Source: Hyphomicrobiales bacterium (lineage in GTDB: Bacteria > Pseudomonadota > Alphaproteobacteria > Rhizobiales > Beijerinckiaceae). Taken from it: a stretch of 44,773 nt of DNA. The position numbers and the translations under genes were made by a program. This document shows, piece by piece, positions 1 to 44,773 of this stretch (its first letter is position 1; each line of letters starts with the position of its first letter). The stretch spans positions 1 to 44,773 of the forward strand of contig JAPLOV010000143.1 in assembly GCA_026400565.1 (NCBI GenBank), written 5' to 3'. The notes under the pieces are model-generated. The model saw nothing but the letters and a program-made list of their open reading frames with translations, made no database searches and was not told where the DNA came from.

Positions 1-311
1 ACTCGGAAGAAGACTCCAACCTGTCGCGCATGGCCAACAAAGGCATGGTCAAGAAGGAAGATTTCAAGATCGTTGGCCGTTCCGACAAGATCCCTGGCTC
101 GCCTTATGCCTATCTGACGTCGCTGCCGGCTGATCTCAAGGCTGCCATCCGCACGGCCTTCTTTGACGCTCCAACCAAGGGCAAGGCAGCTTTCGACAAG
201 CTGACTGACGGCAAGTCGCCCGGCTTCGCCCCGGCCGCGCACTCCGACTATCAGGTCACCATCGAACTGCAGAAGTTCGTCGACAGCCTGCGCCGCCGCA
301 GCGGTTCCTGA
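1..311 (+). CDS. phnD: PhnD, phosphonate ABC transporter periplasmic binding protein (3' end only)
   Basis: This is the C-terminal ~102 residues of a periplasmic phosphonate-binding protein; the gene enters from outside the window and is open from base 3. The visible part (KIVGRSDKIPGSPYAYLTSLP, then a stretch about ADLKAAIRTAF and a C-terminal YQVTIELQKFVDSL) is the usual end of PhnD, where the 'IPGSPYAYR/LTSLP' segment lines the ligand cleft. In the cell it would bind phosphonates in the periplasm and deliver them to the PhnE permease. The two phnE genes and the C-P lyase genes follow on the same strand. A strong hairpin with a T-run follows the stop, so phnD may be transcribed at a higher level than the genes behind it. 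Confidence 0.9.
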   Translation, partial: SEEDSNLSRMANKGMVKKEDFKIVGRSDKIPGSPYAYLTSLPADLKAAIRTAFFDAPTKGKAAFDKLTDGKSPGFAPAAHSDYQVTIELQKFVDSLRRRSGS

Positions 312-331
312 AGCCCTTCGTTCACGACACG

Positions 332-363
332 GGGCGTCACACACTGCCGTGTGACGCCCTTTT
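332..363 (+). terminator. Rho-independent-type terminator/attenuator between phnD and phnE
   Basis: A perfect 11-bp stem, GGGCGTCACAC (332-342) with GTGTGACGCCC (349-359), encloses a 6-nt loop and is followed by TTTT (360-363). It begins 20 bases after the phnD stop. Inside an operon such a structure typically allows partial read-through and protects the upstream mRNA 3' end, which would favour the abundant binding protein over permease and lyase. It could also be a full terminator with a new promoter before phnE, but I see no clear promoter in 364-409. Confidence 0.8.
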
Positions 364-409
364 CATTGTCCTGCGAGTTCCTTGTCCTCCGAGCCGATCG
401 GTCCGCATC

Positions 410-1294
410 ATGGCCCATGCAATCCCGCGCCTTCCCGACACGCAGATCGCGGCCCTGTCGGCGGCCTATCGCTCCGCACAGGCTGCCAAGCGCCGGACCA
501 CACTCATTGGCGTTCTCGTGCTGGCCATCCTCATCATGGTGGCAGGCCGCGTCGCGGAGGTCGATCTCGTCAAGCTCTGGAACAATGCCGGCCAGCTCAC
601 AAGCTATCTGGGCCGCATCTTCTATCTTGACAACGGCAAGCTGGTGTTTACCGACGTGGCCGACTGGTACTGGGGTCTCGGCCGCTGGATGAGCCGGCTA
701 TGGGATACGCTCCTGATCGCCTATCTTGGCACGTTGTTCGGTGCGATCGGTGCGTTCTTCCTGTGCTTCGCGGCCACCATCAACCTCGCCGTCAATCCGG
801 CGCAGCGCTTCCTTGCACGCCGCTTCCTGGAATTCTGCCGCACAGTGCCGGAGATCGTCTTTGCCCTGATCTTCGTGGTCGCCTTCGGGCTTGGGCCCGT
901 GCCCGGTGTGTTGGCGATCATGATCCACACCGTCGGCGCGCTCGGCAAGCTGTTCGCCGAAGTGGTCGAGAACATCGACATGAAGCCGGTCGAAGGTGCG
1001 ATCGCCTCCGGTGCGACACGATGGCAGGCGATCCGCTATTCGGTGGTGCCGCAGGTGTTGCCAAATTTTGCCAGCTATGCATTGCTGAGGTTCGAGATCA
1101 ATGTGCGCGGCGCTTCCGTCATGGGCTTCGTCGGAGCCGGCGGCATCGGGCAGGATCTGATCGAGGCGATCCGCAAGTTCTACTATTCAGATGTTTCGGC
1201 CATCCTGCTTCTGATCATCGCAGCCGTCATGATCATCGATCTCGTCACCGAGCGCATCCGCCACCGCCTGATCTCGCTGGAGCATGGCCGATGA
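410..1294 (+). CDS. phnE: PhnE, phosphonate ABC transporter permease (first copy)
   Basis: A 294-residue inner-membrane permease of the binding-protein-dependent type. An N-terminal helix (about residues 24-46, LIGVLVLAILIMVAGR) is followed by the permease domain with several membrane segments and the EAA-like cytoplasmic loop near residue 195 (EGAIASGATRWQAIRYSVVPQVLP), which contacts the ATPase. The C-terminal VMGFVGAGGIGQDL motif is typical of PhnE. The family imports phosphonates with PhnC and PhnD. Its stop overlaps the start of a second phnE by ATGA. The ATG at 410 gives the usual length; a Shine-Dalgarno sequence is weak there. Confidence 0.92.
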   Translation: MAHAIPRLPDTQIAALSAAYRSAQAAKRRTTLIGVLVLAILIMVAGRVAEVDLVKLWNNAGQLTSYLGRIFYLDNGKLVFTDVADWYWGLGRWMSRLWDTLLIAYLGTLFGAIGAFFLCFAATINLAVNPAQRFLARRFLEFCRTVPEIVFALIFVVAFGLGPVPGVLAIMIHTVGALGKLFAEVVENIDMKPVEGAIASGATRWQAIRYSVVPQVLPNFASYALLRFEINVRGASVMGFVGAGGIGQDLIEAIRKFYYSDVSAILLLIIAAVMIIDLVTERIRHRLISLEHGR

Positions 1295-2145
1295 AAACCT
1301 CACGCATGTTTCCTGACCAGGCCGCCATCAGGGCGCGTCATGCCGCGCTTGTCGCCGGCTCGCAGCGCGAGCGCTGGGTGACGCTGGCGGTCGTGCTGGC
1401 CATGGCTGGCGTGGCGCTGCTGGCCATCGTCAGGCTGGAATTCTCGTTTGCCAGGCTCGGCAGCGGGATCGTGCAACTTGGCACCTTCCTCGGGCTGATG
1501 GTGCCACCGACGCCGGGCACGCAATTGTGGGCCCTGCTGAAGGCACTGGCCGAAACCGTGGCAATTGCATTTCTGGGCACGCTTCTGGCTGCGCTCATCG
1601 CGTTCCCGCTCGGCTTTCTGGCGGCGCGCAACACCATGGCAAACCGGTTGGTGCGGTTCCTGACGCGCCGCTTCTCGGATTCGATCCGGGGGGTCGATAC
1701 GCTGATCTGGGCGCTGATCTGGATCAACGTGGTTGGGCTCGGGCCGTTTGCCGGCGTGCTGGCCATCATGACCAGCGATATCGGCGCGTTCTCCAAGCTT
1801 TATTCGGAAGCAATCGAGGCCATCGACCGCCGGGCTGGCGAGGGGGTCACCTCGACGGGCGGGAGCAGGGTCCATGCAATCCGCTTCGGCATCGTGCCGC
1901 AGGTCATGCCGGTGCTGATCAGCCAGATGCTGTACTACTTCGAATCCAACACGCGCTCCGCCACCATCATCGGCATTGTCGGCGCGGGCGGTATCGGGCT
2001 TTATCTGGCGGAGATGATCCGGACCTACGAGTGGGATCAGGTAGCCTTCATCATCCTGATGATCCTCGTCACGGTGGCGGCGATCGACTTCGTATCGTCG
2101 CGGCTCAGGCTGGCGATCGTGGGAGAAAGGACCGGCCGGCTGTGA
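1291..2145 (+). CDS. phnE: PhnE, phosphonate ABC transporter permease (second copy)
   Basis: A second phosphonate permease of 284 residues, starting at the ATG that overlaps the first phnE stop (ATGA, 1291-1294). It has an N-terminal membrane helix (VTLAVVLAMAGVALLAI), the cytoplasmic EAA-type loop (EGVTSTGGSRVHAIRFGIVP) and the terminal IVGAGGIGLYLAEMI segment. Tandem phnE genes, here called copy 1 and copy 2, are common in alphaproteobacterial phn operons and are thought to form a heterodimeric channel. The frame is open far upstream inside the first phnE, but only this start makes a normal PhnE. Confidence 0.92.
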   Translation: MKTSRMFPDQAAIRARHAALVAGSQRERWVTLAVVLAMAGVALLAIVRLEFSFARLGSGIVQLGTFLGLMVPPTPGTQLWALLKALAETVAIAFLGTLLAALIAFPLGFLAARNTMANRLVRFLTRRFSDSIRGVDTLIWALIWINVVGLGPFAGVLAIMTSDIGAFSKLYSEAIEAIDRRAGEGVTSTGGSRVHAIRFGIVPQVMPVLISQMLYYFESNTRSATIIGIVGAGGIGLYLAEMIRTYEWDQVAFIILMILVTVAAIDFVSSRLRLAIVGERTGRL

Positions 2146-2189
2146 ATTCCGTCATCGGGCTGTCATCCGGTGTTGGCAAGGCGGGCCAC

Positions 2190-2645
2190 ATGGACGAACA
2201 AGACCTTTCGCAGGATCGCAGGGCCACCCTTGCCATTCTGGCGCGCGGCACGGAGACCGAACTCGCCGCACCGCTGGCGCGGCACTGGCCCGATCTGGCC
2301 GTTCGCGACCTCAAGCGCCCGGAAATCGGCCTTGTCATGGTGCGTGGCCGGATGGGCGGGGATGGTGCCGCGTTCAATCTCGGTGAAGCCACGGTGACCC
2401 GGGCCGTTGTCGAGCTGGCATCGGGCCGGCGCGGCCATGGCCAGATGCTTGGCCGCAATCCCAGGCTTGCCCGCATGGCGGCCATCGCCGATGCGCTGTG
2501 GCAGGATGCAGCGGAGCGGCCATTGGTCGAGCGCGACATCCTTGCGCCAATCCGCGCCCGTCTGGCACGCGCCGCGACGCAGACCCGCGCCGAGACAGCA
2601 GCGACCCGCGTCGATTTCTTCACGCTCGTGCGGGGGGAAGGTTGA
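2190..2645 (+). CDS. phnG: PhnG, C-P lyase core subunit
   Basis: A 151-residue PhnG, part of the PhnGHIJ core complex that converts phosphonate plus ATP to ribose-1-phosphonate 5-triphosphate and then cleaves the C-P bond. Family landmarks are the early DRRATLAILARG, the mid FNLGEATVTRAVVEL segment and the HGQMLGRNPRLARMAAIADAL block. I chose the ATG at 2190, preceded by AAGGCGG about 8 bases upstream. A GTG at 2142 overlaps the phnE stop (GTGA) and would add 16 residues, so translational coupling from there is possible. phnH follows 2 bases after the stop. Confidence 0.9.
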   Translation: MDEQDLSQDRRATLAILARGTETELAAPLARHWPDLAVRDLKRPEIGLVMVRGRMGGDGAAFNLGEATVTRAVVELASGRRGHGQMLGRNPRLARMAAIADALWQDAAERPLVERDILAPIRARLARAATQTRAETAATRVDFFTLVRGEG

Positions 2646-2647
2646 CC

Positions 2648-3262
2648 ATGTCCGCGCTTTCGCCCCTGTCGCTGGCTTCCGGCTTTGCCAATCCCGTGTT
2701 CGACAGCCAGTCAGCCTTCCGCCGCACCATGGAGGCGCTGTCGCGACCTGGCCAGATCCGTGTGCTGGGCGATGGCCTGAGCGCCGAAACGCCGCTCGCG
2801 CCTGCTGCTGCGGCCATCATCCTGGCCATGTGCGATTTCGAGACGCCGCTTTATCTTTCGCCCTCCATCGCGGCGACGCACGGCGTGGCTGAGTTCCTGC
2901 GCTTTCACACCGATGCACCTGTGGTTCGGGAGCCGGCGCATGCTGCCTTCGCGCTGATCGATCTCAGGGTCGATGCGCTTGATCTCTCCGGCTTTGCCCA
3001 GGGCACGGCGGAGTATCCCGACCGCTCCACCACGGTGATCGCGCTGTGTGACAGCGTCGAGGCCGGTGCAGCAATGTCGCTCGCCGGGCCGGGGATCGCC
3101 GGCATGTCCGAGATGTGCATCACGCCGCTGCCCGAGGTTTTTGCCGCACAATGGGCGTCCAACCGGGCCTCTTTTCCGCTTGGCGTGGACATCCTGTTTG
3201 CCGCCGGGGACCGGGTCGTGGCCTTGCCCCGCAGCATACGTCTTGTCGGGAGGGCTGGCTGA
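2648..3262 (+). CDS. phnH: PhnH, C-P lyase core subunit
   Basis: A 204-residue PhnH, a structural subunit of the PhnGHIJ complex with a PLP-transferase-like fold but no cofactor site. Recognised by the N-terminal FANPVFDSQSAFRRTMEALS, the block around LAPAAAAIILAMCDFETP, and the C-terminal FPLGVDILFAAGDRVVALPR. Start ATG at 2648 is 2 bases after the phnG stop, and its stop overlaps the phnI start (TGATG, 3260-3264). Length and order G-H-I match E. coli-type operons. Confidence 0.92.
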   Translation: MSALSPLSLASGFANPVFDSQSAFRRTMEALSRPGQIRVLGDGLSAETPLAPAAAAIILAMCDFETPLYLSPSIAATHGVAEFLRFHTDAPVVREPAHAAFALIDLRVDALDLSGFAQGTAEYPDRSTTVIALCDSVEAGAAMSLAGPGIAGMSEMCITPLPEVFAAQWASNRASFPLGVDILFAAGDRVVALPRSIRLVGRAG

Positions 3263-4377
3263 TGTATGTCGCCGTCAAGGGTGGCGAACGGGCCATCGCC
3301 AATGCCCATGCCTTGCTGGCAGAAAAGCGGCGCGGTGACACGGGCGTTCCGGCGATCGGCATCGACCAGATCGATGGGCAACTGGCGCTCGCGGTCGACC
3401 GGGTGATGACCGAGGGCTCGCTGTGTGACCGCAAGCTCGCGGCGCTGGCGATCAAGCAGGCACGCGGTGACCTGATCGAAGCCATTTTCCTGGTGCGCGC
3501 CTACCGCACGACCTTGCCGCGCTTCGGCTTTTCCGAGCCTCTCGATACCGGCGCCATGCAGGTGCGGCGGCGCATTTCGGCGACCTACAAGGATCTGCCG
3601 GGCGGGCAGGTGCTGGGTCCGACCTTCGACTACACCCACCGGCTGATCGATTTCGCGCTGGCAGCAGACGGCGGTGGCGACGCTGTCACGCCAGCCGCCA
3701 CGGCACCCCCCGATGACAGCGAGCGCATGGTCCGCGTCACTGACATCATCGCTGCGGAAGATCTGATCGAGGCCAATCCCGCGCCACAGGACAGCCAGCC
3801 GGTCGGCGACCTGACGCGCGATCCGCTGGGTTTTCCCGCTGGCCGAGACCTGCGCCTGCAAAACCTTGCGCGCGGCGACGAAGGGTTTCTGCTGGCGCTG
3901 GGGTATTCGACGCAGCGCGGCTATGGCCGCAATCACCCGTTCGTCGGCGAGATCCGCATGGGCGAGGTCGAGGTCGAACTGTTTGTCGAGGATCTCGGCT
4001 TTGCTGTCCCGCTTGGCGACATCACCGTCACCGAATGCCAGATGGTCAACCAGTTCAAGGGCTCGCTGACCGAGCCGCCCCGCTTCACGCGCGGCTACGG
4101 GCTCGGCTTTGGCCATTGCGAGCGCAAGGCCATGTCGATGGCGCTGGTCGACCGCGCACTCCGGGCCGACGAGTTCGACGAGGAGCGCAAGGGGCCTGCA
4201 CAGGACGAGGAGTTCGTGCTGTCACACTCCGATAACGTGCAGGCGACCGGCTTCGTCGAGCACCTGAAGCTGCCGCACTATGTCGACTTCCAGGCCGAGA
4301 TTGCCATGCTGCGCCAGATGCGGGCCGAGGTCGCGGCACGTCTTTCCGGCCAGCACCAGGCGGAGGCTGCCGAATGA
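3262..4377 (+). CDS. phnI: PhnI, C-P lyase core subunit (nucleosidase/phosphonyl transfer)
   Basis: A 371-residue PhnI. In the established pathway PhnI, with PhnG, H and L, displaces adenine from ATP with a phosphonate to give alpha-D-ribose-1-phosphonate 5-triphosphate. The N-terminus MYVAVKGGERAIANAH is diagnostic, as are the LPRFGFSEPLDTGAMQVRRR block and the C-terminal GFGHCERKAMSMALVDRAL and SHSDNVQATGFVEHLKLPHY segments. Start ATG 3262 overlaps the phnH stop; the end overlaps phnJ by ATGA (4374-4377). Full length for the family (about 350-370). Confidence 0.94.
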   Translation: MYVAVKGGERAIANAHALLAEKRRGDTGVPAIGIDQIDGQLALAVDRVMTEGSLCDRKLAALAIKQARGDLIEAIFLVRAYRTTLPRFGFSEPLDTGAMQVRRRISATYKDLPGGQVLGPTFDYTHRLIDFALAADGGGDAVTPAATAPPDDSERMVRVTDIIAAEDLIEANPAPQDSQPVGDLTRDPLGFPAGRDLRLQNLARGDEGFLLALGYSTQRGYGRNHPFVGEIRMGEVEVELFVEDLGFAVPLGDITVTECQMVNQFKGSLTEPPRFTRGYGLGFGHCERKAMSMALVDRALRADEFDEERKGPAQDEEFVLSHSDNVQATGFVEHLKLPHYVDFQAEIAMLRQMRAEVAARLSGQHQAEAAE

Positions 4378-5282
4378 CCACGCACGCTGAAACCATGCCT
4401 TACAACTTCGCCTACCTTGACGAGCAGACCAAGCGGATGATCCGCCGCGCGATCCTCAAGGCCATCGCCATCCCCGGCTATCAGGTGCCGTTTGCCAGCC
4501 GCGAGATGCCGATGCCCTATGGCTGGGGCACTGGCGGGGTTCAGGTCACGGCGGCGATCCTCGGGCCGGACGATGTGCTCAAGGTCATCGACCAGGGGGC
4601 TGACGACACCACCAACGCCGTTTCGATCCGCGCCTTCTTCGCTAGGACCTCGAATGTCTCTGTCACCACCGCGACAGCGGACGCGACCATCATCCAAACG
4701 CGGCACCGCATTCCGGAAGCCGTGCTCGGGGCTGATCAGGTGCTGGTCTACCAGGTACCGATCCCCGAGCCGCTGCGCTTTCTCGAGCCGCGTGAGACCG
4801 AGACGCGGACCATGCACGCGCTTGCTGAGTACGGGCTGATGCACGTGAAGCTCTATGAGGACATCGCGCGCCACGGCCACATCGCCACGGCCTATGCCTA
4901 CCCCGTCGAGGTCGCCGGCCGCTACGTGATGGACCCGTCCCCGATCCCGAAGTTTGACAACCCGAAGATGGATAATTGCCCGGCACTGCAGCTGTTTGGT
5001 GCCGGCCGCGAGAAGCGCATCTATGCCATTCCGCCCCACACAAAGGTCGTGTCGCTGGATTTTGAGGATCACCCTTTCGAGCGCAGCCGATTCGATGTGC
5101 CCTGTGCGCTGTGCGGCGCAAGCGACAGCTACCTCGACGAGGTCGTCACCGACGACCGGGGCGGGCGCATGTATGTCTGCTCGGATACCGACCATTGCGA
5201 GGGCCGGCGCGCCAGCGGCCATCGTGGTGCGATGCTGGCCGATGATCCTGCCGCCGCTTCCGCGCGGGAGGCGGCAGAATGA
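4374..5282 (+). CDS. phnJ: PhnJ, radical SAM carbon-phosphorus lyase
   Basis: The 302-residue catalytic subunit that uses S-adenosylmethionine and a [4Fe-4S] cluster to cut the C-P bond of 5-phosphoribosyl 1-phosphonate. The unusual cluster motif CX2CX21C is intact at Cys244, Cys247 and Cys269, and Cys275, matching the catalytic Cys272 of the E. coli protein, is also present. N-terminal FAYLDEQTKRMIRRAILKA and GWGTGGVQVTAAILG are family signatures. Full length. ATG 4374 overlaps phnI and the stop overlaps phnK (ATGA), so I through L are translationally coupled. Confidence 0.96.
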   Translation: MTTHAETMPYNFAYLDEQTKRMIRRAILKAIAIPGYQVPFASREMPMPYGWGTGGVQVTAAILGPDDVLKVIDQGADDTTNAVSIRAFFARTSNVSVTTATADATIIQTRHRIPEAVLGADQVLVYQVPIPEPLRFLEPRETETRTMHALAEYGLMHVKLYEDIARHGHIATAYAYPVEVAGRYVMDPSPIPKFDNPKMDNCPALQLFGAGREKRIYAIPPHTKVVSLDFEDHPFERSRFDVPCALCGASDSYLDEVVTDDRGGRMYVCSDTDHCEGRRASGHRGAMLADDPAAASAREAAE

Positions 5283-6067
5283 TATCCGGCGCATCAAGAA
5301 CGCCGCTGCTCAGCGCTCGCTCGCTGGCCAAGAGCTATGGTGGCCGGCCCGCCTGCCAGCAGGTCTCGATGAGCATCGACGAGGGCGAGGTGCTCGCCAT
5401 CGTGGGCGAGTCCGGCTCGGGCAAGTCGACCTTGCTCAACCTCCTGTCGGGCCGGCTTGCGCCCGACACAGGTGAGGTCCGCTATCGCATGCGTGACGGT
5501 GTCGAGCGTGATCTGGCGCGACTGTCGGAAGCCGAGCGGCGGCTTCTGGCCCGCACCGACTGGGGTTTCGTGCATCAGGATGCGGCCCTTGGCCTTCGCA
5601 TGAACGTTTCCGCCGGCGGCAACATCGGCGAACGGCTGATGGCGGTCGGCGACCGGCATTATGGCCAGATCCGCGATACGGCGGCGAACTGGCTCACCCG
5701 CGTCGAGATCGGCATTGACCGGATCGACGACAAGCCGACCGCCTATTCGGGCGGCATGCGGCAGCGCCTTCAGATTGCCCGCAATCTCGTGACCTCGCCG
5801 CGCCTCGTGTTTATGGACGAGCCTACCGGCGGGCTCGATGTCTCGGTGCAGGCGCGCCTGCTGGATCTCATCCGCGGACTGGTGGCAGACCTCGGCCTTG
5901 CGGTGGTTCTGGTTACGCATGACCTCGCCGTGGCACGGCTCCTGTCCCACCGCATCATCGTGATGAAGGAGGGCCATGTCATCGAGACAGGCCTGACAGA
6001 CCGGGTGCTCGATGACCCGCAGGCACCCTACACGCAGCTTCTGGTTTCCTCGGTGCTGGCAGCATGA
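5279..6067 (+). CDS. phnK: PhnK, ABC-type ATPase of the C-P lyase complex
   Basis: A 262-residue ABC ATPase. Walker A GESGSGKS (about residues 43-50), ABC signature YSGGMRQRLQIAR, Walker B LVFMDEPTGGLD and the switch histidine in LVTHDLAVARLL are all present. The family binds the PhnGHIJ core through PhnJ rather than acting as a transporter ATPase. It lies between phnJ and phnL, overlapping both by 4 bases. It is distinguished from PhnC by position and by the PhnK-type N-terminus (LLSARSLAKSYGG). Confidence 0.93.
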   Translation: MISGASRTPLLSARSLAKSYGGRPACQQVSMSIDEGEVLAIVGESGSGKSTLLNLLSGRLAPDTGEVRYRMRDGVERDLARLSEAERRLLARTDWGFVHQDAALGLRMNVSAGGNIGERLMAVGDRHYGQIRDTAANWLTRVEIGIDRIDDKPTAYSGGMRQRLQIARNLVTSPRLVFMDEPTGGLDVSVQARLLDLIRGLVADLGLAVVLVTHDLAVARLLSHRIIVMKEGHVIETGLTDRVLDDPQAPYTQLLVSSVLAA

Positions 6068-6783
6068 CCGCTCATCCCGATACCATTGCGCTCGTCGTCG
6101 AGGATCTCGGCAAGAGCTTCACGCTGCACATGCATGGCGGCACCCGGCTGCCTGTCGTCTCGCAGGTCGGCTTTGAGGTGCATGCCGGCGAGTGCGTCGT
6201 GCTCGGTGGGCCGTCGGGCGCGGGCAAATCCTCGATCCTGAAAATGCTCTATGGCAACTATCTTGCCGGAAGCGGGCACATCCGCGTGCGCCATGGCAGA
6301 GCACTGGTTGATATCGTCGAGGCCGAACCGCGCGCAATTCTCGACATCCGCCGGATGACGCTGGGCTATGTCAGCCAGTTCCTCAGGGTCATCCCGCGCG
6401 TGCCGGCCATCGAGATCGTCGCCGAACCAGCCCTTGCGGCCGGCGTGGAGAGAACTGCCGCGCTGGAGCGGGCGAGCGGCCTGCTGCACGCGCTGAACCT
6501 GCCCGAACGGCTGTGGCGCCTGCCGCCTGCCACCTTCTCGGGCGGCGAGCAGCAGCGCGTCAACATCGCCAGGGGCTTTGCCGGTGAGCACAGCATCCTC
6601 ATCCTTGACGAGCCGACGGCATCGCTTGATGCCGTCAACCGCGAGGCCGTCATCGGCTTGATGGCAGCCCGCAAGGCGACGGGCACGGCCTTTGTGGGCA
6701 TTTTCCATGATGAGGAGGTCCGCGCCCGCGTCGCCGACCGCATCATTGATGTCTCTGCCTTCGCCGCGCGGGAGGCCGCATGA
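6064..6783 (+). CDS. phnL: PhnL, ABC-type ATPase of the C-P lyase system
   Basis: A 239-residue ABC ATPase with Walker A GPSGAGKSS (about residue 49), signature FSGGEQQRVNIARGF, Walker B ILILDEPTASLD and switch His in FHDEEVRARVADR. PhnL is needed with PhnGHI for the first C-P lyase step and can dock on PhnK. The LKMLYGNYLAGSGHIRVRH segment after Walker A is typical. It overlaps phnK and the following acetyltransferase gene by 4 bases each. Confidence 0.92.
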   Translation: MTAHPDTIALVVEDLGKSFTLHMHGGTRLPVVSQVGFEVHAGECVVLGGPSGAGKSSILKMLYGNYLAGSGHIRVRHGRALVDIVEAEPRAILDIRRMTLGYVSQFLRVIPRVPAIEIVAEPALAAGVERTAALERASGLLHALNLPERLWRLPPATFSGGEQQRVNIARGFAGEHSILILDEPTASLDAVNREAVIGLMAARKATGTAFVGIFHDEEVRARVADRIIDVSAFAAREAA

Positions 6784-7490
6784 ACGCGCCAGCGACAACG
6801 GCGCAGCGCGCCACGCGCCTGTCGGATGACCCGCTGATCCACCCAACGGCGGTGGTCAATGGCTGCACGATCGGGCGCTACACGGAAATCGCCGAGCGAT
6901 GCACGGTGACCGATTCAGGCCTCGGCGACTATTCCTACATGATGCGCGAGTGCGAAGTCTGGACCGCAACCATCGGCAAGTTCGTCAACATGGCCAGCCA
7001 CGTGCGGATCAACGCCACCAACCATCCGACCTGGCGGGCGACGCTGCACCACTTCACCTACAGGGCTGGCGATTACTGGGCGGATGCCAGCCATGAGCAG
7101 GAGTTCTTCGACTGGCGCCGCCGTCATGCCGTGATCATCGGCCACGATGTCGGGATCGGCCACGGTGCGACGGTCCTGCCGGGCGTCACGGTCGGCAACG
7201 GGGCCGTGATCGGGGCCGGCGCGGTTGTGTCGAAGGATGTTGCTCCCTACACCATCGTTGGCGGCGTGCCGGCAAGGCTGATCCGCGAGCGCTTCGATGC
7301 GGCCACCGGGGCGCGCCTCGATACGATGGCCTGGTGGGACTGGAGCCACAACAGGCTGCGCGACGCACTCGACGATTTCCGGAGCCTCGACACCGAGGCG
7401 TTCCTCAGCAGGTACGAGCAGGGTGTTCCACGGCTACGTGGTCACCGAGAACGGGCTGATCGCAGAGGTCGGCGAGGGCCGCGCACCTGA
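6780..7490 (+). CDS. Phosphonate-operon hexapeptide-repeat acetyltransferase, with an atypical C-terminal tail
   Basis: A 236-residue left-handed beta-helix acyltransferase of the type found in phn operons (the DapH/GlmU-like 'phn_thr' family). Hexapeptide repeats run from about residue 20 (IHPTAVVNGCTIGRYTEIAER) and again at IIGHDVGIGHGATVLPGV, followed by the trimer-interface VGGVPARLIRERF. A plausible role is acetylating an aminophosphonate or a pathway intermediate; the substrate is unknown. Homologues normally end near FLSRYEQ (about residue 210). Here the frame runs on for 26 arginine-rich residues that are the phnM sequence read out of frame, which points to loss of the original stop codon by a small deletion around 7415-7425. 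Confidence 0.8.
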   Translation: MNAPATTAQRATRLSDDPLIHPTAVVNGCTIGRYTEIAERCTVTDSGLGDYSYMMRECEVWTATIGKFVNMASHVRINATNHPTWRATLHHFTYRAGDYWADASHEQEFFDWRRRHAVIIGHDVGIGHGATVLPGVTVGNGAVIGAGAVVSKDVAPYTIVGGVPARLIRERFDAATGARLDTMAWWDWSHNRLRDALDDFRSLDTEAFLSRYEQGVPRLRGHRERADRRGRRGPRT

Positions 7491-8520
7491 ACGCGGGCTT
7501 GATCTCAAGGGCGACTATCTGCTGCCCGGCCTCATCGAGATCCACACCGACAATCTGGAGGCCCACTTCCTGCCGCGCCCGAAGGTGCTGTGGCAGGTGG
7601 ACAGCGCCGTGCAGGCCTATGACGGACAGATCGCCACGTCCGGTATCACCACCGTGTTCGACAGCCTGAGGGTGGGCACGGACGAACACGAGACCCGCAC
7701 CGAGTTCGTCACGATGACGATGCAACTCGCCGAGGCGCTGGAGCGGGCAAGGGCCGCAGGGCTCCTGAGGGTCGATCATCGCACGCACCTGCGCTGCGAA
7801 GTGCCGACGCTGGATGTCCTGGACGCGCTTGAGGCCTTCATCGCGCGCTATACAGTCGACCTGATCTCGCTGATGGACCACACCCCCGGGCAGCGCCAGT
7901 TCCGCGATCTGGACAAGTATTTCATCTATTACGGCGGCAAGACTGGCAAATCCATGGATGAGGTACACGCGGTCGTGAGCCATCGGCAGCGTGTCGGCTC
8001 GGACCGCGCGGCGCGGCACAGGCCGACCGTGGTCGAGATGGCGCACAAGGCTGGCATCGCACTGGCAAGCCATGACGACACGACACTCGAAGAAGTGCGC
8101 GAGTCGATCGGGCAGCGTGTCCGAATCGCCGAGTTCCCCACAACCGTGGAGGCCGCCGCCGCTTCGCGCGCGGCGGGGATGGCGACAGTGATGGGTGCTC
8201 CGAACGTGGTGCGCGGCGGTTCCCATTCTGGCAATGTCGCGGCTGTCACGCTGGCCGAGCAGGGCATCCTCGACATCCTGTCATCGGATTATGTGCCAGG
8301 CAGCCTGCTGGTGGCCGCGTTCGCTCTGCGCGATGTGCCGGCGGTGGGCGGATTGCCGGGAGCCATCGATCTGGTGACGCGCAACCCTGCCAAGGCCACT
8401 GGCCTTAAGGATCGAGGCGAAATCCGGCGGGGCAAGCGGGCCGACCTGATCCGCGTCACCATGCCGGGCGATCACCCCGTCGTGCGCGCCGTCTGGCGCG
8501 ACGCGGTGCGCGTGGCCTGA
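7423..8520 (+). CDS. phnM: PhnM, ribose-1-phosphonate 5-triphosphate diphosphatase, N-terminus apparently lost
   Basis: An amidohydrolase-superfamily enzyme that removes diphosphate from ribose-1-phosphonate 5-triphosphate. The metal-binding HTD (His41, Asp43 from the GTG start), the LMDHTPGQRQF motif, ALASHDDTT and the MGAPNVVRGGSHSGN block are intact to the C-terminus. The family begins with ~11 more residues (a strand like 'IINNVKLVLE') before the segment that here is VFHGYVVTENG. No canonical ATG is available; the first in-frame start that fits is GTG 7423, inside the acetyltransferase gene. The in-frame ATG at 7297 would add unrelated, out-of-phase residues. The 5' end therefore looks deleted or fused to its neighbour; the rest appears functional. 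Confidence 0.85.
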   Translation: MFHGYVVTENGLIAEVGEGRAPERGLDLKGDYLLPGLIEIHTDNLEAHFLPRPKVLWQVDSAVQAYDGQIATSGITTVFDSLRVGTDEHETRTEFVTMTMQLAEALERARAAGLLRVDHRTHLRCEVPTLDVLDALEAFIARYTVDLISLMDHTPGQRQFRDLDKYFIYYGGKTGKSMDEVHAVVSHRQRVGSDRAARHRPTVVEMAHKAGIALASHDDTTLEEVRESIGQRVRIAEFPTTVEAAAASRAAGMATVMGAPNVVRGGSHSGNVAAVTLAEQGILDILSSDYVPGSLLVAAFALRDVPAVGGLPGAIDLVTRNPAKATGLKDRGEIRRGKRADLIRVTMPGDHPVVRAVWRDAVRVA

Positions 8521-8530
8521 CGGTGGCGCG

Positions 8531-9139
8531 ATGACACCCCACCCGGCAGCGCTGGAGCCCGTGCTGCCCAAGGCCGAGCAGGCCGTCGGCAAGGGCATCT
8601 TCGTGGCGGTGGCCGGTCCGAGCGGGGCTGGCAAGGACAGCCTGATCGCTGGCGCAAAAGCCGTGTTCGCACAGGATGACCGTATCGTCTTTGCGCGCCG
8701 CGTGATCACGCGCCCGGCGGATGCCAGTGAGCCTTACGAATCCGTCACGACACTCGCCTTCCGGCTGCGGGCAGCGGAAGGCGGGTTTGCCCTGTGGTGG
8801 GCTGCCAACGGACTGAGCTATGGCCTGCCGATCACCGTGATGGACGAACTTGAGCGGGGCCGGATCGTGGTCGCCAATGTCTCGCGCGACATGACGCCCA
8901 TCATCCGGGACCGGTTCTCACGCACGCTCATCGTGCATGTCACTGCATCCGCCCAGACGCTTGCGACGCGACTGGAAAGCAGGGGCCGCGAGGAAGCGAG
9001 CGACCGGGCAAACAGGCTGGCCCGCGCGCTGCTCAAGGATCAGGCGCTGGAAGCGGATGTCCGGATCGAAAACAACGGCGCGCTCAGCGATGGCATCGGG
9101 CAGTTCGTTGCCGCCCTCCAGTCGCTTCTGCCGCGCTGA
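8531..9139 (+). CDS. phnN: PhnN, ribose 1,5-bisphosphokinase
   Basis: A 202-residue kinase that phosphorylates ribose 1,5-bisphosphate to PRPP, closing the C-P lyase salvage route. A P-loop GPSGAGKDS lies at residues 29-37, followed by the guanylate-kinase-like FARRVITRPAD motif and GFALWWAANGLSYGLP. The first ~20 residues form a short extension before the P-loop strand. It starts 10 bases after phnM. Full length for the family (about 185-200). Confidence 0.92.
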   Translation: MTPHPAALEPVLPKAEQAVGKGIFVAVAGPSGAGKDSLIAGAKAVFAQDDRIVFARRVITRPADASEPYESVTTLAFRLRAAEGGFALWWAANGLSYGLPITVMDELERGRIVVANVSRDMTPIIRDRFSRTLIVHVTASAQTLATRLESRGREEASDRANRLARALLKDQALEADVRIENNGALSDGIGQFVAALQSLLPR

Positions 9140-9148
9140 CAAGGGATC

Positions 9149-9871
9149 ATGATGGACAGCCGTTACGCAATCTATCTCGCACCGCCTGAAGACACGCCGC
9201 TCTGGGATTTCGGCTCCCGCGTGCTGGGTTACGATGCGGCGAGCGGCCTTGACCGTCCGGGCTTTGCTCCGGATGGCATCGAGCCGGCGATCTGGCGGCG
9301 GATCACGATGCGGCCTCGGAACTATGGCTTCCATGCCACGCTGAAGGCCCCTTTCAGGCTGGCGGAGGGCCGCAGCCTGACCGATCTGGAGCAGGACCTG
9401 GTGCGCTATGCCGCATCGCGCGATGCGTTCGATCTGGGGCCGCTGGCCGTGACCAGCCTTGCCGACGAGGCCGGCCATGGTTTCGTGGCGTTGACGCAGA
9501 CGCAGCCCTCACCGGACCTTGTCAGTCTTGAAGCAGAGGTCGTGGCCGGCTTCGATCATTTCCGCGCACCCATGAGCGACACAGAACGCGCCAGGCGCAA
9601 GCCGCAGCACCTCAGCGCCCGCCAGCGCGAAGCACTTGACCGCTTCGGATATCCGCATGTTGGTCCGGACTACCGGTTCCACATGACCTTGAGCGGAGAG
9701 GTCGCCGATGTCCACGAGATCGCAGACAAGCTCGCCGATGCGATGGCCAACCAGATCGGCACAGCGCACATGGCCGTCGATGCCCTGATGCTGTTCGGGC
9801 AGCCATCGACCGGCGAGCCCTTCCGGATCATCCGGCGGGCAGCCCTGCGCGGCCGGCTCGACCTGCGCTGA
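9149..9871 (+). CDS. DUF1045 phosphonate-operon protein, 2H phosphoesterase fold
   Basis: A 240-residue member of the DUF1045 family regularly found at the end of phn operons. Two HxT motifs typical of 2H phosphoesterases are present: HATLK at residue 62 and HMTLSG at residue 178. The family probably acts on a cyclic phosphate; a likely inference is that it replaces PhnP (5-phosphoribosyl 1,2-cyclic phosphodiesterase), for which no other intact gene is visible here. An AAGGGA sits 4 bases before ATG 9149; ATG 9152 is an alternative. It is the last gene of the phn operon, with the convergent MBL pseudogene 21 bases away. Confidence 0.88.
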   Translation: MMDSRYAIYLAPPEDTPLWDFGSRVLGYDAASGLDRPGFAPDGIEPAIWRRITMRPRNYGFHATLKAPFRLAEGRSLTDLEQDLVRYAASRDAFDLGPLAVTSLADEAGHGFVALTQTQPSPDLVSLEAEVVAGFDHFRAPMSDTERARRKPQHLSARQREALDRFGYPHVGPDYRFHMTLSGEVADVHEIADKLADAMANQIGTAHMAVDALMLFGQPSTGEPFRIIRRAALRGRLDLR

Positions 9872-9892
9872 CCAGCCCGGGCTGCCGCCAGC

Positions 9893-10853
9893 TCAGACCG
9901 CCAGCGAATGGCCGTTCGGACGGTTTGGCAGATAGGCATCGAAGCGCGCCGCGACCGTGCACAGGAACGGCCGGCGCCGGCTGTTGATCAGGACGCCATC
10001 CTCGGTGCCGACCACGAAGCTGTCGGCATCCTCCTCGACGATCTCGTCGGCCCGCGCAATCAACGGATCGGCGGCAGCGCCAGACCGCATCCGCATAGCC
10101 GGGAGAGTGATGAAACCCGACCAGTTGCCACGCTCCGGCTGCATCGGCGAGCCTGACGGCGGCCTTGGCCGTGGAATACCCCCAGCCCCTGCGCGATCTG
10201 TACCCGGCCGCGTCGAACATCATGTCGTAGACGAACGTAGAGACTCCCTCGCACAAGGCGACAACCGCGGGGTCATGCACTCCCGACCTGTGCTCGATGT
10301 CGGTTATGATGGCGGCCGAGCCGGCGCTCGTATCGAAATGATACCCGGTCGCGCCCGAGGGGGATCGATGCCTGGACGCGGATGCGATCCGGCCCGATGC
10401 TCAGCGTCTTGCCAGCATGGAAGCCATGGACGATGAAGCGGGCCGGCATCTGCTCCGGCGTTAGCGGAAACAGCGGCGGCGCAGGCAAGGCCAGCAGGGC
10501 CGCCTCGGCGGATGCGCCATCGGGATTGCCGCACCAGACATGGATTTCGCGACCCTGTAGATGAACCGGCCCAAAGAAGGGCAACTCCGTAACGGGGTCA
10601 TGATGAAGATGCGTCATCAGCAGGTGGATCGGCTCATCTTCTGGCCAGTGCGTCCGGCGCCCCAGATTGACGGTCCCCGTTACAACATCGACGACATAGC
10701 GGCCCTGGGGCAGGCGTACCTCGATGCAGGCCGTGTTGCACCATACAGGAGCATGTCCGGACCTGGCACCGGACACGAGCCGCGCACGCCCCAGAGCGTC
10801 AGTTCCGGAGCGCCGGCCGGACCGGAAGCGGGCACGTCGGATTGAATGTTCAC
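9893..10853 (-). pseudogene. Metallo-beta-lactamase-fold hydrolase, multiply frameshifted pseudogene
   Basis: Fragments in three reading frames add up to one MBL-fold hydrolase of about 300 residues. The N-terminus (ELTLWGVRGSCPVPGPD, start near GTG 10853) is followed, after a shift near 10740 (TATGGT/GCAACACG, one G short), by CNTACIEVRLPQG through the metal motif region to SIGPDRIRV. A second shift in a five-G run (10359-10363) leads to GYHFDTSAGSAAIITDIEH and the RRGWGYSTAKAAVRLA block; a third near 10080 leads to DPLIARADEIVEED and the C-terminus. The metal motif reads THLHHDP where HxHxDH is expected, so a ligand is also lost. A beta-CASP-like or PhnP-like role is possible but cannot be assigned. 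Confidence 0.82.
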
Positions 10854-11134
10854 GCCAGCAACTTTTCTGCGGATCGCCAGATCGGGAGACGGCTGTCCGC
10901 CCTGATCAAGGCCTCGGGTTGAACCTGATCGTGCCGAAGCGGCCCCGATTCTGCTGTGTATTTCAGCACACCGACCGGCCTTGCCCGCCGCCAAAGGCAA
11001 CGCCCAGCTGCGCTGGCAGCCGGGCCTTGCGGAGGATCATGGCGTTGCCGCCACCGGTGTCGGGACAGGACCGGCCGGAGGCAGTCCACACCGCATCAGG
11101 AGTGCCCGGCACTCCCGCTTCGGTGCGGGATGGA
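10854..11134. other. 281-bp gap between the MBL pseudogene and pufC
   Basis: No convincing gene. The open frames here are short and match no family I recognise; the minus-strand string ending LPIWRSAEKLLA could be decayed coding sequence but is too short to place. The pufC-proximal end carries two strong hairpins (listed separately). Confidence 0.5.
11099..11129 (-). terminator. Double hairpin just downstream of pufC
   Basis: Two adjacent inverted repeats lie within 36 bases of the pufC stop: GGAGTGC/GCACTCC (11099-11105 with 11109-11115) and CCCGC/GCGGG (11114-11118 with 11125-11129). They overlap by two bases, so they may be alternatives. There is no T-run, so this is better read as an mRNA 3'-end stabiliser or a weak or Rho-assisted end of the puf transcript than as a classic terminator. 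Confidence 0.5.
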
Positions 11135-12202
11135 TCAGGGTCGCGGAGCGCCAAGCTCGGGATATTCGCCGAGCATCGGAGCGCCATTGACCGGCTTCTG
11201 GGCACCCTGGTGGCAGGTTGCACAGTAGGCCTTGGCTGCATCACCCTCCGGACCAAGCTTGGTCGCGGGGTAAGTGGTGTTCAGCGGAGCAAGATAGTTG
11301 GCGTTGATCTCCCTGAGCATTCGGATGCCGTGGAAGGCATTGACGCGCTGCGGAGGAGCATCCTTCCACTCTGCGAAGGCCCGGCTGTTGTGGCAGAAGG
11401 TGCAGTTGACGCCAAGGGATTCCGACATGTGGTTCATCAGGGCGTTCGTGCGTTCCGACACTGCGATGGTTTCGCCCTTGGCTGTCGGCAGCGCTGTTTT
11501 TCCGGTCATGCGGATCGTCTCGGCATACTGGATCAGTGGCGTGAACGGATCGGCAGGCAGGGAAGCACGTCCGACGTGCTTTCCAGCGAGATTCTGGCCG
11601 TTGTTCGCGCCCATCCAGCCCCCACCATCGGCGAGGTTCTTGGGATGGCCGCCGCCCGTGAACCAGGTCTGCGAAGGGATCGGGTTGCCGCGATGGCAGG
11701 TATAGCAGCTGACGCCGGTTGCGCCGACGTGGTTGGTCCAGTTGCTGTTGATCTCGCGCGTCATCTGGATCATGCGGCGCGCGGTCTGATATTGATACTT
11801 GGACTCGTCGGCCATGTTGTTGAGGTTATGGCAGTAGGAACACCCCTGGCCTTCATCCGAGCCGGACACGCCGCCTGGAGCAACCCAGCCCGTCATGGCG
11901 ACCATGATCCGGGTGAACTCCGTCTCGCTGAGATCGCCGAGCACCTTGACGTTCTGGTAGACTTGGCTGGCGCGAGGCCCGGTCCGATCGCCTGGCGGAA
12001 CAACCTCGGGAGCCTGATTGGCCTCTGCCAGCTTGGCGAGGATCTTCGGGCTCTGGACCTGTTCGAGGGCAACGCCTCGATAGCCATTCTGCTGCGTCGC
12101 TTCGGGCGGGTTCTGCTGGCAGCCTGCCAGCAGAAGACCCAAACCGAGGCTCATGGCGGCGATGGTACCGAACCGTATTGACGACTTGATCTGCGTGCTC
12201 AT
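11135..12202 (-). CDS. pufC: PufC, tetrahaem cytochrome subunit of the reaction centre
   Basis: A 355-residue periplasmic lipoprotein that reduces the photo-oxidised special pair. Four CxxCH haem-attachment motifs are present in order: CSYCH, CYTCH, CTFCH and CATCH. An N-terminal signal ends in the lipobox LLLAGC, so the protein is probably anchored by a diacylglycerol-cysteine. Residues such as MTREINSNWTNHVG and MLREINANYLAPL carry the expected Met axial ligands. The ATG at 12202 is 1 base past the pufM stop (an upstream in-frame start would lie within pufM). Last gene of the puf operon; no pufX is seen. Confidence 0.95.
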   Translation of the reverse strand: MSTQIKSSIRFGTIAAMSLGLGLLLAGCQQNPPEATQQNGYRGVALEQVQSPKILAKLAEANQAPEVVPPGDRTGPRASQVYQNVKVLGDLSETEFTRIMVAMTGWVAPGGVSGSDEGQGCSYCHNLNNMADESKYQYQTARRMIQMTREINSNWTNHVGATGVSCYTCHRGNPIPSQTWFTGGGHPKNLADGGGWMGANNGQNLAGKHVGRASLPADPFTPLIQYAETIRMTGKTALPTAKGETIAVSERTNALMNHMSESLGVNCTFCHNSRAFAEWKDAPPQRVNAFHGIRMLREINANYLAPLNTTYPATKLGPEGDAAKAYCATCHQGAQKPVNGAPMLGEYPELGAPRP

Positions 12203-12203
12203 A

Positions 12204-13121
12204 TCACCGCGCTCCCGGAAGCAGGGCTGGGTCAACGACAGGGGGATTCACGGGCGGATAGCTTGGCGCAAAACCATAATGCTGGGCCCAGAGATACCAG
12301 TTATCGACGACGGTGCCCGTGAGAAGGATGCCGATCCCGCCCGTGATCGGGGTGAGGACGGCGAACCACCAGGCCCAGCGGTGGATTGATTCCATGGAGG
12401 CATTGAAGCCCATGGTCCAGCGCCAGAACAGAGCAGCACGTTCGGAGGCCGTGCCGCGATCGACGATCTGCTCGATCTCGCGCTCGCCGCCATAGCGGGT
12501 CACGGCCAGGATGGTGCCGGCGTGCATGGCGAACAGCAGCACCGAGCCATAAAGGAACACGATCGAGAAGGCGTGGAACGGATTGTAGTGCAGGTTGCCG
12601 TAGCGGATCGAGAAGGCCTGCACCCAGTCAAGGTGAGGGAAGATGCCGTAGGGCACCGCCTCGCACCAGCAGCCCATGGCGACCGGGCGGATGAAGCCGA
12701 GCACCAGCATCAGCCAGATGGCGGCGGCAAAGGCCCATGGAACATGCGTGCCCATGCCCAGCGCCTTGGCGCGCCGATACATGCGCGTCCACCACAACAG
12801 CACCGAGACGGTGATGAAGAAGCCCGCGATACACCACCAGCCGCCTTGGCTGAGCGGGGGAATGATCTTGAAGCCTTGCGAGGTGTTGAGACCGATGATC
12901 TCGAAGGCAATGATGCCACAGGCGATGGACAGCAGACCCCACACACCGAGATAGAAGGGACCGACCTGCGCATCGCCAATCTTGCCGAACCAGTAGTTGT
13001 GGCTGGCCGTGGTGCCGCGCTCATAGATGCCCTTGGCGATGGGAATCCCGAGATCATCCGGTCCGCGGACCTGAACGCGCGTGAAGATGTTCTGATAATC
13101 GATTGTTGTGAGAAGACCCAT
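12204..13121 (-). CDS. pufM: PufM, reaction-centre M subunit
   Basis: A 305-residue, five-helix membrane protein that binds half of the special pair, the non-haem iron and the primary quinone. Visible landmarks: [13 protein letters not shown] (special-pair histidine region), [12 protein letters not shown] and [10 protein letters not shown] (iron-ligand histidines), and the [10 protein letters not shown] glutamate ligand. The N-terminus [20 protein letters not shown] is complete. It follows pufL by 12 bases and is followed 1 base later by pufC. A C-terminal extension ([18 protein letters not shown]) is usual in species with PufC. Confidence 0.96.
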
Positions 13122-13133
13122 GTCCCCCTCCCC

Positions 13134-13958
13134 TCAAGACCAGATTGGCAGGTCGAGCCACCAGCTCCACCACCTGGGCCAGCCTTGGGTCCAGAAAGGT
13201 CCGCTGATGACGATGCAGATGGCTGACCAGAAACCTGCCGACAGGGCGAGGAACAGACCCAGGCGGTGGATGCCGATCGTGCCGACGGAGTAGCCGATGA
13301 AATCGCGGAAATAGGCGTTCTCGTGCTCGGGGGTTTTGACCGGCTCGCCATCTTTGGGATTGGTGGCCGAGAGGACCAGTGCACCATGCAGCGACAGCGC
13401 AAGTGTCGTGGTGAAAAAGAAGGTCACCGCGATCATGTGGGCCGGGTTGTACATGAAGTTCAGGTACTGGTAGCCGACGTTGGACACCCAATCGAGGTGG
13501 CTGAAAATGCCATAGGGAAAGCCGTGGCCCCAGGCACCAAGCAAGACCGGGCGGATCACCACCAGGGTCACATAAGCGAAGATCGCGACACCGAAGGCGA
13601 ACGGCACGTGATAGCCCATGCCGAGCTTGCGGCAGATCTCGACCTCACGCAGCATCCACGACACGAACGCGCCGATGGCGCAGATGGTGATGATCTGCCA
13701 AAGGCCGCCTTCGGCCAGCGGTGCCAGCCCCAGACCGTATTTGAGGTCGGGCGGCGCTATGTTGATCGTCCAGGGATTAAAGGTGCCTTGCAGCGACGCA
13801 CCGTAGAAGATCAGCACGGTGCCAAGGAACGAAAAGAATGCGGCGGTGACGCCGAAAATCCCGACAAAGAAGGGGCCAACCCAGAAATCGAAAAGGTCCC
13901 CACCGATCAGCGTCCCGCCACGGACGCGGTATTTTCTTTCAAAACTGAGCATTGCCAT
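13134..13958 (-). CDS. pufL: PufL, reaction-centre L subunit
   Basis: A 274-residue, five-helix reaction-centre subunit. The N-terminus [17 protein letters not shown] matches known PufL, so I start at 13958; an in-frame start at 13985 would add nine atypical residues. NPAHMIAV (special-pair His), [11 protein letters not shown] and [10 protein letters not shown] (iron-ligand His) are present, with the secondary-quinone pocket in the [13 protein letters not shown] stretch. It sits 108 bases after pufA; that gap holds a stem-loop that separates the abundant pufBA message from pufLM. Confidence 0.96.
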
Positions 13959-14014
13959 GGTGTTGGCCTCCGCGTGGTCCCCCAAAAACGTCTCTCTCGC
14001 CTCGTTGGGCGAGT

Positions 14015-14058
14015 AGGGCGGGCAAGTTCGAGCGCAAGCGCCGAAGCCCGTCCGCCCT
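14015..14058 (-). promoter_or_regulatory. Intercistronic pufBA-pufL stem-loop
   Basis: An inverted repeat AGGGCGG (14015-14021) / CCGCCCT (14052-14058) with inner complementarity lies between pufA and pufL. In purple bacteria a hairpin at this point shields pufBA mRNA from 3' decay and gives LH1 in excess over reaction centre. The sequence and position fit that role; activity here is inferred. Confidence 0.7.
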
Positions 14059-14066
14059 GGTCTGCC

Positions 14067-14219
14067 TTACCTCTTCACAACCGCAGGCGCGCTGAGCCAG
14101 CTGCCGTAGCGCGGCGTGCTGAGCTGCACGAAGTGGTTGACGAGCACCATCGCGAAGCAGAAGCCGAGGACGGCAACGAGCGAACGGCGCGGATCGAAAA
14201 TCAGCCAGATTCTCCACAT
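14067..14219 (-). CDS. pufA: PufA, light-harvesting 1 alpha polypeptide
   Basis: A 50-residue single-helix LH1 alpha subunit. It reads MWRIWLIFDPRRSLVAVLGF at the start, typical of LH1 alpha, then a hydrophobic helix with the bacteriochlorophyll-binding histidine in VLVNHFVQLST and the conserved PRYGSWL after it. A strong Shine-Dalgarno (AAGGAG) lies 8 bases before ATG 14219. It lies 33 bases downstream of pufB. Short enough to be missed by length-limited gene calling. Confidence 0.95.
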   Translation of the reverse strand: MWRIWLIFDPRRSLVAVLGFCFAMVLVNHFVQLSTPRYGSWLSAPAVVKR

Positions 14220-14252
14220 GTCGAAATCTCCTTCTCTACGTTTCAGTAATCG

Positions 14253-14402
14253 TCAGAACCAAGGACGCCACATCCAGATCAGGATGTGGGCGAACAGCGA
14301 AACAGCGCCGAAACCCAAAGTTCCCTGAATCATGAACTTGTGGAATTCCTGTGCCTCACCTTCTGTCAGTCCCGTGAGGGACTGCCTGTCTCTGTCAGCC
14401 AT
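14253..14402 (-). CDS. pufB: PufB, light-harvesting 1 beta polypeptide
   Basis: A 49-residue LH1 beta subunit. The N-terminal [20 protein letters not shown] is cytoplasmic; the helix contains the bacteriochlorophyll ligand His in [14 protein letters not shown], with the aromatic C-terminal WRPWF that hydrogen-bonds the pigment. AGGAG sits about 9 bases before the ATG at 14402. A longer open frame to 14636 exists upstream but is not LH1. First structural gene of the puf light-harvesting pair. Confidence 0.96.
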
Positions 14403-14487
14403 GACCTGACACTCCTCATACTGGCCGAAGCCGTTACCGCGCTCATCCCGCGCGGCTGGGATCGTCCTCGTGAAGCCACGATGACTG

Positions 14488-14509
14488 CCTGTCCGGTTTC
14501 CCGGGCAGG
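14488..14509 (-). promoter_or_regulatory. GNRA-capped hairpin upstream of pufB
   Basis: On the transcribed (minus) strand the sequence folds as CCTGCCCGG-GAAA-CCGGACAGG, a 9-bp stem with one mismatch and a GAAA tetraloop, in the 124-base leader between pufQ and pufB. It may protect the 5' end of processed pufBA mRNA or mark an RNase E processing boundary. Confidence 0.5.
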
Positions 14510-14526
14510 ATTCGGTCGAACCACGC

Positions 14527-14757
14527 TCAGCCCATGAAGGCGAAAGCGATGGCGGCCTCGCTCGAACGGCGGGCCTGGGCAAAAATCGAGACGCGGCCCT
14601 CGGGCCGGGCCAGCAAACCCCGCCCGATCGGGGCAAGCCGCGAGATGATCGCGGCCACCAGAAACAGCGGATACGTCAAGGCCACCAGCAGACGGAACGC
14701 GAAGCGTTCATCGTTGCGGGAACGGGAGCGGGGCATTTCCAGTCGCATGTCGGTCAT
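14527..14757 (-). CDS. pufQ: PufQ-position small membrane protein
   Basis: A 76-residue protein with a basic N-terminus, one membrane helix (about [20 protein letters not shown]) and a C-terminal tail ending in AIAFAFMG. It lies between bchZ and pufB, exactly where pufQ lies in other purple bacteria, and is the first gene after the puf promoter. PufQ is needed for bacteriochlorophyll production or pigment delivery. The sequence is divergent from Rhodobacter PufQ, so the name rests mainly on position, size and topology. AGAGGTG lies 5 bases before ATG 14757. Confidence 0.6.
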
Positions 14758-14774
14758 GAGTCACCTCTGAGACT

Positions 14775-14828
14775 ATTTATAGCACTGCCTGTCCAAATTG
14801 ACACCTATTTTGTCAATTTAATTTGACA
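14775..14828 (-). promoter_or_regulatory. puf promoter region with two PpsR/CrtJ-type palindromes
   Basis: A perfect TGT-N12-ACA palindrome, TGTCAATTTAATTTGACA, spans 14811-14828. Seven bases away lies a shorter one, TGTCCAAATTGACA (TGT-N8-ACA, 14790-14803). On the minus strand TATAAAT (14775-14781) is a plausible -10 for the pufQBALMC transcript, placing both boxes over or just upstream of the -35. PpsR represses puf under oxygen through such sites; the N8 spacing of the second box is unusual. Confidence 0.8.
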
Positions 14829-14894
14829 CTTGTGGATTTAGAAATTCAGTCCCTGTCTTGAATTTTTAAACAAAAACTTCGTTATTTTAAGTGC

Positions 14895-16265
14895 TTAGCG
14901 CGGTGTTCGCCCTGAGATGACGCCTTGCGCACGCGATACCGAGCCTTCGGTCACTTCGCCGGAACCAGCCTCACGCGCATCACGCTCCGCGGCATCCCGC
15001 AGGCGCTTGGCAGCCGAAATTCTGACCAGAACCGGATGATCCTCGACCACGCGGTCGAGCATGGCCTTGGCTTCATTGCTCCAGGGCAATTCCTCATGCA
15101 GACGCGAAGGCGTTGCCTCGATGGCGTCCATGTCGGTGCCGAGCGGCAGGATGTTGAACAGCGCGTCGAACAGCGAGTTGCAGACCTCCTGCACGAGGTA
15201 GGTCGCGCCGGAATATCCCATAAACGGGGTGCCGGTATGTCTGCGGATAATGGCACCTGGGAATGATGCGGGAATGTAGATCGCCCGCCCCCCGGTCTCC
15301 GCCAGATACATGCGCTCGTTGTAGCTGCCGAATAGAATCAGCGGGGTCTTGGTCTTCACCAGTTCGCGGACCTGGTCGTTCAGGGTTTTCTCGCCCGGCT
15401 TGCGCGGAACCGCGAACGTGCAGGGCAGGCCCATCTCGACTTCGAGAAACTGCCGGACGCCACGGGTGTAGGTCTCGTTGGCGACAATCGCGAACGAGGC
15501 GGTTGCGAAGAAATCCTGCGTCACCGAGCGCCAGAGATCCCACAGCGGCTTGATGGTGGTGTGCTTCTCGCGCGCGATGAACGGCTCGGGGTCAAGCCCG
15601 GTCAGCTCGCCAAGCTTGCGCAAGAATTTGGTGGTCGAGTGCAAACCGATCGGGGCCTGGAGATAAGGCCGGTCCAGCGCCTCGCAGAGGAGGCGGCCGA
15701 ACTCGCGGTACATGCACACATTGACCTCGGCATCGCCGAGTTTGTTGATGTCGGCGAGATGCGTACCGAGCGGGAAACAGAGGTTGACCTCGGCCCCGAT
15801 GCCCTCGATCAGGCGGCGGATCTCGGCCACATCTGACGGCATGTTGAAGTTGCCATAGCTCGGGCCGATGATGTTGACCTTTGGCTTTGCGCCCTCCTTG
15901 CGGGGTTTGAGCGCAGGGGTCTTCTTCGGGCCGAACTGCTTCCAGAGCCAGGCCATGGCCCGGTTGGCGCATTGCCACTGGTCCTCGTCGATGGTGCGGG
16001 GCAGAAAGCGCAGGATGTTGGTGCCTTCCGGCGTGACGCCGCCGCCGATCATCTCGGCGATCGACCCCGTCACGACGACCGCGGGCAAGTCCGGATCGAG
16101 CGTCGCCCAGGCGCGCTTCATCGCGCCTTCGGTGAGCACCGAGGTGACGGGCAGGTTTTCGCAACCCACCGGGCCGTCAATGATGACCTGAAGGCCTTTC
16201 ACCGCGCAAAAGACATAGACAGCGCCCCAGTAACCGCCTGCCCTGTCGTGATCGAGCACCAGCAT
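14895..16265 (-). CDS. bchZ: BchZ, chlorophyllide a oxidoreductase subunit Z
   Basis: A 456-residue NifK-like subunit of chlorophyllide a oxidoreductase, which reduces ring B to give a bacteriochlorin. The cluster-ligand region [12 protein letters not shown], the [18 protein letters not shown] segment and the C-terminal helix bundle ([35 protein letters not shown]) are present. Its ATG overlaps the bchY stop by 1 base (TGATG). Followed after 137 bases by pufQ, with the puf promoter between. Intact. Confidence 0.95.
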
Positions 16266-17866
16266 CAGAGGATCTCCCCTGACATGCCCATATCGGTCTT
16301 GCCGAGCTTGGCGAGTTGCTTCTTGCGGAATTCCGGGCGGTCGCGCGGTGTGTCGGACCAGATGCCGGCGGAGAAACCCTCACCCACGCCGTCGAAAAAC
16401 TCCTTCATCACATCCATGCGGTCCTTGTTGCCCATGGCCGCATTGACCACGGTTGCCAACGAGCCAGCACCGGCCACACCCATCAGGGGCCGGGCGGAAA
16501 TCAGGTTGGTGAAGTAAAGCGATGGCAGGCCACGTGACTTGGCGTGCTGCACCACTGGCGTCGTGCCGATGGCCAGATCAGGATCGTGGAAATCGACCGC
16601 CGCCAGATCGTTCTCCAGTGAGGCGCGGAACTGGATGTGGACGCCGCGCGCCTCAAGCCATTCGCGGTCCGGATCGGACCAGCGCGTGCGCGGGCAGGCC
16701 GTGCCGACATAAGGCACATTAGCACCGCTTTCGACCAACAGGCGCGCCACCAGCAGTTCCGAGCCTTCATAGCCTGAAACTGTGATCTTGCCGTTGATCG
16801 GCTTTGCGGCGAGAGCGCCCTTGATCATCGGAAGGAACTGGTCCTTTGCGGCCTGCACGGTCGCTTTTGAGACCTCACAGACCTCGCCGATGGCGTCGAG
16901 CCAGGCAGCTGTGCCGTCATGGCCGACAGGAGCGGAGCCAATGATGGGACGGCCGGCGATCTCGAACTCGCGGACAGAGGCAGTGTAGAACGGATGGATC
17001 GCCGCAACCGCCGCGCAATCGAGCGCGGCGTAGAGCTCGCGCCATTCGCGGGTGGGGACGACCGGGCCGGCAGCCAGCCCAAGCGCCCCCAGTATCATGC
17101 CGATGCCGACCGGATCAGCCGGGAACATCTCGCCAAGCAGCGTCACTGTGCGCTTGTCATTGCGGCCACCGCGCGGGGCCATCACCGGGCCAGCCTCAGC
17201 TTCCTTGCGGGCGAAATTGAGCATCGCACCAGCCAGGATGTCCTTTGCTTCGGCATGGGTCGGCACGCCAAAGCCAGGCACGTCGATGCCGATGATGCGC
17301 ACGCCGTCGATGGTGTCGGGCAAAAGCCGCAACGGCACACCCGAAGCGCTCGGCACGCACAGGTTGATCACCACGATGGTGTCGTACTGGTGCGGATCGG
17401 CCAGCAGATGCACCGCCTCGCGGATATCTTCGAAAAGCTTGCCGGTGACCAGTGTCTCGGAGTTGAACGGCACATAACCGACTGTCCGTTTCGCACCATA
17501 AAAGTGCGAGGTGAACGTCAGGCCATAGACGCAGCAGGCGGAGCCCGAAAGGACAGTGGCAGTACGGCGCATGCGAAGGCCGACGCGCAGGGAGCCGAAG
17601 GCCGGGCACATGCTCTGCGGCTGATCGTGCGGGCCGACCGGATAGTCGGCAGCATAGCGCTCCAGCGTATCGCTTGCGCCGGCGGCAATCGCCGCTTTTC
17701 GCATCTGGTCACGCCCGGCATGGCAGCCATTTCCCAGCGCCTCGGCCTTGGCCACGCCCTGTGTAGCCGCCGCAATTTCGGCCGGTGACGGCACGGCCTC
17801 GACCGGCGTCACATCGACAGCGGCAGGCTTGAACGGCTTGTCAAGATTGTTGATCAACGTGACCAT
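16265..17866 (-). CDS. bchY: BchY, chlorophyllide a oxidoreductase subunit Y
   Basis: A 533-residue NifD-like subunit that with BchZ forms the catalytic heterotetramer. Cysteines for the bridging [4Fe-4S] cluster are seen in [21 protein letters not shown] and [29 protein letters not shown] and [16 protein letters not shown] are family blocks. A Pro/Ala-rich N-terminal ~40 residues precedes the domain, as in homologues. It starts 11 bases after the bchX stop. Intact. Confidence 0.95.
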
Positions 17867-17877
17867 ATCCGTCGACC

Positions 17878-18922
17878 TCAGGCTTCGTCGTAGACGACTT
17901 CGAGGGTCTGCTTTTCAAGCACAACACCACCGCACATGTCGGCAAGAGAGGCTGGCTGAAGCACATAATCGCGACCTGTGGTGTCGGCGGAGAACAGGCC
18001 GAGCAAACCATCGGAGGTCATCGGTGCCGGCCGCATCGGCTTGGAGTCGCCCACATTCTGCACGAGTTCCTCAAACATCGGACCCCAGCGGTCGCCGGGG
18101 CGGCCAATGATGTGATAGTTGGCACTTTTCCTGCGGATGTCCTCGTCGGCCGGGATCGAGGCCAGCACCGGAATGCCGACCGCTTTGGCGAAGGCTGCCG
18201 CCTCACCCGTGCCGTCATCCTTGTTGATGACCATGCCAGCCACCCCAACATTGCCGCCGAGTTTGCGGAAATACTCCACCGCCGAGCAGACGTTGTTGGC
18301 GACATAGAGCGATTGCAGATCGTTGGAGCCAACGACGATCACCTTCTGGCACATGTCGCGGGCAATCGGCAGGCCGAAGCCGCCGCAAACAACGTCGCCC
18401 AGGAAGTCGAGCAGAACGTAATCGAAGCCCCATTCATGGAAGCCCCCACTCATGGAACCCGAGCTTCTCGAGCAGTTCGAAACCATGGATGATGCCGCGG
18501 CCGCCGCAGCCGCGGCCGACTTCCGGCCCGCCGAGTTCCATGGCGAAAACGCCATCGCGCTTGAAGCAGACATCCTCGATGCGCACTTCCTCGCCAGCCG
18601 CCTTCTTGCGGGCCGAGGTCTCGATGATGGTGGGGCAGGCCTTGCCACCAAAGAGAAGCGAGGTCGTGTCGCTCTTGGGATCACAGCCGATCAGCAGCAC
18701 GCGCTTGCCCTGCTGGGCCATCATGTAGCTCAAATTGGCCAGCGTGAACGACTTACCGATGCCGCCTTTGCCGTAGATCGCGATGATTTGCGTCTTGGTC
18801 TCGTGCACCGCATCTTCGGTCAGGTCGGGGCCGGGCGCGGAGGCTGCCCCAACGCCATGGGCGGCGAGCGCGGCATTCAGGGCATGGTTCGGGGTGGGGG
18901 GCGCAAGAGTGCTAGCAGTCAT
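17878..18922 (-). pseudogene. bchX: BchX, chlorophyllide a oxidoreductase iron protein, frameshifted by a 16-bp duplication
   Basis: BchX is the NifH-like ATPase that passes electrons to BchYZ. The 5' part (from ATG 18922) has the P-loop YGKGGIGKS and the GRGCGGRGII switch/cluster region but ends at a stop at 18434 after GFHEWGLP. The 3' part, in another frame, resumes with FHEWGFDYVLLDFLGDVVC (cluster cysteine) and runs intact to 17878. Between them the stretch encoding FHEWG is present twice: 18427-18441 (15 nt) and 18442-18457 (16 nt, one substitution and one extra G). Removing the 16-nt copy restores a single LGFHEWGFDYV frame of about 340 codons. As written, the product is a 162-residue fragment. 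bchX overlaps bchC by ATGA. Confidence 0.93.
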
Positions 18923-19854
18923 GGGCAGGTTCTCCAGTCCAATATCATCTTAACGCAAGCCGGATCGGCGAACGCGGTTTCATAGGCTTTTGCCGCATCC
19001 CCGACGGGGCTGCGGTGGGTGACAAGGCCATCAAGTGACAGCCTGCCATCGGTGATCAGGGCCATGACATTGGCCAGGTCGGCGGGCTGGAATTCGGCAG
19101 CGATCCGCAGCCTCGCTTCACGCATGAAGGCAGGCGGGAACACGAAAGAGAGTGGCGCTTCATAAAAGCCGCCAAGCACGATCTCGCCGCCGCGCGCCAG
19201 CCGGGCAATCAGGGTATCGAGCAGTCTGCCATCGCCGCTGACATCATAGATCGAACGATAATCGCATCGCGCATCGGTGGACGGATCGACAACCTCGTAG
19301 CCGACAGCACCACTCATCCGGATCGGATTCTTTTCCCAGACCAGGGGTGATCCGCCAAGGGCGACGGTGAGCCTCGCCAGCAGGCGGCCAAGCACGCCAT
19401 GGCCGATGATGAGGTCAGGCAAGGCGCCGCCGACAAAGGCGTGGCTGGCGGTTGCGGCCAGTGCCAGCAGCACGCCGTTTTCGCCAAGGCTTGCAGGAAC
19501 CGGGATGACCTTTGCGCCGGGCACGACCAGATGATGCGCCGCGCCGCCGAACAGGCCGCTGATGCCCTGAAAACAGCGCGCGCCTGGCACAAAGACATGC
19601 TCTCCGACCGATCGGTTCGCGGCTGGACCGGCTTCGCGGATAACGCCAACCGTCTCATAACCGGGAATGAGAGGGTATTGCATGCCGGGGAAATGCGGCA
19701 TGCGCCCTGTCCAGAGCAGACGTTCGGTGCCCGTGCTGATGCCGGACCAAAGGACCTCGACGACCACATCGACGTCCGTCGCGGCGATCAGCCCGACCTG
19801 ATCGAGCGCGATGCTGCGTGGCTCCCTCAGAACGATGGCCAGGGTGTTCTTCAC
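18919..19854 (-). CDS. bchC: BchC, hydroxyethyl bacteriochlorophyllide a dehydrogenase
   Basis: A 311-residue medium-chain dehydrogenase-like enzyme that oxidises the 3-hydroxyethyl group to 3-acetyl in bacteriochlorophyll a synthesis. The GISTGTERLLWTGRMPHFPGMQYPLIPGYE segment is diagnostic in its two halves, and GHGVLGRLLARL marks the nucleotide-binding turn. The start is a GTG at 19854 with AGGAG very close (2 bases), so initiation may be inefficient. First gene of bchCXYZ-puf, directly behind a pair of PpsR-like boxes; crtF lies upstream on the same strand, giving read-through from crtEF. Confidence 0.94.
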   Translation of the reverse strand: MKNTLAIVLREPRSIALDQVGLIAATDVDVVVEVLWSGISTGTERLLWTGRMPHFPGMQYPLIPGYETVGVIREAGPAANRSVGEHVFVPGARCFQGISGLFGGAAHHLVVPGAKVIPVPASLGENGVLLALAATASHAFVGGALPDLIIGHGVLGRLLARLTVALGGSPLVWEKNPIRMSGAVGYEVVDPSTDARCDYRSIYDVSGDGRLLDTLIARLARGGEIVLGGFYEAPLSFVFPPAFMREARLRIAAEFQPADLANVMALITDGRLSLDGLVTHRSPVGDAAKAYETAFADPACVKMILDWRTCP

Positions 19855-19898
19855 GACTCCTGATCCCCTTATTCGCCAGCCTGAAACGCAGACTGACT

Positions 19899-19942
19899 TG
19901 TCAGACTATCGAGACGTTCTGAACTGTCAATTTGTATAGACA
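19899..19942 (-). promoter_or_regulatory. bchC promoter: tandem PpsR/CrtJ boxes 8 bp apart
   Basis: TGTCAATTTGTATAGACA (19925-19942) is a perfect TGT-N12-ACA site. Eight bases away, 19899-19916 reads TGT-N12-ACG. In Rhodobacter capsulatus the bchC promoter has two CrtJ palindromes separated by 8 bp for cooperative binding, and this arrangement is the same. TTGACA on the minus strand (within the upstream box) is a fair -35. The upstream box almost touches the crtF stop (19944). Confidence 0.85.
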
Positions 19943-19943
19943 C

Positions 19944-21110
19944 TTATATGCCCGGCTTTCTTGCCTGGATCAGTCCGGACAACAGCGGACGCGGCATCGC
20001 GATCTGGCGCGGCGCAACAAAGCCGGAGCGCGTCAACATCGTTATTAACTCAGATGGTTTGCGGGCACGCCCCTTACCCATGGCGAGCAGGTAAAAGCCA
20101 AAATAAGCATCGGCCATCGGCGCGGAATTCGCATCCCCTGCCATCGGTTCGGCAATCAGGATGGTTCCGCCCGGCTCCAGCGCGGCGAAAATCGCAGCCA
20201 GGAGCTTCTCGACCGAGTCATCGCTATGATCGTGGGCGATGCGCACCAGCGTGACCAGATCAGCGCCGCGCGGCAGCGGATTATGCGAGAACGAGCCGCC
20301 GACCAGCATCGCACGGTCAGCAAGCCCCGCCGCTGAGAATCGCGGGCGGGCCGTTTCAACAACAGCAGGCAAGTCGAACAATGTCAGATCGAGAGCAGGC
20401 GCGCGCGCTGCCGCCGAGCGCAGGAATGAGCCATCGCCACCACCCACGTCCATAAGCCGCTTGTGGCGCGAGACATCATAGGCATCGAGCACATCGGTCG
20501 CGACGAACTGCTGAGAGGTTGCCATCAAACTGGTGTACGGCGCGACATCGCTGCTCGCGAGCGAAGCCGGATCGATGCCATCGGCATAGGGCCAGTAACG
20601 TGCAAGCTTGGTCTCCGTCACCTCGCCGCGCAGCAGCGCCACGGGGTCTGCCATGTCGGCATAAAACATGGCGTGGTGCTCGATCATGGCCTTCACGCCC
20701 GGATTGGCCCGCATCGCCGCCCCGATCTGGCCAAGGCCGAAGCGATCCTCGCCGCGATCCTGCAACAGATCCAGTGAGGCCGCCGCCAACAGCAGGCGAC
20801 GGGCGGCGTCCTCGTTGAGCTTCGTTTGCCTTGCGACCTCAGCCACGCTGAGCGGACGCCTCGCCAGAAGTTCGAACAGATCGAGCTTCACACAGGCAAA
20901 CAGCACCTGCGAATAAACGAAACCGGCGCACAAATCGAAGCAGTCGCGGGCTCGCTTTGCCGAGATGCGGCGCGTCAATGGGAAGCGGGCGGCCATGATC
21001 TGGAAGCGCTGGCTCGCCAGAATGCTGTCACGCAGTCCATAGGCGCGGTCAGCCAGACGGCTCCAGACTGACAGGCTGGCGGGATCAGGCACGCTGGAGA
21101 TCCGGCCCAT
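19944..21110 (-). CDS. crtF: CrtF, demethylspheroidene/hydroxycarotenoid O-methyltransferase
   Basis: A 388-residue SAM-dependent O-methyltransferase that methylates the tertiary 1-hydroxyl made by CrtC. It has an N-terminal dimerisation/winged-helix region (FYSQ-like FVYSQVLFACVKLDLFELL, then SVAEVARQTKLNEDAARRLL) and a C-terminal Rossmann domain with DVGGGDGSF (SAM site) and IAHDHSDD. I start at ATG 21110, preceded by AGAGGA. A GTG at 21134 overlaps the crtE stop (GTGA) and would add eight residues. Intact. Confidence 0.92.
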   Translation of the reverse strand: MGRISSVPDPASLSVWSRLADRAYGLRDSILASQRFQIMAARFPLTRRISAKRARDCFDLCAGFVYSQVLFACVKLDLFELLARRPLSVAEVARQTKLNEDAARRLLLAAASLDLLQDRGEDRFGLGQIGAAMRANPGVKAMIEHHAMFYADMADPVALLRGEVTETKLARYWPYADGIDPASLASSDVAPYTSLMATSQQFVATDVLDAYDVSRHKRLMDVGGGDGSFLRSAAARAPALDLTLFDLPAVVETARPRFSAAGLADRAMLVGGSFSHNPLPRGADLVTLVRIAHDHSDDSVEKLLAAIFAALEPGGTILIAEPMAGDANSAPMADAYFGFYLLAMGKGRARKPSELITMLTRSGFVAPRQIAMPRPLLSGLIQARKPGI

Positions 21111-21130
21111 GAGATCCTCTCGGCCCGACT

Positions 21131-21997
21131 TCACGCCGCCCGGATGTGCAGTTCCGCCGGCAGGAAGGCTGTCGCCTCGCGCTCGATGGCAGCCTTCAGC
21201 GCCATCTGTCCCGGACAGGCAGGGATGGCGTCGACAGCTTCCGCGATCAATTGGTCAAGCCAGCGGATCGCGCCCTGCATGCCCAGTTCCTTGACCGCAT
21301 TGGGCCGGCCCCGCGCAGCATCCTGCCCAGCGGGCTTGCCCATTTCCTCGGCTGTGTCCGCCGCGTCGCGGATGTCATCGGCGACCTGATAGGCGCAGCC
21401 AAGCCGCTCGCCGAGCGTGCGCCAGGCGACCGGATCATGCCCCGCAGCAAGCGCACCAGAGGATGTCGCGGCAGCAAAGAGCGACGAGGTCTTTGCCCGG
21501 TGATAATCTGCAATCGGGATCATCGCCTCGCTTTCCCAGGCCTGCCCTGCGCAGATGCCATGGGGCGCACCACCCGCCTGTGCCACGATGCTGACAAGGC
21601 CTGCCATCCGGTCCAGATGGGTCGTCGCGCCACGCGCAATCGTCTCGAAAGCCAGCACGATCAGCGCGTCTCCGGCCAGAACTGCGAGCGGCTCACCATA
21701 GACCTTGTGCACGGTGGGCTTGCCGAGCCTCAGATCGGCATCGTCAAAGGCCGGCAGATCATCATGTACCAGTGAGGCACAATGCAGAAACTCGATGGCG
21801 CAGGCCGCCGCATCCGCCGCAGCCGGATCAGAATCACCGCAGGCCTTCGCCACCGTGATGGCGAGACGGGGCCTCAGGCGATGGCCGCCCGGAAAAACCG
21901 CATACTGCAGCGCCGAGGCCAGCTTGGGCGGGCAAGAGGCCTGTGTGATGGAAAGAGCCGACTGCATCGCGGTTTCGATTCGAAGCATCATCGACAT
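21131..21997 (-). CDS. crtE: CrtE, geranylgeranyl diphosphate synthase
   Basis: A 288-residue trans-prenyl transferase making the C20 precursor for carotenoids and the bacteriochlorophyll tail. First aspartate-rich motif LVHDDLPAFDDADL followed by RLGKPTVHKVYGE, and second motif YQVADDIRDAAD, with GGHRLRPRL near the N-terminus. ATG 21997 has AAGGGTGG 6 bases upstream; an earlier in-frame start at 22051 would run through the PpsR box and is unlikely. It is transcribed divergently from crtD and overlaps or abuts crtF. Confidence 0.94.
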   Translation of the reverse strand: MSMMLRIETAMQSALSITQASCPPKLASALQYAVFPGGHRLRPRLAITVAKACGDSDPAAADAAACAIEFLHCASLVHDDLPAFDDADLRLGKPTVHKVYGEPLAVLAGDALIVLAFETIARGATTHLDRMAGLVSIVAQAGGAPHGICAGQAWESEAMIPIADYHRAKTSSLFAAATSSGALAAGHDPVAWRTLGERLGCAYQVADDIRDAADTAEEMGKPAGQDAARGRPNAVKELGMQGAIRWLDQLIAEAVDAIPACPGQMALKAAIEREATAFLPAELHIRAA

Positions 21998-22020
21998 GGC
22001 GACCACCCTTGATGAATTGC

Positions 22021-22073
22021 TGTCAATTGAAATTGACACTTGAACTGACATTCAGAATGGACATTGATATTCT
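22021..22073. promoter_or_regulatory. crtE/crtD divergent promoter with PpsR/CrtJ boxes
   Basis: TGTCAATTGAAATTGACA (22021-22038) is a perfect TGT-N12-ACA palindrome just upstream of crtE. Seven bases on, TGACATTCAGAATGGACA (22046-22063) is an imperfect partner (TGA for TGT). For crtD on the plus strand, CTGACA (22045-22050) and TATTCT (22068-22073) are spaced by exactly 17 bases and overlap the second box, so both directions could be repressed by one PpsR array. Confidence 0.78.
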
Positions 22074-22133
22074 GGCTGTCAATTGGGGTTTATCCGGGCA
22101 GCGAGGTGATAACGCTGGAGCTAAACTGACGGC

Positions 22134-23678
22134 ATGAGCATCAGGCGCGTTGCCATCATCGGGGCGGGAATTGGCGGGCTCAGCGCGGCGCTCGATCTTG
22201 CATCTGCTGGCCTGCATGTCACCGTGCTGGAGCGCGCCGCTTCGCCCGGCGGCAAGATGCGGCAGCTTTCGCCGGGTGGCGAGGCGATGGATGCGGGGCC
22301 AACCGTATTCACAATGCGCCATGTCTTCGAGGCGCTGTTCGACCGTGCGGGCGAGAAGCTGGACAATCATGTCACGCTGACACCGCTCGACATTCTTGCC
22401 CGCCACGCATGGGCCGATGGCGCACAGCTTGACCTTTTTGCCAGCATCGAGGCCAGCGCCGATGCGATCGGCGTCTTTGCCGGCACGGCGGAAGCGGAGC
22501 GGTTTCGCGCCTTCTCCGATGAGACCAGCGCGATCTACGCGCTGCTCGACCGCAGCTTCATGCAGGCCGAGAAGCCAAGCATGCCTGGGCTGGCTTCGAA
22601 CATGGTGCGGGGGGGCCTGCGCAATCCGCTGGACATGCTGAAGATGCGCCCCTTCGAGACGATGTGGTCGGCGCTGGGGCGCTCCTTCGCCGATCCGCGT
22701 CTTCGCCAACTCTTCGGGCGTTACGCCACCTATTGCGGCTCATCGCCCTTTGCCGCGCCCGCCACGCTGATGCTGATTGCCCATGCCGAGCAGGCCGGCG
22801 TGTGGAGCGTCAAGGGCGGGATGCATGCGCTCGCCCGCGCCATCTGCGATCTTGCCACGGCCAAGGGCGCGAGCTTCCGCTTCAATGCCCATGTGGCGCG
22901 GATCATGACCAGAAGCGGTGGCGTCGAAGGTATCGAACTGGCGGATGGCGAAGTGGTGCCTGCCAGCGCAGTGATCTTCAATGGCGACTATGCGGCGCTC
23001 GGAACTGGGATGCTCGGAGCTGAGGTCACGGCAAGCGTGCCAGTGGCCAAGCGAGAGCGCCGTTCGCTTTCGGCCATTGTCAGCTGCAGGCTGGCGGAGA
23101 CGTCGGGCTTCCCACTGATCCGGCACAATGTGTTCTTCAGCTCTGACTATCCGGCGGAGTTCCGCAACGTCTTTGGCGAGGGCCGCGTGCCCGACGAGCC
23201 GACCGTCTATGTCTGCGCGCAGGACCGGGGTGATGACGGCCTTGCAGCGGAGGGCACACCCGAGCGCCTTCTGTGCCTCGTCAACGCGCCCGCCAAGGGC
23301 GACAGCCATGATTTCAGCGAGATGGAGATCACGCAATGCGAGGACAAGGCAGCGCGGCTGATGGCACGATGCGGCCTGACGCTCAAGCCGGGCCCGTCGG
23401 TGACGACTACGCCGACGGGCTTCAACCAGCTCTTTCCGGCCTCGGGGGGCGGGCTTTACGGACAGGCGAGCCATGGCTGGCAGGCATCTTTCCTCAGGCC
23501 GGGGTCGCGCACGCGCATTCCGGGCCTGTATCTGGCGGGGGGCAGCGTGCATCCGGGGCCTGGCGTCCCGATGGCGGCAATGTCGGGGGCATTGGCGGCA
23601 GCCAGCGTGCTCAGGGACCTGACTTTTCCACGCCCGTTGCCCAAGGCGGCTATCGCTGGTGGTATATCGATGCTCTGA
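22134..23678 (+). CDS. crtD: CrtD, hydroxycarotenoid 3,4-desaturase (methoxyneurosporene dehydrogenase)
   Basis: A 514-residue FAD-dependent carotenoid desaturase. The N-terminal dinucleotide motif IIGAGIGGLSAALDL, the CrtD-type DAGPTVFTMRHVFEALFD (CrtI has 'ITAPFVFEELW' here), YATYCGSSPFAAPATL, and the C-terminal YLAGGSVHPGPGVPMAAMSG identify it. The tail AAIAGGISML resembles the conserved end of the family. It introduces the 3,4 double bond in acyclic carotenoids. crtC overlaps its 3' end. Confidence 0.93.
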   Translation: MSIRRVAIIGAGIGGLSAALDLASAGLHVTVLERAASPGGKMRQLSPGGEAMDAGPTVFTMRHVFEALFDRAGEKLDNHVTLTPLDILARHAWADGAQLDLFASIEASADAIGVFAGTAEAERFRAFSDETSAIYALLDRSFMQAEKPSMPGLASNMVRGGLRNPLDMLKMRPFETMWSALGRSFADPRLRQLFGRYATYCGSSPFAAPATLMLIAHAEQAGVWSVKGGMHALARAICDLATAKGASFRFNAHVARIMTRSGGVEGIELADGEVVPASAVIFNGDYAALGTGMLGAEVTASVPVAKRERRSLSAIVSCRLAETSGFPLIRHNVFFSSDYPAEFRNVFGEGRVPDEPTVYVCAQDRGDDGLAAEGTPERLLCLVNAPAKGDSHDFSEMEITQCEDKAARLMARCGLTLKPGPSVTTTPTGFNQLFPASGGGLYGQASHGWQASFLRPGSRTRIPGLYLAGGSVHPGPGVPMAAMSGALAAASVLRDLTFPRPLPKAAIAGGISML

Positions 23679-24541
23679 GTGATGATGGCGCCTTCGGGCT
23701 GGTGGTGATCGCCTTCATTGGCAGCGTGTTCTCGCCCTATTACGCCCGCGCCCTGCGCATGGGGCTGGCGGACCCGCTGGATCACTGCGCCATCAACGTC
23801 GCGCTCTATGGCAAGGGCGGGCATCATTGGGCCATGACCGAGCGCACCGGCCGCGACCTTTCCCGTGACGAAAGCCATTTCACGCTCGGGCCAAGCAGCC
23901 TGACATGGGATGGCACGACGCTCACCATCCGCATCGAGGAGCGCACGGCACCGCACCGCTTGCGCCTTGCCGGCACCGTCCGCCTCACGCCGGAGCTCCT
24001 GCCTGAACAGGTCTTCGAGCTCGACGCTGCAGGCCGCCACACATGGCGGCCGATCGCGGCCTCAGCCCGCGTCGAGGTCGATATCGAACAGCCCGGCCAG
24101 CGCTGGAGTGGGCATGGCTACATGGACAGCAACCACGGCACGCGCCCGCTGAAGGATGATTTCATCGCATGGGACTGGGCGCGTGGAGCCACCACCAAAG
24201 GCCCGGTGATCCTCTACGATGTTGCCCGCCGCGATGGCTCGGCACTCAACCTCGCGCTGGGGCTTGGGGCCGATGGAATGCTGGAACGCATTGCCGCCCC
24301 TGCCATCACCGCCCTGCCGATCACGCCCTGGCGCATGCGCCGTGCCACCCGCTGCGATGCCGGGCAGCGCGCGCGGGTCACTGCAACACTGGAAGACACG
24401 CCGTTTTACGCGCGCTCGGTGGTGACAACACGCTTCATTGGTGAGCCCGTCACCCTGATGCACGAAAGCGTCGATCTTGACCGGCTGCAGATGCGCTGGT
24501 CCGAGGCGCTGATGCCGTTCAGGATGCCGAGGCGGGTGTAG
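23591..24541 (+). CDS. crtC: CrtC, carotenoid 1,2-hydratase (start uncertain)
   Basis: Acyclic 1,2-carotenoid hydratase, about 310 residues. Landmarks: VAQGGYRWWYIDALSDDG near the N-terminus, VFSPYYARAL, the GHGYMDSNHGTRPLKDDFIAWDW block and the C-terminal ALMPFRMPRR. The conserved protein begins at about GPDFSTPVAQGG (near 23618), still inside crtD, yet no ATG, GTG or TTG occurs in frame between about 23370 and there. The candidates are a non-standard ATT (23591, used here) or a CTG further up. ATG 23369 would add ~80 shadow residues. Translation is probably coupled to crtD. The rest is intact. Confidence 0.82.
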   Translation: MGGSQRAQGPDFSTPVAQGGYRWWYIDALSDDGAFGLVVIAFIGSVFSPYYARALRMGLADPLDHCAINVALYGKGGHHWAMTERTGRDLSRDESHFTLGPSSLTWDGTTLTIRIEERTAPHRLRLAGTVRLTPELLPEQVFELDAAGRHTWRPIAASARVEVDIEQPGQRWSGHGYMDSNHGTRPLKDDFIAWDWARGATTKGPVILYDVARRDGSALNLALGLGADGMLERIAAPAITALPITPWRMRRATRCDAGQRARVTATLEDTPFYARSVVTTRFIGEPVTLMHESVDLDRLQMRWSEALMPFRMPRRV

Positions 24542-24617
24542 CGGGGGCATACGGAGTGCCGAAAACGCCTTGGCGCCTCTCCCCAATCCGCCCATGACGA
24601 TGTCAGACATGCTGGAA

Positions 24618-24639
24618 GGGGCGGTGGTCCGCCTGCCCC
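24618..24639. terminator. GC-rich hairpin between convergent crtC and the crtB-linked small gene
   Basis: GGCGG-TGGT-CCGCC (core 620-633) with flanking GGGG/CCCC complementarity lies in the 124-base gap between converging genes. No T-run is present, so this is only a possible bidirectional 3'-end structure. Confidence 0.3.
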
Positions 24640-24665
24640 GCTCCGCCTTGCGGAAACCTGCTGCC

Positions 24666-24809
24666 TCAGCCTTCCTGGATCTCGCCGCGCTGGCGTTCGG
24701 CGAGGGCGCGTTGCGCCTTCTTGACGTCGAGCAACTGGTGCACGCAAATCGCGAATATCGTTCCGAATATCAGAACGAACTCAAGCCCTTTGAACATCCA
24801 CTCTTCCAT
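24666..24809 (-). CDS. 47-residue single-helix membrane protein downstream of crtB
   Basis: A short gene 11 bases after the crtB stop on the same strand. ATG 24809 is preceded by AAGGAG (7-8 bases). The product starts MEEWMFKGLEFVLIFGTIFA, a membrane helix, then a charged coiled-coil-like tail (VKKAQRALAERQRGEIQEG). Similar tiny proteins (short acidic start, one helix, basic/Glu-rich tail) occur beside crtB or tspO in other alphaproteobacterial photosynthesis clusters, to my recollection; no function is established. Possibly an accessory or anchoring subunit for CrtB/CrtI. Confidence 0.75.
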   Translation of the reverse strand: MEEWMFKGLEFVLIFGTIFAICVHQLLDVKKAQRALAERQRGEIQEG

Positions 24810-24820
24810 CTGCGTCTCCT

Positions 24821-25927
24821 TCAGTTCTGACCGGCCCGTTCGGCGCCAGTGATGGAAAACCTGTCATCCACAGCGTTCTCGCGGGCGAGCACCCGCTCGA
24901 ACAATTCCACCACGCCCACGGTGCGGCGGCGGAAACCCTTCATTGGCCTGAGCAGGGAGAATGGCACCGGCGCGCGGGTGGGCGCACGTCGCGGCTCAGC
25001 TGCGACGGCATCGATCAGGAACTGCACTTCGGTGAGTGCGGCATCGCTGACCGGCGCATGCATCAGCCAGCCTGGCGCGCAGGCCTGCACCACCAGCGCC
25101 AGTTTGCGGCCCTTGGAGACGACGGCCCGGCCCGAAACCGAATCATAGCCGCCCGCCGCCACAAGATGGCCGATTTCGGAATAGACCAGGCGCGCGGCAT
25201 GGATGGCGGCGCGGCAATCGGGCGGCAAGGCGCGGATCCCGGCGCAGGAGCGGCGGTAGAGCCCGTCCGCCACATCCAGCAGGCGGCGCACAACGCGCCC
25301 GATGCGCGCATCGAAAACGGGCGCGGCCAGCCAGGCATCGGGGTCGATGCCTTCCTCGATCAGCCAGTTTCGCGGCAGGTAAAGCCGGCCATTGCGGGAA
25401 TCCTCGCCTACATCGCGGGCGATGTTGGTGAGTTGCATGGCCACACCCAGATCGCAGGCGCACGCCAGGGTCTGCGGATCACGCTCGCCCATCAGCAACG
25501 TCATCAGGACGCCGACGGTGGCAGCCACACGGGCGGAATAGGCCAGCACCGACGAAAGGTCATCATAGCGCCGCCCCTCCGCATCCCAGGCAAAGCCATC
25601 AAGTAACGCATCCATGACAGCACGCGGCAAGGCGAAGCGCGCCACCTCTGCCGCAACAGCGCGGTCAACCGCATGGTCGAAGGGCCGACCTGCATAGATG
25701 CGGTCAAGCCGCCGATGCAGCCCGGCCAGCGCAGCGGTGGGATCGCCGGACAGGTCGACCGCATCATCCGCCACGCGGCAGAAGGCATAGAGCGCTGTCG
25801 CCGGATCACGCACCGACTTCGGCAGCAGGAGCGACGCCGCAAAGAACGACTTCGAACCGTTGCGCAGCAACTCGCGGCACTTGTCGAGGTCAGTCACATT
25901 GGCTGGTTCAGGCAAAAGCTGAGGCAT
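24821..25927 (-). CDS. crtB: CrtB, phytoene synthase
   Basis: A 368-residue squalene/phytoene synthase family enzyme joining two GGPP molecules. First Asp-rich motif RVADDAVDL, second DVGEDSRNGRLYLP, and YSARVAATVG between them. Start at ATG 25927 (MPQLLPEPANVTDLDKC); an in-frame start at 26128 lies deep within crtI and is a shadow. The start overlaps the crtI end by 20 bases, as in many crtIB pairs. The C-terminal ~50 residues (basic, with APTRAPVPFSLLRP) extend past the catalytic core. Confidence 0.94.
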   Translation of the reverse strand: MPQLLPEPANVTDLDKCRELLRNGSKSFFAASLLLPKSVRDPATALYAFCRVADDAVDLSGDPTAALAGLHRRLDRIYAGRPFDHAVDRAVAAEVARFALPRAVMDALLDGFAWDAEGRRYDDLSSVLAYSARVAATVGVLMTLLMGERDPQTLACACDLGVAMQLTNIARDVGEDSRNGRLYLPRNWLIEEGIDPDAWLAAPVFDARIGRVVRRLLDVADGLYRRSCAGIRALPPDCRAAIHAARLVYSEIGHLVAAGGYDSVSGRAVVSKGRKLALVVQACAPGWLMHAPVSDAALTEVQFLIDAVAAEPRRAPTRAPVPFSLLRPMKGFRRRTVGVVELFERVLARENAVDDRFSITGAERAGQN

Positions 25928-27431
25928 GGGGCACGACCTGATCCAGAATGCGGGCTGAGGTGACAACGCCGGGAAGACCTGCGCCGGGATGGGTGCCGGC
26001 ACCCACCAGAAACAGGTTCTCGATATCTTCGGATTTGTTGTGTGGCCGGAAATAGGCGCTTTGCAGCAAGATCGGCTCCAGCCCGAAAGCTGCGCCATGC
26101 ACCGACAGAAGGTCATCCTGAAAATCATTTGGGGTCATGATCTTCGAGGTGACGATTTCGTCTTCAAGGCCGGGCAGTAGCGTCTCTGACAGGCGCTTCG
26201 AGATTGCCAGCCGGTAACTCTCTGCCTTCTGCGACCAGTCGGTCCCACCGAGCAGGTTCGGCACGGGAGCCAGCACGTAAAAACCGTCGCAGCCCTCCGG
26301 TGCCATCGATGGATCGGTGGCGGTGGGGCGATGCAGATAGAGGCTGAAATCCTCGGCAAGGATCTTGGTGTCGAAGATGTCCTTAAGCAGTTCCTTATAA
26401 CGCGGCCCGAGCACGATGGTGTGGTGCGGCACGTCCTCATAACGGCGCTTGGTGCCAAAATACCAGACGAACAGGCTCATCGAGTAGCGTGCCCGGTCGA
26501 GCTTGGCGTTGCTCCATTTGGTGCGTGCGCTGTTGGGCAGGAGGTTGCGATATGTCCAGGCACTATCGGCATTGGAGACAACGATACTGGAGGTGATCTC
26601 TTCGCCCGACGCGAGCTTCACGCCCTTTGCGGTGCGGCCATCGAGAAGGATCTCGGCAACCGGCGCGTTAAAACGGATCTGTCCGCCATTGCGCTCGATC
26701 AGGCGCATCATGCCTTGCGCCAAAGTGTGCGTGCCGCCCATGGCGTAGTGCACGCCGAAGGTCCGTTCGAGGTAGGCGATCAGGCCGTAGATGGCGCTGG
26801 CGCTGTAGGGATTGCCGCCGATGAACAGCGGATGGAAGGAGAACGCGATCCGGATACGCTCATCCTTGATGTAGCTGGACACCAGACCATGGATCGAGCG
26901 GTAGCCTTCAAGCTTGATGATGTCCGGGACCGACTTGATCAGGTCCATGATGGAGGAATACGGCATCGTACCCATTTCCTCGAAGCCGATCTCGTAGAGT
27001 GTCTTGCTGCGCTCGAAGAAGCGCTCATAGCCATCGACATCGCCGGGCGAGAGGCGCGCAATCTCGCGCCGCATGGCTGCGGGATCACTCGACGCATCGA
27101 AGGTCGAGCCATCATCAAAGCGCAGCCGGTAGAACGGCTCCATCGGCACCAGCTTCACGTCGTCGGAGAGCTTGGCCCCGCAGAACTGCCAGAGTTCCTC
27201 GAAGACGAAGGGCGCGGTGATGATGGTGGGGCCGGCATCGAACGAAAAGCCGTCCTGCCGGAACATGCGGGCGCGGCCTCCGGGCTGATCGAGCTTCTCC
27301 AGCACCGTGACCTGATAGCCACGAGCGCCGAGGCGTGCGGCTGCAGCCAGCCCGCCGAGGCCCGAGCCAATCACGACAGCATGGGGTTTGGGCGTTCCAT
27401 GGGGCAACGGATGGCGGATTGGCGCGGTCAT
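25908..27431 (-). CDS. crtI: CrtI, phytoene desaturase
   Basis: A 507-residue FAD enzyme that introduces three or four double bonds into phytoene (neurosporene or lycopene; the number cannot be told from sequence). VIGSGLGGLAAAARL (FAD motif), DAGPTIITAPFVFEELW, the FHPLFIGGNPYSASAIYGLI block and the C-terminal VGAGTHPGAGLPGVVTSA are typical. ATG 27431 overlaps the bchO stop (ATGA). Intact. Confidence 0.95.
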   Translation of the reverse strand: MTAPIRHPLPHGTPKPHAVVIGSGLGGLAAAARLGARGYQVTVLEKLDQPGGRARMFRQDGFSFDAGPTIITAPFVFEELWQFCGAKLSDDVKLVPMEPFYRLRFDDGSTFDASSDPAAMRREIARLSPGDVDGYERFFERSKTLYEIGFEEMGTMPYSSIMDLIKSVPDIIKLEGYRSIHGLVSSYIKDERIRIAFSFHPLFIGGNPYSASAIYGLIAYLERTFGVHYAMGGTHTLAQGMMRLIERNGGQIRFNAPVAEILLDGRTAKGVKLASGEEITSSIVVSNADSAWTYRNLLPNSARTKWSNAKLDRARYSMSLFVWYFGTKRRYEDVPHHTIVLGPRYKELLKDIFDTKILAEDFSLYLHRPTATDPSMAPEGCDGFYVLAPVPNLLGGTDWSQKAESYRLAISKRLSETLLPGLEDEIVTSKIMTPNDFQDDLLSVHGAAFGLEPILLQSAYFRPHNKSEDIENLFLVGAGTHPGAGLPGVVTSARILDQVVPHASAFA

Positions 27432-28420
27432 GTGCTCTCTCCCGATGTGAGGACACGGCGGTGCCGCGCGGTTGTGTGGCTTGCCAGATGGGCAAGCGCC
27501 GCACCGGCCTGCCCCATGTCGCGACCCTCTGCAGCGCTCAGCTGCAAAGGCCTGGCGTTGAAGGCATCCTCGATGAGGCGTGCCACAAGGCCGGGCTGCT
27601 CCTCATGCGCCAGATGGCCGAGGCCCTTGAGACGGACAAGCTGGCTGCCCGCAATCTGGTCACGCGAGGTCAGGCCATCCCCCGGGGGCACCATCTCATC
27701 GAGCGCGCCCGCAATGAGCAGAACGCGGGCATGCACCTTGCCGAGATCGCTCTTGAGGCTCGGTAAATCCCAGTTCGCCATCATGCCGAGCGCAGCACCG
27801 ACATGGGCGGCATTCTTTGCCAACTTGCGGTAGTGCGCCACGCCATCTGGATCGAGCTTGGAGCCGGTCCGTTTCAAGAGGTCATCGACCACGTTCGGGG
27901 CGGACGCGCGCCAGGCGAAAATGCCGGGTACCAGCGGCATCAGCGCCAGCATGCGTGCAATCGGCGCGAAAACCTGCCCGGCAAGGCCCGCAAAAGGCTG
28001 CAGCGCCCCATTGATGCTGACGATCAACTCAGGCGCGATCAGCTCGTCGATATCCATGCGCAGCAGAACCGCCGCGCCGGCGGAATGACCAACCCCAAGC
28101 ACGGGGCGAATCGACAACGCAAGCAGCAGCTCGGCCAATGCCAACGCCATGCCATCCAGCGAGAGCTTGCCAAACCCACCATCCGAGGTGAAGCCATGTC
28201 CTGGCAGATCAGGCACGATCACCGTGAAACGCTTTGCCAGCAAAGGAGCCAGATCACGGAAGCTGTGGCTACTTGCGCCTGTGCCGTGCAACAGCAACAG
28301 GGCGGGCCCATCGCCCATCACCTGCACATGCCATTGGAGGCCGCCGGCGTCGACAAATCGACTGTGCTGGCGGTTTGGCCAGTTGGCCCCGTCGGCGTTC
28401 CAGTCCAGCCGTCGGCTCAT
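27428..28420 (-). CDS. bchO: BchO, Mg-chelatase-associated alpha/beta hydrolase
   Basis: A 330-residue alpha/beta-hydrolase of the BchO family. Oxyanion motif LLLHGTGASSHSF, nucleophile elbow GHSAG and C-terminal catalytic His in LGHLAHEEQP. BchO always accompanies bchI and bchD and is thought to help Mg-chelatase or remove the C-13 methyl ester; its reaction is not settled. A ~40-residue C-terminal tail (ending RHRRVLTSGEST) is longer than usual. It overlaps bchD by 4 bases at its start and crtI by 4 at its end. Confidence 0.92.
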   Translation of the reverse strand: MSRRLDWNADGANWPNRQHSRFVDAGGLQWHVQVMGDGPALLLLHGTGASSHSFRDLAPLLAKRFTVIVPDLPGHGFTSDGGFGKLSLDGMALALAELLLALSIRPVLGVGHSAGAAVLLRMDIDELIAPELIVSINGALQPFAGLAGQVFAPIARMLALMPLVPGIFAWRASAPNVVDDLLKRTGSKLDPDGVAHYRKLAKNAAHVGAALGMMANWDLPSLKSDLGKVHARVLLIAGALDEMVPPGDGLTSRDQIAGSQLVRLKGLGHLAHEEQPGLVARLIEDAFNARPLQLSAAEGRDMGQAGAALAHLASHTTARHRRVLTSGEST

Positions 28421-30243
28421 CGGCGCACCGCCTGGGCCGCAGGCGCGCTGGCCCTGACGGCATTGGAAATCATCTGGGAATTGGCGCGCGGCAGCGGCAG
28501 GTAGAGCGCACCCATGTCATCGGCGAGCTGGCCTGCGCGCGGTTCAGGCCGATTTGAATTGTCCACAAGCAGGGTGCGGAGCCCCTGCGCCCTGATGGAT
28601 CTGGCGGCAATGCCCGCTTCGTCCTGCGCTTGCGCCCGCCCGCCCAGGCCTTCGCGGGTGACATTGGCGCGGCCATCGGTGATCAGCACCAGCGTTGGCG
28701 TCCGACCCTTGCGCCGCACCTCGTCGGCCAGGAGGCCAGCCGCCATGATCCCGGCGGCCAGTGGCGTGCCACCGCCGCCGGGCAGCGCCGCCAGCTCTTT
28801 CTTGGCGCGGTGCAGCGAGCGGGTCGGCGGAAGGAGAATGTCCGCGCCGACACCCCTGAATGCAATAAGCGCCACCTCATCGCGCCGGATATAGCAATCG
28901 GCCAGCAGCAATTCGACCGCGCCCTTGGCTTCGCCAAGCCTTTCCAGTGCCGCAGAACCGGACGCATCCACGAGGAAGATGGTGGTCGTTTGCTTGCGGT
29001 CGCGGAAGCGCTTGATGCGGAAGTCATCGCGGCGAATCTCCAGTGACGGACGCGCGATGTCCTCAGCGATCGTCCGCTTGCGCAGGCGCTGCCAGGGAGC
29101 GGCCGCCCGCAACGTGTGCAGCAGATCTAGCCGGACGCCCGAACGGGGATCGCCGCGTCGTGCGCCGATAGGCCGGCCACGCTTGACGGTGTTCTGTGCC
29201 TCGCCGACCTTGCCCGTCTGGCCTGCGCGCAGCCGCTGGGCATTTACTTGCAACTGCGCCAGAAGGCCCGGTGGCAAGGCCGCGAGCGCTGCTTCGAGCA
29301 CGGTGTCATCCAGTGTTCTCACATCGCCCTTGTCGTCATCGGGCTGATCGGGCGGGGACTGGTCGCTGTCCTGATCCTCGGGCGGCTGTTCCGGCTCGGG
29401 CGTCCCAGGTTCAGCGTCGGCCTGCTCGTCGTCGGGCGCCTGGGCAGGGGGAAGATGCAAGGCGCGCGGCGCGATCACGAGGCGAGCTGCAAGTGCCGAA
29501 TCTTCATCGGAAATCACATCGCGACCGGCAAGCGCCGCTGCCGCACGCGCCGCCTTCAGCGCCAGCAAAGGAGCACGCGCCGAGCCGACACCCAGTGCCG
29601 CGCAGGTGGTGCACAGCACTTCGATCAAGCTATCCGGCGTGATGATCGACGCCAGTCTTGAGCGGGCAGCCGTGATGTCTGGTCTGGGTTGATCACCACC
29701 CTGCATCCCAAGATCGCGGTGCGTGAGACCGCGCAGATCGAGCTGGAATGCCGTCCGCTCGCGCAATGCGGCAGGCGGGCGATCATCGTCTTCCAATCCT
29801 TCGTCAATGGCGATCACGGCAAGGCGAGCCTCGCTGCAGATCGTCAGTCCGTCGCGCTCGGCTACGATCTCGCCAGCATCAACCGCAGCTGCGATATGCG
29901 CTGCCGGCGTCTGGGCCAGCCGCTCGGCCATGGCCACGATCAGCACGCCGCCGTGGCTGCGGGCGAGCAGGCCGCGCTGGGCAACGGTGCGCCCGCTGCT
30001 GAGTGTTGCGCTGAGATCAAGCCCTCCCAGAAGCTCGCCATCGCCCACATCTGTCGGTGCCCGCAACACTGGCGCGCCCTTCGGCAGGCCGGCCCGAAGC
30101 CGCGCCAGCCATGCATCGCGCACGGGCCCCGGCCCCGCCCGCAAGATCACGCCGCCAAGGCCCGCCGGATCAACCGCGATCAGGTCGGCTGCGACCAGCG
30201 CATCCTTCCAGATCACGGCAGAGCGGGCGTTTTCGTCGGCCAT
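28417..30243 (-). CDS. bchD: BchD, magnesium chelatase subunit D
   Basis: A 608-residue AAA+/VWA protein. The N-terminal ATPase-like domain has a degenerate Walker A; a Pro/Asp/Glu-rich linker (about residues 270-315) links to a C-terminal integrin-like VWA domain with MIDAS residues DASGSA, GGTPLAAG and TDGRANV. BchD couples the BchI motor to BchH. Start at ATG 30243, overlapping the bchI stop (ATGA); an in-frame start at 30459 would lie within bchI. Length is normal (about 560-620). Intact. Confidence 0.94.
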   Translation of the reverse strand: MADENARSAVIWKDALVAADLIAVDPAGLGGVILRAGPGPVRDAWLARLRAGLPKGAPVLRAPTDVGDGELLGGLDLSATLSSGRTVAQRGLLARSHGGVLIVAMAERLAQTPAAHIAAAVDAGEIVAERDGLTICSEARLAVIAIDEGLEDDDRPPAALRERTAFQLDLRGLTHRDLGMQGGDQPRPDITAARSRLASIITPDSLIEVLCTTCAALGVGSARAPLLALKAARAAAALAGRDVISDEDSALAARLVIAPRALHLPPAQAPDDEQADAEPGTPEPEQPPEDQDSDQSPPDQPDDDKGDVRTLDDTVLEAALAALPPGLLAQLQVNAQRLRAGQTGKVGEAQNTVKRGRPIGARRGDPRSGVRLDLLHTLRAAAPWQRLRKRTIAEDIARPSLEIRRDDFRIKRFRDRKQTTTIFLVDASGSAALERLGEAKGAVELLLADCYIRRDEVALIAFRGVGADILLPPTRSLHRAKKELAALPGGGGTPLAAGIMAAGLLADEVRRKGRTPTLVLITDGRANVTREGLGGRAQAQDEAGIAARSIRAQGLRTLLVDNSNRPEPRAGQLADDMGALYLPLPRANSQMISNAVRASAPAAQAVRR

Positions 30244-31262
30244 CAACCCATTACCTCGATCAGGGCACGTTCGATGCGCACGCCGGAGCCGACCTCGTCG
30301 AGCGGGTTGCGTCGAAGGCGGTGGCGGAGTGCGGGCATTGCAATTGCCTTGACATGGGTCATGGTTGCAGTGTGCGCCTTCTCCAGGGCAGCCACCGAAC
30401 GGGCAGCGCGCAATAAGGTCAACTCGCCGCGCAGACCATCGGTTCCGAGCGCGACACACAGTTCCGCGACCCGGCGGCGGGTTTCATCCTCCACGTCGAT
30501 GGTAGGGACCAGCTTCTTGGCGGCGGTGATTTTCTTGCGCAGCCGCTCCTCATCAGCCGCGAATGCAGCGGCGAACGCGGCGGGATCACGGTCAAACGCG
30601 TCGCGGCGCTTCACGGCTTCGACGCGCATCGCGATGTCGGTCGGGGTCTTGACGTCGACCGACAGGCCGAAGCGGTCAAGCAACTGCGGGCGCAGCTCGC
30701 CTTCCTCGGGGTTGCCGCTGCCGACCAGCACGAAACGGGCCGGATGGCGGACGCTGAGGCCCTCTCGTTCGACCACATTCTCGCCGGAGGCCGCCACATC
30801 GAGCAGCAGGTCGACCAGGTGATCCTCCAGCAGGTTGACCTCATCGATATAGAGAAAACCGCGATGTGCGCGAGCCAGAAGACCCGGCTCGAACGCCTTC
30901 TCGCCATGGGCCAGCGCCCGTTCAATATCGAGCGCGCCGACCACGCGGTCTTCGGTCGCACCAAGCGGCAGGTCGACCACCGGAACCGGAATCATGTGTG
31001 AGGCGATCTTGGCCTTGTTGTCGCCCGAACACTTTTGGCAGGCGCCTGCTGTACGGGTTGGATCACAATGGTAGGGGCAACCTTCGACGGCCTTCATCTC
31101 GGGCAAAAGCTGGGCCAGCGCGCGAACTGCAGTGGATTTGCCGGTGCCACGGTCGCCAAAGATGAGCACGCCACCAAGGGTGGGATCGACCGCCGCCACG
31201 AGCAGCGCGTTCTTCATCTCCTCCTGGCCGACGATCGCAGTGAACGGGAAAGGCCGTGCCAT
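30243..31262 (-). CDS. bchI: BchI, magnesium chelatase ATPase subunit
   Basis: A 339-residue AAA+ ATPase powering Mg insertion into protoporphyrin IX. Walker A GDRGTGKS (about residue 36), the insertion with the CPYHCDPTR and CQKC cysteines, Walker B FLYIDEVNLL, sensor-1 GSGNPEEGELRPQLLDRFGL and the C-terminal arginine region GLRGELTLLRAARSVAAL. Intact. It follows tspO by 2 bases and overlaps bchD. Confidence 0.96.
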   Translation of the reverse strand: MARPFPFTAIVGQEEMKNALLVAAVDPTLGGVLIFGDRGTGKSTAVRALAQLLPEMKAVEGCPYHCDPTRTAGACQKCSGDNKAKIASHMIPVPVVDLPLGATEDRVVGALDIERALAHGEKAFEPGLLARAHRGFLYIDEVNLLEDHLVDLLLDVAASGENVVEREGLSVRHPARFVLVGSGNPEEGELRPQLLDRFGLSVDVKTPTDIAMRVEAVKRRDAFDRDPAAFAAAFAADEERLRKKITAAKKLVPTIDVEDETRRRVAELCVALGTDGLRGELTLLRAARSVAALEKAHTATMTHVKAIAMPALRHRLRRNPLDEVGSGVRIERALIEVMG

Positions 31263-31264
31263 GG

Positions 31265-31780
31265 TCAGATTGTTCCAGTTTCAGTTCGGCCGGCAAACGG
31301 CTCGTTCAGGCGCACGATTGCTCGGTTGAGAACACCAGCGATGGCCACCCAGTTGAGGTAGGGCGCGAGCAGGAGGCTTGCTGTGGCCGAGATCGGCCAG
31401 ATGAAGGCCATCAGGGCGAGCACGGACAGCCAGGGAAAGACCGTCTCGACCAAGGCCCAATCGGGCCTGCGGAGCGTGAAGAACAGGAGGTTCCACAACA
31501 CATTCAGGACACCATTGATCACAAATAGGCCCACGAGCCCGGTGCGTTGCGAGCCGGACGTCGTGCCGGCCCAAGCCAGAACAGCGCTGGTAGAGGCGAG
31601 CATCAGGATCACCATCCAGATCGGGCCGAAACTCCAGTTTGGTGGTTTCCAGGATGGGAATTGCAGGCTGCGGTACCAAGGACCAATCTGTGTCAACGCG
31701 CCGCCAACACCCGCCACGACAAGCGCGAACAGCGCCGCGATCAGGATCGTGACCCAGTAAAATGACAGATAATCGCTCAT
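31265..31780 (-). CDS. tspO: TspO/MBR family membrane protein
   Basis: A 171-residue, five-helix tryptophan-rich sensory protein. PSWKPPNWSFGPIW and the WNLLFFTLRRPDWAL and YLNWVAIAGVL motifs are typical. In Rhodobacter sphaeroides TspO (CrtK) moves porphyrins and tunes photosynthesis genes with oxygen through PpsR. Here it lies between bchP and bchI in the middle of a pigment operon. Start ATG 31780 is 28 bases past the bchP stop; an in-frame start at 31822 would overlap bchP by 14 bases. The ribosome site is weak at either. Confidence 0.92.
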   Translation of the reverse strand: MSDYLSFYWVTILIAALFALVVAGVGGALTQIGPWYRSLQFPSWKPPNWSFGPIWMVILMLASTSAVLAWAGTTSGSQRTGLVGLFVINGVLNVLWNLLFFTLRRPDWALVETVFPWLSVLALMAFIWPISATASLLLAPYLNWVAIAGVLNRAIVRLNEPFAGRTETGTI

Positions 31781-31808
31781 GGGACCGCCCGCAGACGATG
31801 ACAACAGA

Positions 31809-33023
31809 TCAAGTCCTGGCAACCCCCATCAGGTGGCCCAGATCCTTGAAGAAGATGCGAACATGCGCCATCGGGTCTTTGCGCACCAGCTCCTTGTTCA
31901 TGTAAGCCTCCCAGGTCAGGCGCTGCACGTCCTTGTCCTTGCAGATGATCACGAAACGCTCGCGCAGCTTGTCGTTGCGATACCAGAACCACTGCATGAT
32001 GCCGAGGATCCAGAAGACCTTGCCATGGGCCTTCATGAAAGCCTTGCGGGCTCCAGCCAGCGCGCGCGCATCCCTGGTGACCAGCGCCTGATGCACCGCA
32101 TCGGCTGCGAACCGGGCACAGGCCATGGCGTAGTAGATGCCTTCGCCAGATGAGGGCGCGACCACGCCGGCTGCATCGCCAACCACGATGATATCGCGGC
32201 CATTGTCCCATTTTTTCAGCGGCTTGAGCGGGATCGGCGCGCCTTCCTTGCGGATGGTCGCGGCCTCTCCGAGGCCGAGATGCTGGCGCAGGCCTGCCAC
32301 GGAGCCGCGCAGGGAAAAGCCCTTGTTGGCGCTGCCGGTGCCGATGCTCATGGTATCGCCATGCGGAAACACCCAAGAGTAGAAATCCGGCGAGAAACGC
32401 CCATCATAGTACACGTCGCAGCGCTTGCTGTCATAAGCCGGCGTGCCATCTGCCGGAGCACGCACGATCTCGTGATAGGCAAAAACAAACGGAATTTTGT
32501 CGGCGCCGGGAATGGCAGCGCGCGCCACACCTGACACGGCACCATCTGCGCCAATCACCATGCGCGCTCGGACGGCGCCTTCCAGCTGCTTGTCACCAGC
32601 TTCGCCGCCTGCCGCCTTGGGCGTGTAGTGCACGACCGAGACACCATCGTCATCGCGGCTCAATCGCTCGAAACTGCCACGCCTGCGGGTGGCGCCCTGG
32701 GTCGCGGCGCGCTCACGTAGCCATTCGTCGAAGCTCTCGCGATCGACCATGCCGACAAACCCGCCGGTATCGATCGGCATGTCGACGGACTTGCCGGATG
32801 GCGGGATCATCCGGGCGGACGAGATTCTTGCACACAGCAATTCGTCCGGGATGCGGAAATCGCGGATCAAACGGGGCGGGATCGCACCACCGCAGGGCTT
32901 GATGCGCCCGGCCTTGTCAAGCAGAAGGACGCTGTGACCCTTGGCGGCCAGATCGGCTGCAGCAGTGGCACCGGCGGGCCCACCGCCGACGACGACGACA
33001 TCGAAGGTCTCGTGAATACTCAT
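31809..33023 (-). CDS. bchP: BchP, geranylgeranyl reductase
   Basis: A 404-residue FAD enzyme that reduces the geranylgeranyl tail of bacteriochlorophyll to phytyl. N-terminal FAD motif VVGGGPAGATAAADLA, the KPCGGAIPPRLIRDF segment, FAYHEIVRAP and GDAAGVVAPSSGEGIYYAM are all as in the family. ATG 33023 overlaps the upstream BCH2-family gene (ATGA). Without a chlorophyll synthase (bchG remnant only) its substrate would depend on a BchG encoded elsewhere. Intact. Confidence 0.95.
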   Translation of the reverse strand: MSIHETFDVVVVGGGPAGATAAADLAAKGHSVLLLDKAGRIKPCGGAIPPRLIRDFRIPDELLCARISSARMIPPSGKSVDMPIDTGGFVGMVDRESFDEWLRERAATQGATRRRGSFERLSRDDDGVSVVHYTPKAAGGEAGDKQLEGAVRARMVIGADGAVSGVARAAIPGADKIPFVFAYHEIVRAPADGTPAYDSKRCDVYYDGRFSPDFYSWVFPHGDTMSIGTGSANKGFSLRGSVAGLRQHLGLGEAATIRKEGAPIPLKPLKKWDNGRDIIVVGDAAGVVAPSSGEGIYYAMACARFAADAVHQALVTRDARALAGARKAFMKAHGKVFWILGIMQWFWYRNDKLRERFVIICKDKDVQRLTWEAYMNKELVRKDPMAHVRIFFKDLGHLMGVART

Positions 33024-34396
33024 GTGGATTGCTCCTGGTTCTGGGTGAGCCCGAGGCCCTGACTCTGGGCAAGAGATAATGCTGTTTGGGGTGGAGAATC
33101 TGGGCCGAGCGCAGCGATCCGTCCGGCCAGCCAGGCGGCCACCAGAAACAGCACGGCCTCGCCGGTGAAGACGCTGGCATAGGCAAGGAAGGGGGAGCCG
33201 CTCAACCATTTGGCAACATCGACCGCCCCCGCCCCGATCAGCCCGCCTGCGCCCATGGCCAGCGCCTGACCGGCGCCCCACAGGCCCATGCGCGTGCCTT
33301 CACGTTCGCCGCGCCCGCTGGATGCAAGCAGCATCATCGATCCGATGGCCGACGCCGCATAAATGCCGTTGGCGATGCCGAGTGCAAAGACGTTGGCGCG
33401 CAGGGGCCAGGCGGGTCCGATATTGGAAGCAACCACCAGCGCCAGCAGAACGGTGGCGGACAGCACGCAGCCGGCCATGGTCCAGAAGGCAAGCGAACCG
33501 AAACGGCCCCTGGCCAGCGGGCCTGCAATGAAGGCGACGAAGATCATCCCGATCAAGACGCCGCTGTTCTGGATGCCGGAGAGCTTGGTGGAACCGCCAG
33601 GCGTGTAGCCGAAGACGATGCCGGCGAATGGCTCGAGGATGAGGTCCTGCCCACTGTAGGCCAGCATCGAGATGATGATGAAAAGCGAGAACAGCCGTGC
33701 TTTCGGCTCGGCCCAGATTTCGGCAAGCGCTGCGCGGAACGGCATTTCATCGGCTGGCCTGTCGCGCAGCGTCATGGCGTCTGGCACGCCCTCGACGCCG
33801 ATCACCGCCAGCACGGAGACCATGAACGCCACCGAGCACAACACCGCCGCAACTGTGATCATGCGTTCATTGGAGAATGGATCGAGAAAGTGACCGGCAA
33901 TGCCCAGCCAGACCATTGTGGCTGCAGGTGCACGGCGCTCGGGCGCAACACGCTTGGCGAGCAAAACCAGCAACGACGTGCCCGCAGCCCCCGCCCCGAT
34001 CCCGATGAGGACAAAACCGGCAGCGGCCAGAGCAATGCCTTCGACCAAGTTGCTGGCCATCAGTGCGGTTGCGAGCGCTGCCACAAATCCGCCTGCCGCG
34101 AGCAGGGCCATCCCGCCGATGATCCAGGGCGTCGCACGCTGTCCCTTGTCAGCCCCAAAGCCCCAGCGCGGGCGCAGTATCTGCAAGGCATAATGCAAGC
34201 CGACAAGCAAGCCTGGCAGGATTGCCGGCAAGGCAAGCTCGACCACCATAACGCGGTTGAGTGTGGAAGTGGTCAGCACAAATATCGCACCGAGAGCCGT
34301 CTGCACCAGCCCGAGGCGGATGATGCCGAGCCAGCCCAGATCGGGGCGGCGGGCGGCTGATGCGGGTGAGCGGATCGACGGGGCTGTCTGTTCCAT
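33020..34396 (-). CDS. BCH2/PucC/LhaA-family pigment or light-harvesting assembly transporter
   Basis: A 458-residue, 12-helix major-facilitator-like protein of the PucC/BCH2 family, usual neighbour of bchG and bchP. N-terminal LGWLGIIRLGLVQTALGAIFVLTTSTLNRVMVVE, LGVAGHFLD-like WLGIAGHFLDP, GYTPGGSTKLSGIQNSGVLIGM and the GIANGIYAASAIGSMM block identify it. Members are thought to deliver bacteriochlorophyll during LH assembly. Its position between bchG remnant and bchP matches 'orf428' of Rhodobacter. It starts 8 bases after the bchG remnant. Confidence 0.9.
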   Translation of the reverse strand: MEQTAPSIRSPASAARRPDLGWLGIIRLGLVQTALGAIFVLTTSTLNRVMVVELALPAILPGLLVGLHYALQILRPRWGFGADKGQRATPWIIGGMALLAAGGFVAALATALMASNLVEGIALAAAGFVLIGIGAGAAGTSLLVLLAKRVAPERRAPAATMVWLGIAGHFLDPFSNERMITVAAVLCSVAFMVSVLAVIGVEGVPDAMTLRDRPADEMPFRAALAEIWAEPKARLFSLFIIISMLAYSGQDLILEPFAGIVFGYTPGGSTKLSGIQNSGVLIGMIFVAFIAGPLARGRFGSLAFWTMAGCVLSATVLLALVVASNIGPAWPLRANVFALGIANGIYAASAIGSMMLLASSGRGEREGTRMGLWGAGQALAMGAGGLIGAGAVDVAKWLSGSPFLAYASVFTGEAVLFLVAAWLAGRIAALGPDSPPQTALSLAQSQGLGLTQNQEQST

Positions 34397-34404
34397 GGCG
34401 GGCC

Positions 34405-34587
34405 TCAGAGCGAACGCAGGGCGAAGGCCGAAGCCAGCATGCCAAGCACGTAGCGCCTGGTGCCGATGGCGTTGTGCCAGGCGGCATGCTGGTGCGGATC
34501 AGACAGAAGCCGCGTTTGCAGCGACAGTTGCGCGGCCAGCAGCGCGGACCCGGACGAGGCGCTGGAATGAGCAAGGGCGTCTGACAT
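34405..34587 (-). pseudogene. bchG: bchG remnant: C-terminal end of bacteriochlorophyll synthase
   Basis: A 60-codon frame whose last ~45 residues (LLAAQLSLQTRLLSDP, then HAAWHNAIGTRRYVLGMLASAF) match the C-terminus of chlorophyll synthase, which typically reads '...DPRGRAPWYNATG..LYVLGMLVSAFAL'. The preceding ~250 residues, with the prenyltransferase Asp motifs, are absent. Neighbours fit (BCH2-family and bchP follow directly). An ATG at 34587 has no ribosome site but stands just behind a promoter-like sequence, so the little frame could be transcribed. The first residues MSDALAHSS might come from an original N-terminus joined by deletion; that is a guess. The fragment cannot be an active synthase. 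Confidence 0.8.
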
Positions 34588-34593
34588 CAACGA

Positions 34594-34634
34594 AAACTAC
34601 AATTGACGTTTTGATGCGTCAATTTGTGTTTACA
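34594..34634 (-). promoter_or_regulatory. Promoter with PpsR-like box upstream of the bchG remnant
   Basis: On the minus strand TGTAAACACAAATTGACG (34617-34634) is TGT-N12-ACG. Its TTGACG (34617-34622) is a good -35, 17 bases from TAGTTT (34594-34599) as a weak -10. An additional palindrome ATTGACG-N8-CGTCAAT spans 34602-34623. Initiation here would leave almost no leader before ATG 34587. It would drive BCH2-bchP-tspO-bchIDO-crtIB. Confidence 0.6.
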
Positions 34635-34680
34635 CCTACTTGCCTGTGCGAGTTGCCGCAGGGATGCCGCAGGGCAGGCC

Positions 34681-34863
34681 ATGGGTCGTGACGGGCGCAA
34701 TGATGTGCGGCTGATCAGGGCAGACAGCGTGCTGTGAGATGGATCGCGCTGCGCCTTCGTTGCTGATCGCCGGTCACTGTTGGCGGATTCGAACCATCTG
34801 GCGGCGGTTGAGAGCTTGCGCTTCATGCCGTTGTTCCGGGCGGCGCTGGATGGCATGCGCTGA
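34681..34863 (+). pseudogene. Fragment of an SGNH/acyltransferase (OafA-like) C-terminus
   Basis: In frame on the plus strand: VRLIRADSVL, a TGA (34735-34737) where the family has Cys, then DGSRCAFVADRRSLLADSNHL and RFMPLFRAALDGMR before the stop at 34861. This resembles the end of SGNH-domain acyltransferases, which read like 'LCdg.rC....dgrpLY.DdnHLs..Ga..l.PLF..AL', including the catalytic Asp-x-x-His (ADSNHL). The rest of the gene is missing and a nonsense codon interrupts it, so it is a relic. It fills the gap between ppsR and bchG, where parts of the photosynthesis cluster are usually found. Confidence 0.5.
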
Positions 34864-34893
34864 GGCGGCGCGTCCATCCGCCAGGCGGAAGGC

Positions 34894-36260
34894 TCAGTCG
34901 TCGCGGATGAGATCGCCGATGCCGAAACGGTGGAGCTTTGCATAGAGCCCCTGGCGGCTGAGGCCAAGCATCTCGGAGGCCGACGCCCGGTTGTCGCCCG
35001 TGAGTTCGAGGGCCGCTTCGATGCACAGCTTCTCGATGATGTCACTGGTCTCGCGGACCAGTTCCTTGAGCGGCACGCGCCCAACAAGTTGCTTGAACTC
35101 CTCGGCCGACCGCGGCAGCGCCGACGGTGCCGCCATCTCGGTGCCGGTCCGGCCCGGCGGCCTGATCAGGAAGCCGATGTGGTCACCCTCGGGCCCATCG
35201 ACACCAACAGCGGAAACCTCAACATTGTCGACCGCGCCATAGACGCCTTCAGCGACGCTTTGAGCACGCCGAAATCGACCCCGACGCGGCCGAGCCACTG
35301 GTCAAGGTTCTGGCCGATGGCGGCATGCAATCCGATCAGACCCGTCAGGTCGAGGAAAGCGGTATTGGCGCTCCGGATGACGCCATCGCCGGTTGTCAGG
35401 ACGAAGGCATCGGGGAAACGCTCGATCACGCTGTCGACGACCTTGGCCGCGACAGGCGAGGCGTCTGTCCGATCGGGGCCGGACAGCAGTCGCAGGAGAA
35501 AATAAGACGAACCATCCTGCCGGAAAAGCGAGACATGGACATTGACCGTTTTCCCGCCCTCAGTGAGCCGCAACGTCGCCGGCATAGCGAGCGCACCGCT
35601 GGCCGCCACGGCGATGGTCTCCTGCAATGCGTCCCCGCCCTTGTCGACGAAAACGCTCTGCAAGGTGCGCCCGCTGATGCGGTTCTGCGGAACCCCGAGC
35701 AGCGCAAGCGCTGCAGGATTGGCTTCCGAGATGCGGCGGCCGGTGGCATCCGCGATCAGGATCGGCTCAGATGTGAGCTGAAACAGCACCCGGTACCGCG
35801 TATCAGCCGCACGCAGCCGGCTGTACTCGCGCTCCATCGACTGCTGGAACTGGACAAGCTGCTGCTGGAGGGCGGCAAGGGCCCGCAGATCGCGCCCGAT
35901 CGCCAGCACCTTGCCGTCATCATCGACCCTTATCGCCGAATAGCGCAACGGCACCGTGGCGGTACCAGCATGAACGATGTGGTTGATTTCGCGCAGGCGG
36001 CCTGGAAGGCCTGCCACCGCGTCAGCCAGCAATTGCTGGCCCTTGTTGCGGCTGTCAGGCGCGAGCGTGTCGAGCCAGGGCCGGCCCAGCCAGTCTCCGA
36101 ACTCGGAAGGCAGCCGCGCTTCGGTTGCGAGCGACACGTCAATGACGGTTCCGTCACGATCCATCAAGATTGCCACATCCGCACTGGCCATGACCATGCG
36201 AGCGGCGATTGCCGGGTCGATATGGACCATCGCATTCGACGGATGGCCGATCTTCTTCAC
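34894..36260 (-). pseudogene. ppsR: PpsR/CrtJ, redox-light repressor of photosynthesis genes, frameshifted before its HTH
   Basis: PpsR is the PAS-PAS-HTH repressor that binds TGT-N12-ACA. The 5' frame (start GTG 36260 or ATG 36230) covers an N-terminal domain (ASADVAILMDRDGTVIDVS), the coiled linker (LQQQLVQFQQSMEREYSRL) and two PAS domains (RVLFQLTSEPILIADATGRRI; VIERFPDAFVLTTGDGVIRSA), then leaves phase near 35245-35262 and stops at 35166. The 3' frame resumes with EGVYGAVDNVEVSAVGVDG and ends in the Fis-type HTH (ALELTGDNRASASEMLGLSRQG). Compared with known PpsR about ten residues are missing at the join, so this is a ~30-nt deletion not divisible by three. As written, the product would lack the DNA-binding domain. 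Confidence 0.9.
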
Positions 36261-36279
36261 GTTGTCAGCTTTCGACCTT

Positions 36280-36296
36280 GCGCCAGAAAGTGGCGC
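36280..36296 (-). promoter_or_regulatory. Hairpin between aerR and ppsR
   Basis: GCGCCA-GAAAG-TGGCGC (280-285 with 291-296 of 36 kb) is a perfect 6-bp stem with a 5-nt loop in the 74-base gap between the aerR stop and ppsR start. It has no T-run and may tune relative expression of the two regulators. Confidence 0.4.
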
Positions 36297-36334
36297 GAGC
36301 GCATCGGAGCGGGGGATGAGGCTGATATCAGTAT

Positions 36335-37360
36335 TTATGCATATAGGCGGCCATGTCTAGGAAGCAAGTCGCGCGCTTGACTTGCAGCATCAGCACCTGC
36401 ACCGACCTCTGCATCCGCCCCGACGTACTGGGCGAGATCCGGCGCCGATTGGAAAGATGGACCACCGACCAGCACGACGATATCGCGGTTGCTCGAGACC
36501 GACCGCAGCCGCATCACCGTCGCCCGCAGCACATCGGCCAGATCGCCATGGCTGAGCGAGAACCCGACCGCATCGAAACGGCGGCTGCGCAACTGTTCCA
36601 GCAACTCTTCCGCATCGTTGGTGTTGGACAGGTGCGTCTGCCACCCCGCTTCCTGAAACAGTGTTTCGACCACAGCAATGCCGAAGCTGTGCTGCTCGCC
36701 CGGCGCTGCCGACAGCAGGATCGTGGGCGCATCGGGCAACGGCGCGCTGACAGGCTGCTCGTCGCGCAACCCGTTGAGGATCTGGTGCAGGCGCGCCACC
36801 ACCATCGTCACATCGGCGAAACTGCACTCGTCATCCTGCCACATGTCCCCGATCATGCGGGCGGCAGGTGCCAGAAGGTTGAGATAAAGCTCGCTGCGCG
36901 GGGTGCCGCGCGCCACCAGAACGTCAACCAGCGCTGGTGCTGCCTCAGCACCGGTGCCGCGCAGAAGGCGCACGAAGCGGGCCACGTCGACCATGCGGAT
37001 GTGGCCGCTGGCGAACTTGAGGTCGCGCTCTCCGCGCCCGGCATTGAAGCCGGCATCGTGCCAGACGCTGTCCGGCGTCGAACTGCCCCTGGAGCGCAGG
37101 TCAGGCTGACCTTCGGCAGAGGACGGGCCACTTGCACCATCATGCCCCCCGGGGTCGACCCCGATGATGCGGTTGGCGATGATCAGGTTGGGCACGATGT
37201 CCCTGCGCACGACCTGTGAGAGCAGCGAGAGGATTTCCTGCTCATAGGCGCTTGATGCCGGGGATCCCTCGTTCGAAGCCCCGCGGAGGCCCGATTTGCC
37301 AGCGGATGACCCTCTGGCCGATACCGCGTGAGATTGTTCCAAGTAGGCTGAGTCAGACAT
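36335..37360 (-). CDS. aerR: AerR/PpaA, cobalamin-binding antirepressor of PpsR
   Basis: A 341-residue B12-dependent photoreceptor/antirepressor. The N-terminal half is low-complexity and Ser/Gly-rich, then a helical region (ASGHIRMVDVARFVRLLRG) and a SCHIC-type cobalamin domain with GEQHSFGIAVVETLFQEAGW, in which the His contacts cobalt, and VVLVGGPSFQSAPDLAQYVGADAEVGAG. The family frees or reinforces PpsR according to light. ATG 37360 (TTGGAG immediately upstream) is preferred over GTG 37384. It lies directly upstream of ppsR on the same strand, the usual pair, with the bchF promoter divergent. Confidence 0.9.
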   Translation of the reverse strand: MSDSAYLEQSHAVSARGSSAGKSGLRGASNEGSPASSAYEQEILSLLSQVVRRDIVPNLIIANRIIGVDPGGHDGASGPSSAEGQPDLRSRGSSTPDSVWHDAGFNAGRGERDLKFASGHIRMVDVARFVRLLRGTGAEAAPALVDVLVARGTPRSELYLNLLAPAARMIGDMWQDDECSFADVTMVVARLHQILNGLRDEQPVSAPLPDAPTILLSAAPGEQHSFGIAVVETLFQEAGWQTHLSNTNDAEELLEQLRSRRFDAVGFSLSHGDLADVLRATVMRLRSVSSNRDIVVLVGGPSFQSAPDLAQYVGADAEVGAGADAASQARDLLPRHGRLYA

Positions 37361-37677
37361 CTCCAACCCCCCGCTGTTGTCCACCGTTGACGCAGCTCAG
37401 GCACAATCGCCAGGCCGCAGTGGCACATGACAGGCTCGGTCGCGGTGTAGGGAGTGGCCCCGTTTCCACAGCATCTATCAGCCTGAAGGCTACCACAGCC
37501 GCAATCCCCGGTCCCCCCGGTGGACTACGTAGGTATTCTAGAGTGCGCAGAAATGTAAAGTCAACTTGACGTTCTGTCCGATTTACAACAGATTTAGGGT
37601 CCGCGCCGGTCCCAGCTTCAGGGCCAGAAACGGGATCGAGGGCAGCCTCGCAAGAGACCATAGGGAGGGAGCGCCGG
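37361..37677. promoter_or_regulatory. Divergent aerR/bchF intergenic region with a PpsR-like box
   Basis: A 317-base region. TGTAAAGTCAACTTGACG (37554-37571) is TGT-N12-ACG and contains the 11-bp palindrome GTCAACTTGAC; its TTGACG could serve as a -35 for bchF. CGAGG-GCAG-CCTCG (37637-37650) is a small hairpin in the bchF leader, followed by AGGGAGG as a strong ribosome site 8 bases before ATG 37678. No gene is seen in the region. Confidence 0.6.
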
Positions 37678-41108
<3,431 letters not shown>

Positions 41109-41134
<26 letters not shown>

Positions 41135-44100
41135 TGCGATCCCGATACGGGTCGCCGTCATCACCCTGGACAGCCATCTGGCCAGCGCCTGCGAACGCGC
41201 GCGTGCCGTCGTTGCAAAAGACATTCCTGGCCTGACCTTTGCCCTGCATGCGGCTTCGGAGTTTGCCGCCAATCCCGACAATCTTGAGCGCTGCATCGAT
41301 GACATCGGCAAAGCCGACATCATCGTTGTCTGCATGCTGTTCATCGAGGATCACATCAACGCCGTCCTGCCAGCGCTGCAGGCGCGGCGCGAAGATTGCG
41401 ACGCAATGGTCGTGTGCCTCTCCGCCCCCGAGATCACCAAGCTGACCCGTATGGGCAAGCTGCGCATGGGGGAAACCTCCGGCGGCATCATGGGCATGCT
41501 CAAGAAACTGCGTGGCAAGCAAAGTACTGTCGAGCAGAAGACCGAGTCGGGTGCCAAACAGATGCGGACCTTGCGCATGCTGCCCAAGATCCTGCGTTTC
41601 ATACCCGGCACGGCGCAGGACCTGCGCGCCTACTTCCTGAGCCTGCAATACTGGCTCGGCGGCTCCGATGACAATGCCGCCAACCTGATGCGCATGCTGA
41701 TCAGCCGCTATGCTGCCGGCCCACGCTCCGCGCTCCGTTCGCTGGTGTCTCCTGGCGATCCGGTCGAATATCCCGAGGTCGGTGTCTATCATCCGCGCCT
41801 TGCCGGACGGATCGGCACAGATGCCTCGCTTCTACCCACCCACCGCGAGCCGAAAGGCCGGGTCGGCGTTCTGGTACTGCGCTCTTATGTGCTGGCCAGC
41901 AACAGCGCGCATTATGACGGTGTGATCGCGTCGCTGCATGCGCAGGGGCTTGATGTGGTGCCGGCCTTCGCCTCGGGGCTTGATGGCCGCGCTGCGATCG
42001 AGAGCTATTTCATGAAGAGCGGCCACGCCACGGTCGATGCGGTGGTGTCGCTCACCGGCTTCTCGCTTGTTGGCGGACCAGCCTACAACGATTCGAAGGC
42101 CGCTCAGACCATGCTGGCCAAGCTTGATGTTCCCTGCATAGCCGCCATGCCGGTCGAGTTTCAGCCGCTTGAGGAATGGGGTCCATCCCCGCGCGGCCTG
42201 CTGCCCGTTGAAGCCACCATCATGGTCGCAATCCCCGAGCTTGATGGCGGCACCGGCCCGATCGTGTTCGGCGGGCGTGGCGGCGGCTCCGAGACGGGCT
42301 GCACCGGTTGCGAGCGCAAGTGCACGTTTGAAGGCGCAGCAGGTTCGCGCAATGTCCATTCGTGTGGTGAGCGGGCTGATCTTCTGGCCCAGCGCGTCAT
42401 GAAGCTGGTGATGCTGCGCAAAAGTGAGCGTGCCAGCCGAAAGGTTGCCATCACCATCTTCAATTTTCCGCCGAACGCGGGGAATGTCGGTACGGCAGCC
42501 TACCTATCGGTGTTCGAGTCGATCTTCCACCTGCTCGGCGAGATGAAGGCAGGCGGCTACCAGGTCGAGATGCCCGGATCGGTTGACGATCTGCGCAACC
42601 AGATCCTCGTCGGCAATGCGGCCCGCTTCGGGGCCAATGCCAACGTCATGGCGCGCATCCCGACCACCGAGCATGTGCGCCGCGAGCGTTACCTGAACGA
42701 GATCGAGGCCCAGTGGGGTCCGGCTCCGGGCCGCCAGCAGGCTGACGGTGCCAGCATCCATGTGCTTGGTACGGCCTTCGGCAATGTCATGGTCGGTATC
42801 CAGCCCGGCTTCGGCTATGAAGGCGACCCGATGCGTCTTCTGTTCGAGCGAGGATTTGCCCCAACCCACGCATTCTCGGCCTATTATCGCTATATCCGCG
42901 AGGATTTCGGCGCGCATGCTGTGCTGCATTTTGGCACCCATGGCGCACTTGAGTTCATGCCCGGCAAACAGGTCGGCATGTCGGCCACCTGCTGGCCGGA
43001 CAGGCTGATCGGCGACCTGCCGAACATGTATCTGTATGCCTCCAACAACCCGTCCGAAGGCGCGATTGCCAAGCGGCGCGCGGCGGCGACGCTGGTCAGC
43101 TACCTGACCCCGCCGGTGACGCAGGCCGGGCTTTACAAGGGACTGGCCGAACTGAAAGCGTCGGTCGACCGCTGGCGCGGCTTGCAGCCCGACATCAGCG
43201 GCGAGCGCGAGGATCTGGCTGATCTCATCCAGGTTCAGGCCGCCAGGCTCGAACTGGCAACGGCGGAACCGCAATGGCTTGATCCCGACAGCATGATCCT
43301 GAAGCTCACCGAGCAGATGCTGGAACTTGAATATGCACTGATCCCCTACGGCTTGCATGTCGTCGGTGCTCCCCCATCTGCGGAGGAGCGCGCGGGCCTG
43401 ATCGCGTCGCTGGCCGAAGCGCAGCATGGCCTCAGGCTGTCGCCAGCGACGGCCGAGACCATCGCGAAGGGCCAGTTGATGAGCGCCCTGCCGGACGGCC
43501 TGACGCCGGAGCTTCTGGCCGAGCTTGGCCGGGTCAACCAGCTTCTGCTCGAACCCAGCGAGATGGCTGGCCTGATGGCGGCGCTGGATGGTCGCTATAT
43601 CCGCCCTGCGCCCGGCGGCGACCTGCTGCGCACCACCTCGATCCTGCCCACGGGCCGCAACCTGCACGGCTTCGATCCGTTCCGCATCCCCAGTGCTTTT
43701 GCGGTGGCCGACGGGGCAAGGCAGGCCGAACGGCTGCTGGCCAAGCATGTCGACAATGGCAAGGCACTGCCGGAGACGATCGCGATCGTGCTGTGGGGCA
43801 CCGACAACCTCAAGAACGAAGGTGGCCCGATCGGCCAGGCGCTGGCCCTGATGGGCGCGCGGCCGCACTTCGACGCCTATGGCCGTCTGAATGGCGCGGA
43901 ATTGATCCCGCTTTCCGAGATGCTCCGTCCACGCATCGACGTGATGATGGCCCTGTCGGGCATCTTCCGCGATCTCCTGCCGCTGCAGATCAAGCTTCTG
44001 GCAGATGCTGCCTATCTCGCTGCCTGCGCCGACGAGCCGCTCGAGATGAATTTCATCCGGAAGCATGCGCTGGATTATCAGGCCAAGCACGGATGCGATC

Positions 44101-44773
44101 TGGAAACCGCATCGCTTCGGGTCTTCTCGAATGCTGACGGTACATATGGCTCCAACGTCAACCAGCTGGTGCAATCCTCGACCTTCAACGACGAGGACGA
44201 ACTGGCCGAAGCCTATTCGCGCCGCAAGTGCTTTGCCTACAGCCGCAAGGGCACGGTCGAGAAAAAGTCCGAGCTTCTGCAATCGGTGCTCGCCGATGTG
44301 GAACTGACCTATCAGAATCTCGATTCGGTCGAGCTTGGCGTGACCACCGTCGACCAGTACTTCGACACGCTTGGCGGCATCAGCCGCGCCGTGCGCCGCG
44401 CCCGCAGAGGTGCCGGTCTATATCGGCGACCAGACGTCCGGAAACGGCACGGTGCGGACGCTGCAGGAACAGGTGGCGCTCGAAACCCGCACCCGTGTGC
44501 TCAATCCGAAATGGTATGAGGGCATGCTCAAGCACGGCTATGAGGGCGTACGCCAGATCGAGGAGCATGTGCAGAACACGATGGGCTGGTCGGCCACCAC
44601 GGGCGCCGTTGCCCCATGGGTCTATCAGCAGATCACCGAGCTTTACGTGCTCGACCCCGCCATGCGCGAGCGGCTGTCAACACTCAACGCCACGGCCTCG
44701 GCGCGTCTCGCGAACCGTCTGCTTGAAGCACAGCAGCGCAACTACTGGACGCCGGACCCGGAGACACTGCGCG
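41109..44773 (+). CDS. bchH: BchH, magnesium chelatase subunit H (3' truncated by window; frameshift near 44400)
   Basis: The porphyrin-binding subunit of Mg-chelatase, 1,200+ residues. [13 protein letters not shown] is the start; [37 protein letters not shown] (porphyrin-site His region), [15 protein letters not shown] and [24 protein letters not shown] are conserved. A four-cysteine block CTGCERKC...CGE (about residues 398-420) is of the kind linked to an oxygen-sensitive Fe-S cluster in BchH. After [10 protein letters not shown] (44395-44403) the frame changes: an extra C in GCCC(44399-44402) diverts it to a stop at 44517. In the +1 frame [22 protein letters not shown] and [17 protein letters not shown] continue to the window end. 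It overlaps bchB by 26 bases. Confidence 0.92.

Follow-up and report, generated by a model that had tools for sequence, protein, structure and literature searches.

The window, the whole stretch of 44,773 nucleotides analysed here (contig JAPLOV010000143.1 of a Hyphomicrobiales bacterium), contains a 60-codon relic of the bacteriochlorophyll synthase gene bchG (34405..34587, reverse strand; stop codon TGA at 34402-34404). The relic is followed on the same strand by bch2 (33023..34396), which encodes a 458-aa protein of the PUCC/MFS family and whose ATG stands 8 nt past the relic stop. A GAGG sequence overlaps this stop and may be enough as bch2's own ribosome site. The bchP ORF (31812..33281, reverse strand) encodes a geranylgeranyl reductase that matches TIGR02023 with 493 bits from residue 94 on. 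The gene order downstream of the relic is bch2, bchP, a TspO-like gene (which scores under the cut-off of its model), bchI, bchD and bchO. Upstream lie ppsR and a gene for a B12-binding protein, which we take to be PpaA. The remnant is thereby located between ppsR and bch2-bchP, as described in the earlier note. Two reaction-centre genes without stops are present in the window genome.

The ppsR gene (34894..36260, reverse strand) is split over two frames. Relative to the intact 468-aa gene of a sister species (G033), it has a 40-nt gap near position 35246 that shifts the end of the HTH region into the other frame. Elsewhere in the window genome, the PpsR model gives weak matches (E-values of 2e-4 or worse). 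An AT3/SGNH acyltransferase gene is represented by a scar in which, by comparison with G033, only the 3' end is left (34694..34860, forward strand). In G033 this gene has 689 codons and lies between bchG and ppsR. Parts of a similar acyltransferase gene are found at two contig ends in G026, a genome of the same genus.

The relic was identified by its similarity to the end of BchG. Residues 14-59 match positions 267-312 of the 315-position profile PRK07566 (E-value: 6.6e-11) and residues 14-58 match positions 238-283 of 283 in TIGR01476 (E-value: 3.8e-5). The score against PRK07566 is 41.9 bits, below the cut-off of 313 bits for the full-length synthase, and the NDxxDRxxD catalytic region is absent. 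Because this profile match is combined with the neighbours bch2, bchP and ppsR, the ORF can be classified as a bchG remnant in the native bchG position. The earlier note held that only the C-terminal ~45 residues of bchG were left. The C-terminal match agrees with that description, but 16 native N-terminal codons are also present ahead of the 44 C-terminal ones.

At this locus bchG is intact in G026 (C134:780-1688), where the protein begins MSDARVHSSASSRSAL, compared with MSDALAHSSASSGSAL in the relic. By blastn against G026, window positions 34300-34543 correspond to the 3' end of bchG and beyond, and positions 34539-34663 to its promoter and 5' end, with ~5 bases of the window common to both pieces. 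When they are joined at the common GCGCTG, the missing middle is 723 nt relative to G026. A value of 726 nt is possible, the relic being one Leu codon shorter than the G026 parts, and both values are multiples of three. The junction is placed at approximately 34535..34545 (reverse strand, GCGCTG region) from blastn and direct comparison of the relic with G026, the exact join being uncertain by one Leu codon. An internal deletion of ~723 nt that leaves the reading frame intact has taken out the middle of native bchG, which bears out the earlier proposal that the catalytic part was lost to a large deletion. The same 60-codon relic is present in G033, in a region that is 94-96% identical, and so the deletion is most likely older than the split of the two species.

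The C-terminal part of the relic is identical to G026 at 35 of 44 residues. Where G026 agrees with one of the two sisters, the changed residues are D30G in G033 and R32H, Y38H and T44R in the window. Between the window genome (G000) and G033, the relic has a dN/dS of 0.90 (9 nonsynonymous and 4 synonymous changes). Both bch2 and bchP are open and under purifying selection (dN/dS 0.145 and 0.056, respectively). The relic differs in Fisher tests from these two genes taken together (19 nonsynonymous and 58 synonymous changes; p 0.0027) and from the complete bchG on contig 68 described below (p 0.0053). Selection on the relic peptide is relaxed and its evolution is almost neutral.

The consensus of the box bound by PpsR/CrtJ is TGT-N12-ACA. 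A box of this type, CGTCAATTTGTGTTTACA (reverse TGTAAACACAAATTGACG), with one core mismatch to the consensus (TGT-N12-ACG), lies at 34617..34634 and is followed after 29 nt by the relic ATG. An identical box precedes the relic in G033 and the intact gene in G026, where it is 25 nt from the ATG. The putative promoter region with its box has been preserved, as the earlier note proposed. Three strong TGTCAATT..GACA sites of the window supplied the scoring matrix and so necessarily head its ranking. The box at 34617 ranks 4 of 44,756 window positions, after these three training sites, and a site as good was found in 0 of 10 mononucleotide shuffles. The box is overlapped by an inverted repeat, TTGACG-N8-CGTCAA (34603..34622), a pattern that has no other exact match in the window.

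A homology search of the window genome with the contig 68 protein found three places: contig 68, C191 and the window relic. The contig 68 gene (G000:C68:6093-6974) is a full bchG encoding 294 aa without stops. Its product scores above both curated cut-offs, with 413.8 bits for PRK07566 (cut-off 313) and 350 bits for TIGR01476 (cut-off 212.3), and carries the NDxxDRxxDxxxxxxR motif (NDWYDRDVDAINEPQR), residues of which are reported to be essential in PMC9066304. The protein is 97% identical to its G033 counterpart, with a dN/dS of 0.091 (10 nonsynonymous and 34 synonymous changes). The earlier note considered the case that no other BchG is encoded, in which bacteriochlorophyllide could not be esterified and BchP would lack its usual substrate; this gene contradicts that case. 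Within the 610 nt upstream of the contig 68 gene there is no box comparable to that at the native site (best score -5.1).

The C191 match (C191:9277-9600) is a third bchG fragment, which cannot be a working bchG since its frame is broken by two stops and it spans no more than residues 186-294. It lies (L008 8161-9600) convergent with a gene for an NAD(P)-binding reductase, presumably bciA-like. The gene order on C191 is that of Roseiarcus (L052), but without the hydrolase described below. Contamination was considered as the origin of the extra bchG copies and rejected on the basis of similarity to G033 (94.8% over 13 kb for C68 and 95% over 5.1 kb for C191). The identity of C191 to G033 is weaker over positions 6200-7339 (86%) and for its bchG fragment (88%).

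A tree of 44 rows places the contig 68 BchG within a 15-row clade (support 99/94, the bootstrap being not fully settled). Besides the contig 68 and G033 proteins, this clade includes those of Methylobacterium, Beijerinckiaceae, Roseiarcus, Phreatobacter and four Bosea genomes (G028, G009, G031 and G019). The native-type bchG genes of Bosea (G026, G004 and G011) are outside it, in a 10-row group with support of 91/81. Judged from this tree, the replacing BchG copy is of a different clade from the native gene. A FastTree phylogeny was also built from 94 loci, consisting of the best 80 matches listed and 14 loci from relatives. The same clade there has 18 loci from 16 genomes (support 98). A locus was counted as being at the native place if ppsR lay within 800 nt, bch2 within 300 nt or bchP within 2 kb. 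Among these 94 loci, 17 of the 18 clade members are not beside any of the three genes; the sole member at the native place, L063, has a weak ppsR-like match. Of the 76 other loci in the set, 75 are near ppsR, bch2 or bchP, the remaining one (L105) being a contig of 5 kb. The term displaced is used here for a position away from the native place, and in G028 the distance from this copy (L054) to bch2 is no more than ~8 kb. A 40-row bch2 tree, some branches of which are long, requires at least seven switches between displaced and native, which may run either way. Displacement of native bchG by a BchG of another clade is well supported, and it has probably happened repeatedly.

Intact bchG genes from outside the displaced clade provide a reference for the native site. 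The distance from the bchG stop to the bch2 start is -8 to +10 nt in 44 of 51 such loci among the matches listed, and so a tight bchG/bch2 junction is the normal state. A box scoring at least 7 is found in 49 of 76 non-clade bchG loci among the matches listed. The first in-frame ATG is 28-31 nt past the box in 35 of the 48 listed non-clade loci in which this distance was measured, and the relic start is therefore most likely the native bchG start.

Native sites were examined at bch2 in all 16 displaced-clade genomes (the clade being that from the best 80 matches and 14 further loci). A full bchG is still present at the native site in one genome, Umea3 (L151); having both this gene and a displaced-clade copy, it may represent an intermediate state. 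The bch2 start was assigned in the other 15 by a blind rule and, in a variant, with a TTG picked by hand as the start in CoA8. Under the blind rule, 11 of the 15 have a PpsR-type box followed by a first ATG and a 28-112-codon ORF with its end between -4 and +8 nt relative to bch2; 12 of 15 do so with the hand-chosen CoA8 start. The ATG is 29-30 nt past the box in 10 of the 11 fitting stubs, and in G1coas the second ATG is at this distance. Of the four genomes outside the blind-rule set, MethLeaf99 has no stub at the native site. In BeijJr28 there is none before the first bch2 start; a second start is possible, with a 15-codon ORF that stops 8 nt short of it. The BeijRH23 ORF overlaps bch2 by 52 nt, or by 19 nt if a later start is taken. 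In CoA8 a 59-codon ORF ends at the hand-chosen TTG; the blind rule puts this end 37 nt into bch2.

Several of the stubs are recognizable as bchG. The G1coas stub is a BchG N-terminus (tblastn to BchG residues 14-45, E-value: 4.4e-6), and by eye the stubs of Roseiarcus (MRSPQPTPVLELLEPIT) and Phreatobacter (MNNPGAPDVLALSKPIAWW) resemble BchG N-termini. The G028-type stubs of four genomes (G028, G009, G031 and G019, with 31, 28, 28 and 29 codons, respectively) begin MTR and their upstream sequence is, by eye, like that of the intact G004 gene.

The proposed model for the native site, which we hold with slightly better than even confidence, is as follows. The middle of native bchG would have been deleted in frame in the common ancestor of the window species and G033. 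The contig 68 BchG, encoded beside a membrane alpha/beta hydrolase, would be the working enzyme that esterifies bacteriochlorophyllide. The native site would keep the bchG promoter region with its box, the start codon and a short ORF stopping at the bch2 start, and this stub would be retained as a translated leader of bch2-bchP. Its translation would deliver ribosomes to bch2 and perhaps protect the operon mRNA from Rho, allowing expression of bch2-bchP to outlast the loss of bchG. This role of the stub is inferred from the arrangement of the genes. A broader form of the model is offered tentatively, namely that one BchG lineage has repeatedly displaced native bchG in Hyphomicrobiales-type phototrophs and that selection may often have kept a 5' stub as a frame-preserved leader coupling the PpsR promoter to bch2-bchP.

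A serious rival to the leader reading is that native bchG was dispensable once a second copy existed and that the stub is an inert relic, which still has an open frame and a stop at bch2 because it was once coding DNA of a G+C-rich genome. This is a substantial possibility, although we place it below an even chance. The dN/dS of 0.90 is as expected of such a relic. After 13 random substitutions, the chance of no stop is 0.73, and so survival of the 60-codon ORF in these two genomes alone is unremarkable. The four of 15 displaced genomes that lack a fitting stub by the blind rule also favour an inert relic and indicate that the stub is not essential. Shuffle nulls for the individual genomes gave 0.013 for the window, 0.018 for G033, 0.04 for Ga0077556, 0.13 for Roseiarcus, 0.19 for Phreatobacter, 0.21 for G1coas, 0.27-0.34 for the four G028-type genomes, 0.34 for MethLeaf108, 0.30 for CoA8 (start chosen by hand) and 0.05 for BeijRH23, where the frame does not end at bch2. 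The end of the frame argues against inertness. Seven lineages on the bch2 tree bear stubs, and the frame ends at bch2 in five of them (blind rule) or six (hand-chosen start); at a chance of 1/3 per lineage, the probability is about 0.045 or 0.007, respectively, as calculated after the pattern had been seen. In addition, stub lengths among relatives within a group differ by whole codons (31/28/28/29, 112/101 and 42/54).

The remaining alternatives are given little weight. The 60-residue product might be a functional small membrane protein, since it is open in both sister species and contains the BchG C-terminus, but its nearly neutral evolution, the changes at residues shared with G026 listed above and the lack of an evident common peptide (by eye) among the stubs of other lineages make this quite unlikely. 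Still less probable is an assembly error in which the window is missing a full bchG actually present at the locus. The assembly is a draft of 267 contigs in which ppsR and the adjoining acyltransferase gene are also deleted in part relative to G033; however, the presence of the same relic in G033 makes such an error unlikely, and the search of the window's own genome found no full bchG other than the contig 68 copy. Loss of bacteriochlorophyll synthesis, to which the absence of native bchG might point, is the least credible of all, given the full and constrained bchG on contig 68, the two reaction-centre genes without stops and the purifying selection on bch2 and bchP.

The leader model can be compared with known systems. 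In xenologous gene displacement, a native copy decays while a copy from another clade is conserved, as is seen here for bchG. The present case differs in that the same BchG clade accompanies native loss in several lineages and in that the stub keeps its promoter region, start and junction. A translational-coupling leader is a short upstream ORF that ends at the start of the next gene. The relic stop likewise adjoins the bch2 start (gap of 8 nt), but the candidate leader here derives from the gene of a displaced enzyme. The locus also shares with the bchG-bch2(orf427)-bchP operon of purple bacteria its gene order, the close spacing of bchG and bch2 and a PpsR-type box, except that a 60-codon stub has taken the place of bchG, with the full gene at another site in the genome. 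The bchG-bch2-bchP order is also described in PMC5374385 and PMC10569730, and gene order or content in PMC10569730, PMC5374385 and PMC6798729. In a literature search on bchG displacement or pseudogenes, which covered few subscription papers, no title or displayed abstract describes such a case.

If the model is correct, the locus shows how an essential pigment gene is swapped with the regulated operon around it unbroken. The stubs (28-112 codons, from five or six lineages) form a natural series for asking whether dead genes persist as translated leaders. The absence of bchG from a photosynthesis cluster does not mean that phototrophy has been lost.

Genes adjoining displaced bchG were also recorded. 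A magnesium chelatase H gene is directly upstream of displaced bchG in G028 (profile-tested), and ORFs similar to magnesium chelatase H are directly upstream of it in G009, G031, G019, Phreatobacter (L055) and L057; the loci of the chelatase H-like neighbours are L029, L030, L034 and L035. Beside the contig 68 bchG is an alpha/beta hydrolase gene (Hydrolase_4; C68:7000-8490, L005), the product of which is, by eye, hydrophobic in its C-terminal half. The hydrolase adjoins displaced bchG in 11 of the 16 clade genomes (from the best 80 matches and 14 further loci). At an E-value of 1e-30 or better it is found in 9 of 61 relatives, all among the 14 that have a full BchG. Within the genus, it is present in 6/6 genomes with displaced bchG, 0/3 with native bchG and 0/28 without BchG. 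Outside the genus it also occurs with bchG at the native place (G037, G040, G060 and two Methylocystis loci). That the hydrolase is a pigment esterase is a guess. Ser141 (in GHSM) and His229 of this protein are invariant across 13 sequences.
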